Below, piece by piece: positions 1 to 64,000 of a DNA stretch of 64,000 bases. The stretch is taken from NCBI GenBank assembly GCA_018432615.1, contig JAHDSQ010000006.1, positions 82,432-146,431 of the forward strand, read 5' to 3'. How positions within the stretch are numbered: the stretch's first letter is position 1; every line of letters starts with the position of its first letter. The notes under the pieces were generated by a model, which was given only the letters and a program-made list of their open reading frames with translations, was not told the origin of the DNA and ran no database searches. The DNA is from Clostridia bacterium. Its GTDB lineage: Bacteria > Bacillota > Peptococcia > DRI-13 > SM3-B62. The position numbers were made by a program, and so were the translations under genes.

Positions 1-1730
1 CAGAAGGAGTGGAGGTTTTACCGCCCTTGGCCTTCGTTGTGACACTAAAGTTTGACGGATTGACGATTAACCTTTCCTACGATCAAGGGAAACTTGTACA
101 AGCCGCTACCCGTGGTACGGGAGAAGTGGGTGAGGAAATACTGACTCAGGCCAGGACTATCGCCGCTGTACCTTTGGCAATTGAGAGTCCGCATTTCATG
201 GAGGTGCGGGGAGAGGCACTGATGACAAAAAAGGCCTTTGCAGAGTATAACAAAAAAGCGGCGATACCTTTGAAAAACTTGCGTAACGGAGCTGCCGGGG
301 CTTTGCGCAATTTGGACGCCAGGGAGACGGCCCGTAGGAAATTAACGGCCTTCTTTTATGATATGGGATATTACGAAGGATTGAAGATCGATTCATATGC
401 ACAGATGCTAGATTTCTTAGAAAAGCAAGGTTTGCCGGTGCATCCTTATCATCAAAGATGTGCGGATTTGCAGGAGGTCATAGGGGAAATTGAAAAGGTA
501 ACGGCTGAACGTGAAAAATATGATTTTGAGATAGATGGCTTGGTGATAGCCGTAGATGACTTGCGGACCCGTGAGGTATTGGGATATACCGTGAAGTTTC
601 CCCGTTGGGCCATTGCTTACAAGTTTGCGGCTAAGGATGCCATAACAAGGTTGATCGACGTGGAGTGGAATGTGGGAAGGACAGGGAAAGTCACGCCTAC
701 GGCCCTTCTTGAGCCGGTGGAGATAGGCGGGGTGACGATTAAAAGGGCGACCTTGAACAATATGGACGATATCGGCAGAAAAGGGGTCAGACTCGGTTGC
801 GATGTTTTTGTGCGCCGATCCAACGATGTTATTCCGGAGATTACCGGAGTAGCGGAGCCTTTGCCCGAGGGGACGCAGGAAATCAAAACTCCGGAATATT
901 GTCCCGCCTGCGGGGCGGTGCTGGTGCAAAACGGGGTGCACTTGTTCTGTGAAAACTCATTGTCCTGTAAACCCCAGATGGTCAAGAGCATTGTGCATTT
1001 TGCGGGGCGGGAAGCTATGAACATTGAGGGCTTCAGCGAAAAAACGGCCGAACAGCTCTTCGAAAAACTGGATATCCGGGAGATTTCTGATTTATATAGG
1101 ATAAAAAAAGAAGACCTGCTGGGTCTGGAAAAGTTTAAAGAGAAAAAGTCACAAAAGCTTCTTGAGGCTATTGAAAAAAGCAAGGCTTGCAGTTTGGCCT
1201 CCTTTATCTTTGCCCTGGGGATACCTAATGTGGGGAAAAAGACAGCCCGGGATCTGGCGGATACCTTTCATTCCCTTCAGGGACTGAGAGAAGCAACACG
1301 GGAGGAACTGCTGGAAGTTGAGGATATAGGGGAAATCGTGGCGGACAGTATCATGGCGTTCTTTGAAGATGAAAAGATACAGACCGGTATTGCCAAGCTT
1401 CTTGCCGCCGGAGTCAGTCCCGTGCATGAAGAACGACAGCCTGAAGAGAGCCCTTTTAAAGGGAAAACCGTGGTTGTGACTGGTACACTGCAGGGGTATT
1501 CCCGCACGGAGATAGAAGAACTTCTTACGAGCCTGGGTGCAAGGGTCTCCGGCAGTGTGAGCAAAAAGACCGACTTTGTCCTCGTGGGGGAAAATGCCGG
1601 TTCTAAGCTGGATAAGGCTAGGGACATCCTGGCATCCGGGCAGGAGACAAATTTGCGGATCCTTGCGGAGGAGGAGTTTACCCGGGAGTTTAATACAGTT
1701 AATATCTCCCCTTCAAATAATGAAAAATAG
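1..1730 (+). CDS. ligA: NAD-dependent DNA ligase LigA, 5'-truncated by window edge
   Basis: Seals nicks in duplex DNA using NAD+; essential for replication and repair. The reading frame is open from the first bases, so the N-terminal Ia domain and the true start lie upstream. What is visible begins at the adenylation domain with the catalytic-lysine motif KFDGL (about bases 51-65), then an OB fold, a four-cysteine zinc finger (CPAC ... CENSLSC, about bases 900-970), helix-hairpin-helix repeats ([10 protein letters not shown]) and a C-terminal BRCT domain ([11 protein letters not shown]). Domain order and the remaining 570 or so codons match the family. The next gene, gatC, is 62 bp downstream. 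No frameshift or internal stop is visible, so this is a partial gene because of the window, not a pseudogene. Confidence 0.97.
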
Positions 1731-1742
1731 CCGTATATCTGC

Positions 1743-1748
1743 TATAAT
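1743..1748 (+). promoter_or_regulatory. Possible -10 box for gatCAB
   Basis: A perfect TATAAT lies in the 62-bp ligA-gatC gap, 44 bp before the gatC start. No good -35 hexamer is seen 16-18 bp upstream, so this is only a candidate promoter that would let gatCAB be transcribed apart from ligA. Confidence 0.35.
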
Positions 1749-1792
1749 GCAAGATGTGGAAAATTGTTTACATAAAAAGGATGGTGGGCAAA

Positions 1793-2077
1793 GTGAAGAT
1801 TACCCAAAAAGATGTCGAGCACGTGGCGCTGCTCAGCCGCCTGAAGCTTTCGGAGGATGATAAGGACAAGTATACCCAATCGTTGAACGCGATCCTCGAG
1901 TATATGGAGATACTGAATCGAGTCGATACAAGCGGTATTGAGCCGACAGCCCATGTATTGCCTTTAAAAAATGTCTTCCGTGAGGATGAAGTAAAAGAAA
2001 CATTAGAAAAGGAACTGGTCTTATCCAATGCCCCGGATGAAGAAAACGGGTGTTTCAGGGTACCGCGTATTATCTAG
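1793..2077 (+). CDS. gatC: Asp-tRNA(Asn)/Glu-tRNA(Gln) amidotransferase subunit C
   Basis: Small subunit of the GatCAB amidotransferase, which converts misacylated Glu-tRNA(Gln) or Asp-tRNA(Asn) to the amidated forms; GatC wraps around and stabilises GatA. The 94-residue product has the family N-terminus KITQKDVEHVALLSRL, the middle PTAHVLPLKNVFREDEV and the usual length. I chose the GTG at 1793 because families begin directly at this KIT motif; in-frame ATG 1781 and GTG 1784 sit too close to the AAAAGG ribosome site. It is first in a gatC-gatA-gatB run, 39 bp before gatA. Confidence 0.95.
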   Translation: MKITQKDVEHVALLSRLKLSEDDKDKYTQSLNAILEYMEILNRVDTSGIEPTAHVLPLKNVFREDEVKETLEKELVLSNAPDEENGCFRVPRII

Positions 2078-2116
2078 CAAGCGATAGGGTTTGTCACGAG
2101 AAAGGGGGAAAATATC

Positions 2117-3584
2117 TTGTCTTTAACAGGCTTAACGGCACATGAATTAAGCGAATTATTAAGGAAACGCGAAATCAGCAGTACCGAATTGACAGAGCGG
2201 CATTTGGATTTGATCAACGCTTTAGAGGGTAAGATCAACGCGTTTGTGACGGTGACAGGGGAAGATGCGTTAAAACAGGCGCGGGAAATAGATGAAAGAA
2301 GGGCTCGGGGAGAGGAACTTCCGCCCTTGGCGGGAATACCGGCAGCCCTTAAAGATAATATGTGTACAAAAGGAGTTAAAACGACTTGTTCATCCAACAT
2401 TTTATATAACTTTATTCCACCCTACGATGCCACTGTAACGGAAAAGCTCAGTGCGGCGGGTGCGGTGATAATGGGCAAGTGCAATATGGATGAGTTCGCC
2501 ATGGGTTCTTCTACAGAGAATTCCGGCTTTGCTCCGACCAGGAACCCTCACGATTTACGGGCGGTACCGGGAGGCTCCAGCGGAGGTTCGGCTGCCTCCG
2601 TGGCAGCGGGCGAAGTGGTATTTTCCCTGGGTTCGGATACCGGAGGGTCCATTCGCCAGCCGGCGTCATTTTGCGGGGTAATAGGCTTAAAACCCACTTA
2701 CGGTTATGTTTCAAGGTACGGTTTAATCGCCTTTGCTTCCTCTTTAGACCAAATCGGTCCTTTTACCAGGGATATGACGGATTGTGCGCTGGTGATGAAT
2801 GCCATCTTTGGGCACGATCCTAAGGATTCCACGTCCGCACCGGTTGAAGTTCCTGATTTTACAGGATTTTTAAAAGATGATGTCAAGGGTTTGAAGATTG
2901 GTATTCCCAAAGAATACATGCAGAGCGGTATTGACCCACAGGTAGCCGTAGCTGTTAAAAAAGCCATCGAGAAGCTTGAAGAGCTGGGGGCCTTTTGTGA
3001 AGAGGTCTCCCTGCCCCATACGGAGTATGCCTTGCCCGCTTATTATATTATTGCTCCGGCCGAGGCCAGCTCCAACCTGGCCAGGTATGACGGTGTTCGT
3101 TACGGGCTGCGGGTTGAGGCAGATGATACTATTTCCATGTTTAACGAAACACGCAGTCGGGGCTTCGGCGAGGAAGTGAAGCGGAGGATTATGCTGGGGA
3201 CGTACGCTCTAAGTTCCGGCTACTATGATGCTTATTACCTTAAAGCGCTAAAGATACGGACACTGGTCAAACAGGATTTCGACGAGGCTTTTAAAAAGTT
3301 TGATTGTCTTTTGACACCGACCTCACCGACGTCGGCCTTTGACTTTGGGGAGAAAGCGGATGATCCGCTCTCCATGTATATGTCGGATATTTGTACGATA
3401 CCTGTTAATCTGGCCGGTATTCCTGCACTGTCCCTGCCCTTTGATACGGTGAACGGACGGCCTGTAGGTTTGCAATTGATCGGCAAGGCCTTTGATGAAG
3501 GAACCTTGTTGCGGGTGGCCTACACCCTGGAACAGAATACGGACCTGACGAGGCCTAAGCCTGATTTGGAAGGGGCGCTGCAGA

Positions 3585-3601
<17 letters not shown>
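2117..3601 (+). CDS. gatA: Asp-tRNA(Asn)/Glu-tRNA(Gln) amidotransferase subunit A
   Basis: Glutaminase subunit of GatCAB: releases ammonia from glutamine and channels it to GatB. It is an amidase-signature enzyme of 494 residues, normal for the family. The catalytic triad is visible as Lys79 (GIPAALKDN), Ser154 (GGSSGGSAA) and Ser178 (DTGGSIRQP), at the same numbers as the characterised Staphylococcus GatA. Start is TTG at 2117, supported by an AAAGGGGG ribosome site 8-9 bp upstream; no ATG is placed better. Its 3' end overlaps gatB by 17 bp, consistent with coupled synthesis of the complex. Confidence 0.97.
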
Positions 3602-5042
<1,441 letters not shown>

Positions 5043-5073
5043 ATTAAAAATAAGAATTGTGGAGGTGTATTGC

Positions 5074-5784
5074 TTGGAAACGACACCTCGCTGGTCGATT
5101 GTAGATGCTGTGGTTGTGTTGGCTGTTGTTCTGGCAACATCCCTTTTTCTGCCTATATCAAGTTTTAATTGGTTTAAAAGCCTTGGGTTCTTAATTAGTC
5201 CGGGCAACCAGACTTTGGGGATATTGTTTTTAAACGCCCTTTTTAAGGGCGTTTTATTGGCCGGTCTTGTTTTCTTTTTTGCAAGCTTCAGACAGCAAGG
5301 TTGGGCTAGGGTTGCTTTGGGACTACGGAGTGATGAAAAAAAACGCTGGTTGCGGCTGGGGATCGGGCAGGGGTTGCTGATTTGTTTAGTAGTGATGATT
5401 ACTTCACTGGTTTTATATTTACTCTTTCCTTACGAAGTGGCAGAACAAGAGATAGTGGGGTACCTGAGTACTGCCGGGAACAAGTGGGAACTGTTTTTGA
5501 CCTTGGCTATTACCTCTTTTTTCGCTCCGGTGAGTGAGGAGATGTATTTCCGCGGGTTTTTATACCCGGCCTTGTCGAAAAAACTGGGCAGGCTGCCCGC
5601 TTTGCTTTTGACAAACATTGTCTTCGGTGTATTGCATCTTGATTTACCGCGTTTTCTTATCATCACTATAGGGGGGATTTGGCTGACTCGGCTTTATGAA
5701 AAGACCGGCTCGCTTTTGACTTCAATAACCGCCCATGCCACATGGAACGCTTCGATGATCTTGCTGTTATACTTGGCAGGTTAG
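5074..5784 (+). CDS. CPBP family intramembrane glutamic endopeptidase
   Basis: Predicted integral-membrane protease of the CPBP (CAAX protease and bacteriocin-processing) family; the substrate is unknown. Several hydrophobic segments are seen, and the diagnostic motifs are present: EEMYFRGFLYP (EExxxR), then FGVLHLD and HATWNAS supplying the conserved histidines and asparagine. I chose TTG 5074 because GGAGGT lies 7 bp upstream; the upstream in-frame GTG 5059 would put the ribosome site inside the gene. It follows gatB by 31 bp and may be co-transcribed. A 10-bp hairpin followed by T residues lies inside the coding sequence and is listed separately. Confidence 0.88.
   Translation: METTPRWSIVDAVVVLAVVLATSLFLPISSFNWFKSLGFLISPGNQTLGILFLNALFKGVLLAGLVFFFASFRQQGWARVALGLRSDEKKRWLRLGIGQGLLICLVVMITSLVLYLLFPYEVAEQEIVGYLSTAGNKWELFLTLAITSFFAPVSEEMYFRGFLYPALSKKLGRLPALLLTNIVFGVLHLDLPRFLIITIGGIWLTRLYEKTGSLLTSITAHATWNASMILLLYLAG
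5232..5258 (+). other. Intragenic terminator-like hairpin in the CPBP gene
   Basis: AAACGCCCTT (5232-5241) pairs perfectly with AAGGGCGTTT (5245-5254) over a 3-nt loop and is followed by T-rich sequence. It is coding (LNALFKG), so it may be chance or may attenuate transcription through the gene. Confidence 0.4.
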
Positions 5785-5804
5785 GCTTTTGATCCTGACC
5801 TGCT

Positions 5805-7658
5805 TTAATTTGCTTTTTTAAACTGGCTCGTATACAGTTCGTAATAGAAACCTTTTTGGGCTAGAAGCTCTTGGTGATGGCCTCTTTCAATGATTTCCCC
5901 TTGATGGATAACCAGGATGAGATCGGCATTTCTGATCGTTCTGAGACGGTGAGCGATGACAAAGGTTGTGCGGCCTTTCATGATGCTTAACATAGCCTTT
6001 TGAATGAGAATTTCCGTGCGTGTATCCACACTGCTGGTAGCTTCATCGAGGATTAAGATATCCGGGTCGGATAAGACGGCCCGAGAGATAGCCAAGAGCT
6101 GTCTTTGACCCTGGCTGAGGTTGTTGCCTTCTTCCGTCAGCAGGGTTTCGTAACCTTGTGGGAGACGTCGGATAAACTGGTCGGCGTTGGCTGTCTTAGC
6201 GGCTTGAATGATTTCTTCATTACCGGCGTCAAGTCTTCCGTAGCGGATATTCTCCTTGATTGTTCCGGAGAAGAGGTAGGTATCCTGCAGGACGATTCCC
6301 AGCCTTTGGCGCAGATTATCGCGGTTTATGCTGCGAATATCCTTACCGTCTATTCTTATCGTACCGCTGTTTATATCGTAAAACCTGGTCAGAAGATTGA
6401 TAATCGTGGTTTTTCCGGAACCGGTTGGTCCTACTAAAGCAATGGTTTGACCGGCCTTGGCTTGGAGATTGATGTTTTTGAGGACAGGAACATCCTCGAG
6501 ATACCCGAAATTAACATTTTCAAATTCCACGTTGCCGCCGACCCTTTTTAAAGGGGCGGTTTTTTTGCTTTCTTCGTCTTCAGACTCTTCATCCATTACT
6601 TCGAAGACTCTCTCGGCACCGGCCAGTGCGGCCTGAATACTGTTATACAGTGCGGCAATTTGCTGGAGAGGCTGAGCAAATTGCCGTGAATAGGTGACAA
6701 AGGTGGTAATAACACCCACCGTGGCTAGTCCTTTTACCGTCATGAGGCCGCCTACACAAACGACGATGGCAAACCCCAGTCTGTTGATCATGTGCATGAT
6801 AGGACCCATCGAGCCTGAAAGGGTCTCGGCTCGGACGGAAGATTTTTTTAAGGCTTCGTTCCCCTGATTAAACTTTGCAATTACTTCGCTTTCTCTGTTA
6901 TAAGCCTTGATTACCTTCTGCCCGGTTATTGTCTCTTCGATGAATCCGTTTAAGGAGCCCAACTCTTTTTGCCTTTTTGAATAAGCCTTGCGTGTGTGAA
7001 AGGCCAGCCTTCTCGTGGTGAGGATAACGAGAGGCACGGTCAGCATAGTAATCAAGGCCAGTTGCCAATTGATAAAGAGCATGATGGCAATAATGCCCGT
7101 GATGGAAAGTAGGCTGGAGATAATCTGGATAATGCTTTGAGAGAGGGTGTTGCTGATGTTTTCAATATCGTTGGTGAAGCGGCTCATCAGCACCCCACGG
7201 GGTTCACGATCGAAAAAGCGCAGCGGCAGTGTCTGCAGTTTGACAAACAGTTCGTCCCTGATTCTTTTAATTGCTTTTTGCGCGATACCGATCATGACAT
7301 AGTTCTGCAGCCAGGTAAAGGCAGAAGAGAGGACATATATTGCAATTAGGAGGAAAATGATGTTTTTTAGTCCGCCGATGTCACGGGGGATGAGGTATTT
7401 ATCCACGGCAAGGCCTAATAAATATGGGCCGCAGAGCCTTAAAAGTGTTGCTACTGTTACAAGGAAGAAGACGGCGATAAGACCGGTTTTCTCTTTTACC
7501 AGATAACCACCGAGTCTCTTTATCGTATCCTCTCTATTACGAGGTTTAACAAGGGGTCCCATTATATGGGCGCCTCTGTGACCTCCGCCGGGTCGACCGG
7601 GAAAAGGCGGGGCGGCTGATTTAGTTTCGCTTTTTATGTTCTTGTTGTTATCAGGCAT
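5805..7658 (-). CDS. ABC exporter half-transporter, second of a heteromeric pair
   Basis: Membrane-spanning domain fused to an ATPase; with the upstream gene it probably forms a heterodimeric multidrug or lipid exporter of the BmrCD/YknUV type. N-terminal cytoplasmic extension is rich in Pro/Gly/Lys, then six membrane helices, then the nucleotide-binding domain with Walker A GPTGSGKTT, signature LSQGQRQLLAISRA, Walker B ILILDEATSSVD and the switch histidine in FVIAHRL. Start is ATG 7658 (revised from a longer frame) because GGAGGAGG lies about 9 bp upstream and the ATG overlaps the stop of the preceding gene by 8 bp. It has the canonical signature and catalytic Glu, so this half is the ATP-hydrolysing-competent site. 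Confidence 0.94.
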   Translation of the reverse strand: MPDNNKNIKSETKSAAPPFPGRPGGGHRGAHIMGPLVKPRNREDTIKRLGGYLVKEKTGLIAVFFLVTVATLLRLCGPYLLGLAVDKYLIPRDIGGLKNIIFLLIAIYVLSSAFTWLQNYVMIGIAQKAIKRIRDELFVKLQTLPLRFFDREPRGVLMSRFTNDIENISNTLSQSIIQIISSLLSITGIIAIMLFINWQLALITMLTVPLVILTTRRLAFHTRKAYSKRQKELGSLNGFIEETITGQKVIKAYNRESEVIAKFNQGNEALKKSSVRAETLSGSMGPIMHMINRLGFAIVVCVGGLMTVKGLATVGVITTFVTYSRQFAQPLQQIAALYNSIQAALAGAERVFEVMDEESEDEESKKTAPLKRVGGNVEFENVNFGYLEDVPVLKNINLQAKAGQTIALVGPTGSGKTTIINLLTRFYDINSGTIRIDGKDIRSINRDNLRQRLGIVLQDTYLFSGTIKENIRYGRLDAGNEEIIQAAKTANADQFIRRLPQGYETLLTEEGNNLSQGQRQLLAISRAVLSDPDILILDEATSSVDTRTEILIQKAMLSIMKGRTTFVIAHRLRTIRNADLILVIHQGEIIERGHHQELLAQKGFYYELYTSQFKKAN

Positions 7659-9393
7659 AAGAGATTTCCTCCTCCCCCAGCTGTGAATCGTATATTTCCC
7701 GGTAGATATCACTTGTTGTTAATAGTTCTTCATGACGTCCGATTGCTGCAATACTGCCGTTATCCAAAACGATGATTTTATCTGCCTCCAGAACCGAGGT
7801 GATCTTTTGGGCAACAATGAAGCAGGTGGTATTATTCATTTTCTTTTTGATAGCCTTTTGGATCTGTGCCTCCGCTTTGGCGTCGACCGCGCTGGTGCTG
7901 TCGTCTAGGATAAGGATAGCGGGCTTTCTCACCAGTGCTCTGGCTATGGAGATACGCTGTTTTTGACCGCCGGAGAGGTTGACACCCCTTTGTTTAAGCT
8001 CAGAATCGTAACCTACGGGCAGGTGCCGGATGAAGCGGTCGGCCTGAGCGGTTTGAGCAGCCCAGGTGATTTCGTCTTCCTCTGCCTGGGGGTTACCGTA
8101 GAGAATATTATCCTTGACGGAGCCGGAGAAGAGAAAAGTATTTTGGGCGACCAATCCTATTTGCTCCAGCAGGACCTTGTGGTTGATGCTGCGGATATCC
8201 CTGCCGTCGATTAGTATTTCTCCGGAATCGGCCTCATATAAACGGGGGATGAGGTTAATCAGGCTGGACTTACCGGAACCGGTAGCCCCCAATATCCCTA
8301 TGGTTTCTCCGGGCTTTGCCACAAAGCTGATATCTTTCAGAACCGGATTGTCGGCTGAACCGTTATAGCTGAAATTCACGTTGCGGAAGGAGACTTCGCC
8401 TTTGATGACTAAATCGGAGACTGCTGTCGGATCATCTGTGATCTCCGGTTTTTCCCCAAGTATTTCATTGACCCTTTTTCCCGACGCTTCCGCTCTGGAA
8501 ATGTGCAGAATGAGCATGCCGACGAACATGAGGGATGTCATGACCTGCATAAGGTAATTGATAAAGGCCACAATCTGCCCAATCTGAATTCCGCCTGCCT
8601 GTAGTTTAACACCCCCCAGCCATAAAACGGCGACGATGCCGAGGTTTATCGTCAGCATCAAAAGAGGCATCGAAAGGGCTACCATTCTGGAGGCATACAC
8701 GGTAGTCTCCATATACCGATCGTTAGCCGCTGTGAATTTTTTTGTTTCATAGTCAGAACGAACAAAGGCTTTAACCACACGAACGCCGGCCAAGTTTTCC
8801 TGGATGACCGTATTTAATTTATCAAGGCAGAGCTGAACCTGATAGAACAAAGGATAGTTCTTTTTGATAATTACATAGAGAATGATAACCAGGATAGGCA
8901 GAATGACGATAAGTATCGGTGCAAGCTCCGGAGCGGTTATTGCCGCCATAATGATGCTGCCGATGAGCAGGAATGGTGCTCTGAAAAGCATACGTAGTAT
9001 CATGATGGTGATGCCCTGTATCCTGTTGATATCATCGGTCAGTCTGGTGATAAGGGGTCCTGTCGAAAGCCTGTCAAGATTGGCGTAGGAAAAGGATTGA
9101 ACTTTTACAAACAAATCCCGGCGCAAATCGGTGGCGAAATTGAGGGAAGCCCTGGTGGAAAAGTATACGCTCATAAACCCTCCCGTTAGGCCTACGAAGG
9201 AAAGAAGCAGCATCAATATCCCGTTTCTTAAGACGAAATCAAGGTTGTTTTGAGTGATGCCGATATCAATAATCCTTTGCATAAACCAGGGCTGGCTGAG
9301 GTCGACGGCTACCTCTAAAAGCATGAATAATGGGCCTAAGACAGTAATCAAAAGATACGGCTTTAGATAGGAAAACAGTTTTATTATGTTCAT
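7651..9393 (-). CDS. ABC exporter half-transporter, first of a heteromeric pair
   Basis: Six-helix membrane domain plus ATPase domain. Walker A is GATGSGKSS, the signature is LSGGQKQRISIARAL, and the Walker B region reads ILILDDSTSAVD. The catalytic glutamate after Walker B is therefore replaced by Asp (LDDS rather than LDEA), and the switch histidine is Gln (FIVAQKI). This is the usual degenerate site of heterodimeric exporters, which supports pairing with the downstream half-transporter that keeps both residues. ATG 9393 is preferred over ATG 9402 because the GGAG ribosome site abuts the latter. Co-transcribed with the MarR gene upstream. Confidence 0.94.
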   Translation of the reverse strand: MNIIKLFSYLKPYLLITVLGPLFMLLEVAVDLSQPWFMQRIIDIGITQNNLDFVLRNGILMLLLSFVGLTGGFMSVYFSTRASLNFATDLRRDLFVKVQSFSYANLDRLSTGPLITRLTDDINRIQGITIMILRMLFRAPFLLIGSIIMAAITAPELAPILIVILPILVIILYVIIKKNYPLFYQVQLCLDKLNTVIQENLAGVRVVKAFVRSDYETKKFTAANDRYMETTVYASRMVALSMPLLMLTINLGIVAVLWLGGVKLQAGGIQIGQIVAFINYLMQVMTSLMFVGMLILHISRAEASGKRVNEILGEKPEITDDPTAVSDLVIKGEVSFRNVNFSYNGSADNPVLKDISFVAKPGETIGILGATGSGKSSLINLIPRLYEADSGEILIDGRDIRSINHKVLLEQIGLVAQNTFLFSGSVKDNILYGNPQAEEDEITWAAQTAQADRFIRHLPVGYDSELKQRGVNLSGGQKQRISIARALVRKPAILILDDSTSAVDAKAEAQIQKAIKKKMNNTTCFIVAQKITSVLEADKIIVLDNGSIAAIGRHEELLTTSDIYREIYDSQLGEEEISYA

Positions 9394-9437
9394 TCGCGTC
9401 ATCTCCGTAATTGGGTAGTAGTTATGTTAAAATGTTA

Positions 9438-9899
9438 TTAATCGTTTAATGATTTGAGCAGATTTTTTCTTAAGCGGATAAAAAGACGATTGAGGTCAGC
9501 TTTTTCTTTCGATGTAAAATTGCCGAAGCAGTCTTCATATAACTTATCGTAGACTTCTTTTACTTTCATTTCTAAGTCACGGCCTGCTTGTGTCAGATAA
9601 ATCCTTGATACTCTCATGTCTTTTGAATCGGTCCTACGGAAGAGGTAACCGGAGTGCTCCATGCGGCTGACCATTTTCGCCAGCGTGGATGGCTGGATAG
9701 ACATGGCAGCGGCCAGCTCTTTTTGTGTTTGGCCGTCCTGTGACCATAGGAGCCGTAATAAATGGGGCTGTCCTTTGTATAAACCGATTTTATTGAGATA
9801 GCCATGCAGTTTCTTGAAATGAAGGTGGGATACGTGTATCAGCAAAATTTCCAGATTGCTGTCCTCTTGCAGGCTATGGCTAAAATGACAGTGGGGCAT
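9438..9899 (-). CDS. MarR family transcriptional regulator
   Basis: Winged-helix repressor of about 153 residues, the family's typical length. The DNA-binding core is recognisable: recognition region QTQKELAAAMSIQPSTLAKM, then the wing RRTDSKDMRVSRIYLT with the conserved D-R pair. It is the first gene of a minus-strand operon with two ABC half-transporters, the standard layout for an efflux operon repressed by its own first product until a toxic ligand binds. The divergent promoter region upstream carries an imperfect palindrome at 9921-9932 that is a candidate operator. Confidence 0.93.
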   Translation of the reverse strand: MPHCHFSHSLQEDSNLEILLIHVSHLHFKKLHGYLNKIGLYKGQPHLLRLLWSQDGQTQKELAAAMSIQPSTLAKMVSRMEHSGYLFRRTDSKDMRVSRIYLTQAGRDLEMKVKEVYDKLYEDCFGNFTSKEKADLNRLFIRLRKNLLKSLND

Positions 9900-9920
9900 A
9901 GAATGAAACCTCGCTTTTAG

Positions 9921-9932
9921 TTAGTCGGCTAA
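9921..9932. promoter_or_regulatory. Candidate MarR operator palindrome
   Basis: TTAGTCGGCTAA is an imperfect palindrome (one mismatched pair) lying just downstream of the marR -10 box, where a bound dimer would block transcription. Assignment is by position only. Confidence 0.35.
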
Positions 9933-9948
9933 ATAAATAGTTATTGCT

Positions 9949-9977
9949 ATCATACACAAAGGATTACTTTTTGTAAA
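9949..9977 (-). promoter_or_regulatory. Sigma-A promoter of the marR-ABC operon
   Basis: Reading the minus strand, TTTACA (9972-9977), a 17-bp spacer and TATGAT (9949-9954) give a near-consensus promoter about 50 bp before the marR start. Confidence 0.7.
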
Positions 9978-9996
9978 TAACGATTTGCAGTATAAT
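9971..9996 (+). promoter_or_regulatory. Possible promoter of the flavin-reductase gene
   Basis: A perfect TATAAT (9991-9996) is preceded by weak -35 candidates (TTGTAA at 9971, spacer only 14). It overlaps the -35 of the opposing marR promoter, so the two transcripts may be co-regulated. Confidence 0.45.
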
Positions 9997-10049
9997 GAGA
10001 TTATATGACGGACTTAAATATTCAATGTATCATGAAGGGAGTTTTATTA

Positions 10050-10550
10050 ATGGGAAAAACAGTAACAGATTTCAAGTCATGTCTGAAAGCAATGCCGGAC
10101 ATCCTCGTTTCCTGTCGTGATAACGAGGGCAGAAACAACGCTTTGGCTGTGGGGTATGCTTGCAATTGCAGTTTCGATCCGCCCATGGTTATGGTGGGTA
10201 TTCGCCCGAGTCGCTATTCATATCACATTGTAAAAGAAAGCGGGGTTTTCGTTGTTAATCTTGTCAGCGAGGAACTGCGGGAGAAATATGCCTATTTAGG
10301 AAGCCACAGCGGACGGGATGAGGATAAGCTGGAGAAGTTAGGAATGAAGCTGGGAGAAGGGGTCAAGGTCAATGCCCCTCTGTTGTTGGATTGTCCCGTC
10401 AACATCGAGTGTACTGTTGTGGATTCAATCAGAACAGGTTCTCACGAGATGTTCGTGGGCAAAGTGGAGTATATCCATGCCCGGGAAGAATTAATCAATG
10501 ATAAAGGTGGAATTGATTACAAGAAGATCAACCTGCTGAAGTTCAGATAA
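10050..10550 (+). CDS. Flavin reductase-like FMN-binding split-barrel protein
   Basis: Member of the flavin-reductase/FMN-binding split-barrel family, which binds FMN and often reduces it with NAD(P)H or delivers electrons to partner enzymes; the substrate here is unknown. The 166-residue product shows the family layout: NALAVGYACNCSFDPPMVMV, GIRPSRYSYHIVKESGVFVVN and a C-terminal GKVEYIHAREE segment. ATG 10050 is supported by GAAGGGAG 8-10 bp upstream; the longer in-frame start at 10005 has no ribosome site. It is divergent from the marR-ABC operon with overlapping promoters, so it may share that regulator. Confidence 0.85.
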   Translation: MGKTVTDFKSCLKAMPDILVSCRDNEGRNNALAVGYACNCSFDPPMVMVGIRPSRYSYHIVKESGVFVVNLVSEELREKYAYLGSHSGRDEDKLEKLGMKLGEGVKVNAPLLLDCPVNIECTVVDSIRTGSHEMFVGKVEYIHAREELINDKGGIDYKKINLLKFR

Positions 10551-10642
10551 GTCCTAGGCTAGTGGGTGGATTTGTATCTATTGCATAGAGCCATGTAAAC
10601 GGAGATAGGTAAAAGAAAGAATGCGGGGCAGGAGTTGGTAAC

Positions 10643-11443
10643 GTGGGCCGAGTGAAAAAAATAGGGTTGGTGGTTCTGGTCGGTCTGCTCAGCTATTTTT
10701 TGGCGGTAAATGTTTTGATGGGATTGAAGGTTAAAGGTTATCGTTATCTTTTTCGAGCGACAGAACCTTACGATCTTGTGGTAAGAAATGCGGTGATACT
10801 TGACGGGACAGGATTGAACGCTGCTTTTCGCGGCGATTTGGCGCTGAGGGACGGTTATATTGCTGCCCTCGGATACATCAGACCAAAAGACTCTCCCGTT
10901 TATGATGCGGGAGGGCTTACGGTTATCCCCTGGCCTATCGCCGTTGAGGAAATATGCGGGGATAACACGGACAGTGGTGATGAAAATGGGCTTGCGTCAG
11001 ATTATTGTACAAATATTTTAAAGCATTTGCTGGAGGGGAGTTATCCTCGTTATCCCGCAGAAGAAATCTTTTTCCCGGAGGGACCCTATCGCGGCCTTAC
11101 TTTGGCTCAAGCGGCTTGTGCCCATGAAACAACAGAACAGGCCTTGTATGACGCATTAAAAAAAGAAATGCCGCCCCAAACGGTAGTGCTGCTTGTTTCG
11201 GCAAGGTATAACAAAGAGGACAGAAGCAGCGAAGAACTGTTGGCGCGGCTCACGGGTTACCGCGCCGAACTGTTGGGGTGGGGAGAAAGTGGGCGCATTA
11301 AAGAGGGTTGTCGGGCAGATTTTTACTTTTTTAAGTCCCATGACTATTCTGAGGACGAATTGAGAAAGCTTTTATTGCAAGGAAGGATTCCTCAGCCGGA
11401 CCTTATCATGGAGGCAGGGGAAATTAAGGAAATCAGTCAATAA
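10643..11443 (+). CDS. Membrane-anchored amidohydrolase-like protein lacking the catalytic barrel
   Basis: A 266-residue protein with an N-terminal membrane anchor (about residues 6-28) followed by the composite beta domain of D-aminoacylase/dihydroorotase-type amidohydrolases (YDLVVRNAVILDGTG, about residues 43-57, and GDLALRDGYIAALG). Where the family continues into the metal-binding HxH of the TIM barrel, this sequence reads VIPWPIAVEE with no histidines. The C-terminus regains family features (GRIKEGCRADFYFF). I infer that most of the barrel is deleted and the protein is not a metal-dependent hydrolase; it may be a decaying gene or a repurposed extracytoplasmic domain. Convergent with and overlapping the next gene by 11 bp. 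Confidence 0.6.
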   Translation: MGRVKKIGLVVLVGLLSYFLAVNVLMGLKVKGYRYLFRATEPYDLVVRNAVILDGTGLNAAFRGDLALRDGYIAALGYIRPKDSPVYDAGGLTVIPWPIAVEEICGDNTDSGDENGLASDYCTNILKHLLEGSYPRYPAEEIFFPEGPYRGLTLAQAACAHETTEQALYDALKKEMPPQTVVLLVSARYNKEDRSSEELLARLTGYRAELLGWGESGRIKEGCRADFYFFKSHDYSEDELRKLLLQGRIPQPDLIMEAGEIKEISQ

Positions 11444-12560
11444 AGACACCTTTTCTGCAGATTTGTATGTGGGGGGGTGAATCTTTACTTTGTTTTCGGA
11501 TAGTGGAGAGTGGGTAGAAGTAATACCTGCTGCCGTTGAGTTTGAAGTGGGGTAGCAGTTCTTGAAAACGGGGAATGTTAGGGTCAAAGGACAAGACGTT
11601 GAGCTCGTCCTTTTTTATGTTGTAAACGATCCGACGGTTTACCGTAACTACGGGGTCGGTACGAGAAGCCAAAAAGCCCCGTCCTTTCATGAAACGGTAA
11701 TTGTATTGGACGGGGTGTTTTTCCCCTCTGGTGAAAATTAAAAGCTTAGCCTGAAAATCTGTGCCTAGATCAAATGAGAAATCGGTCATAAAGCATCCTA
11801 AGGGTATATTGATATTGCGGCAGACGGGAACGGGCTTATCCGTGATGGGATCGGACGGGAAACGGCAAATAACCTCTCCAAAACCGGCAAAATAGCAGGA
11901 AGTGTTATCGTACAAGGCAAGGTAATAAAAGAAGTCATCGCAGGACAGTTCTTCCTTTAGGTCCACCGCAACATTCCATGCGTCGCTATCATCGACGCAG
12001 CGGTTAAAAGTGAGCATCAGCGAAAGCCGGGCTTGCTTGAGCACAGACATAACGGAGAGATTAATAAAGTGGGATAGAAAAGAAATGCTGCGAAGCTTAA
12101 GCGGTGGAGGGACTATCGTGCCAAGCAGCGGGTTTTCCAAGCTGATGGTATTGCGCAAGAGCCGCCGGAAAAAGAGGGTAGCAAATATGCCGATCATTAA
12201 CGGTGATATTTGCATGATAAGAGGTAATGAGAAAGGGGGCTCGTAATTCATAATAAAGGCGAAGGACCAGAGGAGCAGGATGAAAAAGACGTTCAGATCG
12301 ATATAGCGCAGGATCAAGCCTTGTGGTTGTTTAGGGTAAATGTAGTGCAACTGGTATTTTTCTATCAGGTTATACATCTGGGTAGTCAGGTTAGCATCAC
12401 TTCCGTAAGAGAGGTTGATGAATTCTTCCAGGGTTTCCTGCAGGCGTTCCAGACGTCTTTGCATAGTGATGGAGATAAAGATACCAACAGAACTGAGAAG
12501 CGTCAGAAGGCCTCCGGTAATGGAAATGAGTATGAAGGTGTAGAGAGAGGTTTTGATCAT
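11433..12560 (-). CDS. Membrane protein of unknown function
   Basis: Not recognised. The 375-residue product has one N-terminal hydrophobic segment (about residues 7-33), a coiled-coil-like stretch (QRRLERLQETLEEF), then two more membrane segments near residues 88-128, and a large soluble C-terminal part without motifs I know. It is the second gene of a minus-strand pair; the upstream gene ends 34 bp before it. The start ATG 12560 is preceded by purine-rich AAGGATAAGGATAA. No signal of horizontal transfer. Confidence 0.65.
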   Translation of the reverse strand: MIKTSLYTFILISITGGLLTLLSSVGIFISITMQRRLERLQETLEEFINLSYGSDANLTTQMYNLIEKYQLHYIYPKQPQGLILRYIDLNVFFILLLWSFAFIMNYEPPFSLPLIMQISPLMIGIFATLFFRRLLRNTISLENPLLGTIVPPPLKLRSISFLSHFINLSVMSVLKQARLSLMLTFNRCVDDSDAWNVAVDLKEELSCDDFFYYLALYDNTSCYFAGFGEVICRFPSDPITDKPVPVCRNINIPLGCFMTDFSFDLGTDFQAKLLIFTRGEKHPVQYNYRFMKGRGFLASRTDPVVTVNRRIVYNIKKDELNVLSFDPNIPRFQELLPHFKLNGSRYYFYPLSTIRKQSKDSPPHIQICRKGVFID

Positions 12561-12594
12561 GTGGTGTTATCCTTATCCTTATGGTTTGCCCGTT

Positions 12595-13215
12595 TCAGAG
12601 GCATTCGAGATTAAAGCGATGGTTTTTGGCACAGTCTGCAAACTCTAAGTATCCTTCTTCACGGGCCCAGATTTCCATGTTATGCATGAGGTGCTGTATC
12701 GTGCAGGTAGGAAGGCAGTTCTGTGTTGCACATCTGCCCATGACAAAAACGGTTTTCAGGAAGATTTGACCTGCGGTAATCAGTCTTTTTTCAATCAGGT
12801 ATTCACTAACCGTGGCTAAAGTCAAACACAAATACTCCCAGAAAAGACCGGTAAAAGGATAGCTTTCCAGTAATGAAGAGAGAAAGAGTTGATAAAAACA
12901 ATCAAAAAAGCGTTGAGTGCATTCTTCCTCGTTTTCTTCTGTGATTAAAAAAAGATATTTCTTGAAAAGCTCATTCATTCCCAAACGTGTCATGTTAAAA
13001 GGGCCTTTTTCCATTGTTTCAAGGACCAATCCTAAGGCCTGGACCAGAGGATCGGAAGAAGGCGCCTGTCGGCAGGCTTCTTGCGGATCAAATTCTTCGA
13101 TCACTTTGACCTTGGCCAGGTCCATGTACGGATCAGCCTGGGCCGGGGAGGGGAAAACTAAGGGAGAAAGGGCTTGTCGGATGTTTTGTACAAAAACTGC
13201 TGTGTCATAATACAT
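12595..13215 (-). CDS. Conserved-looking soluble protein of unknown function
   Basis: Not recognised. The 206-residue product is mostly helical in appearance and contains a C-terminal cysteine group (GRCATQNCLPTCTI and further Cys near residues 194 and 204) that could bind a metal or FeS cluster; this is inference. ATG 13215 follows a CAGGTGATGCT ribosome site. It heads a minus-strand pair with the downstream membrane protein and is divergent from rlmD with a 160-bp gap. Confidence 0.65.
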   Translation of the reverse strand: MYYDTAVFVQNIRQALSPLVFPSPAQADPYMDLAKVKVIEEFDPQEACRQAPSSDPLVQALGLVLETMEKGPFNMTRLGMNELFKKYLFLITEENEEECTQRFFDCFYQLFLSSLLESYPFTGLFWEYLCLTLATVSEYLIEKRLITAGQIFLKTVFVMGRCATQNCLPTCTIQHLMHNMEIWAREEGYLEFADCAKNHRFNLECL

Positions 13216-13375
13216 AGCATCACCTGCTTGTATTGTTCCACCGACAGCGGAATAAATTATATAGATACAAACTTTGTCCGCAGATAGAGGGAATAAATAT
13301 CATAGGGAGAAATATATGAGATGAGCAAATATACAGGAATAGTGTTTTTGGAAACGACATCGGATAGGAGTAAAG

Positions 13376-14707
13376 ATGGAAATAGGTAGCGTGCAGAAAG
13401 TGAAAATAACGGATTACCTTCATGACGGCTCCGGTCTGGGAAGGCTTTCGGGACAGGTGGTCTTCGTTCCGGGGGCGCTGGCGGGGGAAGAGGTTTTGGC
13501 CGAGGTGACCACCCAAGGGAAAGGGTACGTGCAGACGGAAGTGAAGGAGGTCCTGCTTGCTCATCCAAGCAGGGTTTCTCCGGTTTGTCCCGTTTACGGA
13601 GAGTGCGGCGGCTGCGGGTTGCAGCATGCAGATTATGAATTGCAATTGGAAATCAAACGGAGGATAGTCGAGTCGGCCTTACACCGCATCGGAGGATTGC
13701 GTGACGTGGCAATCCGGCCTGTTATCGGGGCAGCATCCCCCTGGGGTTATCGCAATAAAGGGACCTTTCGTGTAGGCAGGATATCCGGGAGGGCTGTACT
13801 GGGGTTTTACGAAGAAGGCTCACATCGTTTGGTGTCAAGGCACTGCAAGCATCTTTTCTCCCCTTCCGTGACAGCATTGCTATCTTACTTGGAAGAAGTG
13901 CTGACAGAGCAAGGCTTCGGAAAAGAAGGCCATGTCGACAGAAATACTGAAATAGACAGTATTATGATACGCGAGAGCAGGTATAAGGGAGAGACCTTGC
14001 TTGTCTTTTCCTGCTTTGACGAGTTGGCGGAGGAGATTAAGCGCATTGCTAGAAAAGTGTGCGATAAATTCCCCCTGGTTGTGGGTGTTTGCCGGAATAA
14101 CAAAGGCAAGCTGCACATCGTCGAGGGCAGGGATAGAATCGTGGAGAAGATAGATCATCTTTTATTTGATGTTTCGGCCAAGTCCTTTTTTCAAGTCAAT
14201 ACGGAACAAGCCGCTGTTTTATACCGAAAAGTAATGGAATATGTCGGACCGACGGGACAAGAACCGGTCGTCGATGCCTATTGCGGTACGGGGACAATCA
14301 GTTTGTTTGCGGCGCAAAAGGCGCGCAGAGTGATTGGGATTGAGAGCGTTTCTGAAGCGGTACGGGATGCCAAGAACAATGCCGTCAAAAACAATGCAAC
14401 CAATGTTGAATTCAAAAAAGGCAGGGTTGAAGACATCCTTCCGAAGCTGGTCAGGGATGGTCTAAAACCCGCTGTAGTTATCGTGGATCCTCCCCGCAAG
14501 GGGTGCGATAAGAGACTGCTGGAGGCTATCATAGAAGCCGGTCCGGTGCGTATAGTGTATGTATCATGCAACCCCAGCACCCTGGCCCGGGATATCAAGA
14601 GATTGGCAGGGTGCGGTTATGCCGTGGCAGAGGTTCAGCCCGTGGATATGTTTCCTCAGACAAGCCACGTTGAGAGTGTAGTATTGATAACAAGGGTGAA
14701 TAAATAA
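13376..14707 (+). CDS. rlmD: 23S rRNA (uracil-C5)-methyltransferase, RlmD/RumA family
   Basis: S-adenosylmethionine-dependent enzyme that makes 5-methyluridine in 23S rRNA; Gram-positive homologues may modify U747 as well as U1939. N-terminal TRAM RNA-binding domain (residues 1-60), then the 4Fe-4S ligands CPVYGECGGCGLQ (three Cys) with a fourth in SRHCKH, the SAM-binding motif VVDAYCGTGTIS, and the catalytic motif VSCNPSTLARD near residue 400. Length 443 is normal and the C-terminus (VDMFPQTSHVESVV) is intact. ATG 13376 follows TAGGAGTAAAG. It is the last chromosomal gene before the prophage; rum/rlmD-type genes are known insertion targets for mobile elements in streptococci. Confidence 0.95.
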   Translation: MEIGSVQKVKITDYLHDGSGLGRLSGQVVFVPGALAGEEVLAEVTTQGKGYVQTEVKEVLLAHPSRVSPVCPVYGECGGCGLQHADYELQLEIKRRIVESALHRIGGLRDVAIRPVIGAASPWGYRNKGTFRVGRISGRAVLGFYEEGSHRLVSRHCKHLFSPSVTALLSYLEEVLTEQGFGKEGHVDRNTEIDSIMIRESRYKGETLLVFSCFDELAEEIKRIARKVCDKFPLVVGVCRNNKGKLHIVEGRDRIVEKIDHLLFDVSAKSFFQVNTEQAAVLYRKVMEYVGPTGQEPVVDAYCGTGTISLFAAQKARRVIGIESVSEAVRDAKNNAVKNNATNVEFKKGRVEDILPKLVRDGLKPAVVIVDPPRKGCDKRLLEAIIEAGPVRIVYVSCNPSTLARDIKRLAGCGYAVAEVQPVDMFPQTSHVESVVLITRVNK

Positions 14708-14730
14708 AACGCTAAAAATGTTTAAAAATA

Positions 14731-14806
14731 AAGGGTTTCCAGACATTGAATTTTTCTTTCGGCTGTTTAGCCTGAAGTGACAATGTCAGGAAACCCTTAT
14801 TTTTAT
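14731..14806. terminator. Bidirectional terminator between rlmD and the prophage operon
   Basis: AAGGGTTTCCAGACATTG (14731-14748) pairs with CAATGTCAGGAAACCCTT (14781-14798), 17 of 18 positions, with a small GGCT/AGCC hairpin in the loop. T-rich tails occur on both sides, so it can end rlmD and the opposing minus-strand prophage operon. Confidence 0.8.
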
Positions 14807-14840
14807 TGTTTGCGGGAACATATCAACCGCCCTGAAAGTG

Positions 14841-14905
14841 ATAGGGTTGAGTTGACAGATTAGATAACGGCCTTTTTTCATAGGGGTTGAGGAGACAGAA
14901 TAGAT
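14841..14905. repeat. Two imperfect direct repeats at the prophage edge
   Basis: The segment at 14841-14865 (core GGGTTGAGTTGACAGATTAG) recurs at 14880-14905 as GGGTTGAGGAGACAGAATAG, spaced about 40 bp apart. They lie between the rlmD terminator and the first prophage gene and could be integrase or regulator binding sites. The rest of the 225-bp gap shows nothing else. Confidence 0.45.
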
Positions 14906-14932
14906 GTAAATATGAAGAGTCAATCACCCGCG

Positions 14933-15292
14933 TTATAAAAACGCACTAATTGACTTTAGCCCTTCATTCTCGATCCGTTCCCCAATTTTCAAAAGACCGA
15001 AAACCATTAAGTTTCGTGCGTATAAGTATGGTGTTGTGCAATCAGGATATATCGCTTTAAGAAGAATGGCAATTTGACCATCGCTATCAAGGCTACCGAT
15101 ACCATAATTACTGCCATCGCTATCAGATGGGGTATATGTAGCCGGGTTGATCTCGTCAAAATGGTACTTGATTGCATAAGCTAATGCGAACTTTGCAGCA
15201 GTTACCGCAAAGTCAAAATATCCGCTTGTTGCAAGGAGTTCTGCCACCTCATTCGCTTTCTTCGACAAACGGAAATTTATTAGATCAGCCAT
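14933..15292 (-). CDS. Small helical protein, DndE-sized, last gene of the defence operon
   Basis: The 119-residue product begins NFRLSKKANEVAELL and is predicted helical. Its size, its position directly after a DndD-like ATPase and the 'LSKKA...L' start are reminiscent of DndE, the small partner of DndD in DNA phosphorothioation systems, but similarity is weak and I treat it as an inference. ATG 15292 uses the ribosome site AGGAGGTGAAATGAA, which overlaps the last codons of the ATPase gene, so the two are translationally coupled. Another reading is a family-specific accessory subunit with no Dnd connection. Confidence 0.55.
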   Translation of the reverse strand: MADLINFRLSKKANEVAELLATSGYFDFAVTAAKFALAYAIKYHFDEINPATYTPSDSDGSNYGIGSLDSDGQIAILLKAIYPDCTTPYLYARNLMVFGLLKIGERIENEGLKSISAFL

Positions 15293-15293
15293 T

Positions 15294-17306
15294 TCATTTC
15301 ACCTCCTGATTAGGTTCGATACGTGTATAGAAGGATGTCTGACGTGTGAGACGGTATTCCTTTTTCAGCGAGGAGCCAAGAGTTTCTCTAGCTCTTTGCT
15401 CATCTATTTCGTGTGTGTATGCTAGAAGTACGACTTGCTCGGATAACGACGGTAGGACTTTTATTATGTTCTCTTTATGCGTGGGATCGAGTCGGCCAAA
15501 TGGTGAGTCCATAATGACAGGGCCACGTAGCGGTGCATTCTTATGCAATGCACCAATTAGTGCAAGTGCAACTACATGCTCAAAACCAGCTGATCGTAGA
15601 GGTACAGGATCGCCTCCATCCTTGTGGTAGATGGCAAGTCCATAATTATCATTTATCTCTAATCTCACATAATCAGGATCGTTACTGATCCGGACAAACA
15701 GGTCAGTGGCATCTTTTTCGACGCGACTTTTGAGGTTGTTGCGGTAAGCATCAATTCCTTCTTCAAAAATATTGTGGATCATTTCACATAGCTCAACTCG
15801 GCGTCTGGCCCGTACCATGTCTTCGCCTGTAGCTGTTTTATCTAATTTTGCATTCAAGGTGGCCAGCGAACTTCGTATATTAGCAATCTGTTCAGCCTCT
15901 TGGCGTTCACCTTCTTTTAGGTTATCAATTTTCTTCAGACAGTTTATTAGGTTCTTAACACAATTCTGCATGCTGGTGGATAATTCCTCTATATCACCAT
16001 GCTTTTCGAGTTCTTCCTTTACAGCTTTCAATTTGCGCTCATCATCACTAATTTCCACTGTAACTGCTGCGAGCTGTCGCTCATAGATTTCAAGGCGCTC
16101 TTTGCTGCTTGGATACCGCATAGTTTCAAGTGTAGCTTTTCTAATTTGTAAGGTTCTTAGTTTTCCAGACTCTTCCGGTGTGAGCCCTCCATAGTTACCT
16201 TCAAGGGCTTTTATCCGTTCTTCCATTTTTAGGATTAATGCATCATCGATATCTTGATCACAAAGATTGCAATGCTTCCTGCTGGCTGCTTCTTTCATCT
16301 CTTTTAAGAAATGTTGGGCAACTTTCTGTGAATTCTCCTTATCTTCTAATACTTTAACTTCTGCCTCTACATCTGATAGGATTTCATTAACCCTAAAACC
16401 AATAAGTCCTTTCCAAGCATCTTTCGTCGTATTTTTAATATCAGATAATAAACCTTCGCGCCTTGCTTTCTTTTCAGCAATGGAGTTTTCAAGTGCCTTC
16501 ATTTCAGCAAGGAGAGCTTTCACATGCTCGTTTTGATTCTGTTCACTTTCTAATTCACTCTTTCGACCAAGTTCTTGTGTTAGTTCTTCGCGCAAACGCT
16601 CCAACTCAGCGTTATGACCTTGTAACGCAGCCTCTAGAGTAGCTATTTGAGAACCAAGTTGTTCTGTTTGCTTGTTACTTTGTGCTGTTCTTGTTTTGGC
16701 ATTTGTGTATGCTTCAAGAACTGCTGCAGTATCGGTAGCCCCGTTTGTGAGCACAGGTACACCGAGAATTTCTTCGATGGACTTTTTTATCTGTGCCCCT
16801 GTGTCACTATCTTCCATCAAAAGTTCTTCATACTCTTGTAAAAGCTCACCATCAAATAGGAAAAAGCGTGCTACCTGTTCTGGCATGATAATCTTCAGTA
16901 TATGGTCTGTGTCTTCACTAGAGAGAATGGCTGTACCTTTTTTTAGATATACAGTCTGCTCATAATCATCGTTCTTAGTCGGACGGCTTACTCCTGTTCT
17001 AAGTTTGAATTGACGAGTCAACTCATATATTTCTCCATCATAAGACATGCGTAAAACAACCTTAAAACCATATCTGCCCTCAGAACGACTCTCGCGGTTA
17101 GATAGCATGGTTAAGTTAACATTCGTTCCGCGCCGATTCTGGAATTTCCCATAAATTGCATACCTAAAAATGTTTAATAATGTTGTCTTTCCGCGACCAT
17201 TATTGCCCCAGATGAATGTAACACCGTCATCGCTAGTAAAATCAATAGTTTGGCTTCCTTTAAAAGGCCCAAAGTCTTCCACGGTTAAGCTGATAAATCG
17301 TAACAT
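15294..17306 (-). CDS. DndD/Rad50-like SMC-type ATPase
   Basis: A 670-residue ABC/SMC-type ATPase. Walker A is GNNGRGKT (residues 34-41). About residues 148-154 read FFLFDGE, the motif typical of DndD. Long coiled coils flank a zinc-hook-like CNLC (Cys346, Cys349). The C-terminal head has the signature region RSAGFEHVVALALIGA and Walker B PVIMDSPFGRLD near residue 600. Such ATPases act as DNA-sensing motors or gates in Dnd, ABC-three-component and related defence systems. Start ATG 17306 follows AAGGAGG. It lies in an operon with two DNA methyltransferases and a nuclease-helicase, not with DndA/B/C, so a sulfur-modification role is unlikely. Confidence 0.85.
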   Translation of the reverse strand: MLRFISLTVEDFGPFKGSQTIDFTSDDGVTFIWGNNGRGKTTLLNIFRYAIYGKFQNRRGTNVNLTMLSNRESRSEGRYGFKVVLRMSYDGEIYELTRQFKLRTGVSRPTKNDDYEQTVYLKKGTAILSSEDTDHILKIIMPEQVARFFLFDGELLQEYEELLMEDSDTGAQIKKSIEEILGVPVLTNGATDTAAVLEAYTNAKTRTAQSNKQTEQLGSQIATLEAALQGHNAELERLREELTQELGRKSELESEQNQNEHVKALLAEMKALENSIAEKKARREGLLSDIKNTTKDAWKGLIGFRVNEILSDVEAEVKVLEDKENSQKVAQHFLKEMKEAASRKHCNLCDQDIDDALILKMEERIKALEGNYGGLTPEESGKLRTLQIRKATLETMRYPSSKERLEIYERQLAAVTVEISDDERKLKAVKEELEKHGDIEELSTSMQNCVKNLINCLKKIDNLKEGERQEAEQIANIRSSLATLNAKLDKTATGEDMVRARRRVELCEMIHNIFEEGIDAYRNNLKSRVEKDATDLFVRISNDPDYVRLEINDNYGLAIYHKDGGDPVPLRSAGFEHVVALALIGALHKNAPLRGPVIMDSPFGRLDPTHKENIIKVLPSLSEQVVLLAYTHEIDEQRARETLGSSLKKEYRLTRQTSFYTRIEPNQEVK

Positions 17307-17324
17307 CTTATATTACCTCCTTTC

Positions 17325-17528
17325 TCAACCTTCATGTACAGATTGCCTAAGAAAGTCATCAATTAACCTTCGAGTAATGATGCTCCCTTCAGTTCGATTG
17401 TCCTGATTCTCAAATTCAGCTAATACAATGCTTTGTATAAGCTCGGATGGTATCTCAGGATATTTCGCTGCACGGATATCTTCTAGCACCTTGAGTAGTT
17501 CCTCAACCTCGATTTTATTCATCGGCAT
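17325..17528 (-). CDS. Tiny protein between helicase and ATPase, defence operon
   Basis: Not recognised. The 67-residue acidic, helical product (MPMNKIEVEELLKVLEDI at the N-terminus) starts at ATG 17528, chosen because AAGGAGG lies 8 bp upstream within the end of the helicase gene; the genes overlap by 14 bp. In ABC-three-component defence systems a short 'middle component' sits next to the ATPase, and this gene occupies a similar place, but I see no motif that proves it. Confidence 0.6.
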   Translation of the reverse strand: MPMNKIEVEELLKVLEDIRAAKYPEIPSELIQSIVLAEFENQDNRTEGSIITRRLIDDFLRQSVHEG

Positions 17529-19659
17529 CTTCAAATCCTCCTTCACATAAAGCATTTATATCAATCTGAAAATCAACAGCAATGTTTTTCAGATCTGTAA
17601 TACATGCGGGATTTTCAGCACCAATTCCAAACTGAATGGCGCGTGATAACTCAGCTGAGATAATGGAAAGACGTTTATCATTTTCGTCTTCTGGAATTAC
17701 AGGCATTGTTATAGCATCGTATAAGTAGGCAAAATGCTTACCTGGATACTTTCTAAGTATACGGCCGCGTCGTTGAATAAACTCTCTGGGGTTTTGTGAT
17801 GAAGCAAGGATTAATGCATGCGTAGCGGATGGTATGTCTACGCCTTCGTCCAAACATTTAATAGATACTAGAATGCCGCCATTCGACTCAAAGTAGGATA
17901 GTGTTCTTTCTCGATCACCTTCCATCTCAGCATAATACTCGTAAGCATCAAAACCCTCAGCTGTAGCAGCACGTAAGACAGCGTTTAATTGCGTGATATT
18001 ATCGCAATATACTATCCATTTTTGGCCGGTACGATAGTGGGCTTTTAGTATTTTTATTGCAAGTGGTACTTTTCCAGCCGCATTCTTAACAATTCTCGCA
18101 CGATTAATGAGTAGCCGCTGAAGCCTTGAATCAATCTGTCTTTCTGCTCTGGGATCGGATGTAAAAGATACTTTGCCTTTATTTCCAGATCTTGCAATAA
18201 GCTTCTTAATTTCATCTGTGATCTCATTCCATTGCTTCTGTTCAATATCGGTTAGATAGAGTTTTTGAGGATAATAGAAATAGCGCGTGAGTACTCCGCT
18301 ACGAATAGCATCTTCCAGTGTAAATGGCGGTGGTATGATACCTTTAAAATAGTCTAAAAGCGCCTGGGTTCCTATTGGGTCACCATACCTATATGGCGTA
18401 GCTGACAAACCAAGTCGTGCACCAGTATGAAGACTTAACACGTTACGACGACGCGGACTACCAAGTCGATGAACTTCATCAGCAACAAGGAATAAGTGGT
18501 CACCCTGTGCGACATTTTGTAAGAAATCTGGAGATGATGCTGTATCCATTGTTGAAATGATAATCCGATTCTGATTACTCCTGCTACTTGTCCAGGCACG
18601 CAAAGCTCTAGGCTTACGCCAATCTGTATGGCCATCTCCGCAAAGTAAATAGTAAATTTGAATACCGGTGAGGGTCTCTTGCAATTCTTTGTGCCATTGA
18701 GTTAACAACTCACGTGATGGAACAAGAATTAAAACCGTTTCATGCCGGTCTAATGCGTTACGAATTGCGCATATTGCAGTAAAAGTTTTTCCGCTACCAG
18801 TAGCATGTTCGAAAATTCCACGACGACCGTTCTTGACCCATGCTTCCAAAGCATTCGCCTGATGCGGTCGAGGTGTTTTCGCATCGGGGTTTTTATTGGG
18901 CTTCCATTTATTCGCTACATTTTCGATAACTTTAATTTCATCCAATAACTTTTCCCAATCAGCACCTTTTGCTTTGTTTTTAAGAACTTCACGTACTGCT
19001 GTTGGAAATGGGAATACTGTAACACCCACCACAGTGTTGAGCCATAAGCGATTGAAAAAGTCCATCACATTATCCACTCTTGTTTTGTCACGAGCATCTG
19101 CCCAATTAGGAAACACATCGATTGATTCAATATTACCGTCAGATGATAAACCCTTAAAAGTTTCGTTCATGGAGCCACGAAAACCAACAGCATTTCCTAG
19201 TCTATCTGAGAAGATTCCGACCTTGTCATGAAACAACCGCCTAGCATCCGCTTCAGTATGCTCTCCTGGAATTGCGATTTTTACATCAATAATTCCTTCC
19301 GAGACCAAATAAGCTAATAATCTGGCTGGAGCAGATAATTCCGGGCTTTCGAACAAAGCCTCAACTTCTTTTTTTAAAGAATCTGCGAGTATTTGATCAT
19401 TTCGTGCTGAATAACCTTCAGAGAGAGCTATCTCATCAGCCTCAGATATGTAAGGAGAGCAAACAAGGCGCATCTTTCCGCCATTCTGAATGAATTCTTT
19501 TAGCGCACTCCATGCAATAATATAGATTGTACTGCCAAAATAGCCAGAGATACGATCATATTTTATTGAAGAGCGCATACATGGAAGATAAAATTCATTT
19601 GCAATGTCGTTCTCAGCTTTGGTATATGAGGCTTTAAAATCAAAATCATTAAGATTCAT
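17515..19659 (-). CDS. PLD-nuclease/SF2 helicase fusion, defence operon
   Basis: A 714-residue fusion. Residues 1-210 resemble a phospholipase-D-type nuclease domain (FHDKVGIFSD ... GFRGSMNET, an HxK...GSxN pattern). Residues 270-680 form a superfamily 2 helicase: Walker A ATGSGKT, DEVH box VADEVHRLG, motif III LSATPYR and motif VI QRRGRILR. PLD-helicase fusions are known in restriction and defence loci, where they translocate on and cut DNA. ATG 19659 follows AAGGAGG by 6 bp and overlaps the upstream gene by 11 bp. With the flanking methyltransferases this is the likely effector. Confidence 0.87.
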   Translation of the reverse strand: MNLNDFDFKASYTKAENDIANEFYLPCMRSSIKYDRISGYFGSTIYIIAWSALKEFIQNGGKMRLVCSPYISEADEIALSEGYSARNDQILADSLKKEVEALFESPELSAPARLLAYLVSEGIIDVKIAIPGEHTEADARRLFHDKVGIFSDRLGNAVGFRGSMNETFKGLSSDGNIESIDVFPNWADARDKTRVDNVMDFFNRLWLNTVVGVTVFPFPTAVREVLKNKAKGADWEKLLDEIKVIENVANKWKPNKNPDAKTPRPHQANALEAWVKNGRRGIFEHATGSGKTFTAICAIRNALDRHETVLILVPSRELLTQWHKELQETLTGIQIYYLLCGDGHTDWRKPRALRAWTSSRSNQNRIIISTMDTASSPDFLQNVAQGDHLFLVADEVHRLGSPRRRNVLSLHTGARLGLSATPYRYGDPIGTQALLDYFKGIIPPPFTLEDAIRSGVLTRYFYYPQKLYLTDIEQKQWNEITDEIKKLIARSGNKGKVSFTSDPRAERQIDSRLQRLLINRARIVKNAAGKVPLAIKILKAHYRTGQKWIVYCDNITQLNAVLRAATAEGFDAYEYYAEMEGDRERTLSYFESNGGILVSIKCLDEGVDIPSATHALILASSQNPREFIQRRGRILRKYPGKHFAYLYDAITMPVIPEDENDKRLSIISAELSRAIQFGIGAENPACITDLKNIAVDFQIDINALCEGGFEDADE

Positions 19660-20197
19660 AAGCAGCCTCCTTTATATTTCTCTGTAATATTTCAACACGG
19701 CATTTAATGGCATCTAATAGATAGGGTGCACGTGCCGCTATTATGACTTCATTATTATTCCGTTTACTAAGCGCGGTCGGTGAAGCAAGGGCCTTAATGA
19801 TTGTCTCGGATTTCACTTGCATGTTAGCGCTGTATGCAAAATCGTCATGTTTAAACGCATCCCATAGGACAAAAACCCCATCCTTTATTTCATCTGCAAT
19901 GCATATATAAGCGGCAAGGATAGGCATTCTACCATCTGAAAAATCAAGCGATGCACGGCTGCCACGAGTCTGTTCAGGTAGTATTATTTGTATTTTGTAC
20001 TCGTCTAAGGCGCGGCCACCAGGTGGGTTCGTACCATTAAATATATACACTCGCAGCTTAATAGGGAACGGAGGCTTAAGGTCAACAAGAAGCGGAGCAG
20101 AATTATAACTGCTATGTCTTAATACTGCATCGCCAAGGGCTTCAATAAATAGCTGGTGCATCTGCCATTTTCTAAGTTTGGGAGGATTTCTGCTCAT
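19649..20197 (-). CDS. Defence-operon protein of unknown family, possible nuclease or recognition subunit
   Basis: Not confidently recognised. The product (182 residues from ATG 20197; a TTG lies two codons upstream) contains GGRALDEYKIQI near residue 65, an E-x-K pattern preceded by acidic residues that could belong to a PD-(D/E)xK nuclease fold, and later VLWDAFKHDDFAY. The spacing is not diagnostic. It sits between the methyltransferases and the helicase with overlaps on both sides (26 bp and 11 bp), so it is an integral part of the system and a plausible site-recognition or cleavage subunit. Confidence 0.6.
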   Translation of the reverse strand: MSRNPPKLRKWQMHQLFIEALGDAVLRHSSYNSAPLLVDLKPPFPIKLRVYIFNGTNPPGGRALDEYKIQIILPEQTRGSRASLDFSDGRMPILAAYICIADEIKDGVFVLWDAFKHDDFAYSANMQVKSETIIKALASPTALSKRNNNEVIIAARAPYLLDAIKCRVEILQRNIKEAAYES

Positions 20198-21047
20198 TGC
20201 CAATCACCATCCCCTGAATAAATTCTTTAAAGCAATTTTCGGCTGTTTTAACATATGAGTCTACAATATCAAAGCCGATGAATTTCCTTTTAAGCGATAA
20301 AGCTGCATAACCGGTAGTACCACTGCCCATCCAAGGATCAACTACGAGATCGCCTTCTTCAGTCGTTGCTTTTATATATTTATCTGGTAGGTATATTGGT
20401 TGCGTTGCCTGATGTTCTCCAATCTTAGCTGACACCCCTCCACTAATAACATTTCTAGGCAATGCTCCTATAGGGTGGGGCTTAATCCTTTTGTTTTTAC
20501 GCACGTATGTTAGTCCATTAGACCGGGGCTTATATTCATATTCTTCATATGTCTTTATACTATGCGACTCATAAGGCCGTCGAATAGCATCAAGATTTAT
20601 TGTCCACTTCGGCGATTTTGAGAACCAGAGATTTTGTTCATACGCATCTTGGCATGCAACACGAAGTCCTGTTGGAACAGGATTTTCTTTTACCCAAATT
20701 TCAATGTCTACACAGGATAGGCCCCATTCTTCCTCCATCAAGATTGCTAGCTTTTCCACCACCAACGAACGTTTTGATGATGCTTTAGATGTAGATTTTT
20801 CACGATTCGCCTTAACGTTGATAACAATAAAACCATCATCACGTAACTTTAAAACTGCCGCATTGAGAAAAGGTGTCATTTTATCGATATATTCAGAAGA
20901 CTTCCAAACACCATAATCTCGTTCCGCATTAGGATACGGTGGGGAACCGTATATGAGCTTAATGGATTTGTCTGGTAATCTTAACATGCCCTCCGCACCA
21001 TCACAGCAGGCTACTGCATAATCAGAGCTCTGTAAAAGCTCAATCAT
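20172..21047 (-). CDS. Beta-class DNA methyltransferase (SPPY type), second of a pair
   Basis: DNA amino-methyltransferase of about 291 residues. Motif IV is YGSPPYPN near residue 37 and motif I (SAM binding) is DPWMGSGTTGYAA near residue 245, the order typical of the beta class. SPPY rather than DPPY suggests N4-cytosine as target; N6-adenine is not excluded. ATG 21047 is chosen because AGGAGG precedes it and because it overlaps the stop of the upstream methyltransferase by 8 bp; the in-frame GTG 21059 abuts the ribosome site. The two enzymes share an operon but differ in sequence, as expected if each modifies one strand of an asymmetric site. Confidence 0.9.
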   Translation of the reverse strand: MIELLQSSDYAVACCDGAEGMLRLPDKSIKLIYGSPPYPNAERDYGVWKSSEYIDKMTPFLNAAVLKLRDDGFIVINVKANREKSTSKASSKRSLVVEKLAILMEEEWGLSCVDIEIWVKENPVPTGLRVACQDAYEQNLWFSKSPKWTINLDAIRRPYESHSIKTYEEYEYKPRSNGLTYVRKNKRIKPHPIGALPRNVISGGVSAKIGEHQATQPIYLPDKYIKATTEEGDLVVDPWMGSGTTGYAALSLKRKFIGFDIVDSYVKTAENCFKEFIQGMVIGNEQKSSQT

Positions 21048-21942
21048 TTTCCTTCTCACCTCCTAATTCTATTTCCATTCTCGCTGTTGCTAGTTCGCAG
21101 TAATCTGGATTTAAATCGATACCAATCCAGCGACGCCCATTCCGAGCAGCTGATACCGCTGTTGTCCCTGAGCCTGAGAATGGGTCTAGTACAATATCAC
21201 CTTCTTTAGTACCAGAGAGAATGAAAAACTCCGCCAGTTTTTCAGGGAAGCGAGCTGGATGTGTAATGCCTTTTTCCTTACATAGTTTGAAGAATATATC
21301 ATTACTGCTTGTATTACCGAGCTCTATTACTGTACCGGGGTCAGAGCCTCCATTGTCAGTCCATACCTTTTCGCAGTTAAAGTTATGAGTGCTAGGTCTA
21401 GTGTTCTGAGAACGATCACCTTTTCCCTTGCCCATCAAATACTTCTGCATATCCTTACTATAAGGTTTTCGAATAGGATCGAGGTTGAATGTCCATTCGT
21501 TAGTTTTTGAAAACCAGAAGCAGTATTCATGTGATTTCTTTGTGCGACCATAGCCACCACGTGAAAAGACATTAGGCGGTGTTGCAGGGTTATACCAAAT
21601 ATAGTCACGAACTAGATGAAAACCAATCTTCTTGCATAGAAAAACTACGAGTTCAAAGACATAAAGATGTTGAAATCCATCTACAATCTTATCGCTTATA
21701 TTCAGAACGAAACTCCCATTATCTTTAAGAACGCGTTTTATCTGGCGCGCTTTGGGAGCAAACCACTTTATGTAATCATCTGGTGATATTGAAGATTCCT
21801 CAGTTCCATAATTACGTTGATTTGCATATGGCGGTGAAGTAAAAACTAAGTCGATACTCTTGGATGGTAAATCCTTAAGTATCTCTTCGCAGTCACCAAC
21901 AATAAATCTATTTTCAAATGAGTCTATTTTTCTTTTCGACAA
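21040..21942 (-). CDS. Beta-class DNA methyltransferase (SPPY type), first of a pair
   Basis: DNA amino-methyltransferase of 300 residues with motif IV FTSPPYANQRNYG near residue 35 and motif I DPFSGSGTTAVSAA near residue 255. TSPPY is characteristic of N4-cytosine enzymes. The start is TTG 21942, since AAGGAGAGG lies just upstream; an in-frame ATG at 21963 precedes that ribosome site and is unlikely. It is the first modification gene after the ImmA-like gene, 33 bp downstream, and overlaps the second methyltransferase by 8 bp. Confidence 0.9.
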   Translation of the reverse strand: MSKRKIDSFENRFIVGDCEEILKDLPSKSIDLVFTSPPYANQRNYGTEESSISPDDYIKWFAPKARQIKRVLKDNGSFVLNISDKIVDGFQHLYVFELVVFLCKKIGFHLVRDYIWYNPATPPNVFSRGGYGRTKKSHEYCFWFSKTNEWTFNLDPIRKPYSKDMQKYLMGKGKGDRSQNTRPSTHNFNCEKVWTDNGGSDPGTVIELGNTSSNDIFFKLCKEKGITHPARFPEKLAEFFILSGTKEGDIVLDPFSGSGTTAVSAARNGRRWIGIDLNPDYCELATARMEIELGGEKEND

Positions 21943-21975
21943 AGTACACCTCTCCTTGTGCAATAAGTATAAAAA

Positions 21976-23370
21976 CTAAGCCATAATAGGCTCAGCGATC
22001 ATCACTGTAATTTGTTTAATCGGCAACAACCCATTATTAGAAAGGCAAGCCAATATTGTGTTCGCTTCCCGTGTAGCAACTACCTGTTCATTACTTCCGC
22101 GAACAAATATAATCATATCATCCCCGTCGTATATGGCTATACTGTCTTCTAAGGCAACATATAAATCCATCGCCTTTTCCCACATGCCTACGGTCATTAC
22201 AACAAATGGCCAATATTCGCACTCAATGTAGTCATCGTAAACATCAGGTATTTTTACGTTATTGACAGAGAGCCTTTCTGGCAATATATCATAAATCTTT
22301 TTAAATGTCGCTTCGGATCCGCAATATGGACAAAACCGACAATTCCCAGGCAAAATTCTATTTTCTGCTGTGCAGTGGTTTGTTGTTGGTGCGCCACACT
22401 TTGTACATTTGCCTGACAGATTAGAAAATCCATAATTTTTACATACTGGGCAATACAATAGTTTGTCATCTTTTATAGGTATCTCATAGTATTGCTTACC
22501 CTGCATATATAGCTCGGAATGAATATCTGAAATATTGCTGATGACAAACATGCCCTTATGATGCTTGTACGGAGAATACATATATGGCTCTGGCACCTCA
22601 GAGCCACACACCGGGCAATACCTATATGTATCATCGGTTATGAAACTATTACAATTCTTGCATATACGGCATTCTTTACAAAGCTCTGGATAGATACTCG
22701 AAGGAAAAAATCTGCAAGCAGTGTTGTGTACCACTTGATAAAATTCTCCAAAAGCTAAATGCTTGTAAAAATTCCGTAATATTTTAACTTCACTCGGGTA
22801 ATACCCATAGTCAGCCTGTTTGATTTGTTTTAGGCGCTTCTCAGCCGCATCTTTTGAGATATCACAAATTAGACTTATTCCTTGTGGGCTGTTATGAAAA
22901 TCAAAGCGACTAATAATGGTCTTTGGTGCAAGTAGTTCAGCTGCAAAACAGTGTGCTTCAACTTCCAAAACGCTGTGTTCTTTCTCTGTCAAACCGCGCC
23001 TGTTTAAGGCTGTTGCATCAAATTCCGTTAGGTGGCCCATGACTATATGGCCAATTTCATGGGCTAAAGTCCAACGTATACGTTGAGGATTGTCTACTCT
23101 TTCGTCATAGACAATCAAATAATCATTCGTGCCTCTTTGAATAACAGTTTTTGCTTCGGCCTTATCTCTGTCTAGATACAACGGATCATCAACGCCGGTA
23201 TTTACATGAAGTTCAAACCATCCCACAAGATGCCATTCTGGAAAACATCTAATTATTTCCCTGGGATCTACTGGGAATTTACAAATATCTAGATTGGCAA
23301 GAAGATCATATGCTCGTTGCCTAACAAGCGAAAACCGTGGTTTATTCGGAATTACGGTTTTTCTTAACAT
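21976..23370 (-). CDS. ImmA/IrrE-type metallopeptidase with zinc-ribbon array
   Basis: Probable site-specific protease that cleaves the adjacent XRE repressor, as ImmA does for ImmR in ICEBs1. The peptidase domain is N-terminal with the HExxH zinc motif AHEIGHIVMGH near residue 107 and a downstream glutamate region. Unusually for the family (often 130-270 residues) it has about 464 residues, because of two or three CxxC-type zinc ribbons (CKECRICKNC ... CPVC, then CPVC ... CTKC ... CPYC, about residues 230-360) and an unrecognised C-terminal domain. It overlaps the repressor gene by 29 bp and leads into the methyltransferase genes, so it belongs to the lysogeny operon. Confidence 0.87.
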   Translation of the reverse strand: MLRKTVIPNKPRFSLVRQRAYDLLANLDICKFPVDPREIIRCFPEWHLVGWFELHVNTGVDDPLYLDRDKAEAKTVIQRGTNDYLIVYDERVDNPQRIRWTLAHEIGHIVMGHLTEFDATALNRRGLTEKEHSVLEVEAHCFAAELLAPKTIISRFDFHNSPQGISLICDISKDAAEKRLKQIKQADYGYYPSEVKILRNFYKHLAFGEFYQVVHNTACRFFPSSIYPELCKECRICKNCNSFITDDTYRYCPVCGSEVPEPYMYSPYKHHKGMFVISNISDIHSELYMQGKQYYEIPIKDDKLLYCPVCKNYGFSNLSGKCTKCGAPTTNHCTAENRILPGNCRFCPYCGSEATFKKIYDILPERLSVNNVKIPDVYDDYIECEYWPFVVMTVGMWEKAMDLYVALEDSIAIYDGDDMIIFVRGSNEQVVATREANTILACLSNNGLLPIKQITVMIAEPIMA

Positions 23371-23746
23371 ATTCTAAATACATCTCCACTTGTTCTACTA
23401 GTTTATCGTAATCAGAATCCTTTAAGTCAGAACTACGAGCAAGGCCATCAATAATCTTCTGCGCAGTTTGTTGTTGTTTTTCAGTTTTTAGATCGGGAAA
23501 CACTTTTTCAATCAAAGGAATATCGTGTTCGTCAGTCTTATACCCAGCTATACGAAGCATTTCATCTTTTGGTACACCTAAAGCCTCTGCAAGTGCGTTA
23601 AGCACCGGTATAGATGGATTACAGCGTTCTCCGTTTTCAATCCGATGAATTTCGGAATGGCTTATACCACATTTTTCAGCAAGAGCGCGTTTTGACCATT
23701 CTTTAGCTAGCCGTCTTTCCTTAACGAAATCGCCTAAAGTACTCAT
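23342..23746 (-). CDS. Prophage XRE-family repressor (CI/ImmR-like)
   Basis: The 134-residue product has an N-terminal helix-turn-helix (residues 5-65: KRALAEKCGISHSEIHRIENG) and a charged C-terminal tail. It is the first gene of the minus-strand lysogeny/defence operon, is paired with an ImmA/IrrE-type peptidase, and is divergent from a Cro-like gene, so it is the likely lysogeny repressor, inactivated by proteolysis rather than RecA autocleavage. ATG 23746 follows AAGGAGG. Likely operators are the GGTTACA boxes in the divergent promoter region. Confidence 0.9.
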   Translation of the reverse strand: MSTLGDFVKERRLAKEWSKRALAEKCGISHSEIHRIENGERCNPSIPVLNALAEALGVPKDEMLRIAGYKTDEHDIPLIEKVFPDLKTEKQQQTAQKIIDGLARSSDLKDSDYDKLVEQVEMYLEYVKKNRNSE

Positions 23747-23768
23747 GTGCTATACCTCCTTGTCAATT

Positions 23769-23797
23769 ATTATAACCTATATGTAACCGAAAAGCAA
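23769..23797 (-). promoter_or_regulatory. Lysogeny promoter (minus strand) with GGTTACA box
   Basis: Minus strand: TTGCTT (23792-23797), 17-bp spacer, TATAAT (23769-23774). The spacer contains GGTTACA (23782-23788 as TGTAACC on plus) three bases after the -35. It drives the repressor and, because no terminator is seen, probably the defence genes downstream. Confidence 0.75.
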
Positions 23798-23837
23798 CAC
23801 TTTTTGTTCCTTAAAAGAAAAATTTTCTTATAGCGCA

Positions 23838-23866
23838 TTGACATAAGGTTACACTGGATATATAAT
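23838..23866 (+). promoter_or_regulatory. Early lytic promoter (plus strand) with GGTTACA box
   Basis: Perfect TTGACA (23838-23843), 17-bp spacer, perfect TATAAT (23861-23866). GGTTACA (23847-23853) starts three bases after the -35, the same offset as in the opposing promoter. A related GGTGACA lies at 23883-23889 before the ribosome site. These are the likely repressor/Cro operators. Confidence 0.85.
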
Positions 23867-23911
23867 ACAGTTGTACCTGATAGGTGACATTAAAGGAGGG
23901 GTTGTTTCTTA

Positions 23912-24367
23912 ATGGTACCGAATCGTGAATACATATTGGAACTTATACGTAAGCGAGGCTGGTCGGCAAACAAACTTGCTATGAAAATGGACATTTCACG
24001 TGCTGAAGTAAGCCGATTTTTAAACGGAAAGCGCACAGGCGGGAAAAAGCTTATAGGTGGTTTATTGAAAGCATTCCCAGAAGAGAGCGTAGAAGCGCTT
24101 TTTATTTTACCCAGAGTGGAACCTAATGTCAACAAATACAGCTTACAGTGTTCCGAAACGAAACTAATGGAAAAGTCTAAACATTATGAAGTAAAGAAAA
24201 ATATGAAACCAGTTAAACATCCTAATGCTCATCATCTAGCTTGTAGTATAGATGAAGCCACAGGGACAATAGAAATCATTGACGGTAAATGTGTTACAAC
24301 CCTTATTGTACCTCCAGGTCCAATAGAGGTACGACATACAACAAAACAAGCAAATAACACAAGTTAA
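23912..24367 (+). CDS. XRE-family Cro-like regulator
   Basis: First gene of the rightward operon. The 151-residue protein has an N-terminal helix-turn-helix (WSANKLAMKMDISRAEVSRF, residues 18-37) and a longer C-terminal part of unknown function. Position opposite the repressor, next to a consensus promoter with a shared operator box, suggests a Cro-like role, switching off the lysogeny promoter during lytic growth. ATG 23912 follows AAAGGAGGGG. A possible extra operator-like AGGTTAGA occurs after its stop at about 24390. Confidence 0.83.
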   Translation: MVPNREYILELIRKRGWSANKLAMKMDISRAEVSRFLNGKRTGGKKLIGGLLKAFPEESVEALFILPRVEPNVNKYSLQCSETKLMEKSKHYEVKKNMKPVKHPNAHHLACSIDEATGTIEIIDGKCVTTLIVPPGPIEVRHTTKQANNTS

Positions 24368-24421
24368 CAATGTTTTCACCTTATGGTACAGGTTAGACCA
24401 TTTTTCATAACTAAATTTGAG

Positions 24422-24523
24422 TGAAATCCGCCCGAACGCAATACGGCAGTGCGGAACTCCAGGTCAAGGAGTTCACCTGCCGTATTTTCGTTTATGCGGA
24501 TTTTGCGGCTCTGGCGGATTTCA
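24422..24523 (+). ncRNA. Triple-nested hairpin leader RNA before the sigma-like gene
   Basis: Three nested perfect stems: TGAAATCCGCC (24422-24432) with GGCGGATTTCA (24513-24523); AATACGGCAG (24440-24449) with CTGCCGTATT (24477-24486); GAACTCC (24454-24460) with GGAGTTC (24468-24474). The whole lies in the 182-bp gap before the ATG at 24550 and is followed by the ribosome site AAAGGAG. It is a plausible cis-acting structured RNA; no family is recognised. Confidence 0.55.
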
Positions 24524-24549
24524 AATCTGAAAGCCAAAGGAGCCAAAAA

Positions 24550-25047
24550 ATGATAAGACATGTCAAAACAAGCAAAAAGAATCGCACTTCCTACATTTAT
24601 TACGATGCTGATGGTCGAAAGGTAATTGAACTTGTACCTGGCCAAGACGGCATCACCGAGGCTGACATCGCACTTCTTCATTCAATGGATGATGAAGAGG
24701 TAGACGAGCAGCGGCGATATGATTACCGAATCGCAGAACACCTGGATGCTTTCCATGATGGCGAAGGCGAAGAGGCTGGCGATCGTAATAAACGTCTGGC
24801 CGATAACCGGACAAACCCAGAAGCCGTTCTTATAGCCAAAGAAGAAGAGATTGAGCATGAAGAAAGACTGTCCCGACTTCGTGAAGCAATGGAGACCCTT
24901 GAGTCCCAGCAGCGCATTCTGTTTGAGAAGAAATACATATCAAAACGCTCTAATACAGACATTGCCGCTGAAGAAGGGGTAAGTGAGGCAGCAATCCGTA
25001 ATCGCCTAAAAAAGATACATCAAAAGCTTCTAAAATTCTTTCCATAA
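24550..25047 (+). CDS. Sigma-70-like (region 4) transcription factor, phage-encoded
   Basis: The 165-residue product ends in a sigma region-4-like helix-turn-helix (LSRLREAMETLESQQRILF then NTDIAAEEGVSEAAIRNRLK). The N-terminal half (SYIYYDADGRKVIELVPG) is common in small phage and ICE sigma-like proteins. It may redirect RNA polymerase to phage promoters or act like ArpU-type late regulators; target sequences are unknown. ATG 24550 follows AAAGGAGCC. A longer frame extends back into the hairpin region but has no ribosome site and would run through the structured leader. Confidence 0.8.
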   Translation: MIRHVKTSKKNRTSYIYYDADGRKVIELVPGQDGITEADIALLHSMDDEEVDEQRRYDYRIAEHLDAFHDGEGEEAGDRNKRLADNRTNPEAVLIAKEEEIEHEERLSRLREAMETLESQQRILFEKKYISKRSNTDIAAEEGVSEAAIRNRLKKIHQKLLKFFP

Positions 25048-25049
25048 TA

Positions 25050-25107
25050 GGGGTTCGAAAGGACTCCCTTTTTCGCTTATCGCTGAGGGGCAGGAAACCA
25101 CCCTCAG
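25050..25107 (+). promoter_or_regulatory. GGGGTTCGAA-N10-TTTTCGC element, copy A
   Basis: GGGGTTCGAA (25050-25059), ten variable bases, TTTTCGC (25070-25076), then a hairpin CTGAGGG (25083-25089)/CCCTCAG (25101-25107) directly before the ribosome site of the next gene. The same box pair at the same spacing recurs at 29333 and 61352. Confidence 0.6.
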
Positions 25108-25121
25108 AAAGGAGACAAAAC

Positions 25122-25331
25122 ATGAGTCTGAAACACAAGGTTACTATCAAAGTTGCCAAACCCAACGGTATCCGTGATCCCGTGATAAAAGGCGGCTCTA
25201 AGAGTATTCGCAGTAAGCTTTTAAACTGGCTGTTTGGCGAGAAAGTCGGTGTATTCGTGATTACACCGGGCGACTCAGTTGAAACTGTCGAGATCAAGGA
25301 AATCAAGGAAGGAGGCGTGGAGCATGAGTAA
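25122..25331 (+). CDS. Small basic phage protein of unknown function
   Basis: Not recognised. The 69-residue product (MSLKHKVTIKVAKPNGIRDP at the start) is basic in the first two thirds and acidic at the end. ATG 25122 is preceded by AAAGGAGACAAAAC. It lies between the sigma-like gene and the DUF2800 gene in the early operon and overlaps the next gene by 8 bp. Confidence 0.7.
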   Translation: MSLKHKVTIKVAKPNGIRDPVIKGGSKSIRSKLLNWLFGEKVGVFVITPGDSVETVEIKEIKEGGVEHE

Positions 25332-25647
25332 AATCAAACTGCATCTTGATGTAGTCACGGATCTGCGATCTCTGGCGGACAGCTTGCAGGCAGTGGCTGA
25401 TGCAATGGCAAGTAATGAGCCTGTCGATGCATCACACCCTGAAACACCCGCTCAGGTACCTGCTCAAAAGTCAGAGGAAAAGGCAGTTACATTGGAGCAA
25501 GTGCGTGCAGTGTTGGCTGAGAAGTCACATGACGGTTTTACAGCTGAGGTTCGAGGCCTTCTTGAAAGGCATGGTGCGTCAAAACTCAGCCAGATCGACC
25601 CAAGCAGGTATGCCGCCCTTCTTGCAGAAGCGGAGGCATTAAAATGA
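25324..25647 (+). CDS. Early phage protein of unknown function
   Basis: The 107-residue product starts MSKIKLHLDVVTDLRSLADS and contains a low-complexity Pro/Ala linker, followed by a helical C-terminal half (TLEQVRAVLAEKSHDGFTAE ... HGASKLSQIDPSRYAALLAE). The C-terminal pattern is seen in phage proteins annotated only as hypothetical. ATG 25324 uses GGAGGCGTGGAGC. The stop overlaps the next start, so it is co-translated with the DUF2800 gene and probably belongs to replication or recombination. Confidence 0.72.
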   Translation: MSKIKLHLDVVTDLRSLADSLQAVADAMASNEPVDASHPETPAQVPAQKSEEKAVTLEQVRAVLAEKSHDGFTAEVRGLLERHGASKLSQIDPSRYAALLAEAEALK

Positions 25648-26780
25648 GTGAACATGCTATTCTATCTGCTTCCAGTGCATATCGATGGTTAGCCTGTACT
25701 CCGTCGGCACGGCTGGAATTAGAGTTCGATGATAACTCCGGTGCTGCTGCCGACGAAGGAACAGCTGCACACGCGCTTGCTGAACACAAGCTCCGTAAAG
25801 CCTTAAAGATGCGTTCCAAGAAGCCGGTATCCAAGTACGACAGCGATGAGATGGATGCTCATACGGACGATTATGTGTCTTTTGTGTTGGAACAGATCGC
25901 TCAAGCAAAGCTGAAATGTTCTGACCCGATGGTACTTATCGAACAGAAGCTGGACTTCTCCAAATATGTTAAGGATGGCTTCGGTACAGGAGATTGCGTG
26001 ATTATAGCCGATGGAACGCTTCACATTGTGGATTTCAAATACGGTCAGGGCGTTTTGGTCGAAGCTGAAGATAATCCGCAGATGAAACTATATGCTCTCG
26101 GTGCTTTGGAACTGTTTGATGGCATTTACGATATCAGCGAAGTGTCGATGTCCATTTTCCAGCCAAGACGCGAAAACGTAAGCACTTATACGGTTTCAAA
26201 GGAGTTGCTTTACAAATGGGCAGAGGAAGTCCTTAAGCCTACTGCAGACCTAGCCTATGAAGGCGACGGTGAGTATGTCCCCGGAGAGCATTGCCAGTTT
26301 TGCAGGGCAGCGGTGAAGTGCAGAGCAAGAGCTGAGTCAAAGATGAAGCTGGCAGCTTTCGAGTTTGCTCTGCCGCCATTGCTATCCGACGAGGAGATAG
26401 CTGAAATACTTGACTCAATCAGTGACTTGACGATCTGGGCCAATGAAATCATTGCCTATGCCACCGATGCGGCTGTGAACCACGGTAAACAGTGGCCTGG
26501 CTTCAAGGTGGTTGAGGGGCGCTCAATTCGTAAGTATTCCGACGAAGAAGCTGTCGCTGCTGCAGCAAAGGCAGCCGGATATCGTGACATCTACAGGCAG
26601 AGTCTTATCACTATCACTGAGATGGAAAAGCTGATGGGAAAATCAAAATTCAATGAAGTCCTCGGTGGGCTCATTATCAAACCGCCGGGTAAGCCGACGC
26701 TAGTTCCGCTTTCGGATAAGCGTCCACCTATGAACATATCGAATGCAAAAATTGATTTTATGGAGGAATGTAAATCATGA
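25644..26780 (+). CDS. DUF2800 protein, RecB/Cas4-like PD-(D/E)xK nuclease
   Basis: The 378-residue product has the DUF2800 layout: SASSAYRWLACTPSARLE at the N-terminus, GTAAHALAEHKLRK near residue 39, then GTGDCVIIADGTLHIVDFKY (about residues 114-133), which supplies the D and ExK-like catalytic positions of a PD-(D/E)xK exonuclease, and a C-terminal cysteine cluster EHCQFCRAAVKC that could hold an FeS cluster as in AddB/Cas4. In phages it pairs with a ssDNA-binding DUF2815 protein and a DNA polymerase, as here, and is thought to act in recombination or replication. ATG 25644 overlaps the preceding stop. Confidence 0.87.
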   Translation: MSEHAILSASSAYRWLACTPSARLELEFDDNSGAAADEGTAAHALAEHKLRKALKMRSKKPVSKYDSDEMDAHTDDYVSFVLEQIAQAKLKCSDPMVLIEQKLDFSKYVKDGFGTGDCVIIADGTLHIVDFKYGQGVLVEAEDNPQMKLYALGALELFDGIYDISEVSMSIFQPRRENVSTYTVSKELLYKWAEEVLKPTADLAYEGDGEYVPGEHCQFCRAAVKCRARAESKMKLAAFEFALPPLLSDEEIAEILDSISDLTIWANEIIAYATDAAVNHGKQWPGFKVVEGRSIRKYSDEEAVAAAAKAAGYRDIYRQSLITITEMEKLMGKSKFNEVLGGLIIKPPGKPTLVPLSDKRPPMNISNAKIDFMEECKS

Positions 26781-27355
26781 CAAATACTGCTAACCGTATA
26801 AACCATAATCCTAGAAATAACCCCACGAAGGTCGTTACCGGTGTTGTCCGCCTGTCCTATGCCAACGTGTGGGAGCCAAAGTCAGTAAATGGAGGCACTG
26901 AAAAATATAGTGTCAGCCTGATCATCCCGAAGTCTGATACCAAGACCATTGCGGCTATCAACGCAGCTGTGGATGCCGCCATTGAGGAAGGCAAGGGCAA
27001 ATTCGGCGGGAAGATACCGAATAAAGCAGTTCTTAAGCTTCCCTTGCGTGACGGTGACATCGATCGTCCTGACGACGAAGCCTACGCCAACAGCTATTTT
27101 GTTAATGCTAATTCCACCACGGCTCCCCAGATCGTTAACCGTCAACTTGAGCCAATCCTTGACCGCTCGGAGGTTTACTCCGGCGTATATGCTAGAGTGT
27201 CCATAAACTTCTATGCCTTTAATTCCAACGGCAACAAAGGTATTGCGTGTGGTCTCGGCAACATCCAAAAAATCAGAGACGGTGAGCCGCTGGGCAGTCG
27301 CTCTAATGCAGTAGACGATTTTGCCACTGACAGCGACGATGACTTCCTGTCATGA
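26777..27355 (+). CDS. DUF2815 ssDNA-binding-like protein
   Basis: The 192-residue product matches the DUF2815 phage family (VVTGVVRLSYANVWEPKSVNG near the start; EVYSGVYARVSINFYAFNSNG later), predicted to have an OB fold and bind single-stranded DNA. It ends with an acidic tail (ATDSDDDFLS) resembling the partner-binding tip of SSB. It sits between the DUF2800 nuclease and the DNA polymerase, each overlapping by 4 bp, forming a replication cassette common in Firmicute siphophages. Confidence 0.86.
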   Translation: MTNTANRINHNPRNNPTKVVTGVVRLSYANVWEPKSVNGGTEKYSVSLIIPKSDTKTIAAINAAVDAAIEEGKGKFGGKIPNKAVLKLPLRDGDIDRPDDEAYANSYFVNANSTTAPQIVNRQLEPILDRSEVYSGVYARVSINFYAFNSNGNKGIACGLGNIQKIRDGEPLGSRSNAVDDFATDSDDDFLS

Positions 27356-29325
27356 GAGAGCTTTTTATAGACATTGAGACATATAGCGGAACAGACCTCG
27401 GTAAATCCGGGGTCTATCGCTATTCAGAAGCACCGGACTTTGAGGTGATCCTCTTTGGATACTGTGCAGATGATGGCGAAGTACATGTTATTGATCTGGC
27501 TTCGAAAGAATCTCTACCGCCTGAAGTTCTAGAAGCACTAATAGACGAAACTGTCATGAAATGGGCACACAACGCACAGTTTGAACGGGTATGCTTGTCA
27601 CGCTGGTTAGAGCGCCAAGGTATCAACTTAAAAGCTCTGAATGGAAATAGCAACTTCCTTAGCCCTGCATCTTGGCGTTGCACGATGGTGTGGTCTGCCT
27701 ATCTCGGATTGCCCCTCTCGCTGGAAGGTGCCGCTTTGGTAACAGGTGCGGAGAAACAGAAACTGACCGAGGGTAAAGAGCTCATTCGATATTTCTCCTC
27801 CCCCTGTAAGCCTACCAAGGCCAACGGTGGACGCACACGCAACCTGCCAATTCATGCTCCAGATAAGTGGGAGAGATTTAAGGAATATAACGCCCGAGAT
27901 GTAGAAACGGAAATGGCAATAATGAAGCGACTTTCTAAGTTTCCTGTACCGGAGAATGAGTGGAAGTACTACATCCTTGATCAGGAGATTAATGATCGGG
28001 GCATCTGTTTAGATATGGATCTGATTAGAGAGGCCATCAGTTGTGACAGACGATCAAGGGCTGCTCTTACCGAAGCTATGCGAGAAATTACCACCATGGA
28101 CAATCCCAACTCTGTTGCACAGATGAAGGCGTGGCTCGCTGAAAATGGCTTGGAAACTGAAACACTTGGTAAATCGGCTGTCAAGGAATTACTGAAAACA
28201 GCGCCAGAGAATCTCCGAGAGGTGCTGACATTACGGCAAGACCTCGCCAAAAGCAGTGTCAAGAAATACACGGCTATGGAGAATGCAGTATGTTCAGACG
28301 GCAGAGCCAGAGGTCTATTACAATTTTACGGTGCAAATCGAACCGGACGATTTGCTGGTAGACTGATTCAGGTTCAAAATCTTCCTCAGAACCATTTACC
28401 TGATCTGGTTCAGGCTCGGCAGCTTGTAAAGTCTGGTGACCTCGATACTTTGGAAGTCCTATACGATTCCGTACCAAGCGTACTATCGGAGCTTATCCGC
28501 ACTGCCTTTGTACCTAAGCCTGGCTTCAAGTTTATCGTCGCTGATTTCAGTGCGATTGAAGCCCGTGTCATTGCATGGCTTGCAGGAGAGCAATGGAGAA
28601 ACGAGGTGTTCTCCACCCACGGGAAGATCTACGAAGCATCGGCGAGCCAGATGTTCCGCGTTCCTATAGAGGAAATCACAAAAGGCAGCCCCCTTCGGCA
28701 AAAGGGCAAGATCGCTGAGTTGGCTCTCGGTTACGGTGGTTCGGTCGGAGCTCTCAAAGCAATGGGCGCTCTTGATATGGGCCTTAATGAAGAAGAACTT
28801 CAACCCTTGGTAACGGCGTGGCGTGCAGCTAACCCTAACATAACCCGACTATGGTGGGATGTTGACCGTGCGGCAAAAACAGCAGTGCGTGAAAAGACAG
28901 CAGAACAAACACACAACATCCTCTTTGAATACCGCAGTGGATTTCTCTTTATTACACTCCCATCTGGCAGGAGACTAGCTTATGTTAAGCCACGCATCGA
29001 AGTTAACCGCTTTGGCTCCGAATCGGTAACATACGAAGGAGTTGGTGCTTCGAAGAAATGGGAGCGCATCGAAAGCTACGGCCCGAAATTTGTCGAAAAC
29101 ATCGTGCAGGCCATAAGCCGAGACATTCTCTGTTATGCAATGCAACAGCTTAATAGTATGGGTTTTTCCATTGTTATGCATATCCATGACGAGGTGGTCA
29201 TAGAGGCATCCTGTGATGTGTCACCGGAGAATGTTTGCCGCATTATGAGTGAAACACCGCCTTGGGCGGAGGGCTTATTGCTTCGAGCCGATGGCTTTGA
29301 ATGTCAGTTTTATAAAAAAGACTGA
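27352..29325 (+). CDS. Phage family A DNA polymerase
   Basis: Replicative DNA polymerase of 657 residues. The N-terminal 3'-5' exonuclease domain begins with FIDIETYSGTD. The polymerase domain shows motif A VADFSAIEARVIAWLAGE (about residue 400), motif B RQKGKIAELALGYGG and motif C MHIHDEVVIEA with the catalytic Asp-Glu. There is no 5'-nuclease domain, as usual for phage enzymes. ATG 27352 overlaps the DUF2815 gene by 4 bp. The gene is intact and probably copies the phage genome together with the VapE-type primase-helicase downstream. Confidence 0.95.
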   Translation: MRELFIDIETYSGTDLGKSGVYRYSEAPDFEVILFGYCADDGEVHVIDLASKESLPPEVLEALIDETVMKWAHNAQFERVCLSRWLERQGINLKALNGNSNFLSPASWRCTMVWSAYLGLPLSLEGAALVTGAEKQKLTEGKELIRYFSSPCKPTKANGGRTRNLPIHAPDKWERFKEYNARDVETEMAIMKRLSKFPVPENEWKYYILDQEINDRGICLDMDLIREAISCDRRSRAALTEAMREITTMDNPNSVAQMKAWLAENGLETETLGKSAVKELLKTAPENLREVLTLRQDLAKSSVKKYTAMENAVCSDGRARGLLQFYGANRTGRFAGRLIQVQNLPQNHLPDLVQARQLVKSGDLDTLEVLYDSVPSVLSELIRTAFVPKPGFKFIVADFSAIEARVIAWLAGEQWRNEVFSTHGKIYEASASQMFRVPIEEITKGSPLRQKGKIAELALGYGGSVGALKAMGALDMGLNEEELQPLVTAWRAANPNITRLWWDVDRAAKTAVREKTAEQTHNILFEYRSGFLFITLPSGRRLAYVKPRIEVNRFGSESVTYEGVGASKKWERIESYGPKFVENIVQAISRDILCYAMQQLNSMGFSIVMHIHDEVVIEASCDVSPENVCRIMSETPPWAEGLLLRADGFECQFYKKD

Positions 29326-29332
29326 TCTCGTG

Positions 29333-29396
29333 GGGGTTCGAATCACTTCTGATTTTCGCATATGGACAGGAGCAGATTATCGCTCCGAATCCATAT
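29333..29396 (+). promoter_or_regulatory. GGGGTTCGAA-N10-TTTTCGC element, copy B
   Basis: GGGGTTCGAA (29333-29342), ten bases, TTTTCGC (29353-29359), then a two-tier hairpin: ATATGGA (29360-29366)/TCCATAT (29390-29396) enclosing GGAGC/GCTCC. The antirepressor ribosome site follows at 29401. Confidence 0.6.
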
Positions 29397-29412
29397 TATC
29401 AGGAGGTTCAAT

Positions 29413-30204
29413 ATGAACGAACTAACAATATTCAACTACGAGGGAAAGGACATCCGGACTGTCCAACGTGATGGGGAAACATGGTGGGTTCTAAAGGATG
29501 TCTGTGATGTTCTGGATCTGAGTAACTCCCGCATGGTTGCCGACCGACTTGATGACGACGAAAAGGGTGTAAGCATTACTGACACCCTTGGTGGAAAGCA
29601 GGAACTAACTATCATTAGCGAGAGCGGGCTTTACAACGTAATCCTGCTTTCCCGTAAACCTGAGGCGAAGAAGTTTAAGCGTTGGGTGACTCATGAAGTC
29701 CTTCCCTCAATCCGTAGGCATGGAGTATATGCCGTGGATGAACTTCTTGCCAATCCTGATCTTCTAATCAAGGCACTTCAAGAACTTAAGGCGGAGCGGG
29801 CAAGAAATAATGCTCTTACAGAAACAGTTCACATCCAGAGACAACAGATCGCTGAGATGAAACCAAAGGCCAGTTACTACGATGTTATCTTAAACTGTAA
29901 AGATGCGGTTGCAATTACTACTATCGCAAAAGATTATGGGAAGTCTGGTCAATGGCTTAATGAGTATCTTCACAGTCTCGGAGTGCAGTTTAAGCAGGGT
30001 AGCATCTGGCTTCTATATCAAAAATACGCACAGAACGGGTATACCTGCACCAAGACCCATAACTACCTTGGCAGCGATGGCGAGTACCACGCGAAAGTTC
30101 ATACTTACTGGACACAGAAAGGCCGCCTCTTTATTTATGAGTTACTTAAGTCCCACGGCTACCTTCCACTTATTGAACAAGGTCTTGAATTTGAGGTGAT
30201 GTGA
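29413..30204 (+). CDS. Phage antirepressor, BRO-N/KilAC domains
   Basis: The 263-residue protein has an N-terminal BRO-N domain (TIFNYEGKDIRTVQRDGE ... WVLKDVCDVLDLSN) and a C-terminal ANT/KilAC domain (MKPKASYYDVILNCKDAV ... GKSGQWLNEYLHSLG) joined by a coiled linker. Such proteins counter repressors during induction or superinfection. ATG 29413 follows AGGAGG by 6 bp; a longer frame from 29362 would cross the hairpin leader. It is placed between polymerase and helicase genes, not next to the switch, so it may act on a different repressor. Confidence 0.9.
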   Translation: MNELTIFNYEGKDIRTVQRDGETWWVLKDVCDVLDLSNSRMVADRLDDDEKGVSITDTLGGKQELTIISESGLYNVILLSRKPEAKKFKRWVTHEVLPSIRRHGVYAVDELLANPDLLIKALQELKAERARNNALTETVHIQRQQIAEMKPKASYYDVILNCKDAVAITTIAKDYGKSGQWLNEYLHSLGVQFKQGSIWLLYQKYAQNGYTCTKTHNYLGSDGEYHAKVHTYWTQKGRLFIYELLKSHGYLPLIEQGLEFEVM

Positions 30205-30205
30205 T

Positions 30206-30484
30206 ATGGAAAGAGAGATGAAAACGAAACCTGGTAAAAAACTCATTTCAAAAATAGCATCCGCGCTTCCCTGGATATTAATGTACCTTTGCATCTACTG
30301 CTTTACCTTTGCCGTAATTCATGGCCTGACTGAAGGAATAAAGTATGAAGCTAAGGCCGAAGCACTGGCAGCCGAGAACGAGTACCTCAAGGACGAGCTT
30401 GAGTGGTTCAAAGAACAGTTGGTGCAGAAAACAGCCGTAACGGATGTCGCAGTTCCGGACGCGTTGCTGTCTGGTGGTGATTGA
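30206..30484 (+). CDS. Small membrane protein with coiled coil
   Basis: Unknown function. The 92-residue product has one membrane helix (about residues 19-38, LPWILMYLCIYCFTFAVI) and a following coiled-coil segment (EALAAENEYLKDELEWFK). It begins 2 bp after the antirepressor stop. Small membrane proteins in this place often interfere with host division or superinfection, but nothing here proves that. Confidence 0.68.
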   Translation: MEREMKTKPGKKLISKIASALPWILMYLCIYCFTFAVIHGLTEGIKYEAKAEALAAENEYLKDELEWFKEQLVQKTAVTDVAVPDALLSGGD

Positions 30485-30485
30485 T

Positions 30486-30911
30486 ATGCACATCAGCAGA
30501 TTTAACGCAGAAGGCTACCCTGATCCCACTGCTGCAGAAGCATTGGAGAATGTAATCCGTGAGGAAATCGCGAAAGGCCGGAAGCCATGTGTATTTATTT
30601 GCTCTCCATACGCTGGTGACATCAAGCGCAATACCATAAACGCCAAGAGATATTTAAAGTTTGCAGTGGATGAAGGCGCGATTCCGTTCGCGCCACATCT
30701 GCTTTACCCACAGGTGTTAGATGACAGCGATCCGGCGCAGCGGAGACTTGGCTTGCTTTTTGGTATGGTGTGGCTATGTAAATGCGATGAACTCTGGGTG
30801 TTTGGCAGCCACATATCGCAGGGCATGGCTGCTGAGATAGATAAAGCAAAACGGAGACTTATCCCAATTAGATACTTTACGGAAAACTGCGAGGAGGTGG
30901 AGCGGATATGA
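30486..30911 (+). CDS. DUF4406-like nucleoside deoxyribosyltransferase-fold protein
   Basis: The 141-residue product has features of the DUF4406/deoxyribosyltransferase-like fold: CVFICSPYAGDIKRNTINA (about residues 36-54) and LWVFGSHISQGMAAEIDKA (about residues 103-121). Relatives bind nucleotides or nucleosides; a role in nucleotide salvage or hypermodification is possible but unproven. ATG 30486 is chosen because the ribosome site GGTGGTGATTG lies before it. It overlaps the primase-helicase start by 4 bp. Confidence 0.75.
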   Translation: MHISRFNAEGYPDPTAAEALENVIREEIAKGRKPCVFICSPYAGDIKRNTINAKRYLKFAVDEGAIPFAPHLLYPQVLDDSDPAQRRLGLLFGMVWLCKCDELWVFGSHISQGMAAEIDKAKRRLIPIRYFTENCEEVERI

Positions 30912-33295
30912 AGATAGCGGTTGGGAACAGCCGTATGGATAGAAAGTGGAAAAATCGTGACATCACATGGGAGGATTTCAAAAACACCGTTCGTACCACA
31001 AAGCGTACAACTGAGACGGTGTCGGAGTTCCGTAAAATGAATCGAGCACGTCAAGACTCAATTAAGGATGTGGGCGGTTTTGTGGGAGGAGCCCTCCGGG
31101 AAGGCAAACGCAGGAACGGTTATGTACTGTGCCGTTCAATGCTTACCTTGGATATGGATTATGCTAAGCCAGATACATGGGATATGATTGAGTCTCTCCA
31201 TGACTGGCAGTGCTGTGTATATTCCACACACAAGCATACACCTGAAGCTCCGAGACTTCGGTTAATCATACCGCTTTCCCGAGAAGTCAGTGAGGACGAA
31301 TATCCAGCGCTAGGACGCATGGTGGCAAAGGAAATCGGAATTGATCTGTTCGATGATACCACCTATGAGGCTTCACGTTTAATGTACTGGCCATCAACGC
31401 CATCCGACGGTGAGTTTGTGTTCCGAGAGAAAGATGGCATTCTGCTTGATCCAGATGTGTATCTATCCAAATATGCTGACTGGCGAGACACATCTATGTG
31501 GCCGGTATCATCACGGCAATCAGAGGTTGTGCGGCGACAAATAACCCGACAAGCTGATCCACTCACTAAGGAAGGTGTAGTGGGAGCTTTTTGTAGGGCG
31601 TATTCCATTATGGAAGCAATAGAAGAGTTTCTTTCTGATGTATATGAGCCAAGCGCAATTAATGGAAGATATGATTATATCCCTGCTGATTCGTCAGCTG
31701 GTCTTGTTATATACGATGGCAAGTTTGCCTATAGCCACCACGCTACTGATCCCGCATGCGGAAAGCTACTAAACTCATTTGACCTCGTGCGCATACACCG
31801 ATTCCGTGATCTGGATGACAAAACAACCGAGGATACTCCGCCCGGTAAGCTTCCGTCTTATAAGGCAATGACGGAACTGGCGATTAAGGATGAACGGGTC
31901 AAGGAGCAATTTGCTGAGGAACGCAAAGCACAGGCAGTAGCGGAGTTTAATAATGAGGACTGGCAAAAACAGCTGGAGCTTGAGAAGAATGGTGCAGTAA
32001 AAAACACCCTTCGAAATCTCACGTTGATTCTTGAAAATGATCCTGCTCTTAAAGGGATTGTGTTCAACCAGCTTTCAGACAGCTTGGAAATCAAGGGTGA
32101 AGTGCCATGGCAGCATCCATCAAGATTCTGGCGGGATGCAGACGATGCTCAGCTGATCAGCTATATCGACAGCCACTACGGAACCTTCTCTGCCAGAAAT
32201 TATGAGATTGCAGTTACGAAGGTAGCAGATGACCGATCATACCACCCGATACGCGAGTTTATAGACACTCTGCCTGAATGGGATGGTATCCCTCGTGTGG
32301 ATACCCTGCTGATTAATTATCTTGGCGCTACGGACAATGCATATGTGCGCGCTGTCACAAGAAAAACCTTGTGCGCAGCAATTGCACGTGTTCTGACACC
32401 CGGCATCAAATTCGACTCTATGCTGGTGCTTAATGGCCCACAAGGAGTGGGTAAAAGTACCCTGATAGCCAAGCTAGGTGGTGAGTGGTTCTCAGATAGT
32501 CTGTCACTCTCGGACACCAAAGACAAGACAGCCGCAGAAAAGCTGCAGGGTTATTGGATACTGGAGATTGGAGAACTCGCAGGGTTAAAGAAGGCTGAAG
32601 TTGAAACGCTACGCAGCTTTCTTTCCCGGCAAAATGATATCTACCGAGCTAGCTTCGGACGCCGAGCAACACCGCACTTACGGCAGTGCGTTTTCTTCGG
32701 AACCACTAATGCAGAGAAAGGATATCTCAGAGACACTACCGGCAATCGTCGATTCTGGCCGGTGAAAACACCTGGCGGAGGGATAAAGAAGTCTTGGCAG
32801 CTTAGTCAGAATGAAGTATTGCAGATATGGGCAGAAGCTCTTACTTATGTGAAGGCAGGCGAAAAGCTGTACCTAGATCCCAGCCTTGAAAAACTCGCAA
32901 AAGAGGAACAGCGGGAAGCAATGGAATCTGATGAGCGCGAAGGCCTTGTGCGCGATTTTCTGGATATGCTCCTGCCCGAAGATTGGGACACGATGGACTT
33001 ATATGAGCGCAGGGCTTATATAAACGGCACCGAATTTGGAGAAAGCCGAAAAATAGGTGTCCGCAGAAGAACTTCAGTCTCCAACCTTGAGATTTGGTGC
33101 GAGTGCTTTGGTAAAGACCGAGCTAACTGTAAACGCATGGACAGCAACGAGATCTCTGCGATTATGTCAGGAATTGGTGGGTGGAAGATAGCGCCCAAAA
33201 AGGAGCGCATCCCGTTATATGGCCCGCAATGGGTGTATGTTCGCACTTCTGTTCCTGACTCTGTTCCAAGAGAGCGTTCTTTGGAACATGTGTAA
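30908..33295 (+). CDS. Primase-helicase, VapE family
   Basis: The 795-residue product combines an N-terminal primase-like region (LTLDMDYAKPD near residue 78 and THKHTPEAPRLRLIIPL near residue 103, resembling prim-pol catalytic strands) with a C-terminal VapE-type AAA+/SF3-like helicase: Walker A LNGPQGVGKSTLIA (about residue 505) and FFGTTNAEKGYLRDTTGNRR. It would unwind and prime the phage origin. ATG 30908 overlaps the previous stop by 4 bp. Its 3' end enters a cluster of GGAAC/GTTCC boxes that may be an origin or a structured mRNA end. Confidence 0.92.
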   Translation: MKIAVGNSRMDRKWKNRDITWEDFKNTVRTTKRTTETVSEFRKMNRARQDSIKDVGGFVGGALREGKRRNGYVLCRSMLTLDMDYAKPDTWDMIESLHDWQCCVYSTHKHTPEAPRLRLIIPLSREVSEDEYPALGRMVAKEIGIDLFDDTTYEASRLMYWPSTPSDGEFVFREKDGILLDPDVYLSKYADWRDTSMWPVSSRQSEVVRRQITRQADPLTKEGVVGAFCRAYSIMEAIEEFLSDVYEPSAINGRYDYIPADSSAGLVIYDGKFAYSHHATDPACGKLLNSFDLVRIHRFRDLDDKTTEDTPPGKLPSYKAMTELAIKDERVKEQFAEERKAQAVAEFNNEDWQKQLELEKNGAVKNTLRNLTLILENDPALKGIVFNQLSDSLEIKGEVPWQHPSRFWRDADDAQLISYIDSHYGTFSARNYEIAVTKVADDRSYHPIREFIDTLPEWDGIPRVDTLLINYLGATDNAYVRAVTRKTLCAAIARVLTPGIKFDSMLVLNGPQGVGKSTLIAKLGGEWFSDSLSLSDTKDKTAAEKLQGYWILEIGELAGLKKAEVETLRSFLSRQNDIYRASFGRRATPHLRQCVFFGTTNAEKGYLRDTTGNRRFWPVKTPGGGIKKSWQLSQNEVLQIWAEALTYVKAGEKLYLDPSLEKLAKEEQREAMESDEREGLVRDFLDMLLPEDWDTMDLYERRAYINGTEFGESRKIGVRRRTSVSNLEIWCECFGKDRANCKRMDSNEISAIMSGIGGWKIAPKKERIPLYGPQWVYVRTSVPDSVPRERSLEHV

Positions 33296-33417
33296 AGTCA
33301 GGAACAAAATATTCTGTTCCCTTGTGCCAAAAACGACCTTTTGGAACACTTCATTGGAACAGGCGCCAGCCCCCTTATTAATGCGGTGCTTAATGACCTG
33401 TGTTCCATTGTTCCAAT
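33251..33417. repeat. Cluster of GGAAC/GTTCC boxes with nested inverted repeats
   Basis: Nine GGAAC or GTTCC pentamers occur from 33251 to 33414. They make hairpins: GTTCCAAGA/TCTTTGGAAC (33263-33287), GGAACA/TGTTCC (33301-33320), and a long-range pair 33341-33362 with 33398-33417. The cluster spans the end of the primase-helicase gene and the 231-bp non-coding gap after it. Function unknown; candidates are a replication origin or an mRNA-end structure. Confidence 0.5.
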
Positions 33418-33471
33418 TACTACTATTAAAAATGATAGTAAAGAAAAAAGGCTATATATTGCATGAAAACA

Positions 33472-33489
33472 CGCGTATACGCGCGTATA
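33472..33489. repeat. Overlapping CGCGTATACGCG / TATACGCGCGTATA palindromes
   Basis: Two overlapping perfect palindromes (12 and 14 bp) lie 38-55 bp before the VRR-NUC gene in an otherwise AT-rich stretch. They could be an operator or origin element. Confidence 0.45.
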
Positions 33490-33526
33490 GAGATTTTTTG
33501 GATTTTGGGAACACATGGAGGTATTC

Positions 33527-33808
33527 ATGAGAGAGAAATATATCGAGCAAAAATTGATTAAAGCAGTCAAAGCAGCTGGAGGCCTAGCTTTAAAGTTTAC
33601 GTCCCCCGGTTATAACGGAGTACCGGATAGATTGATTCTTTTGCCTGGAGGAATAATCGCATTTGCTGAAATCAAAGCGAGTGGATCAAAACCTCGACCT
33701 CTGCAGGAGCGGAGACATGAAATGCTTAGGCAATTAGGATTTAAGGTTTATGTTATTGACGATGATAGTCAGATTGGAGGGATTTTAGATGAGATACGAG
33801 CCACATGA
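33527..33808 (+). CDS. VRR-NUC domain nuclease
   Basis: The 93-residue single-domain protein has the VRR-NUC core GVPDRLILLPGG ... FAEIKASG (PD...ExK). Stand-alone VRR-NUC proteins in phages are Holliday-junction or flap-type nucleases working with the adjacent SNF2 helicase. ATG 33527 follows GGAGG; the upstream in-frame ATG 33515 overlaps the ribosome site. It overlaps the helicase gene by 20 bp. Confidence 0.9.
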   Translation: MREKYIEQKLIKAVKAAGGLALKFTSPGYNGVPDRLILLPGGIIAFAEIKASGSKPRPLQERRHEMLRQLGFKVYVIDDDSQIGGILDEIRAT

Positions 33809-35144
33809 GTATCAGGAATATGCCACCAATTTCATCCTAAGCCATCCAATAGCGGCTATTCTGCTGGAAATGGGTCTTGGCAAGAGTGTTATTACCTTAA
33901 CGGCAATCTTCGACCTGACATTGGACAGTTTCTTAATTCGCAAGGTATTAGTTATTGCCCCGCTTCGAGTTGCTCGAGACACATGGCCAGCAGAAATCGA
34001 AAAATGGGATCACCTGAATGGTCTCACCTATTCAGTTGCCATAGGTAGTGAAGCCCAGCGGAAAGCAGCCCTTCTGCAGAGAGCGCAGGTATACCTGATA
34101 AACCGGGAAAATGTGGATTGGCTTATAAACGATAGTGGCATACCCTTCGATTATGACATGGTGGTTATCGATGAGTTATCATCATTTAAATCTCATACTT
34201 CAAAGCGGTTTAGGGCACTTCGAAAAGTACGGCCAAATGTAAAAAGGATCGTTGGTTTAACAGGAACACCCTCAAGCAATGGATTGATGGACTTATGGGC
34301 CGAGATTGGTATCCTTGATATGGGCCAGCGACTTGGAAGGTATATATCCCATTTCCGAAATACCTATTTTGTACCAGATAAACGAAATCAGCAGATTATA
34401 TTTACCTATAAGCCGAAACCCGGTGCAGAGGAAGCCATTTATCGGCTTATTTCTGACATTACTATCAGCATGAAAAATACTGACTATCTGAAACTGCCCG
34501 ATTTGGTGATAAATGAAATTCCCATCTTTTTATCAGAGGATGAACGAAAGCATTATGAAATCATGAAGTCGGAGATGGTACTTTCACTCAAAGGCAAGGA
34601 AATTGATGCAGTCAATGCTGCCGCATTGAGTAATAAGTTGCTGCAAATGGCCAACGGTGCGGTATATGACGGGAACGGCGGAGTTGTCCGCATTCACGAC
34701 CGTAAGCTGGATGCTTTGGAAGATGTAATCGAAGCGGCAAATGGAAAGCCGGTGCTTATAGCCTACTGGTATAAGCACGACCTTGAACGGATAATGGAGC
34801 GCTTCCCTGCCAGCCGGTTGGATAACGCCGAATCCATAAAGCGGTGGAATGATGGTGAAATCCCAGTGGCAGTTATCCATCCCGCATCCTCCGGACATGG
34901 ACTAAACCTTCAGACCGGCGGTTCCTGCCTTGTGTGGTTCGGCCTAACATGGTCACTGGAGTTATACCAGCAGACGAATGCCCGCCTTTGGAGGCAAGGT
35001 CAGAAGGATACGGTGATCATTCATCATATTGTGGCAAAGGACACAATTGACGAACAAGTTATGAAAGCTCTCAAGCGAAAAGATAAAACCCAAACCGCAC
35101 TTATCGATGCGGTCAGAGCAAACCTAAAGGAGGCGGTCATATGA
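33789..35144 (+). CDS. SNF2-family DEAD/DEAH helicase
   Basis: The 451-residue protein is a compact SWI2/SNF2 ATPase: Walker A LEMGLGKSV (residue 32), DEAH-type VVIDELSSFK, motif III GLTGTPSSNG, and the C-terminal helicase half ending in QQTNARLWRQGQKD. In phages this gene routinely follows VRR-NUC and is thought to help recombination-dependent replication or packaging. ATG 33789 follows TTGGAGGGATTTTAG. Confidence 0.93.
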   Translation: MRYEPHEYQEYATNFILSHPIAAILLEMGLGKSVITLTAIFDLTLDSFLIRKVLVIAPLRVARDTWPAEIEKWDHLNGLTYSVAIGSEAQRKAALLQRAQVYLINRENVDWLINDSGIPFDYDMVVIDELSSFKSHTSKRFRALRKVRPNVKRIVGLTGTPSSNGLMDLWAEIGILDMGQRLGRYISHFRNTYFVPDKRNQQIIFTYKPKPGAEEAIYRLISDITISMKNTDYLKLPDLVINEIPIFLSEDERKHYEIMKSEMVLSLKGKEIDAVNAAALSNKLLQMANGAVYDGNGGVVRIHDRKLDALEDVIEAANGKPVLIAYWYKHDLERIMERFPASRLDNAESIKRWNDGEIPVAVIHPASSGHGLNLQTGGSCLVWFGLTWSLELYQQTNARLWRQGQKDTVIIHHIVAKDTIDEQVMKALKRKDKTQTALIDAVRANLKEAVI

Positions 35145-35590
35145 TTGCGCTAAAGTATATAAACAAGAATGCGGCTACTGTTGCCGCCATCCGGGACTAT
35201 AACAATATGCGGTTTATTATCAACAATACTCCGCAGGAGATCAAGGATGTGTATGAGAAAATGGCTTCTCCCAGAGTCCCCAAGCTTTCTGGGATGCCAT
35301 CTACAAGAAATCCGCAAGCTGGTGCTGACAAGCTGGCTGCACAGCTTGATAAGCTGGACATACTACGAGAACGATACAGTCAAGCACTGGAATATATGTC
35401 TTGGTTTGAACCGGCCTGGTCAAGCCTAACAGATACCGAGCAGCATATACTTGCCGAGTTTTACATGGGTAATGATCAGAAGTCCGGTGCTACTTACCGG
35501 CTTATGGATGAACTAAACTACAGCGAAAGCCATATAGAACGCCTCCGGTCAAATGCTCTAAATCATCTTCGTAGTCTTTTATATTGCTGA
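35141..35590 (+). CDS. ArpU/sigma-like late regulator, DUF1492-type
   Basis: The 149-residue protein is a small phage transcription-regulator type: a helical N-terminus, then a sigma region-4-like C-terminus (LTDTEQHILAEFYM ... YRLMDELNYSESHIERLR). Homologues sit at the end of the early operon and are thought to activate late genes. ATG 35141 overlaps the helicase stop and follows AAAGGAGGCGGTC. The late module starts within 1-2 kb, which fits. Confidence 0.77.
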   Translation: MIALKYINKNAATVAAIRDYNNMRFIINNTPQEIKDVYEKMASPRVPKLSGMPSTRNPQAGADKLAAQLDKLDILRERYSQALEYMSWFEPAWSSLTDTEQHILAEFYMGNDQKSGATYRLMDELNYSESHIERLRSNALNHLRSLLYC

Positions 35591-35596
35591 CTAAAG

Positions 35597-35696
35597 AATA
35601 CTATTGTTTTCTTGATGTATAAAATAAAATACTATAAATACTATATACAATAAATCCAAGAAATGATATAGTATAATCAAGAAAAGTGATAGTATT
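35597..35696. promoter_or_regulatory. Iterated ATACTAT boxes and 20-bp inverted repeat upstream of the RelB-like gene
   Basis: AATACTAT...TTTTCTTGAT (35597-35616) is inverted at 35676-35696 (ATCAAGAAAA...ATAGTATT). Three ATACTAT and two ATAGTAT copies fall between and within them, and a TATAAT (35672-35677) lies inside. It looks like an autoregulatory operator for the ribbon-helix-helix-like product downstream. Confidence 0.6.
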
Positions 35697-35712
35697 TTAT
35701 CGAGGTGTTCGT

Positions 35713-36306
35713 ATGGCAAAGATAGAAATTCAAATTGACGATGGAATCCTGACGGAAGCTAAAAAGGTTCTTCACTCACTCGGAATGGATGTTGAAATGG
35801 CTGTGAACATTTATTTACGTAGAATAGCCCTAGAGAAAGGACTTCCGATGACTATGACAGGGTCTGCTTCAAAACGGATAGAACAAGATACTACTGAGGA
35901 CTTCGAGGAATCCTTTGATGATGATGCAAGAGCTTCTACCCGCAGCAATAACAGGATTACCACTGCGATGGTTGATGAAGTATGGCAGGCCTTTTTAAGG
36001 CATCTCGGAGGCTCTGGCGAAATCAATCCACTCAGTACAGAAGTGTCTACAAAGACCGGAATGAACCGAGGCAGCGCGTTTATTTACCTGACAGTTCTGG
36101 CTAACCTGGTGAATGGCGATCCCAATACCCGTGTTTTGAAATACAAGGATCTGGAGTACTTAATGGGTAAAATACGGGCCGAACTGGGAGAAAGTAAATA
36201 TCAAAAGGCACTCAAGTCCCTAATGGCATCTGTTTCTTACTGGAGGGAGAAGATTCCTGGAGCCTTCGCAGATAAGGTTGAAGCCTACTGCAAGAAGCAC
36301 TCATAA
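35713..36306 (+). CDS. RelB/DinJ-like N-terminal domain fused to unknown domain
   Basis: The 197-residue product begins with a RelB/DinJ-type ribbon-helix-helix region (KIEIQIDDGILTEAKKVL ... NIYLRRIALEKGLPM, residues 3-45), an acidic linker, then an unrecognised helical domain (TAMVDEVWQAFLRHLGGSGE ... KYKDLEYLMGKIRAELG). There is no toxin partner next door. I infer a stand-alone DNA-binding regulator that binds the repeats just upstream; an orphan antitoxin is the alternative. ATG 35713 follows GAGGTGTTCGT. Confidence 0.72.
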   Translation: MAKIEIQIDDGILTEAKKVLHSLGMDVEMAVNIYLRRIALEKGLPMTMTGSASKRIEQDTTEDFEESFDDDARASTRSNNRITTAMVDEVWQAFLRHLGGSGEINPLSTEVSTKTGMNRGSAFIYLTVLANLVNGDPNTRVLKYKDLEYLMGKIRAELGESKYQKALKSLMASVSYWREKIPGAFADKVEAYCKKHS

Positions 36307-36377
36307 AAATGAGGGAATTCTGAGGGAGTGTTTGCTTAAGAACGTTGTATTATAATAGTATCGAAAGTTGTATCAGA

Positions 36378-36409
36378 AGCCTTCGCGGAAAACTGCGAGG
36401 GCTTTTTGC
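36378..36409 (+). terminator. Terminator at the early/late boundary
   Basis: AGCCTTCGC (36378-36386) pairs with GCGAGGGCT (36395-36403), one G-U, with an 8-nt loop and a T run. It separates the early module from HNH and the packaging genes. Confidence 0.75.
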
Positions 36410-36432
36410 TTGCCCAAAACGAGGTGATTCCA

Positions 36433-36810
36433 TTGCCTTTTAAACCCAAGCGTCCTTGTTCTCATCCCGGCTGCCCCAAGCTGACGGATGGTAGGTTCTG
36501 TGATGAACATGCCAAGCAGGAAGCTAGGCGTTACGAACGCTACGACCGCGACCCCGCTGTGAGGAAGCGGTACAACCGGACATGGAAGCGTATCCGTGAC
36601 CGATATATATCTGCTCACCCTCTCTGTGAGCGTTGTGAGAAGCAAGGTCGGATTACCCCTGCTGAGGAAGTACACCACATCAAGCCATTATCCTGTGGCG
36701 GAACAAATGAAACGAGTAATCTTATGTCTTTGTGTACTTCTTGTCACTCTGAGATCACTGCACGAGAAGGTGGAAGATGGAAAAGGCTAGGGAGATATCC
36801 CCAGCCTTAA
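36433..36810 (+). CDS. HNH endonuclease (packaging-associated)
   Basis: The 125-residue product has the HNH core: CERCEKQGR, EEVHHIKPL, N at ETSNLMSL and CTSCHSEI. HNH proteins next to terminase are needed for cos cleavage in HK97-like siphophages. The start is TTG 36433, where GAGGTG lies about 8 bp upstream and the protein opens with PFKPKRPCSHPGC, as in relatives. Unusually, it is separated from the small terminase gene by an inserted minus-strand gene. Confidence 0.88.
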   Translation: MPFKPKRPCSHPGCPKLTDGRFCDEHAKQEARRYERYDRDPAVRKRYNRTWKRIRDRYISAHPLCERCEKQGRITPAEEVHHIKPLSCGGTNETSNLMSLCTSCHSEITAREGGRWKRLGRYPQP

Positions 36811-36821
36811 TGCGATGAAGC

Positions 36822-37430
36822 CTATTCTGAGTAATAGAGGGAACGTAGATAAGTACTTAGCCGGTCGGCTTCGTTTTTTGTGATATCAGCAGGTATCTTG
36901 AAGTCAACATTAAAATCTGGTCGAAGTGGATAACTGACGTCAATAGTAGCTGTCACTGGTATCGGATTGCCTGTTGCAAGGGCTACTATCTCGGTGGCAT
37001 GTTTTGACAGGTCTGCGGTGGTGCGATGTACCTTAAGCGAAGAACGCAGTTCTTTTGAGAGAGATCCTCTAGAGGTATCTGCGAGCCATCTGACCCGACG
37101 CTGGTGAGGGTATCCATCGGCGACAACAGTGGCATCGAAGATGTAGCCGCTTGTTACCTCGGCAAAGTAAATGTCGTCACCATTTGGAACAAGAACAATG
37201 TCACCCGTGTTGATTCGATTTACAAAGATGTCAATGGTAGCGTAGGCATTCCCTAGCTCTAGTCCAGTATAGTTGTTCGGAGGAGATGCAAGCAGAGTTT
37301 TAATGCTTTCGCGCGATTGCCCGGTAAGGTTTCCAATATCGGGCCAGCCTATTGCAATGATGTTACGGCTGCGGAACTCTTGGAGCCTGTTAGTGCCGTG
37401 AGGGACGGGACGGATCAACCATGTATTCAT
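36822..37430 (-). CDS. Minus-strand accessory gene, restriction-like N-terminal domain
   Basis: Not fully recognised. The 202-residue product begins TWLIRPVPHGTNRLQEF ... IAIGWPDIGNLTG, a region seen at the N-terminus of several restriction and PUA/EVE-like modification-sensing proteins, and continues with GDIVLVPNGDDIYFAEVTSG. I infer a superinfection or anti-foreign-DNA role. It runs against the late genes, has its own promoter, and is inserted between HNH and TerS; typical of a lysogenic-conversion moron. Confidence 0.75.
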   Translation of the reverse strand: MNTWLIRPVPHGTNRLQEFRSRNIIAIGWPDIGNLTGQSRESIKTLLASPPNNYTGLELGNAYATIDIFVNRINTGDIVLVPNGDDIYFAEVTSGYIFDATVVADGYPHQRRVRWLADTSRGSLSKELRSSLKVHRTTADLSKHATEIVALATGNPIPVTATIDVSYPLRPDFNVDFKIPADITKNEADRLSTYLRSLYYSE

Positions 37431-37505
37431 TGTTACTCCTTTCTGTCGGCATATCCGACGATAAAATAAAAAGTTAGTTATGAAGTTGTTATCTTCTTGT
37501 TATCT

Positions 37506-37533
37506 ATTATATCAAAATGCTTCGGTTTGTCAA
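37506..37533 (-). promoter_or_regulatory. Promoter of the minus-strand accessory gene
   Basis: On the minus strand TTGACA (37528-37533), 16-bp spacer, TATAAT (37506-37511). Repeats of the GATAACAAGAAGATAAC type just downstream (37482-37503) and ATCAAGAAGATATCAAG upstream could be operators. A 5-bp hairpin (GTCGG/CCGAC) sits near 37443-37462 in the leader. Confidence 0.72.
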
Positions 37534-37574
37534 TATAGAAATCAAGAAGATATCAAGTAGATTTTCGATTTGAC

Positions 37575-37668
37575 GAGGGGCGGTCAAAATCTCTGTGACT
37601 TTTTTATCGTGCAACGGGCGTGGGGTCACGCGCGAAAAAATTCAGGTTCAAACGGGGTATTAAACCCT
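37575..37668. other. Candidate cos/packaging region before TerS
   Basis: A GC-richer block runs CGAGGGGCGGTCAAAATC ... GCAACGGGCGTGGGG, with a GCGTG/CACGC hairpin (37618-37631) and GGTT...AACC pairing. Similar blocks occur before the small terminase gene in related siphophages, as I remember them. The assignment rests on position between HNH and TerS and on composition. Confidence 0.4.
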
Positions 37669-37692
37669 GCCACAGCAAGGAGGTGAAGGCAC

Positions 37693-38271
37693 GTGGCAAA
37701 AGACGGTACAAATAGAGGTGGGCGTCGCGTGCGTGCCGGGGACAAACCACAACCTCTTGCGGAAAAGATCGCAGCAGGTAAAGCCGCACGGATTTTGGAG
37801 GCGCCAGAATTTAAGCCAGAGTCCATGCTCGAAGCAAGCGAACTGGACGACACAGCAGACTTGAATGGTGAAGATATGCCGACGCCGAGTGAATACCTCA
37901 GCGCACGGCAAAAAGATGGTAAACCACTGGGTGCTGATGCCCTATTTATTGAAACATGGAAATGGCTCAAGGAACGTGGTTGTGAAAAATTCGTAAATCC
38001 CAGACTCGTCGAAGCCTATGCACAGTCGTTTACACGATACATCCAGTGTGAAGAAGCTATAAGCACATATGGCCTTTTAGGCAAGCACCCAACAACGGGA
38101 GGTGCGATTGCTAGTCCATTCGTGCAAATGAGCCAGTCATTTCAAAAGCAGGCTAACCTGCTCTGGTATGAGATCTTTGACATAGTCAAGCAAAACTGTA
38201 CCACGGCTTTCATTGGAAATCCGCAGGACGATATTATGGAAGCTCTGCTTTCAAGTAGGAGAGGACGGTAG
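37693..38271 (+). CDS. Terminase small subunit, P27 family
   Basis: DNA-recognition subunit of the packaging motor. The 192-residue product shows the P27-like core LGADALFIETWKWLKERGCE ... LVEAYAQSFTRYIQCEE and GGAIASPFVQMSQSFQKQAN. It starts at GTG 37693 with AAGGAGGTGAAGGCAC upstream. Neighbours (HNH upstream, large subunit 4 kb downstream) fit, although the ParB-methyltransferase and amidoligase genes separate the two terminase subunits. Confidence 0.88.
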   Translation: MAKDGTNRGGRRVRAGDKPQPLAEKIAAGKAARILEAPEFKPESMLEASELDDTADLNGEDMPTPSEYLSARQKDGKPLGADALFIETWKWLKERGCEKFVNPRLVEAYAQSFTRYIQCEEAISTYGLLGKHPTTGGAIASPFVQMSQSFQKQANLLWYEIFDIVKQNCTTAFIGNPQDDIMEALLSSRRGR

Positions 38272-38277
38272 AAGATT

Positions 38278-39510
38278 GTGAATACAACTGAACGATTAGA
38301 AAAAGTAAATATTGATAAGCTGGTGCCATATGCAAGGAATGCTCGTACACATAGCAAAGAACAGATTCTCCAGCTTCGTGCGAGCCTACGGGAGTTTGGT
38401 TTCGTCAATCCAGTCATAGTGGATAAAGACTTAAATATAATCGCAGGGCATGGCAGAGTCCTTGCAGCCAAAGAGGAAGGTATCACTGAGGTCCCCTGTG
38501 TATTCGCTGAGCATTTGACCGAAGCACAGAAGCGAGCATACATAATCGCTGACAACCGCCTTGCCTTGAACGCAGGCTGGGATACTGAAATGTTATCGGT
38601 AGAACTTTCTGAATTACAAGGTGTAGATTTTGATTTGTCGCTCCTGGGCTTTGACGATGCAGAGTTAAATAAGCTGTTGGGCGGTATTGAGGATGTAAAA
38701 GACGATGACTTTGATGTGGACAAAGAACTCTCAAAACCTGCTATTACAAAGCTGGGTGATCTATGGCTCCTTGGACAGCACCGGCTCGTGTGTGGCGACA
38801 GTACAAAGGTAGAGACCTTTAATCTGCTCATGGACGGAAAGCTGGCCAACCTAACGGTGACTGATCCTCCGTACAATGTTAACTACGAAGGCACAGCCGG
38901 AAAGATTAAGAACGATAATATGGCGGATGAAAAGTTTTATCAGTTTCTTTTAGACGCGTTCACCCTCACTGAAAAAGCGATGGTGAAGGACGCGTCTATT
39001 TATGTATTCCATGCTGACACCGAAGGGCTTAATTTCCGTCGTGCTTTTGATGCCGCCGGATTTTACCTTTCCGGCACATGTATCTGGAAGAAGCAATCGC
39101 TGGTGCTTGGACGATCACCGTATCAATGGCAGCATGAGCCAATCCTGTTCGGCTGGAAGAAAAACGGTAAGCATGCCTGGTATTCCGACCGCAAGCAGTC
39201 AACCATCTGGGAGTTTGACAAGCCCAAAAAGAATGCTGACCATCCCACGATGAAGCCGGTTCCGCTGGTGGCCTACCCTATCCTAAACTCCAGCATGACA
39301 GGGTGTATTGTACTAGATCCATTTGGTGGTTCGGGAAGTACCCTTATCGCTTGCGAGCAGACCAAGCGGATTTGCTATACAGTAGAATTGGATGAGAAGT
39401 TCTGTGATGTAATCGTAAAACGATATATCCAGCAGGTTGGCAGCAAGGATAATGTGTTTCTCATTCGGGACGGTATGAAGATGGCTTTCACCGAGGTTGA
39501 ATCAGCCTGA
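38278..39510 (+). CDS. ParB-like nuclease fused to DNA N6-adenine methyltransferase
   Basis: The 410-residue product has an N-terminal ParB/Srx domain (NIDKLVPYARNARTHS ... IAGHGRVLAAKE, residues 10-70) and a C-terminal beta-class methyltransferase with motif IV VTDPPYNVNYEG (near residue 197) and motif I LDPFGGSGSTLIA (near residue 345). DPPY suggests N6-adenine. Such fusions are frequent beside phage terminases and may protect phage DNA against host restriction or mark it for packaging. GTG 38278 starts 6 bp after TerS. Confidence 0.92.
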   Translation: MNTTERLEKVNIDKLVPYARNARTHSKEQILQLRASLREFGFVNPVIVDKDLNIIAGHGRVLAAKEEGITEVPCVFAEHLTEAQKRAYIIADNRLALNAGWDTEMLSVELSELQGVDFDLSLLGFDDAELNKLLGGIEDVKDDDFDVDKELSKPAITKLGDLWLLGQHRLVCGDSTKVETFNLLMDGKLANLTVTDPPYNVNYEGTAGKIKNDNMADEKFYQFLLDAFTLTEKAMVKDASIYVFHADTEGLNFRRAFDAAGFYLSGTCIWKKQSLVLGRSPYQWQHEPILFGWKKNGKHAWYSDRKQSTIWEFDKPKKNADHPTMKPVPLVAYPILNSSMTGCIVLDPFGGSGSTLIACEQTKRICYTVELDEKFCDVIVKRYIQQVGSKDNVFLIRDGMKMAFTEVESA

Positions 39511-39516
39511 TGCACA

Positions 39517-39570
39517 TTTATTCCTGCTCAATATTACTTGCTATTCCACAGCTTTAGAGTGATATATGTA
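39517..39570 (+). promoter_or_regulatory. Duplicated leader, copy 1
   Basis: AATATT-A-CTTGCTAT-N8-TTTAGAGTGATATATGTA, shared with 40552-40604 (one base apart outside the N8). It ends about 30 bp before the gene at 39601. It may be a phage promoter (TTGCTA ... TATATG with extended TG) or an operator. Confidence 0.5.
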
Positions 39571-39600
39571 ATCACCAAAAAGCTAAGGAGGCTAACGAAA

Positions 39601-40290
39601 ATGGAAGCAAGATTCAATGTATCCGGCGAGGCAAGAAAAGCACTCGCCAAGGCAATAGGAGAAGCCCTCGGCCTTGAACCTGTTTATAAAGGTGCACCGA
39701 GCTTTGCCTATGTTGTAGGCAATATCAACATCAGCAAGGATGGGACTCTTTCATGGGATGATCGCACGGACGAGATTACCATCCAGAACTTACTGAAAAA
39801 ACTTCTGGAAATCGGCTTTAACTACGAAACTGACGAAGCAGGTACCGGTGAAATGTGTGACACGCTTACGATAGAAATGCCGCTTGATGGGTTTACCGAC
39901 TCAGCACTGGAGAATCTGGAACGGCTCATTGCAAGCAAAGAGTCTCTCATTAAAAAGGCAATCGGAGTAGATAAGTTGCCTATCGAGCGGACAGAAACAA
40001 CAATTAGGTTTCCATGGTTCCGCTTCGGGATTGAGCCAGAGGGGCTTTCTGCTTACTCTCGCTTCATTGGTGCCCTTTGTGCAGCTGCAAAGGAACAGCA
40101 CCGCGTGACTGCTAAGGATAAACCTGTTGAGAATGAAAAGTTCGCTTTTCGAGTGTTCCTGATAAGATTGGGCTTTGTGGGCGACGAGTATAAAACTGCG
40201 CGAAAAATCCTGCTCAGAAACCTATCTGGTAATAGCGCATTTAAGAATGGTGCTCCAGCCAAAGTGACGGAGGTATCAGATTATGAATAA
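39601..40290 (+). CDS. Phage protein with C-terminal module shared with the amidoligase
   Basis: The 229-residue product is not recognised overall. Residues about 40-110 resemble a folded N-terminal domain of phage 'virulence-related' proteins. The C-terminal 45 residues (ENEKFAFRVFLIRLGFVGDE and following) closely match the C-terminus of the amidoligase at 40650 (ENEKFAMRTYLNRIGFIGEE). The two genes also share their leader. ATG 39601 follows AAGGAGG by about 11 bp. It probably works with the amidoligase cassette. Confidence 0.78.
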   Translation: MEARFNVSGEARKALAKAIGEALGLEPVYKGAPSFAYVVGNINISKDGTLSWDDRTDEITIQNLLKKLLEIGFNYETDEAGTGEMCDTLTIEMPLDGFTDSALENLERLIASKESLIKKAIGVDKLPIERTETTIRFPWFRFGIEPEGLSAYSRFIGALCAAAKEQHRVTAKDKPVENEKFAFRVFLIRLGFVGDEYKTARKILLRNLSGNSAFKNGAPAKVTEVSDYE

Positions 40291-40507
40291 GTTCCCTTCA
40301 AAGGAGACTGTGGAGAGACTACGAAAGCAATACCCGGCTGGAACTCGTGTTGAATTGGTACGGATGAATGACCAGTACTCCAAATTGAGACCCGGAGACG
40401 AAGGTACAGTGGACTTCGTGGATGATACGGGTACGATATTCTGTACTTGGGATAGAGGTTCAAGTCTTGGTGTCGTGTATGGTGAGGATTTAGTGAAAAA
40501 GCTGTAA
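40283..40507 (+). CDS. DUF4314 small protein
   Basis: The 74-residue product (ELVRMNDQYSKLRPGDEGTVD near residues 20-40, then FCTWDRGSSLGVVYGED) matches the DUF4314 SH3-like family found in phages and ICEs beside amidoligase genes. Function unknown. The gene overlaps the previous one by 8 bp; ATG 40283 follows GGAGGTATCAG. Confidence 0.85.
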   Translation: MNKFPSKETVERLRKQYPAGTRVELVRMNDQYSKLRPGDEGTVDFVDDTGTIFCTWDRGSSLGVVYGEDLVKKL

Positions 40508-40551
40508 AGGATTAGGCTAAGTACGGGCTCCCCTACCCATATATTTGTGTG

Positions 40552-40604
40552 TTTATTCTCCTGAATATTGCTTGCTATATAAGCCTTTTAGAGTGATATA
40601 TGTA
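40552..40604 (+). promoter_or_regulatory. Duplicated leader, copy 2
   Basis: Same box series as at 39517 (AATATT-G-CTTGCTAT-N8-TTTAGAGTGATATATGTA), 45 bp before the amidoligase start. The N8 segment differs completely, so it acts as a spacer. Confidence 0.5.
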
Positions 40605-40649
40605 CATGCCGAAAGGCACAAAGCATACAAGTACAGGAGGAAAATCAAG

Positions 40650-41549
40650 GTGTTGACAAGCAGATTTGGAATAGAAATTGAATTTACAGGTATTACGAGA
40701 AGCGAAGCAGCAAGAGTCACTGCTGAATACCTCGATGGGACAATAACCAGCGTAGGCGATTATTACGACACAAAGAAGGTCATAGCGCCGGATGGACGAG
40801 TTTGGAAGCTAATGAGTGATGGAAGTATCTCATGCCAAAAGCGAAACGGCCGTCAAAAGGTAGCTGCTACTCGCGAATACAGTGTGGAACTGGTAAGCCC
40901 CATCCTCACCTACCGGGAGGACATAGAATGCCTGCAGGAATTAGTCAGACGGTTGAGAAAAGCTGGGGCTTTTGCAAATGCTTCCTGCGGTATACACATT
41001 CACCTCGACGGTTCCAACCACACACCAAGGAGCATCCGAAACTTTATTAACATCATCGCCAGCAAGAATGACCTCTTTTACAAGGCACTTCAAATAGCGC
41101 CAGAGAGGATGAATTATTGCAAGAAGATGGACAGCATACTGGTTGACAAAATGAACCGTCGCAAGCCTAAAACCATGCGAGCGATTGAGGAAATTTGGTA
41201 TGAAGGCTACAGTGAAAGCCGCGACAGGCATTATCACAACAGCCGCTACCACTTCCTGAACTTACACAGCTTTTTCACCGGTAATCACACAGTAGAGCTT
41301 AGAGGTTTTAACAGTGAGCTACATGCTGGCAAGATAAGAAGCTATGTGGTTTTAGCCTTAGCCCTTAACCATCAGGCGCTAACACAAAAATGTGCTTCAG
41401 CAAAGAAGCCGCAGACAGAGAACGAAAAGTTCGCAATGCGGACTTACTTGAACCGCATTGGCTTTATAGGTGAGGAGTTTGCAAACTGCCGCGAACACCT
41501 GACAGCACACTTGAACGGGTCGGCGGCATGGCGATTTCGGGCGGCCTGA
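40650..41549 (+). CDS. Phage amidoligase (COOH-NH2 ligase type)
   Basis: The 299-residue product carries the amidoligase fold of the glutamine-synthetase-like group: SRFGIEIEFTGITRSEA at the start, ELVSPILTYREDIECLQEL near residue 75, CGIHIHLDGSNHTPRS near residue 113, and NLHSFFTGNHTVELRGFN near residue 205. Such enzymes form amide bonds, perhaps tagging a peptide or protein with an amino acid. GTG 40650 follows AGGAGG by 9 bp (TTG 40653 is alternative). A GGCT gene lies 45 bp downstream, the combination known for this family. Confidence 0.9.
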   Translation: MLTSRFGIEIEFTGITRSEAARVTAEYLDGTITSVGDYYDTKKVIAPDGRVWKLMSDGSISCQKRNGRQKVAATREYSVELVSPILTYREDIECLQELVRRLRKAGAFANASCGIHIHLDGSNHTPRSIRNFINIIASKNDLFYKALQIAPERMNYCKKMDSILVDKMNRRKPKTMRAIEEIWYEGYSESRDRHYHNSRYHFLNLHSFFTGNHTVELRGFNSELHAGKIRSYVVLALALNHQALTQKCASAKKPQTENEKFAMRTYLNRIGFIGEEFANCREHLTAHLNGSAAWRFRAA

Positions 41550-41593
41550 ACCGTTCGAGAAACCTAAGCTTAAGAAGGAGGATACAAAGAATA

Positions 41594-42052
41594 ATGGATA
41601 AAAAACTGTACATTGCCTACGGCTCAAACCTTAACATAAAGCAAATGGCGAACCGGTGCCCCACAGCAAAGGTAGTGGGTGCCAGCATGCTGAAAGATTG
41701 GCGGCTCCTGTTCCGGGGCGCACATGCGGGTGCGGTGGCAACAGTAGAACCCTTTAAGGGCGGCAACGTCCCTGTATTGGTTTGGGAATTGACTTCTTCA
41801 GACGAGGCTGCGCTCGACCGTTATGAAGGCTGGCCCTTTCTTTATCGAAAGGAAACGGTAAAGGTAAAACTGGGAGGCAAGAATGTCAAAGCTATGATGT
41901 ATGTAATGAATGAGGGTAGACCGCTTGGCCAGCCAAGTTGCTATTACTATACCACTATTTTAGAAGGCTACAAGGACGCGGGCTTTGACTTGGATATCCT
42001 GCGCCAGGCCACCATTGACTCTGCGGAGAAGGAGATACCTACTGATGAATGA
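41594..42052 (+). CDS. Gamma-glutamylcyclotransferase-like (AIG2/GGCT) protein
   Basis: The 152-residue product has the GGCT signature YIAYGSNLNIKQMANRCP and the conserved acidic region SDEAALDRYEGWP. GGCT enzymes cyclise gamma-glutamyl amines and release an amine, so one could reverse the amide bond made by the upstream amidoligase. ATG 41594 follows AAGGAGG. The stop overlaps the next start. Confidence 0.92.
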   Translation: MDKKLYIAYGSNLNIKQMANRCPTAKVVGASMLKDWRLLFRGAHAGAVATVEPFKGGNVPVLVWELTSSDEAALDRYEGWPFLYRKETVKVKLGGKNVKAMMYVMNEGRPLGQPSCYYYTTILEGYKDAGFDLDILRQATIDSAEKEIPTDE

Positions 42053-42233
42053 AAAAATTAAGGAGCAAATCCTCGCTATACGAGATAGTGGTGTCACAAA
42101 TATGTTTGATGTGAATCGTGTGCAATATGAAGCAAACGAGCGCGGCTACTACGAACTGGCAGCTTACCTTATTGACCATAAAGCTGAATACTGCCGTTTC
42201 ATTTTAACCGGTGAAACGCAAGAAGCAGACTAA
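42045..42233 (+). CDS. DUF5049 small protein
   Basis: The 62-residue product (KEQILAIRDSGVTNMFDVNR then VQYEANERGYYELAAYL) matches the DUF5049 family of phage and ICE genes found with amidoligase cassettes. Function unknown. ATG 42045 overlaps the GGCT stop and follows AAGGAGATACC. Confidence 0.87.
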   Translation: MNEKIKEQILAIRDSGVTNMFDVNRVQYEANERGYYELAAYLIDHKAEYCRFILTGETQEAD

Positions 42234-42241
42234 AAGAATAA

Positions 42242-42294
42242 ATAGGTAAAAGCAAAGGGCTACTACGGAGGCTCTTTTCTTTTGCCTATTTTTA
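42242..42294 (+). terminator. Terminator before TerL
   Basis: ATAGGTAAAAG (42242-42252) pairs with CTTTTGCCTAT (42279-42289); inside it AAAGGGC (42254-42260) pairs with GCTCTTT (42271-42277), giving nearly 18 bp, followed by T-rich sequence. It closes the amidoligase cassette. Confidence 0.75.
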
Positions 42295-42311
42295 TAAAGG
42301 AGGCGGCGCAT

Positions 42312-43916
42312 ATGCGTAAATTAAAGAAATACAAGCCAACCGCCTTCATGGCCGAAGGCTCTTATTATGATAAAGATGCCGCAGATTATGCAGTTTCTTT
42401 TATACAGGCTCTTACACATACAAAAGGTTCCTGGGCAGGAAAACCATTTGAGCTTATCGACTGGCAGGAGCAGATAGTACGTGACATATTCGGCATTCTT
42501 AAGCCTAATGGTTACCGTCAGTTTAATACGGCGTATGTGGAGATCCCAAAGAAGCAGGGCAAATCAGAACTTGCTGCAGCTATTGCCCTTTTATTGACCT
42601 GCGGGGACGGAGAGGAACGTGCAGAAGTATATGGCTGTGCGGCTGATCGCCAGCAAGCATCGATTGTTTTTGAGGTGGCAGCCGACATGGTACGGATGTG
42701 CCCTGCACTATCCCGACGTGTAAAGCTGCTGGCTTCAACAAAGCGACTGATATATCTGCCAACTAACAGCTTTTATCAGGTGCTCTCAGCCGAGGCCTAT
42801 TCCAAGCACGGATTCAATGTCCACGGTGTGGTGTTCGATGAACTGCATACCCAGCCGAACCGGAAGTTGTTTGATGTTATGACAAAAGGCTCTGGTGATG
42901 CAAGAAGGCAGCCGCTATATTTTCTCATCACAACAGCTGGGACAGAAACCCAGAGCATCTGCTATGAAACACATCAGAAAGCGCTGGACATTTTGGAAGA
43001 CAGGAAGCATGATCCTACTTTCTATCCCGTGATATATGGTGCCAAGGAAGAGGATGATTGGACTGATCCAAAAGTATGGAGGAAAGCAAATCCTTCCCTT
43101 GGAATTACGGTTGGAATTGACAAGGTTCGGGCGGCCTGTGAAAGTGCAAAGCAGAATCCGGCCGAAGAAAACAGCTTCAGACAGCTCCGTCTTAATCAGT
43201 GGGTTAAACAAGCTGTACGTTGGATGCCAATGGCAAAGTGGGATGCCTGTGCATTCCCGGTTGATGCTGACAGCCTAGAAGGGCGGGTATGCTATGGCGG
43301 GCTTGATCTTTCTTCTACAACGGACATTACAGATTTCGTGCTGGTATTCCCGCCACAGAACGAGGAGGACAAGTATGAGGTACTTCCATTTTTCTGGATG
43401 CCGGAGGACAACATTGATCTCCGGGTACGTCGCGATCATGTCCAGTACGATCTCTGGGTTAAACAGGGACACCTTTTGACAACGGAAGGAAATGTTGTGC
43501 ATTACGGCTTTATTGAAAGCTTCATTGAACAGCTCGGAATGAAGTATAACATACGGGAAATTGCCTTTGACCGATGGGGAGCTGTTCAGATGACACAGAA
43601 CCTCGAGGGCCTTGGTTTTACAGTGGTTCCTTTCGGACAGGGCTTTAAAGATATGTCTCCACCTACCAAGGAACTTATGAAGCTGACACTTGAACAGAAA
43701 ATCGCCCACGGCGGCCACCCTGTGCTCCGGTGGATGATGGATAACATCTACATCAAGACCGATCCGGCTGGAAACATAAAGCCAGATAAGGAGAAGAGTA
43801 CAGAAAGAATAGATGGCGCGGTAGCAACCATTATGGCACTTGATAGAGCAATTAGGAATGGTAATAACACAGAAGGGTCGAGTGTTTATGATGAAAGAGG
43901 TCTACTTATTATTTGA
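42312..43916 (+). CDS. Terminase large subunit
   Basis: Packaging ATPase-nuclease of 534 residues. Walker A-like IPKKQGKSELAAAI, Walker B VVFDELHTQPN and the nuclease acidic motif YGGLDLSSTTDITDF are visible. ATG 42312 is preceded by AAAGGAGGCGGCGCAT; the longer frame from 42282 lacks support. A terminator precedes and the inserted gene at 43977 follows. Typical HK97-like cos phage terminase. Confidence 0.96.
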   Translation: MRKLKKYKPTAFMAEGSYYDKDAADYAVSFIQALTHTKGSWAGKPFELIDWQEQIVRDIFGILKPNGYRQFNTAYVEIPKKQGKSELAAAIALLLTCGDGEERAEVYGCAADRQQASIVFEVAADMVRMCPALSRRVKLLASTKRLIYLPTNSFYQVLSAEAYSKHGFNVHGVVFDELHTQPNRKLFDVMTKGSGDARRQPLYFLITTAGTETQSICYETHQKALDILEDRKHDPTFYPVIYGAKEEDDWTDPKVWRKANPSLGITVGIDKVRAACESAKQNPAEENSFRQLRLNQWVKQAVRWMPMAKWDACAFPVDADSLEGRVCYGGLDLSSTTDITDFVLVFPPQNEEDKYEVLPFFWMPEDNIDLRVRRDHVQYDLWVKQGHLLTTEGNVVHYGFIESFIEQLGMKYNIREIAFDRWGAVQMTQNLEGLGFTVVPFGQGFKDMSPPTKELMKLTLEQKIAHGGHPVLRWMMDNIYIKTDPAGNIKPDKEKSTERIDGAVATIMALDRAIRNGNNTEGSSVYDERGLLII

Positions 43917-43976
43917 TTTAATATGATGGTGTTGGACATTTTATGATATTATATTTAAAAAAAGAGGTTTGATCAA

Positions 43977-44756
43977 ATGAGCGAAAATAAACTGAAAAAA
44001 TATCTAGGGGATAAGTACACAGATAATCCCATTATCAATTTCCTATTATATTGGTCAATTGGAAACGATACATGTCCAACACCAAAGAGGGTATTTGGTA
44101 AGGAATATAATGACTTATCAGTGGAAGAAAGAGAAAAACTGAAAGCTATAAAGAATGAATGGCGAAAGATGAATGATCTAGATTGCATTTGGCTTGATGG
44201 GGACTTAAATGCAGACACCATTTTTTCATTATGGACACCACTAAAGATGTGTTTACAATGTTTAGCATCGAATCGCTTTAAGTGGGTCGGAAATGAGAAT
44301 ATTCCAATAAAGAATCAAAAGTACATTAACGAAATTAAATCTAATATCAATGCTTATTTACCTCGCGATGATGACTTAGTTAAGGAACTCTACAGGTTTG
44401 CTGAATTAGCATCTACAAGAGCAAATGTAATGCGGTTAATAGATTCTAATATGCAAGAGCGGGGAGATGCTAAATTGAAATATTATGATCAAATGCCAAA
44501 GACTCTTTATGAATGTTTTGACGGAGGTCGATTTAGTAAAAACTTTAGTGGCAATGAGCGTGTGCAAAAATGGGTAAGGGAAGAGGCATTGGAAATGTTT
44601 TTTATTGGCGGTGAAATATCAAAAGATAAAATCAAACCCTTAATCAAAAGAATGAAGCCTTATGAGGCAGAATGGCTAAATAAAAAAACAGAGTTACTTG
44701 AGATGATAAAAAACTACAATGAAATATTAGAAATAAGACAAGAAAAACTTGGCTAA
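43977..44756 (+). CDS. AT-rich accessory gene between TerL and portal
   Basis: Not recognised. The 259-residue product is charged and soluble-looking (FLLYWSIGNDTCPTPKRVFG near residue 22 and ELASTRANVMRLIDSNMQER near residue 143). It is clearly more A/T-rich than the flanking structural genes, and its third codon positions are mostly A/T. It ends in its own terminator. This is the classic mark of a moron, probably expressed in the lysogen and possibly a superinfection-exclusion gene. Confidence 0.78.
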   Translation: MSENKLKKYLGDKYTDNPIINFLLYWSIGNDTCPTPKRVFGKEYNDLSVEEREKLKAIKNEWRKMNDLDCIWLDGDLNADTIFSLWTPLKMCLQCLASNRFKWVGNENIPIKNQKYINEIKSNINAYLPRDDDLVKELYRFAELASTRANVMRLIDSNMQERGDAKLKYYDQMPKTLYECFDGGRFSKNFSGNERVQKWVREEALEMFFIGGEISKDKIKPLIKRMKPYEAEWLNKKTELLEMIKNYNEILEIRQEKLG

Positions 44757-44779
44757 GTACAGAGTTCAAGTTTATTATT

Positions 44780-44809
44780 AGCATCTATCAAAGGGTAGGT
44801 GCTTTTTTC
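44780..44809 (+). terminator. Terminator after the TerL-portal moron
   Basis: AGCATCTATC (44780-44789) pairs with GGTAGGTGCT (44794-44803), two G-U pairs, with a 4-nt loop and TTTTTC tail. It lies in the 79-bp gap before the portal gene. Confidence 0.8.
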
Positions 44810-44835
44810 ATGCCTATTTTCGGAGGTGAAAACCC

Positions 44836-46086
44836 ATGATAAACCCGCTAAAAGGATTGTTCCGCTCCCGTGATAAGCCTAAAAATCGTATTGGCAGCGC
44901 ATTTTCGTTTCTGTTTGGCAGTACTACCAGTGGTAAGACAGTTAATGAACGGACTGCAATGCAATCAGCTGCAGTGTATGCCTGCGTGAGGATACTATCT
45001 GAGGCTATAGCTGGACTTCCGTTACACGTTTATCAGTACCGAATGGACGGAAGCAAAGAACGTATACCACAACATCCGCTATACTATCTGCTTCATAATG
45101 AGCCTAACCCAGAGATGACTTCATTTGTGTTCCGAGAAACACTGATGAGTCATCTTTTACTTTGGGGCAATGCCTATGCGCAGATATTGAGGAACGGTCG
45201 TGGACAGCCAATCGCACTATATCCTTTGCTTCCAAACAAAATGAAAGTAAGTCGAGCTTCAAACGGAGAATTGGTATACACCTACCGCAGAGATTTCGAA
45301 GAAAGTCGGATCAATCCCAACAGCGGAACAGTGATACTCCGCAGAGATGAAATACTCCACATACCCGGACTCGGATTTGACGGTCTCATCGGATACAGTC
45401 CTATTGCTATGGCTAAAAACGCCATCGGCATGTCGCTTGCGACTGAAGAATACGGTGCTTCATTCTTCGCAAACGGAGCAAATCCAGGTGGTGTGCTGGA
45501 GCATCCCGGTGTAATCAAGGATATCCAGAGAGTCAAGGACAGCTGGAACAGCGCCTATCAAGGCAGTGGAAATGCCCATAGAATCGCTGTGCTGGAGGAA
45601 GGAATGAAGTTTCAGGCAATCGGTATTCCTCCGGAGCAGGCTCAATTTTTGGAGACACGTAAATTCCAGATTAACGAAATTGCAAGGATATTCCGTATAC
45701 CTCCTCACATGGTGGGTGACCTTGAAAAGTCCAGTTTCTCCAACATCGAGCAGCAATCGCTGGAGTTCGTAAAATACACGCTTAACCCATGGGTGGTGAG
45801 ATGGGAGCAGAGTCTTCAGCAATCGCTTCTATTGCCATCTGAGAAAAACTCAATCTTTATTAAGTTCAATGTTGACGGTCTGCTTCGTGGCGACTACCAG
45901 AGCAGGATGAACGGATATGCAGTCGGGCGGCAGAACGGCTGGCTGTCAGCGAATGATATCCGGGAGCTTGAAGATATGAACCGTATTCCTGCCGAAGAAG
46001 GCGGTGATCTGTATCTGGTAAACGGTAACATGCTTCCACTTTCACAGGCAGGCAATTTTTATCAAAAGGAGGTTAACAGCCAATGA
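44836..46086 (+). CDS. Portal protein, HK97 family
   Basis: The 416-residue product forms the dodecameric DNA gate of the capsid. Family features: MQSAAVYACVRILSEAIAGL, GLGFDGLIGYSPIAMAKNAI and RIPPHMVGDLEKSSFSNIEQ. ATG 44836 follows GGAGGTGAAAACCC. Overlaps the protease gene by 4 bp. Confidence 0.95.
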   Translation: MINPLKGLFRSRDKPKNRIGSAFSFLFGSTTSGKTVNERTAMQSAAVYACVRILSEAIAGLPLHVYQYRMDGSKERIPQHPLYYLLHNEPNPEMTSFVFRETLMSHLLLWGNAYAQILRNGRGQPIALYPLLPNKMKVSRASNGELVYTYRRDFEESRINPNSGTVILRRDEILHIPGLGFDGLIGYSPIAMAKNAIGMSLATEEYGASFFANGANPGGVLEHPGVIKDIQRVKDSWNSAYQGSGNAHRIAVLEEGMKFQAIGIPPEQAQFLETRKFQINEIARIFRIPPHMVGDLEKSSFSNIEQQSLEFVKYTLNPWVVRWEQSLQQSLLLPSEKNSIFIKFNVDGLLRGDYQSRMNGYAVGRQNGWLSANDIRELEDMNRIPAEEGGDLYLVNGNMLPLSQAGNFYQKEVNSQ

Positions 46087-46784
46087 GGAAATTTTGGAAT
46101 TGGGTGCGAGATGAAACTACCGGAGAACGCACCTTATACCTCAACGGAGAAATTTCAGACGAGACCTGGTATGGCGACGAAGTGACCCCAAAGATGTTTA
46201 GAGACGAACTAATGGCAGGCACAGGTGACGTCACGGTTTGGATTAACTCGCCCGGCGGGGATGTATTTGCGGCTGCGCAGATATATAACATGTTGATGGA
46301 TTATACCAGCAAGGTCACAGTTAAAATTGATGGCCTTGCTGCAAGCGCCGCTTCTGTCATTGCTATGGCTGGCGGCGATGTATATATGTCGCCGGTATCC
46401 ATGATGATGATCCATAACCCTTCGACAATTGCCATTGGTGATAGCGAGGAAATGCTCCGTGCCAAGGCATTGCTGGATGAGGTCAAGGAAAGCATCATAA
46501 ATGCTTACGAACTGAAATCAGGCCTTTCCCGAGCAAAGATCTCTCACCTCATGGATGCAGAGACATGGATGAATGCGAATAAAGCAATTGAGCTCGGATT
46601 TGCAGATAAAATTCTGTTTATGGAGAGCGATGAGCGCATTCCTCTGGACACAGGTCAAGGCCTTATATTCTCTCGTGCAGCGGTGTACAACTCTCTGCTT
46701 GGGAAGATGCCAAAGAAACAAAAACCAAAAACCGGTACCCCAATAGAGCAGCTGGAAAAGCGGCTCTTTTTAATTTCTCACTAA
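46083..46784 (+). CDS. ClpP-like prohead protease
   Basis: The 233-residue product is a ClpP-fold serine protease that matures the prohead. The nucleophile is in GLAASAASVIAMAGG, the histidine in SMMMIHNPSTIAI; the family Asp lies further along. In HK97-type phages with ClpP-like proteases this gene sits between portal and major capsid, as here. Overlap with the portal suggests coupled synthesis. Confidence 0.94.
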   Translation: MRKFWNWVRDETTGERTLYLNGEISDETWYGDEVTPKMFRDELMAGTGDVTVWINSPGGDVFAAAQIYNMLMDYTSKVTVKIDGLAASAASVIAMAGGDVYMSPVSMMMIHNPSTIAIGDSEEMLRAKALLDEVKESIINAYELKSGLSRAKISHLMDAETWMNANKAIELGFADKILFMESDERIPLDTGQGLIFSRAAVYNSLLGKMPKKQKPKTGTPIEQLEKRLFLISH

Positions 46785-46804
46785 TTTGAAGGAGGAACAT
46801 CAAA

Positions 46805-48010
46805 ATGAATAAAATTCTTGAACTGCGTGAAAAGCGTGCAAAGGCATGGGATGCTGCAAAAGCGTTCCTTGACGCCAAGCGTGGCGGTGATGGGCTTCTG
46901 TCAGCCGAGGATACCGCTACCTATGAAAAAATGGAAAATGAAGTTGTGGCTCTGGGCAAGGAAATAGAACGTCTTGAGCGTCAAGCAGTAATTGATTTAG
47001 AGCTTTCCAAAGCTACCAGCAATCCTATTACAAATGCTCCTTCCAAGGTGGCTGAGGAAAAGACAGGTCGTGCATCTGCAGAGTACAAAAAAGCTTTCTG
47101 GAGTGCTATGCGTACTCGTGCAGGAGAAGGACTTGATCCAACCGTAAGAAATGCCCTGCAGATCGGTACTGATTCAGAGGGAGGGTATCTGGTTCCCGAT
47201 GAGTTTGAGCGTACTCTTGTAGAAGCACTTGAGGATGAGAATATCTTCCGTACCCTGGCCAACGTTATCACCACTTCTTCTGGCGATAGAAAAATACCAG
47301 TTGTTGCTACTAAAGGTACTGCCGCATGGATCGACGAGGAAGGAACCATTCCTGAGAGCGATGACAGCTTTGGTCAGGTATCTATTGGGGCATATAAGCT
47401 GGGCACCCTGATCAAGGTTTCCGAGGAACTGCTGAATGACTCTGTGTTTGACCTTGAAGCCTACATCTCCAGAGAGTTCGCCCGCCGTATCGGTAACAAG
47501 GAAGAAGAAGCATTTTTCACTGGCGATGGCTCTGGCAAGCCAACTGGTATTCTAGCCAATACTGGTGGAGCGCAAGTTGGTGTGACTACTGCTAGCGCTA
47601 CGGCGATTACTATGGACGAGGTACTCGATCTGTTCTATAGCCTGAAAGCACCTTACCGCAACAGAGCAGTGTTTGTCATGAACGATGCAACTGTCAAGGC
47701 TATCCGCAAACTAAAGGATGGTCAGGGTCAGTATCTCTGGCAGCCTTCTGTTCAGGCAGGTACACCTGACACCATTTTAAATCGCCCGCTATATACTTCG
47801 GCATATGTGCCCACTATTGCTGCGTCGGCAAAGACGATTGTCTTTGGAGACTTCAGCTATTACTGGGTAGCAGATCGTCAGGGGCGTGTATTTAAGCGAC
47901 TCAACGAGCTTTATGCTGTCACTGGCCAAGTCGGATTTGTTGCTACTCAGCGCGTAGACGGAAAGCTGATTCTGCCGGAGGCTATCAAAGTTCTCCAGCA
48001 GAAAGCTTAA
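46805..48010 (+). CDS. Major capsid protein, HK97 fold
   Basis: The 401-residue product has an N-terminal coiled-coil delta domain (about residues 1-100, with LREKRAKAWDAAKAF) that would be removed by the ClpP-like protease, followed by the HK97-like core (TDSEGGYLVPDEFERTLVEA, KIPVVATKGTAAWIDEEG, GTLIKVSEELLNDS). The position after the protease is canonical. ATG 46805 follows GAAGGAGGAACATCAAA. Confidence 0.95.
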   Translation: MNKILELREKRAKAWDAAKAFLDAKRGGDGLLSAEDTATYEKMENEVVALGKEIERLERQAVIDLELSKATSNPITNAPSKVAEEKTGRASAEYKKAFWSAMRTRAGEGLDPTVRNALQIGTDSEGGYLVPDEFERTLVEALEDENIFRTLANVITTSSGDRKIPVVATKGTAAWIDEEGTIPESDDSFGQVSIGAYKLGTLIKVSEELLNDSVFDLEAYISREFARRIGNKEEEAFFTGDGSGKPTGILANTGGAQVGVTTASATAITMDEVLDLFYSLKAPYRNRAVFVMNDATVKAIRKLKDGQGQYLWQPSVQAGTPDTILNRPLYTSAYVPTIAASAKTIVFGDFSYYWVADRQGRVFKRLNELYAVTGQVGFVATQRVDGKLILPEAIKVLQQKA

Positions 48011-48022
48011 TGGAGGTGCAGT

Positions 48023-48241
48023 ATGAGCTATACCACTAAGAATTACATGGAACATGGCGGCGATAAGTGGGTTGTTGGTGGCACATTGGAAATTCTGCCG
48101 GGGGCCTCGGTGACGGGGCTTCCTGTCGCGGAAAACCAGACCGACAGCGTCGCATCTGATGTCGCAGGACTCACAGCGGATTTTAATGCCCTGCTTTCTA
48201 AACTGAAAGCGGCAGGGCTGATAGCAGCTGACGAAGAGTGA
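48023..48241 (+). CDS. Head fiber/decoration-like small protein
   Basis: The 72-residue product (KNYMEHGGDKWVVGGTLEIL, then LTADFNALLSKLKAAGLI) matches the small 'head fiber' proteins encoded right after major capsid genes in clostridial phages. Likely binds the capsid surface, but function is unproven. Confidence 0.75.
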   Translation: MSYTTKNYMEHGGDKWVVGGTLEILPGASVTGLPVAENQTDSVASDVAGLTADFNALLSKLKAAGLIAADEE

Positions 48242-48260
48242 GCGAAAGGGGGCGTACAGC

Positions 48261-48581
48261 ATGGCGGTATCAGATAATCTTTTACCCAAGGTCAAAGCCA
48301 ACCTTATCCTCACTCACGACACGGACGATGACCTTCTACTAAGCTTCATTAGAGCCGCCGTGTCCTACGCCGAGAGCTACCAGCACGTTGCTGCAGGATG
48401 GTATGAAACACACACAATGCTACCAACCACAGAACAGGCGATTATTATGCTGTCGAGTCATTTCTATGAAAGCAGAGATGGCTCGACAGCAGGCTTTTAT
48501 GCGGATAACGTTCAGGCGGGGCAACAGGTATGGAATACGGTGAATTTGTTATTAAGGCTTGACCGGGAGTGGGGTGTTTAA
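48261..48581 (+). CDS. Head-tail connector (gp6-like)
   Basis: The 106-residue helical product (LLPKVKANLILTHDTDDDLL ... FIRAAVSYAESYQ) matches HK97 gp6/SPP1 gp15-type connector proteins that extend the portal. ATG 48261 follows GAAAGGGGGCG. Confidence 0.87.
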   Translation: MAVSDNLLPKVKANLILTHDTDDDLLLSFIRAAVSYAESYQHVAAGWYETHTMLPTTEQAIIMLSSHFYESRDGSTAGFYADNVQAGQQVWNTVNLLLRLDREWGV

Positions 48582-48582
48582 T

Positions 48583-48918
48583 GTGAGCTTTGGAAAGATG
48601 AACACATTCATTGATATTATCAGCACAGCGCCTGCGAAGGATGCGGAAGGTTTTGCTAGTGAAACTGATACCATCCTCGCATCTGTTCGGGCGTACAAGG
48701 AGGATCGCCATGGCAGCGAACGATGGAGTAATATGGCGGTGTTCTCTACAGCCTCCTCCCTATTCCGATTTAGGACGATACCTAACCTTGAGATTACAGC
48801 CGGAATGATTATCACCTGCGCTGACGGTCGGTACCGGATACTCAGTGCAGAGGACATTCGAGGTCGTGGTATGTATATCGAGGTTCTGGCCGAACGGCTG
48901 GAGCCGTCAGTGAGGTGA
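48583..48918 (+). CDS. Head closure/head-tail adaptor
   Basis: The 111-residue product (FGKMNTFIDIISTAPAKDAE, SVRAYKEDRHGSERWSNMA, ADGRYRILSAEDIRGRGMYI) resembles SPP1 gp16-like head-closure proteins. GTG 48583 is chosen because it follows the preceding stop by one base with a purine-rich GGGAGTGGGG site; ATG 48598 is an alternative. Confidence 0.84.
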   Translation: MSFGKMNTFIDIISTAPAKDAEGFASETDTILASVRAYKEDRHGSERWSNMAVFSTASSLFRFRTIPNLEITAGMIITCADGRYRILSAEDIRGRGMYIEVLAERLEPSVR

Positions 48919-48923
48919 GAAAT

Positions 48924-49355
48924 ATGGCAAAAGTTAGTATAAAGATGCCTGATGAATTCCTCCTTCGTATATCCAGACTTAGTGATCGAATTGATGTTAT
49001 CGCACCGCGTGTACTCGAAGTGGGAGGAAAGGTTGTATTGGAAAAGGTCAAAGGTAATCTTCGAACATCCATTGGCAAGGGAACTAAATTCCCATCCAGG
49101 GCAACAGGCAAGCTCCTCTCATCACTAGGTCTTTCGGAAGCCAAGCAGGACAGGGATGGCAACTTCAATGTTAAGGTTGGCTTTGCTGAGCCACGATCAG
49201 ATGGTGAGAGCAATGCCAAGATTGCCAACATCATCGAATATGGCAAGCATGGTCAGCCCGCTAAACCGTTTCTCAGACCAGCACAGTCGGCATCCAGGAA
49301 GCCTTGCACTGAAGCTATGATTGCCAAACTGGAGGAGGAAATCAGCAAACTATGA
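48924..49355 (+). CDS. HK97 gp10-like tail-completion protein
   Basis: The 143-residue product belongs to the HK97 gp10 family (VLEVGGKVVLEKVKGNLRTS, NIIEYGKHGQPAKPFLRPA). It acts at the head-tail junction. ATG 48924 follows GAGGTGAGAAAT; the in-frame GTG 48915 lies inside the ribosome site. Confidence 0.88.
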   Translation: MAKVSIKMPDEFLLRISRLSDRIDVIAPRVLEVGGKVVLEKVKGNLRTSIGKGTKFPSRATGKLLSSLGLSEAKQDRDGNFNVKVGFAEPRSDGESNAKIANIIEYGKHGQPAKPFLRPAQSASRKPCTEAMIAKLEEEISKL

Positions 49356-49696
49356 GCATATTGTCAGAATTAAACTCGTTATTGGATGGTTTGGGTATCC
49401 CCATTGAAACCGGGGTATTTAGCGGTGTACCGCCAGATGAGTACCTTGTCATTACTCCGATGACAGATACATTTGAAGTTTTTGCAGACAACCGGCCTCA
49501 GGTAGAAACCCAGGAGGTAAGGTTGTCTTTATTTATAAAGGGAAACTACACTGCCCGTAAAAACGAAATAGTGAACACATTGCTTCAAGCAGGCTTTACC
49601 ATTACCGACAGGCGGTATATAGGCCATGAGGACGATACCGGCTATCACCACTATGCCATTGATGTGGCAAAAGAGTATGAAGTAAAGGAGGAATGA
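49352..49696 (+). CDS. Tail terminator/minor tail-type protein
   Basis: The 114-residue product (GIPIETGVFSGVPPDEYLV, EVRLSLFIKGNYTARKN, YHHYAIDVAKEYEVKEE) fits the tail-terminator position in siphophages, caps the tail tube during assembly. It overlaps its neighbour upstream by 4 bp. Confidence 0.82.
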   Translation: MSILSELNSLLDGLGIPIETGVFSGVPPDEYLVITPMTDTFEVFADNRPQVETQEVRLSLFIKGNYTARKNEIVNTLLQAGFTITDRRYIGHEDDTGYHHYAIDVAKEYEVKEE

Positions 49697-49701
49697 AAAA
49701 C

Positions 49702-50301
49702 ATGGCCACAATCGGACTGGACAGGTTATATTATGCCAAAATAACTGAGAATGAAAACGGAGAAGAGACATACAACACGCCTGTTCCGCTGGCTAAGGCT
49801 ATTACGGCAGAACTTTCTGTGGAGCTGGCAGAGGCGACACTTTATGCCGATGACGGGGCGGCAGAAGTGGTCAAGGAATTTCAAAGCGGCACCCTGACTC
49901 TTGGTGTTGCAGATATCGGAGTAGACGCTGCTGAGGTTTTGACGGGAGCCACCCTTGATGACAATAAGGTGCTGATTTCCACCAGCGAGGATGGTGGCGC
50001 GCCTGTAGCAATCGGCTTTAGAGCCAAGAAAGCTAACGGCAAGTACAGGTATTTTTGGCTTTACAGGGTTAAATTCGGCATCCCGGCGACAAATCTGCAG
50101 ACGAAGGGCGACAGCATTACCTTTTCGACACCCACCATTGAAGGGACAGTCATGAGACGTAACAAACCAGATGGCCAGGGAAAGCACCCTTGGAAGGCGG
50201 AGGTCAGCGAAGACGATCCCGGTGTATCGCCTGAAACTATTACCGGCTGGTATACGGAAGTTTATGAGCCGGTATTTGCTGTGGGAGGAGGCAGCGAATA
50301 A
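49702..50301 (+). CDS. Major tail tube protein
   Basis: The 199-residue product matches Siphoviridae major tail proteins (TIGLDRLYYAKITENENGE, AKAITAELSVELAEATLYAD, GVADIGVDAAEVLTGATLDD). ATG 49702 is preferred because AAGGAGG is about 10 bp upstream, while the in-frame ATG 49693 is only 1 bp from it. The stop overlaps the next start by one base. Confidence 0.93.
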   Translation: MATIGLDRLYYAKITENENGEETYNTPVPLAKAITAELSVELAEATLYADDGAAEVVKEFQSGTLTLGVADIGVDAAEVLTGATLDDNKVLISTSEDGGAPVAIGFRAKKANGKYRYFWLYRVKFGIPATNLQTKGDSITFSTPTIEGTVMRRNKPDGQGKHPWKAEVSEDDPGVSPETITGWYTEVYEPVFAVGGGSE

Positions 50302-50684
50302 TGCAGGATAATGACAGAAGCGCAATTATCAAAATCGGCGATGAAGAATATCAGCTTATTCTAACCACTAAAGCGACAAAGGAGATTGCAAAAAGGTACG
50401 GCGGTCTTGAAAACCTCGGCACGAAACTGATGAAAACCGAGAACTTCGAGATGGCTCTTGACGAAGTGGTATGGCTGATTACACTGCTGGCTAACCAGAG
50501 CATTTTGATACACAACCTCAAAAATCAGGATAAGCGTGAACTCCTGACTGAAGAGACAGTGGAACTTCTCACATCTCCTTTGGAACTGGCAGCATATAAA
50601 GACGCTATCATGGAAGCAATGTTCAAGGGTACCAAAAGAAACGTTGAAAGTGAGGATGACTTAAAAAACACACCGGCCGAGTGA
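50301..50684 (+). CDS. Tail assembly chaperone, short form (G protein)
   Basis: The 127-residue product (KIGDEEYQLILTTKATKEIA, WLITLLANQSILIHNL) is the short tail-assembly chaperone that binds the tape measure protein. Near its end an A-AAA-AAC heptamer (50663-50669) is placed in the zero frame, so a fraction of ribosomes should shift to -1 and make the long G-T form. Confidence 0.9.
   Translation: MQDNDRSAIIKIGDEEYQLILTTKATKEIAKRYGGLENLGTKLMKTENFEMALDEVVWLITLLANQSILIHNLKNQDKRELLTEETVELLTSPLELAAYKDAIMEAMFKGTKRNVESEDDLKNTPAE
50663..50669 (+). promoter_or_regulatory. Programmed -1 frameshift site A AAA AAC
   Basis: Zero-frame codons here read TTA AAA AAC, matching X-XXY-YYZ. Slippage would skip the TGA at 50682 and continue in the -1 frame to the stop at 50870-50872. 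Confidence 0.78.
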
Positions 50685-50872
50685 GCGATGAGGAATTGTT
50701 CACTCGGCTTTTATATTACGGCACTGTCCAGCTCAACCGTTCAGAGGATGAAGTATGGTTAATGCCTATTGGGTACCTGCTTGATTTATGGGAGTGCCAT
50801 AAGCAGTTTTTAGGGCTGGCGAAACCAAAGCGTATGCTGACCATTGATGATGTGATACCTTATGGAATTTAA
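50669..50872 (+). CDS. Frameshift extension of the tail assembly chaperone (T part)
   Basis: The -1 frame reads 67 codons after the slip (HTGRVSDEELFTRLLYYGTV and on to LTIDDVIPYGI), giving a G-T product of about 190 residues. The segment has no convincing ribosome site of its own; an isolated start at GTG 50681 is less likely. The long form is needed for tail assembly in lambda-type phages. Confidence 0.82.
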   Translation, partial: HTGRVSDEELFTRLLYYGTVQLNRSEDEVWLMPIGYLLDLWECHKQFLGLAKPKRMLTIDDVIPYGI

Positions 50873-50899
50873 AAATTTTGCAGGAAAGGAGGCGGTTAT

Positions 50900-53086
50900 G
50901 TGGCAGACAATTTTGGCTTGAAGATCGGGATTGAAGGCGAAAAGGAATTTAAAAACGCCATTCGTGAGATCAACCAAAGTTTTAAGGTACTGGGTAGCGA
51001 AATGAACCTGGTTGCATCTCAGTTCGACAAGCAGGATAAGTCAGTTGAAGCTGTTACTGCAAGAAACAAGGTGCTTAATAAAGAAATCGAATTGCAGAAA
51101 GAAAAAATAGCTACTTTGGAGAAAGCGCTTGCCAATGCCGCCTCATCTTTCGGAGAAACCGACCGGCGTACTCAGTCGTGGCAAATACAGCTTAATAATG
51201 CCAAAGCCGAACTGAACAAAATGGAGCGCGAACTCGAACAGTCTGCTGAAAGTGCAGACGAGCTTGGGGACGAATTGAAGGAAAGTGGAGACAATGCCGA
51301 AAAATCCAGCTCGAAATTTGAGAAGCTGGGCAGCGTTCTTAAAGGTGTTAGCGCGGCTATGGGTGCTGCAGCGGCCGCAGCGGGCGCGGCTGCCATCAAG
51401 CTGGGAAAAGAGGTCGTGGAGCAGTTTGGTGAGCTTGAGCAGAACCTTGGCGGTTCTGAAGCTGTGTTTGGCGAATATGCTGAACGTATCCAGAAAACAG
51501 GAGAAGAAGCCTACAAGAATCTGGGCTTGTCCCAATCCGAGTACCTTGCCACCGCCAACAAAATGGGCGCACTGTTTCAGGGTGCTGGTGTCGATCAGCA
51601 AAAAAGTCTGGAGCTTACTGAGAAGGCCATGCAGCGAGCGGCGGACATGGCTTCGGTTATGGGCATTGACATGCAGACTGCTATGGAATCCATCGCTGGC
51701 GCAGCCAAGGGTAACTTCACCATGATGGATAATCTGGGTGTTGCCATGAACGCCACTACCATTGAAGCTTATGCTCTTGCAAAAGGGCTGGATTTTGCCT
51801 GGAATAGCGCAACCAATGCCGAAAAGGCCGAGATCGCCATGCAGATGTTTTTAGAAAAAACCGAACAGTATGCTGGTAACTTCGCAAGAGAGTCTACCCA
51901 GACCATCAGCGGTTCTATTGGTCTTTTACAAGCATCCCTGAGTTCGTTTATAGCAGGACTTGGCAATGCGAACGCTGATATGACGAACCTAACACAAAAT
52001 CTTGTGGATGCCTTTCAGGCTGTAGTTAAAAATATTGTACCGGTTTTGGAAAATATAGTGGCTGCTCTGCCGGAGGCAACCGGTGCGATTATCTCAGCAG
52101 TCAAAGATCTGCTTCCCGTGCTGTTGCAAACTGTAACTGAATTGTTCTCTCAGGTGCTTCAAACTCTCTTGAGCCTGCTGCCGGAGCTGATCCCGGCGGC
52201 AGTAGATGCGGTCATGACCATTGTCGGAGCACTCATTGATAACCTGCCTTTACTCATTGATGCAGCGGTGCAGCTAATCACAGCGTTGGTAATGGGGCTT
52301 GGAGAAGCATTACCGGAGCTAATTCCAGCAGCAGTTCAAGCAGTGATCACCATTGTGCAAGGGCTGCTGGATAATATGGACAAAATCCTTGAAGCTGCTT
52401 TTACATTGATTCAAGGACTGGCGCAGGGACTTTTAAATGCATTGCCAGAACTAATTGAAGCACTGCCGAGGATAATTACAACAATCATTGACTTTGTGAC
52501 GAACAATATGCCGAAGATCATAGAATTGGGAATTACGCTTATCGTACAGCTTGCTGCCGGGCTTGTGAAAGCCATTCCAGAACTAGTAAAGTCTTTACCT
52601 CAGATTGTTGCGGCTATTATAGAAGGTTTGGGCAAGGCGGTTGTTTCAGTGGTTGAGATTGGTAAGAACATTGTAAAAGGCATCTGGGAAGGTATTAAAA
52701 GCCTTGGTAGCTGGATTAAGGATAAGGTTTCCGGTTTCTTTTCCGGTATTGTTGATGGAGTAAAGAATTTTCTTGGAATCAGATCTCCGTCCACTGTTTT
52801 TGAAGGCATTGGCGGCAATATGGCACTGGGTATTGGTGAGGGATTTGACAAGGCTATGGCCAGAGTGGCAGACGATATGCAAAATGCAGTGCCGACAGAT
52901 TTTAATATATCTCCTGATATTAGTGTAAGTGGAAGAGGTGAATTTAGCGGTTTAGCTTCCGGGCCGCTTGTTGTGGTGCAGCAGATGATTGTTCGTGGTG
53001 AAGAAGACATACGTAGGATATCACAGGAGTTATATAACCTGATGCAGACAGGTTCAAGGGCGCAGGGACGTTTTATAACAGCGTAA
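50900..53086 (+). CDS. Tape measure protein
   Basis: The 728-residue product sets tail length. N-terminal coiled coils (IELQKEKIATLEKALANAA; AKAELNKMERELEQSAESAD), an Ala-rich hydrophobic stretch (AMGAAAAAAGAAAIKLG) and later hydrophobic repeats rich in LPELI/PAAV motifs (residues about 395-600) are typical. GTG 50900 follows AAAGGAGGCGGTTAT; the overlapping ATG 50898 is out of frame. By the usual relation of about 1.5 angstrom per residue the tail would be near 100 nm. Confidence 0.95.
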   Translation: MADNFGLKIGIEGEKEFKNAIREINQSFKVLGSEMNLVASQFDKQDKSVEAVTARNKVLNKEIELQKEKIATLEKALANAASSFGETDRRTQSWQIQLNNAKAELNKMERELEQSAESADELGDELKESGDNAEKSSSKFEKLGSVLKGVSAAMGAAAAAAGAAAIKLGKEVVEQFGELEQNLGGSEAVFGEYAERIQKTGEEAYKNLGLSQSEYLATANKMGALFQGAGVDQQKSLELTEKAMQRAADMASVMGIDMQTAMESIAGAAKGNFTMMDNLGVAMNATTIEAYALAKGLDFAWNSATNAEKAEIAMQMFLEKTEQYAGNFARESTQTISGSIGLLQASLSSFIAGLGNANADMTNLTQNLVDAFQAVVKNIVPVLENIVAALPEATGAIISAVKDLLPVLLQTVTELFSQVLQTLLSLLPELIPAAVDAVMTIVGALIDNLPLLIDAAVQLITALVMGLGEALPELIPAAVQAVITIVQGLLDNMDKILEAAFTLIQGLAQGLLNALPELIEALPRIITTIIDFVTNNMPKIIELGITLIVQLAAGLVKAIPELVKSLPQIVAAIIEGLGKAVVSVVEIGKNIVKGIWEGIKSLGSWIKDKVSGFFSGIVDGVKNFLGIRSPSTVFEGIGGNMALGIGEGFDKAMARVADDMQNAVPTDFNISPDISVSGRGEFSGLASGPLVVVQQMIVRGEEDIRRISQELYNLMQTGSRAQGRFITA

Positions 53087-53099
53087 TGGAGGGAAGCAT

Positions 53100-53873
53100 A
53101 TGGGATTTATCTACAATGGAATATCGTCGCAAAGTATGAAAATACGAGCAAGACTTACCAAATGGCAGGTCTCCCCTGCCCTGCGCAATTCCTTTGAAAC
53201 TGTGCCGGGCAAAGCAGGTATTGCAGATTTTGGCTGCGACATATCAGAACGAAACATAATAATTAGCTGTAGTGTGCTTCCCCAGCGCAGTTTTGCCGAT
53301 CTTGTATCGGTTCTTGATAATGTTGCTGAATGGTTAAATCCGGAAAACGGGCTTAAACAACTTGTTCTAGATGATTTGCCCGACCGATATTTTATGGCTC
53401 GCTTATCAGAAGCGGTTGACTGTGAGCGATTACTGCGGACAGCGGGCAGCTTTGAACTTCGGTTTGTTTGTCCCGAACCATATGCTTATGCGTTGGAAGA
53501 TGAGGTATTTGTTCTTTCTGAAACAGGTCTTCATGAGCTGGAGAGGGTTAAAGGAAATGCGGATTCCAATCCGGTTTATCTTTTGAAGGGTTTGATATCA
53601 ACGGCCTCATCAAGCTATATTTCGCTTATTACAAACGGCGAGGAATTGCTAATTGTTGGCTCATTATCTGAAGGTGAAACTCTGATTGTTGACTCCGGCA
53701 TGGTAACAGCTAAGGTTATTGATGAAACAGGCCGAACCTTGAGAAATGGCCTTCCCAGCCTGCAGGATCTGAATTTTCCGATTTTCAGAAAAGGTGTTAA
53801 TCATATTGAGATTGCCGCAGAAAATGCGACCTTTACCGAGTTAAAAATACAGGCAAAAAGCAGATGGAGGTGA
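53100..53873 (+). CDS. Distal tail protein (Dit)
   Basis: The 257-residue product matches the phage distal-tail family (SPALRNSFETVPGKAGIADF, LVLDDLPDRYFMARLSEAVD, SFELRFVCPEPYAYALEDEV). It forms the hub at the tail tip to which the baseplate lysin attaches. ATG 53100 follows GGAGGGAAGCAT. Confidence 0.92.
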   Translation: MGFIYNGISSQSMKIRARLTKWQVSPALRNSFETVPGKAGIADFGCDISERNIIISCSVLPQRSFADLVSVLDNVAEWLNPENGLKQLVLDDLPDRYFMARLSEAVDCERLLRTAGSFELRFVCPEPYAYALEDEVFVLSETGLHELERVKGNADSNPVYLLKGLISTASSSYISLITNGEELLIVGSLSEGETLIVDSGMVTAKVIDETGRTLRNGLPSLQDLNFPIFRKGVNHIEIAAENATFTELKIQAKSRWR

Positions 53874-53877
53874 TAAC

Positions 53878-56400
53878 ATGGCGATAAAATCAATTCTAAC
53901 GAGCCAAGAGGATTTTACCGGTGAGTTTCCTGTAACATCAAGGACGTCTGCTTTATGGCGATTTAATGAAAAAACACCAGACGAAAATCTTCAGCTTATG
54001 GATTCATCGGGACATGGCAGACATTTTACCATCTCCGGCTGGTCAGGTACATCAGCAAACCTTATTGCTGGAAGATTCGGAAGATACTTTAGGCAAAATA
54101 TTGTTAATCCGACTTCTGAAAAGACCTATCTTGTAGCAGAAAATGATGGGAGTTTCTTTAGCAATCTGGGCGAAAAGATTGTTGTAGGCGGTTGGATTAA
54201 TCCTACCACCTATTCGGTCGGCCAGACATATATCCCCATATTCAATACCCGCCAAGGACCCGGTCAGCCAATTTTTTATGTTTCACTTTATCAAGGAAGA
54301 CTTAGGCTGATGTTGTATAACTCCTCCGGTACACTAATTTACGACCAGAGTGAAACAGCTACCATTACCTTAAAAAACGGCGGCTGGTATTTTATCACCT
54401 CCATCATTGAAGTAAGCAATAAAAAGGTGCAGAACATCATATGCGATCGCAGCGACGGGGCAACCTGGGTGTCGCCTGTGCGTTCCTTTTCGGGAGAATT
54501 GAACCGAGAATGTATAGCAAACATTATTATGGGGATGCATGCAAATACCTACTACTATGCCGGAGGCTTCGACGACTGGTTTCTGGAAACGGACTCACAG
54601 CTTACAGCTGATGATTTGCTGTTATATTTTAAGTCGTCTTTACATGCAAACGGTGGGGATGCGGCTTCGGATGTAGATGCTTTGGCAGAGCCTGGCGTAG
54701 TCACCCTTAAAGCAACAGATGGCGAGTATCCTGCAAGTGGCGTACTTTATACAAGGGCGGTTCCATGTGCATTATCGGGCAGCGGTCGTGTAGCTGTGAC
54801 AAGCGAATATACTGCAGGTGTTACTTCAGTGTCTCTAGTAGAGACCAGCACAAGCGATGATCTTGAAGAATGGTCTGCATGGCAGGCTGTGGGAACCAGC
54901 GGTGAACTTCAATCGCCAAATTGGCAATATATAAGGTTCCGTGTTACCCTTACCAGCAGCGATCCGTTGAAGACACCAAAACTTCTGGAAATACAGCTTC
55001 ATGATATACCGAAAGCGCCCTATGAGAAACTAGGCTTTGCCCGTCCTGTGATTTTGGACAAAAACGGAGCATGGGAAGCTGTTCTTGAAAATGCCTTTGA
55101 TATCATTGTCACTGGTGAGGTGAACGGCGCGGATACGCTGGAATTCAAGCTTCCGTTCCATGATCCAAAAAGAAGCACACTGGAAAATGAAAAACAAGTG
55201 CAAATCGTAAATGACATTTACCGGATCCGAACCTTAACGGACAATAAAAGCGAAGATGGGCGTGTTATTACGCAAGTATATGCTGAAGCGGTATTTTACG
55301 ATCTGTCTTTCAGTGCGGAAAAAGAACCTAGAGAATTCAATGCAGATACTGCAGATGTTCCGATGCAATATGCACTTTTGGGTACAGGTTGGACAGTAGG
55401 AAATGTTACTGTCACTACGAAACGGACATGGCAGTGTACAGAAAAAAATGCCTTATCCATCCTTCGCACTGTACAGAATATTTATGGCGGCGATCTGGTG
55501 TTTGACAGCGCCAACCGCCAGGTACACCTTTTGACTTTTAGTGGTACTGATAGCGGAGCGCTTTTTTCATATAGAAAGAATTTGAAAAGTATTCAGCGGG
55601 TAGTCGATACACGTGAATTAGTGACAAGGCTCTATGCTTATGGAAAGGACGGATTGACCTTCGCTTCAATTAATGGAGGTAAGGAATACGTGGAAGATTA
55701 CACTTTTTCCAGTGAAGTGAGGGTGTCGACGCTTGATTGTTCGTCGTTTACGAATCCATATCAGATGCTGGAATATGCAAAAATGCGGCTTGCAGAATAT
55801 TCGAAGCCTCGCGTGTCATATGTGCTGTCTGCTATGGATTTATCTGCGCTGACCGGTTATGAGCACGAAGCATGGAAACTGGGTGATATTGTTACAGTGG
55901 ACGATAAAGAACTAGGCCTTTTGGTAAAAACACGTGTTGTGCGAAGGCAGTATAACTTGCAGGAACCTTGGAAAACAGTGATCGAGCTTTCAACTAAACT
56001 ACGGGAACTTGGCGATTCTTCGGCGCAGTGGGACAAGGCAGCAGATGCGCTGTCCTCAGCAGAATTGATAAATCGTCAGAAAATTAAAGATATGGTGCCC
56101 TTCAACCATCTGCGCAATTCCAGAGCGGATGATGGTTTTGCCTACTGGGTCAATTCCGGCTTTGAAGTGGATACTGAGAATGGTGTTTCGGGAACTGCTT
56201 CCTTCAAGGCTGTTGGTGTACCTGGTATGACAAAGAGCCTGTCACAGACGGTATACCCAGCAACACGTAAAAGTTATACATTTTCAGCGCAGATTGCTTC
56301 CGAAAACCTTGAAAAGGGCGAAAACGGCCAAGTTGGTGTTGAGATAGTCATTGAATACGAGGACGGTACAACAGAAACAAGATTTATAGACCTGATTTGA
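53878..56400 (+). CDS. Tail-tip protein with LamG-like and phage endopeptidase domains
   Basis: The 840-residue product has an N-terminal LamG/concanavalin-like domain (SALWRFNEKTPDENLQLMDS ... VVGGWINPTTYSVGQTY, residues 30-240), then the phage tail endopeptidase-like core (about residues 370-720, including SILRTVQNIYGGDLVFDSAN and LKSIQRVVDTRELVTRLYAY), and a C-terminal carbohydrate-binding-like part (FNHLRNSRADDGFAYWVNSG). It probably forms the tail spike/baseplate hub and binds cell-wall glycans. Confidence 0.88.
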   Translation: MAIKSILTSQEDFTGEFPVTSRTSALWRFNEKTPDENLQLMDSSGHGRHFTISGWSGTSANLIAGRFGRYFRQNIVNPTSEKTYLVAENDGSFFSNLGEKIVVGGWINPTTYSVGQTYIPIFNTRQGPGQPIFYVSLYQGRLRLMLYNSSGTLIYDQSETATITLKNGGWYFITSIIEVSNKKVQNIICDRSDGATWVSPVRSFSGELNRECIANIIMGMHANTYYYAGGFDDWFLETDSQLTADDLLLYFKSSLHANGGDAASDVDALAEPGVVTLKATDGEYPASGVLYTRAVPCALSGSGRVAVTSEYTAGVTSVSLVETSTSDDLEEWSAWQAVGTSGELQSPNWQYIRFRVTLTSSDPLKTPKLLEIQLHDIPKAPYEKLGFARPVILDKNGAWEAVLENAFDIIVTGEVNGADTLEFKLPFHDPKRSTLENEKQVQIVNDIYRIRTLTDNKSEDGRVITQVYAEAVFYDLSFSAEKEPREFNADTADVPMQYALLGTGWTVGNVTVTTKRTWQCTEKNALSILRTVQNIYGGDLVFDSANRQVHLLTFSGTDSGALFSYRKNLKSIQRVVDTRELVTRLYAYGKDGLTFASINGGKEYVEDYTFSSEVRVSTLDCSSFTNPYQMLEYAKMRLAEYSKPRVSYVLSAMDLSALTGYEHEAWKLGDIVTVDDKELGLLVKTRVVRRQYNLQEPWKTVIELSTKLRELGDSSAQWDKAADALSSAELINRQKIKDMVPFNHLRNSRADDGFAYWVNSGFEVDTENGVSGTASFKAVGVPGMTKSLSQTVYPATRKSYTFSAQIASENLEKGENGQVGVEIVIEYEDGTTETRFIDLI

Positions 56401-56410
56401 GGGTGATGAT

Positions 56411-56605
56411 ATGGCATATTTCAATCAGATTGCACACAGTATTTCTCCCAAAAGTATCAGCAGAGTCAAATCTATCACCATCAGGCTGTGCGTCACTGAC
56501 TGCACCGGCACAGTGTACTTTACAGACTTATTGCTTCAGGGCGGTTCGGTTTCCACTGGATGGATCGGGCATGTATGCGAAATTCAGTGGACATTGGACG
56601 GATAA
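56411..56605 (+). CDS. Short paralogue of the tail protein at 57022
   Basis: The 64-residue product (VKSITIRLCVTDCTGTVYFT near residues 19-38) matches residues 24-62 of the protein encoded at 57022 (SITVRLMITDCTGTIYFTDL). It is a divergent, probably old duplicate that lost the rest. ATG 56411 overlaps nothing but follows the previous stop by 10 bp with GAGGGTGATGAT upstream. Confidence 0.72.
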   Translation: MAYFNQIAHSISPKSISRVKSITIRLCVTDCTGTVYFTDLLLQGGSVSTGWIGHVCEIQWTLDG

Positions 56606-56672
56606 ATAGGAGCAGGAGGTATTAATATGGTATAATTTGTTTGATTTATATTTTTGAAAGGATGTGCCGAAG

Positions 56673-56942
56673 TTGGATAATAATAAAATTAAACGGTTTC
56701 CAATAACATATTCACAACGCCGAAAAAACTCCCTTGGACCATTGCATGTAGAATGTCAAATCTCTGGGAGGTATTTAAAGTTTTACAAAAACTCATCGAT
56801 GTTACAAGGTGGCGAATTCATTACTCTGGATGTAATGGCGACGCCTACTGAAGATGGGAAAGCATCAAAAAAGATATGTCAAATGATTGTAACGAGAGAA
56901 GATTTAATAGAAGCTTTAAATAATATAACTCCTAAAGAATAA
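56673..56942 (+). CDS. Small moron gene in the tail module
   Basis: Not recognised. The 89-residue basic product (KRFPITYSQRRKNSLGPLH near residue 7) starts at TTG 56673 by its AAAGGA site about 10 bp upstream; GTG 56664 is possible. The gene is A/T-rich, has a TATAAT at 56631 and is followed by a strong terminator, so it has its own transcription unit inside the tail operon. It lies between two paralogous fragments of a tail gene. Confidence 0.7.
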   Translation: MDNNKIKRFPITYSQRRKNSLGPLHVECQISGRYLKFYKNSSMLQGGEFITLDVMATPTEDGKASKKICQMIVTREDLIEALNNITPKE

Positions 56943-56977
56943 GGCATTGTAAAAAATTAATCCAGTTTTGTTATAAG

Positions 56978-57002
56978 AGATCGCATCAGCGATCTTTTTT
57001 AT
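56978..57002 (+). terminator. Terminator after the tail-module moron
   Basis: Perfect AGATCGC (56978-56984)/GCGATCT (56989-56995) stem with a 4-nt loop and a run of T residues. Confidence 0.85.
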
Positions 57003-57021
57003 TTTATCTGGAGTGTTGACG

Positions 57022-57606
57022 ATGGCAAAAAACAGCTTTATCAGGTTCGCAGAAACGTTAATGATTAAGAAAGAAATGCGCGTGGTCAGTATCACAGTTC
57101 GTCTGATGATCACAGATTGTACCGGAACTATATATTTCACCGACCTGCAGCTTCAGGATGGAGATCAGTTGACAGGCTATACCGTCCACACGAGCAAAAT
57201 GCTAACGAAAATGCAGGAAAACGGGCAGCCAGTTCCGCCCCGGCATTATAACGGTGTGGTGCGAACAGCGGAGACTGTAATTTTATTCAACCTTGGCAAA
57301 ACTTCTGCTGGCCTTGACTGCTATATCTATCCTATACAGGATATGGCCGCAGGGAGTATTGAACTATCCCAAGGTGTAGGTGCGCATAAGGTAAAGTTTC
57401 TTGACCCGGTTAATGCAGGCGATGAGCTGGCGCTCAAGGCTTCCACCCGCCAATGCCTTAAAAACGGAAGCCCTACTCGTAAGGATGGATTTTATCAATA
57501 CTCTGCGGCATGGGATAGCAAACATATGGTGAAGCTGGAAGAGAGAAAATCGGCGCGAGTGCTCTTTGAATTTCAGGAGATGCAGGAAGGCGGTGACCGG
57601 TTGTGA
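57022..57606 (+). CDS. Tail/baseplate protein of unknown function
   Basis: The 194-residue product (VRLMITDCTGTIYFTDLQLQ near the N-terminus, then FNLGKTSAGLDCYIYPIQD and NAGDELALKASTRQCLKNG) matches clostridial phage tail proteins placed between the tail hub and the GH18 lysin. ATG 57022 is chosen because GGAG is 8 bp upstream; the frame extends back to 57013 without support. Confidence 0.8.
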   Translation: MAKNSFIRFAETLMIKKEMRVVSITVRLMITDCTGTIYFTDLQLQDGDQLTGYTVHTSKMLTKMQENGQPVPPRHYNGVVRTAETVILFNLGKTSAGLDCYIYPIQDMAAGSIELSQGVGAHKVKFLDPVNAGDELALKASTRQCLKNGSPTRKDGFYQYSAAWDSKHMVKLEERKSARVLFEFQEMQEGGDRL

Positions 57607-60071
57607 GGGATTTTTTAAAAGGTAAGCGGTGCATGGTGTGGAGTTTTATGGGAAATGCCCGAATGTATGAAGCACTTAGAGACTATGGTGACCGCTTTGA
57701 TACGGTAGGCATTTTTACTTTTGAGGTTGACGCAACAGGCACAATTACTGAAACCGGTACCAGCATCAGCAGCATGCTTCCGTATATTCAGAAATGGCCT
57801 CATATTAAGTGGCTGCTCACTATTATGAATCATGGAATAGCCAATATTTTTACTGCACTTCGCAACAACCAAAACGGTGCAAAAGATAAGTTTCTCACTG
57901 AAATCATCCGAATCATGAACAAGTATCCATGGTGCGCTGGGGTAGATATTGACCTTGAGCGCGGTGGAGGTTATGAAAACAAGGATGCGGCGAATGCTTT
58001 ATTTAGGGATATATACAATACTGTTAAGTCTTATGATGCAACAAAGTTTGTCAACATCTGCCTGCCGGGTATGACCGGCGTTCAAGGCTCGGTGGGCGGT
58101 GAAAACTGGTGTGTTTATGCCGATCTTAACGACTATTGCGATACCGCCGCCATCATGAGCTATGGCATGGCATGGGCGGGCTCTGCTCCCGGCCCGGTAT
58201 CTCCTCGGGACTGGCTTGAGGGCATATATGATTATGCTGTTTCCGTTATGTCACCGGACAAGATATTCATGGGTCTGCCTGCCTATGGCTGGAACTGGAG
58301 GATCCATGATACCCCTGAAAACCTTGGAATAACTTATCGTGGAGTGTCCAACACCTACTATGCGGCTAAATACTGGATGACTGGGGTTTACAATTTCACA
58401 GGCGATGCACCGCCCCAGCCGTTTATTCCAATTGTGGCTTGCTGGGATGACTATAACAAAGTACCTTGGGCTCTTCCTCATGTATATGATTATATGGAAG
58501 GATGGGATGCTGTATCCTGGGAATATCCGCTGCTAAAAGGGGTTTATAACAGGCGAAGATATTTGACAAGCTATGGCAAGGAGCAGAAAGCGGAGTTCGG
58601 ACCCATTTATATTGACAGGAACGGAGTTCCGGATGAATACGAAGGAAATGTCATTATTACTGATGAGATGGCCTCGCTTGGAGATGACCAGGCGTCAGCA
58701 GAGTACCGTTTTGAGATAAGAGAAGCGGGATATTACGATATTGCAGTACAGCTTTGCTTTCCTTACTGGGACAAAAATGCGATTATCGTTTCCCTTGATG
58801 GTGAATCAAAGACTTTCAGCGAGAACCGTTTATGGTGGCCATACTGGAGAAGAGTTTGCTGGTTGACACTTGCAAAAGGTGTATTTCTCCAAGAGGGAAC
58901 GCATGCTGTCAGCATAAGCGGTGGTGTGCCGGGAGTCCAGTTTTACGGTTTTAGGGTTTGCAGCGGATTTTCGGAGCATCCCTTTGTCGGTGAAGCCTGT
59001 TTTATGCTCTCACCCCGGCAGTTCAAGGATGTAAATGGTGTGATGGTCGAGCCGGATCGAGGTTTTAAACTGACCTTTGAAGTGTTGCGAAGAAAACCCG
59101 ACTCGGCGCTTATTTGGTATGAAGATTTTCGGGACAGGAACATCCTGCCTGAAAACTACTGGACTGTGTTGGATGGCGAATGGGATGTTTGGCAGGACCC
59201 AGACAGCACAGAAAGCCGTCCATATTCCCAGCTTGAGGGATATGGCAAACTTGCATGGAAATACGACGGGTTTTCCGACATCCATATCCGGGCAAGGCTG
59301 GCCTTCCCTCAAAATAGCAGTGGACGGGCTGGGGTGTTCCTTGGAGATATTTTCTGCTGCTTAAATTATGATACGCAAAGAGTCGAGCTTTATCAAGGTA
59401 ATTCCTTGCTTGGTAGCTATTCCACCAGTTTCTTAAAAACTGCAGATGCCGATCTTCGTGCTAATCCGAATATGTATACTATAGAGATGCGAAAACGCGG
59501 CAATAAGGTAAGAGTATATTCTGGTGCAGCTTCAACCCTGCGTTTCACAGTGAATGTAATCGGTGGTAATGGTTATGCAGGGTACTGCTCGGACAACCGG
59601 ACGGTATGCGAGCTGCTGCGGCTGGGTGATGCGTGGGTATATGAACCATACGAGTGTTTTGATGTGGAACTTCCGGATGGAACTATAACCGGCTTTGGCA
59701 GGCTTGCTCGCACTGGTGTCACGTGGGATGATGAATTTCAGGTGTTTTCAGTAAATAGCGATGTGGAGGAATCAGTAACTCGCAGTGAGGACATTTCGAT
59801 GGACTATGACTTTTTCCACTCACAACTTTTGACGCTTTCTTGCGGCAATGACTATGAAGTAAAGATTATACCGAAAGACATCAATATCTGGATATCCCGT
59901 CTCTTCCTCGGAGATGCAGATGGTTTTTCTATTCTGTATTATCAGGATGTGGACAGCCTTGTTTACTGGGCAAACGAAGCGGCTTATCGATGGAAACTGC
60001 GAGGTATAGCCATCTGGTCGCTTGGGCAGGAGGATATGCGGCTGTGGGAGGCGCTTCCGAAGCAAATGTAG
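57603..60071 (+). CDS. GH18-type tail-associated glycosyl hydrolase
   Basis: The 822-residue product begins with a glycoside hydrolase family 18 TIM barrel: strand CMVWSFMGNARMYEAL, the catalytic DxDxE motif GVDIDLERGGG near residue 118, and AAIMSYGMAWAG later. The rest (about residues 350-822) has beta-rich modules that look like carbohydrate-binding domains. Such enzymes in the tail cut cell-wall chitin-like or peptidoglycan glycans (N-acetylglucosaminidase activity) during DNA injection. GTG 57603 overlaps the previous gene by 4 bp. Confidence 0.9.
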   Translation: MRDFLKGKRCMVWSFMGNARMYEALRDYGDRFDTVGIFTFEVDATGTITETGTSISSMLPYIQKWPHIKWLLTIMNHGIANIFTALRNNQNGAKDKFLTEIIRIMNKYPWCAGVDIDLERGGGYENKDAANALFRDIYNTVKSYDATKFVNICLPGMTGVQGSVGGENWCVYADLNDYCDTAAIMSYGMAWAGSAPGPVSPRDWLEGIYDYAVSVMSPDKIFMGLPAYGWNWRIHDTPENLGITYRGVSNTYYAAKYWMTGVYNFTGDAPPQPFIPIVACWDDYNKVPWALPHVYDYMEGWDAVSWEYPLLKGVYNRRRYLTSYGKEQKAEFGPIYIDRNGVPDEYEGNVIITDEMASLGDDQASAEYRFEIREAGYYDIAVQLCFPYWDKNAIIVSLDGESKTFSENRLWWPYWRRVCWLTLAKGVFLQEGTHAVSISGGVPGVQFYGFRVCSGFSEHPFVGEACFMLSPRQFKDVNGVMVEPDRGFKLTFEVLRRKPDSALIWYEDFRDRNILPENYWTVLDGEWDVWQDPDSTESRPYSQLEGYGKLAWKYDGFSDIHIRARLAFPQNSSGRAGVFLGDIFCCLNYDTQRVELYQGNSLLGSYSTSFLKTADADLRANPNMYTIEMRKRGNKVRVYSGAASTLRFTVNVIGGNGYAGYCSDNRTVCELLRLGDAWVYEPYECFDVELPDGTITGFGRLARTGVTWDDEFQVFSVNSDVEESVTRSEDISMDYDFFHSQLLTLSCGNDYEVKIIPKDINIWISRLFLGDADGFSILYYQDVDSLVYWANEAAYRWKLRGIAIWSLGQEDMRLWEALPKQM

Positions 60072-60091
60072 GTTAAAAGTTTTATATATTC

Positions 60092-60123
60092 AGCGCTTTG
60101 CTTTAAGGCAGGGCGCTTTTTTA
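60092..60123 (+). terminator. Terminator after the tail lysin
   Basis: AGCGCTTTGC (60092-60101) pairs with GGCAGGGCGCT-type sequence (60108-60117, two G-U pairs), followed by TTTTTT. It lies in the 87-bp gap before the holin gene. Confidence 0.72.
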
Positions 60124-60158
60124 TATGCAAAATTCAAGTTGAACGGAGGGTTAAGACA

Positions 60159-60578
60159 ATGAAAACGGCATGGAACTGGGTACAGGCGCTTTTTACTGCT
60201 ATTGGCGGATTTCTTGGCTGGTTTCTTGGAGGGCTGGACGGGTTTTTGTATGCACTCATCGCTTTTGTAGTCATTGACTATGTGACCGGAGTGATGTGTG
60301 CCGTTGTAGACGGAAAGCTTTCGAGTGAAGTCGGGGCCAAGGGCATCTTTAAGAAAGTGCTTATTTTTGTACTTGTAGGTGTAGGACACATCATCGACAG
60401 CCAGGTGCTCGGCAATGGCGGGGCAATCCGTACAGCAGTGATTTTCTTTTACCTGAGCAACGAGGGAGTTTCAATTCTTGAGAATGCAGCACATATAGGA
60501 CTGCCCATTCCTGAAAAGTTGAAAAACGCATTGGAACAACTGCATAGTCGCTCAAATGAGGAGGATGAAAAGAAATGA
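60159..60578 (+). CDS. Phage holin, toxin-secretion/lysis type
   Basis: The 139-residue product has the holin-family pattern (LGWFLGGLDGFLYALIAFVV, VIDYVTGVMCAVVDGKLSSE, GIFKKVLIFVLVGVGHIID) with three to four membrane helices. It forms the inner-membrane hole at lysis. ATG 60159 follows GAACGGAGGG. Overlaps the amidase gene by 4 bp. Confidence 0.93.
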   Translation: MKTAWNWVQALFTAIGGFLGWFLGGLDGFLYALIAFVVIDYVTGVMCAVVDGKLSSEVGAKGIFKKVLIFVLVGVGHIIDSQVLGNGGAIRTAVIFFYLSNEGVSILENAAHIGLPIPEKLKNALEQLHSRSNEEDEKK

Positions 60579-61279
60579 AGCTTTTTACTAAATACATGAC
60601 GCGAAACGATTGCTATACAGCAGGCCGCAAAATCACGCCTAAAGGAATCATGGTACATTCGACGGCTGTGCCGGGTGTAATGGCGACTGAGTGGTTTTCC
60701 CGTTGGAACAGATCTTACAAAGCCGGTGAAATAAACAGGCAGGTATGTGTTCACGCTTTTGTAGACGATAAAGAGGTTTGGCAGTACCTGCCTTGGGATC
60801 ATCGCGGGTGGCATGCAGGAGGCTCCGGCAACGACACGCACATAGGGTTTGAAATTTGTGAACCCGCCGGGTTTTCGTATAAATCCGGGTCGGTGATGGT
60901 GGGTTATGATGCAGCAAAGCAGGAAGATTATTTCCGTAAAGTATGGCAGAACGCTGTTGAACTCTGTGTCATGCTCTGCAGGGAATACGGCCTTAATGAG
61001 AATGACATCATCTGCCACTCCGAAGGATACAAGCTCGGTATTGCCAGCAATCATGCTGATGTGATGCACTGGTTTCCGCGTCACGGCGAAAGCATGGACA
61101 CATTCCGTGCGGCAGTTAAGGCTGGATTGGCAGAAAAACCAGAAACAGAAATGCCTGCAGGTGACGATAAGAAATACTATCGTGTTCAGGTGGGCGCATT
61201 CTCATCCAAAGCAAATGCCGAATCGATGCTTAAAAAGCTTAAGGCGGCAGGTTTTGATGGTTTCATAAAATATAGTTGA
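60575..61279 (+). CDS. N-acetylmuramoyl-L-alanine amidase with SPOR domain (endolysin)
   Basis: The 234-residue product has an amidase_2 domain with zinc ligands at MVHSTAVPG and HFEICEP-type residues (HIGFEICEP), and a C-terminal SPOR domain (YRVQVGAFSSKANAESMLKK, about residues 195-230) that binds denuded glycan strands. This is the phage endolysin, the standard partner of the holin. Overlap with the holin suggests coupled synthesis. The terminator at 61293 follows. Confidence 0.92.
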   Translation: MKLFTKYMTRNDCYTAGRKITPKGIMVHSTAVPGVMATEWFSRWNRSYKAGEINRQVCVHAFVDDKEVWQYLPWDHRGWHAGGSGNDTHIGFEICEPAGFSYKSGSVMVGYDAAKQEDYFRKVWQNAVELCVMLCREYGLNENDIICHSEGYKLGIASNHADVMHWFPRHGESMDTFRAAVKAGLAEKPETEMPAGDDKKYYRVQVGAFSSKANAESMLKKLKAAGFDGFIKYS

Positions 61280-61292
61280 TATAAGTCTTTAT

Positions 61293-61340
61293 AAGCCCAC
61301 AGCTACGGTAACCATTCCGAGTTGTGGGTTTTATTTTTTT
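61293..61340 (+). terminator. Terminator after the endolysin gene
   Basis: AAGCCCACAGCT (61293-61304) pairs with AGTTGTGGGTTT (61320-61331), with an inner CGG/CCG hairpin, and a long T-run follows. Confidence 0.8.
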
Positions 61341-61351
61341 GTCTTTTTCAT

Positions 61352-61405
61352 GGGGTTCGAATTACGCTGTTTTTTCGCATATCGGCAGGAGGTAATGCCA
61401 TATGC
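61352..61405 (+). promoter_or_regulatory. GGGGTTCGAA-N10-TTTTCGC element, copy C
   Basis: GGGGTTCGAA (61352-61361), ten bases, TTTTCGC (61372-61378), then a hairpin GCATAT-C-GGCA (61377-61387)/TGCC-ATATGC (61396-61405). Its loop carries AGGAGG and its 3' arm the ATG at 61402, so the start site of the next gene is part of the structure. Confidence 0.65.
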
Positions 61406-61623
61406 AAGTGAAGCAAATCACAGAACTCTCAAATTCTCAATTTGCTGCCAAGCGGAAGCCCGTAACAGAAGAGAGGCTCCAGAACGAGTATGATTATTAT
61501 CGCTCACTGATGCTGCTTCAAAAAATGCTGAATGTAGGACTGATTACACAAGAGGAGTTCGTGAAAATCGACCTCCGTAACCGTCAATCTTTCTCACCTT
61601 TTGGAGCCGAGTTAATGCCCTGA
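61402..61623 (+). CDS. SHOCT-like small protein before the recombinases
   Basis: The 73-residue product has a C-terminal SHOCT-like motif (LLQKMLNVGLITQEEFVKID, residues 38-57), common in small proteins encoded before serine recombinases in clostridial mobile elements. Possibly an excision or regulatory factor. Its start site is folded in a hairpin (see copy C element). Confidence 0.75.
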   Translation: MQVKQITELSNSQFAAKRKPVTEERLQNEYDYYRSLMLLQKMLNVGLITQEEFVKIDLRNRQSFSPFGAELMP

Positions 61624-61681
61624 AACGCTTGATAATACAGGTGTTCAGAGGTAATATGTCACATACCTGGGAGGTGAAAAA

Positions 61682-63241
61682 TTGAGAAAGGTTAGAAAAA
61701 TTGAGCCAAGCGCAAAATTAGTTAAGCCTAAGCTACGGGTTGCTGCTTATGCTCGCGTTTCAACCGATAACGATGAACAGTTAATCAGCTTGGAGGCCCA
61801 AAAAACTCACTATGAATCCATTATTAAGTCAAATCCAGATTGGGAGTTTGCCGGAATATACTTTGACGAAGGTATCACAGGTACAAAAAAAGAAAATCGC
61901 TCTGAACTTCTACGATTAATTGAAGATTGCGAGAACGGTAGAATTGACTTTATTGTAACCAAGTCTATAAGCCGATTTGCTCGCAATACGATAGACTGCC
62001 TGGAACTTATTCGTAAGCTGTCAGACCTTGGCGTGTTCCTATATTTTGAAAAGGAAAATATCAATACCCAATCAATGGACGGAGAACTGATGCTGACCAT
62101 TTTAAGCAGTATAGCAGAGAACGAATCGATTTCTATATCACAAAATAATAAGTGGTCAATCCAGCGTCGTTTCCGAAATGGTACATTTAAGCTTTCATCG
62201 CCGCCATACGGATATGATTATAAAGATGGTGTACTGACAGTAAATGAAGAACAGGCTGCTGTCGTAAGGCGAATATTTTCTGAAGCCTTATCCGGCAAAG
62301 GAGCACAGAAAATTGCTGATGACTTGAATGCTGACGGTATAACACCTAAAAAGGCTGCCTTATGGAATGCATCTACTATCCTCGGCATGCTATCAAACGA
62401 AAAATATACCGGTGATGTCGTCTTACAAAAGACATACACGGATGACCATTTCAAACGTCATCGTAACAACGGAGAAAAAGACCAGATCATGATCCGTAGG
62501 AACCATGAAGCAATTATCAGCCATGAAGAATTTGATGCTGTAAATGAATTGCTAAGGCAGCGCGGCGACGAGAAAGGCATAGAAAAAGGAAACGGTAAGT
62601 ACCAAAAGAGATATCCTTTTTCCGGCAAAATCATATGCTCAGAGTGCGGAAGTCACTTCAAACGCAGGATTCATTCCTATGGTGGAAGTCAATATATTGC
62701 TTGGTGCTGTTCAAAGCACATCCATGATATTGCAAAGTGCTCAATGCGTTTTATTCGCGAGGATGATATTCATAAGGCATTTATTACGATGATCAACAAG
62801 CTTATCTTCGGACATAAGTTTATCCTAAAGCCATTATTAAAGAGCTTGCGATCTTTGAATTATTCAGCAAACCTGACCGAAATACTGGAGCTTGAGCAAA
62901 AGTTGGAGGAAAACATGGAGCGAAGCCGGGTATTGACAAACCTACTAACCAAGGGGTACCTTTCCTCCTCCTTGTTCAGCGAACAAAGCAATAAACTGCG
63001 AGCAGAAGCAGCTATGTTAAAGGAGAAGAAAAAATTGCTTTCCCGCAGTTTGAATAGTGGTATGACCGCTGTATCTGAAGTTGAGCAGCTCCTTAAGTGG
63101 GTTTCTAAAGCAGATATGATTAATAGCTTTGATGAAGCCATATTCAGCCGGTATGTTGAGAGCATCATAGTCTATTCGCAGGAAGAAATCGGATTTAAGC
63201 TGAAGTGTGGGCTTACCTTAAAGGAAAGGCTGGTGAGATAA
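61682..63241 (+). CDS. Large serine recombinase (integrase), first
   Basis: The 519-residue product has the resolvase/invertase catalytic domain (AAYARVSTDNDEQLISLEAQ, nucleophile Ser; then KSISRFARN), a recombinase domain, a zinc ribbon (CSECGSHFKRR ... AWCCSKH) and a C-terminal coiled coil. It is a TnpX/phage-integrase-type large serine recombinase that could integrate or excise the prophage. TTG 61682 follows GGGAGGTGAAAAA. A second recombinase begins 2 kb downstream. Confidence 0.94.
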   Translation: MRKVRKIEPSAKLVKPKLRVAAYARVSTDNDEQLISLEAQKTHYESIIKSNPDWEFAGIYFDEGITGTKKENRSELLRLIEDCENGRIDFIVTKSISRFARNTIDCLELIRKLSDLGVFLYFEKENINTQSMDGELMLTILSSIAENESISISQNNKWSIQRRFRNGTFKLSSPPYGYDYKDGVLTVNEEQAAVVRRIFSEALSGKGAQKIADDLNADGITPKKAALWNASTILGMLSNEKYTGDVVLQKTYTDDHFKRHRNNGEKDQIMIRRNHEAIISHEEFDAVNELLRQRGDEKGIEKGNGKYQKRYPFSGKIICSECGSHFKRRIHSYGGSQYIAWCCSKHIHDIAKCSMRFIREDDIHKAFITMINKLIFGHKFILKPLLKSLRSLNYSANLTEILELEQKLEENMERSRVLTNLLTKGYLSSSLFSEQSNKLRAEAAMLKEKKKLLSRSLNSGMTAVSEVEQLLKWVSKADMINSFDEAIFSRYVESIIVYSQEEIGFKLKCGLTLKERLVR

Positions 63242-63673
63242 ATGGCTCATACACCTTATGGCTATATCATCAAAAATGGAATAGCATTCATAGACGATAA
63301 GTTGGCGAACCAGGTAAAAGAACTGTTTCATGCCTATATATCAGGTTTCTCATTAGTGGATGCCGCCAAACGAGCGGGCATAAAGCGTTGCCATTCTTCA
63401 ATCGCAAAAATGTTGACCTGCAAGCGATACCTTGGGGATGCCTTTTATCCACCGATAATTGACGAGGATACCTTCAAGCAAGCTGAAGCCGAGAAGATAA
63501 AAAGAGCCCGGATGCTTGGGCGAATACGAGAGAAGGCAGAACCCAAAAAGTCATTGGAGCGGATGCGTTTCTCTGCACCTTCCCCTGAAACACTTTATGA
63601 AGACCCTTTTACACAAGCTGAATATGCCTACAGTTTGATAGAAAGCGAGGTGATAGCGGATGGGCAATCTTAA
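63242..63673 (+). CDS. Recombinase-domain-only protein lacking the catalytic domain
   Basis: The 143-residue product resembles the central recombinase domain ([38 protein letters not shown]) of large serine recombinases but has no resolvase domain. It begins one base after the preceding stop and overlaps the next gene by 14 bp. Such short accessory genes lie between paired recombinases in some clostridial elements; it may be a DNA-binding helper rather than a pseudogene. Confidence 0.8.
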
Positions 63674-64000
63674 GAATATAACCGTCATACCAGCTCGTGC
63701 TCGAGTTGGAAACACCGTAAAAGCAGAAGATAGGCCTAAACTGCGGGTTGCAGCCTACTGTCGTGTCTCAACTGACAGTGAGGAACAGGCCACGAGTTAT
63801 GAAGCCCAGGTTGAGCATTATACGAACTATATTAATGGTAACGCAGACTGGGAGTTTGCAGGCATATACGCCGATGACGGCATAACGGGAACCAATACTA
63901 AAAAGCGAGATGAGTTTAACCGTATGATCGAGGACTGTATGGAGGGCAAAATCGACATGGTTATTACCAAGTCCATCAGCCGGTTTGCCCGAAATACTCT
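63660..64000 (+). CDS. Large serine recombinase, second, truncated by window edge
   Basis: Open to the right edge. The visible 113 codons give a resolvase catalytic domain ([20 protein letters not shown], then [17 protein letters not shown] and SISRFARNT) similar to but distinct from the first recombinase. ATG 63660 overlaps the upstream gene by 14 bp. Likely part of a multi-recombinase integration module; the right attachment site lies beyond the window. Confidence 0.92.

Follow-up and report, generated by a model that had tools for sequence, protein, structure and literature searches.

Strand-exchange attenuators, whether of the trp type or of the erm type that acts through translational attenuation, follow a four-strand logic. 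In the antitermination systems of lambda (tR1/nut) and HK022 (put), a terminator-bearing RNA occupies the interval from the cro position to the replication genes. The DUF2800 RNA motif, said to have been described by Weinberg and colleagues in 2017, is reportedly a structured RNA of Firmicutes phages found near DUF2800 genes. In phage Mu, the Com protein binds a hairpin adjoining the translation inhibition structure of the mom mRNA and promotes its translation (PMC6483171). The locus described here resembles com-mom in that a small protein gene lies directly upstream and the start signals of the target mRNA are hidden by structure. It was found in the window, by which we mean the whole 64,000-nucleotide stretch of DNA analysed.

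Structure and setting of the element

The locus is the early right operon of a prophage (Table 1), with its promoter placed between a divergent repressor-like gene and a gene for an HTH protein. The sigma-70 region 4-like gene, one relative of which occurs in a phage filed under Ca. Heliusvirales, is followed by genes for two small phage proteins (phrog_7234 and phrog_408). Farther to the left, on the minus strand at 19649-21963, two adjacent genes (20172-21059 and 21040-21963) overlap and have SPPY-type motifs of DNA methyltransferases; with a 184-residue neighbour they adjoin an M78 peptidase gene. This segment has the look of cargo for restriction-modification or defence, placed next to the immunity region of the prophage.

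Table 1. Positions of the element, its parts and the surrounding genes in the window.
Feature	Position	Strand	Basis or remark
Divergent repressor-like gene	23342-23746	-	
Early rightward promoter, TTGACA-17-TATAAT	23838..23866	+	consensus match 12/12
HTH (Cro/C1-like) protein, carrying the type A partner domain C-terminally	23912..24367	+	HTH_3
Partner domain (LACSIDEATGTIEIIDGKCVTTLIVPPG...) within the HTH protein	24203..24346 (approximate)	+	profile match
Strand 1, shared 5' arm	24421..24438	+	pairs with strand 2 (MFE) or strand 3
Inner stem-loop, terminator-like, then TTTTCGTT	24440..24486	+	folding, alifold, U-tract count
Strand 2, near partner of strand 1	24489..24506	+	covariation, 23 relatives
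Strand 3, far partner of strand 1	24505..24523	+	includes anti-Shine-Dalgarno GGCTCT, 24507-24512
Strand 4, Shine-Dalgarno region AAAGGAGCC	24536..24544	+	closed-state partner of strand 3; alifold unaided
11-bp outer stem	TGAAATCCGCC 24422-24432 with GGCGGATTTCA 24513-24523		perfect
10-bp stem	AATACGGCAG 24440-24449 with CTGCCGTATT 24477-24486		perfect
7-bp stem	GAACTCC 24454-24460 with GGAGTTC 24468-24474		perfect
Sigma-70 region 4-like protein, 165 residues, controlled gene	24550..25047	+	Sigma70_r4_2, E 1.4e-8; phrog_11138
Downstream operon	25122..29325	+	phrog_7234, phrog_408, DUF2800 exonuclease, ssDNA-binding protein, DNA polymerase A (family A)

The first-pass annotation had described a hairpin at 24422-24523 built of three perfect nested stems of 11, 10 and 7 bp, and had judged that much complementarity unlikely by chance. 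All three stems are present where it placed them, and the region 24402-24549 folds at -63.4 kcal/mol, compared with -36.6 (sd 3.4) in 200 shuffles, none of which came as low (z -7.8). The 11-bp outer stem, however, is absent from the minimum free energy (MFE) fold, in which the 5' arm (24421-24431) pairs with a nearer copy at 24496-24506, and 24507-24512 pairs with 24539-24544, masking the Shine-Dalgarno sequence AAGGAG of the ATG at 24550. The full element runs from 24421 to 24549, up to the start codon, and the hairpin first described is one half of it. The 5' arm has two exclusive partners, making this a two-state element in which the 11-bp stem belongs to one state. We number the participating strands 1 to 4 (Table 1) and call the state with pairings 1:2 and 3:4 closed, and that with 1:3 open.

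The sequence of the element and its gap is single-copy in its own genome, with no repeats or second copy. Rfam gave no match at gathering score for the window and 17 relatives, and a lax threshold added chance-level matches only. A literature search that covered few subscription papers found the work on Mu Com and no description of the element; as far as Rfam and the literature covered show, the RNA is new. One other reading of the gap, in which an open frame beginning with GTG at 24421 would extend the sigma-like protein at its N terminus across the hairpin, was rejected because several relatives have only a short open frame there or none.

Relatives, sequence types and exchange

Searching with the sigma-like protein gathered about 55 loci, nearly all of which have a long rod hairpin with a T-run, followed by a hairpin across the Shine-Dalgarno sequence. 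The rods fall into five mutually unalignable sequence types, A (the type in the window) to E. Types A to D, unrelated in sequence, have their position and their switch logic in common; type E lacks the 1:3 pairing. In type A the closed state is favoured, by 6.6 kcal/mol (about 7) in the window; types C and D show little energy difference between the two states. Modelling of the open state leaves the Shine-Dalgarno sequence wholly free in the window and, in some relatives, no more than partly free.

Cassettes are exchanged between phages. The sigma-like genes of the window and of locus L004 are 97% identical as DNA, and their rods are of types A and B, with 39% aligned identity; at L015 and L017, genes 90% identical as DNA follow rods of types D and E. 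Mapped on the protein tree, the types require no fewer than 18 changes (the least possible number is 4 and the shuffled mean 22), and well-supported branches force several of these. When RNA patterns alone were used for searching, the cassettes also turned up ahead of two further sigma-like families, so that the downstream genes comprise three sigma-region-4-like families in total.

Two cases of co-residence were seen. The 70-kb contig IMGVR_UViG_2667527408_000002 carries a type C and a type A cassette (L060 and L100) with different sigma-like genes, and one genome (G324) has two type A cassettes. Upstream of type D and E elements (for example at L036, L048 and L055), a palindrome-like motif, CGGACA...TGTCCG, is repeated 3' of an M78/HTH gene (phrog_4031) and is possibly an operator.

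Conservation of the alternative pairings

In nearly every element of types A to D, strand 1 has its complement in strand 3, located 3' of the T-run (z -2.1 to -9.0 relative to shuffles), while type E showed no 1:3 pairing above shuffles. When strands were swapped between relatives, the cognate combinations paired better than the swapped ones for 1:2, 1:3 and 3:4 in type A and for 1:3 and 3:4 in type D. For these two types none of 2000 permutations was as good when all distinct elements were used, and 0 to 8 of 2000 were when one element was kept per strand 1. Type B by itself, with six sequences, gave no significant swap test for 1:3 or 3:4.

Covariation was examined in an alignment of 23 type A elements; without guidance, alifold predicts from it the pairings 1:2 and 3:4 together with the inner stem. 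For 1:2 the covariation score was 0.293 against 0.171, a value that none of 500 shuffles reached; for 1:3 it was 0.160 against 0.126, reached by 1 of 500. One of the shuffle controls for these pairings leaves the relatedness among the 23 sequences in place. Both 1:2 and 3:4 show compensatory changes across the 23 relatives, and 1:3 is retained where 1:2 is broken. Column 9 of strand 1 illustrates this: a C is kept in 22 of 23 sequences even though strand 2 mostly offers an A (unpaired in 16 of 23), because this C pairs with strand 3, as it does in 22 of 22 scorable sequences. Many of the conserved pairs are G-U, which points to an element that acts as RNA rather than as DNA.

Two mutually exclusive structures, 1:2 and 1:3, are thus both conserved, and the start region of the controlled gene is masked by an RNA structure that covaries. 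The first-pass annotation had proposed regulation of the sigma-like gene, a proposal that stems lacking compensatory changes in relatives were to count against; the changes found, in the pairing of anti-Shine-Dalgarno with Shine-Dalgarno and in those of the 5' arm, support it well. Its hairpin is real and regulatory, though it did not recognise that there are two states, that the RNA is tied to a small protein encoded upstream, or that types are exchanged.

A terminator-like hairpin

Across the 23 type A elements, the eight bases that follow the inner stem hold a mean of 6.1 T, compared with 2.0 in the background, and T-runs after a GC hairpin are present in all types. By its anatomy, the inner hairpin with its U-tract is supported as an intrinsic-terminator-like feature. 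This agrees in part with the first-pass annotation, which had suggested a terminator, but the U-tract of the window is weaker than most, and a simple scan for consensus terminators does not call the window's hairpin. The antiterminator offered alongside is unlikely in the classical sense, because transcription passes the U-tract before it reaches the competing far strand. The free RNA that it also suggested could still arise by termination.

Linkage to a small upstream protein

RNA type tracks the small protein gene located just upstream rather than the gene downstream. The partner of type A is a protein of 48-70 residues, typically about 50 (VRNLDGKLVCRVDEATGTVEIKIKDCITLI...), encoded by a separate gene in most relatives. 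In the window it forms part of the HTH protein, where the partner-domain profile matches residues 108-136 (E 2.5e-8 for one sequence), and the same fusion occurs at G078/L122. For an independent test of linkage, a covariance model of the type A RNA was run on 398 genomes of the phylum, and 13 of them yielded 14 matches. All 14 have the partner domain directly upstream, in two cases as an HTH fusion, the window included. Conversely, a profile of the partner protein finds 12 loci in the same 398 genomes, with the RNA at 12 of 12. RNA and partner protein are one cassette.

The type B partner is a zinc ribbon with a CxxC/CxxC pair, present at all 16 loci with enough flanking sequence, and type C follows another zinc ribbon. 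A match to the PHROG family "translational regulator" (best 1.3e-6) was obtained for nine of the ten type B proteins; we take this family, from its description, to be Mu Com. The 398 genomes contain four Com-like matches, two with an intact type B RNA, one with a shortened RNA that lacks the anti-Shine-Dalgarno part and one in which the gene is broken. No comparable small gene stands directly upstream of elements of types D and E, which must be driven otherwise or have lost their partner.

Some further features of type B deserve record. At L140 (1-900), a Com-like gene is followed by a shortened type B rod with its terminator, lacking the anti-Shine-Dalgarno strand, ahead of an HTH gene; this is perhaps a stripped-down version, which would be informative about the part that the protein needs. 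In the type B elements read, L140 included, an unpaired, invariant ACCGAGCA lies directly 5' of strand 1 and the rod. It has CGAGCA in common with the Mu mom target and is a candidate protein contact. A basic protein of 47-51 residues (phrog_5079, ...SLLRDGRTSAKTKSVAGSALSQTKP...) is usually encoded between the Com-like gene and the type B RNA, and at L009 it stands alone ahead of a type D element.

The type A protein is modelled confidently as a five-stranded all-beta domain (pLDDT 93.5). Fold searches with this model returned weak, unrelated matches only, and sequence searches place the protein in no recognisable RNA-binding family, so that a common origin with Com is only a guess. Homology to the Com-like zinc ribbons was considered and rejected: the profile comparison was not significant, and the two have no PHROG in common.

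Proposed mechanism and alternatives

We think it probable that the locus carries a portable protein-plus-RNA cassette, a com-mom-like switch that gates translation of the phage sigma-like regulator and perhaps also its transcription. In the closed state, strands 1 and 2 would be paired, enclosing the terminator-like hairpin, and strand 3 would mask the Shine-Dalgarno sequence of the sigma-like gene; in the open state, strand 1 would take strand 3 and free the Shine-Dalgarno sequence. Because the closed state comes first in the order of transcription and is energetically favoured in the window, the gene would be off by default, which makes activation likelier than repression. The small domain encoded just upstream on the same transcript would act by binding the RNA and moving it into the open state, and the sigma-like regulator, with the replication genes behind it, would be made only after the partner protein had accumulated. 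We infer the binding by the partner, the direction and timing of its action, termination and any coupling to transcription from this arrangement.

A rather unlikely alternative is antitermination, in which the replication operon would be separated from the early regulator by an attenuator made of the inner hairpin and U-tract, with the small protein acting on RNA or polymerase to allow read-through and the Shine-Dalgarno hairpin serving only to mute stray read-through. The T-rich tracts of type A and of the other types fit such a scheme, as do the placement of the element after the first early gene and the cassette at L140, which keeps rod and terminator with a Com-like gene and dispenses with the anti-Shine-Dalgarno part. 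The scheme leaves unexplained, however, why strand 1 should be complementary to a strand downstream of the U-tract, and the window's own tract is weak and its hairpin passed over by the simple scan.

That conserved 1:3 pairing also weighs against passive insulation, which we regard as quite improbable: a terminator and a Shine-Dalgarno hairpin would silence lytic genes in the lysogen with no regulated switch, and the linkage to the protein would be mere neighbourhood. The closed state is indeed the most stable fold, and type E elements resemble such a design, but the linkage is strict in both directions and holds across differing downstream genes. A link to a protein gene is left unexplained by a trans-acting small RNA, a very improbable reading in which the terminated transcript exposes strand 1 to pair in trans with strand 3 of read-through mRNAs, conferring an immunity-like specificity as does the CI RNA of phage P4. 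Strand 1 of type A does lie outside the terminator hairpin and is complementary to strand 3, and the sequence types are mutually non-complementary, with cognate energies of -23.6 against -13.7 for permuted strands; the same pairing nevertheless works equally in cis, and a separate stable RNA is without support. A palindromic DNA element (a replication origin, recombination site or mobile element) is extremely improbable despite its location in the phage replication region and the exchange of sequence types, given the many conserved pairs that are G-U in the RNA sense, the fixed orientation and spacing to the Shine-Dalgarno sequence, and the single copy.

Beyond the single locus, the protein-plus-RNA switch may belong to a family in Firmicutes phages whose members are interchangeable and mutually orthogonal, an extension we regard as possible though short of probable. 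Unrelated small proteins (an uncharacterised all-beta protein, Com-like zinc ribbons and a second zinc ribbon) would each have their own unrelated RNA, all exchanging strands over the Shine-Dalgarno sequence of a sigma-region-4-like regulator, with whole cassettes swapped at the start codon and possibly serving as a determinant of specificity or immunity. If true, RNA switches encoded by phages would gain a new class, one that has its own dedicated protein partner; the logic of Mu com-mom would reach into the early lytic decision in many prophages of Firmicutes, and an unannotated protein family would acquire a likely job. Several unrelated cassettes performing one task would lend themselves naturally to use as orthogonal parts in gene control, and their exchange prompts the question, open to testing, of why phages diversify them.

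Comparison with known systems

Translational control by a small phage protein encoded upstream is already known, as is strand-exchange attenuation. Type B comes closest to Mu com-mom, its partner being a Com-like zinc ribbon, whereas the type A partner in the window lacks the CxxC/CxxC pair and is not demonstrably related to Com. The RNAs described here, at about 130-200 nt, also differ from the mom system in their terminator-like hairpin and strand exchange, and the genes they control are sigma-like regulators rather than mom. As in strand-exchange attenuators, 1:2 and 3:4 are set against a long-range pairing that governs access to the Shine-Dalgarno sequence, but the upstream gene encodes a folded, conserved protein instead of a stalling peptide, and the types are wholly different in sequence. 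Lambda tR1/nut and HK022 put have a terminator-bearing RNA in the equivalent position; the strict linkage to a small protein and the anti-Shine-Dalgarno pairing are extra here. Unlike the DUF2800 RNA motif, the element precedes the sigma-like gene and is separated from the DUF2800 gene by three genes, and no Rfam family matched it in the window or the 17 relatives. What is new is the combination, the partner family of type A, and the interchangeability of unrelated cassettes.
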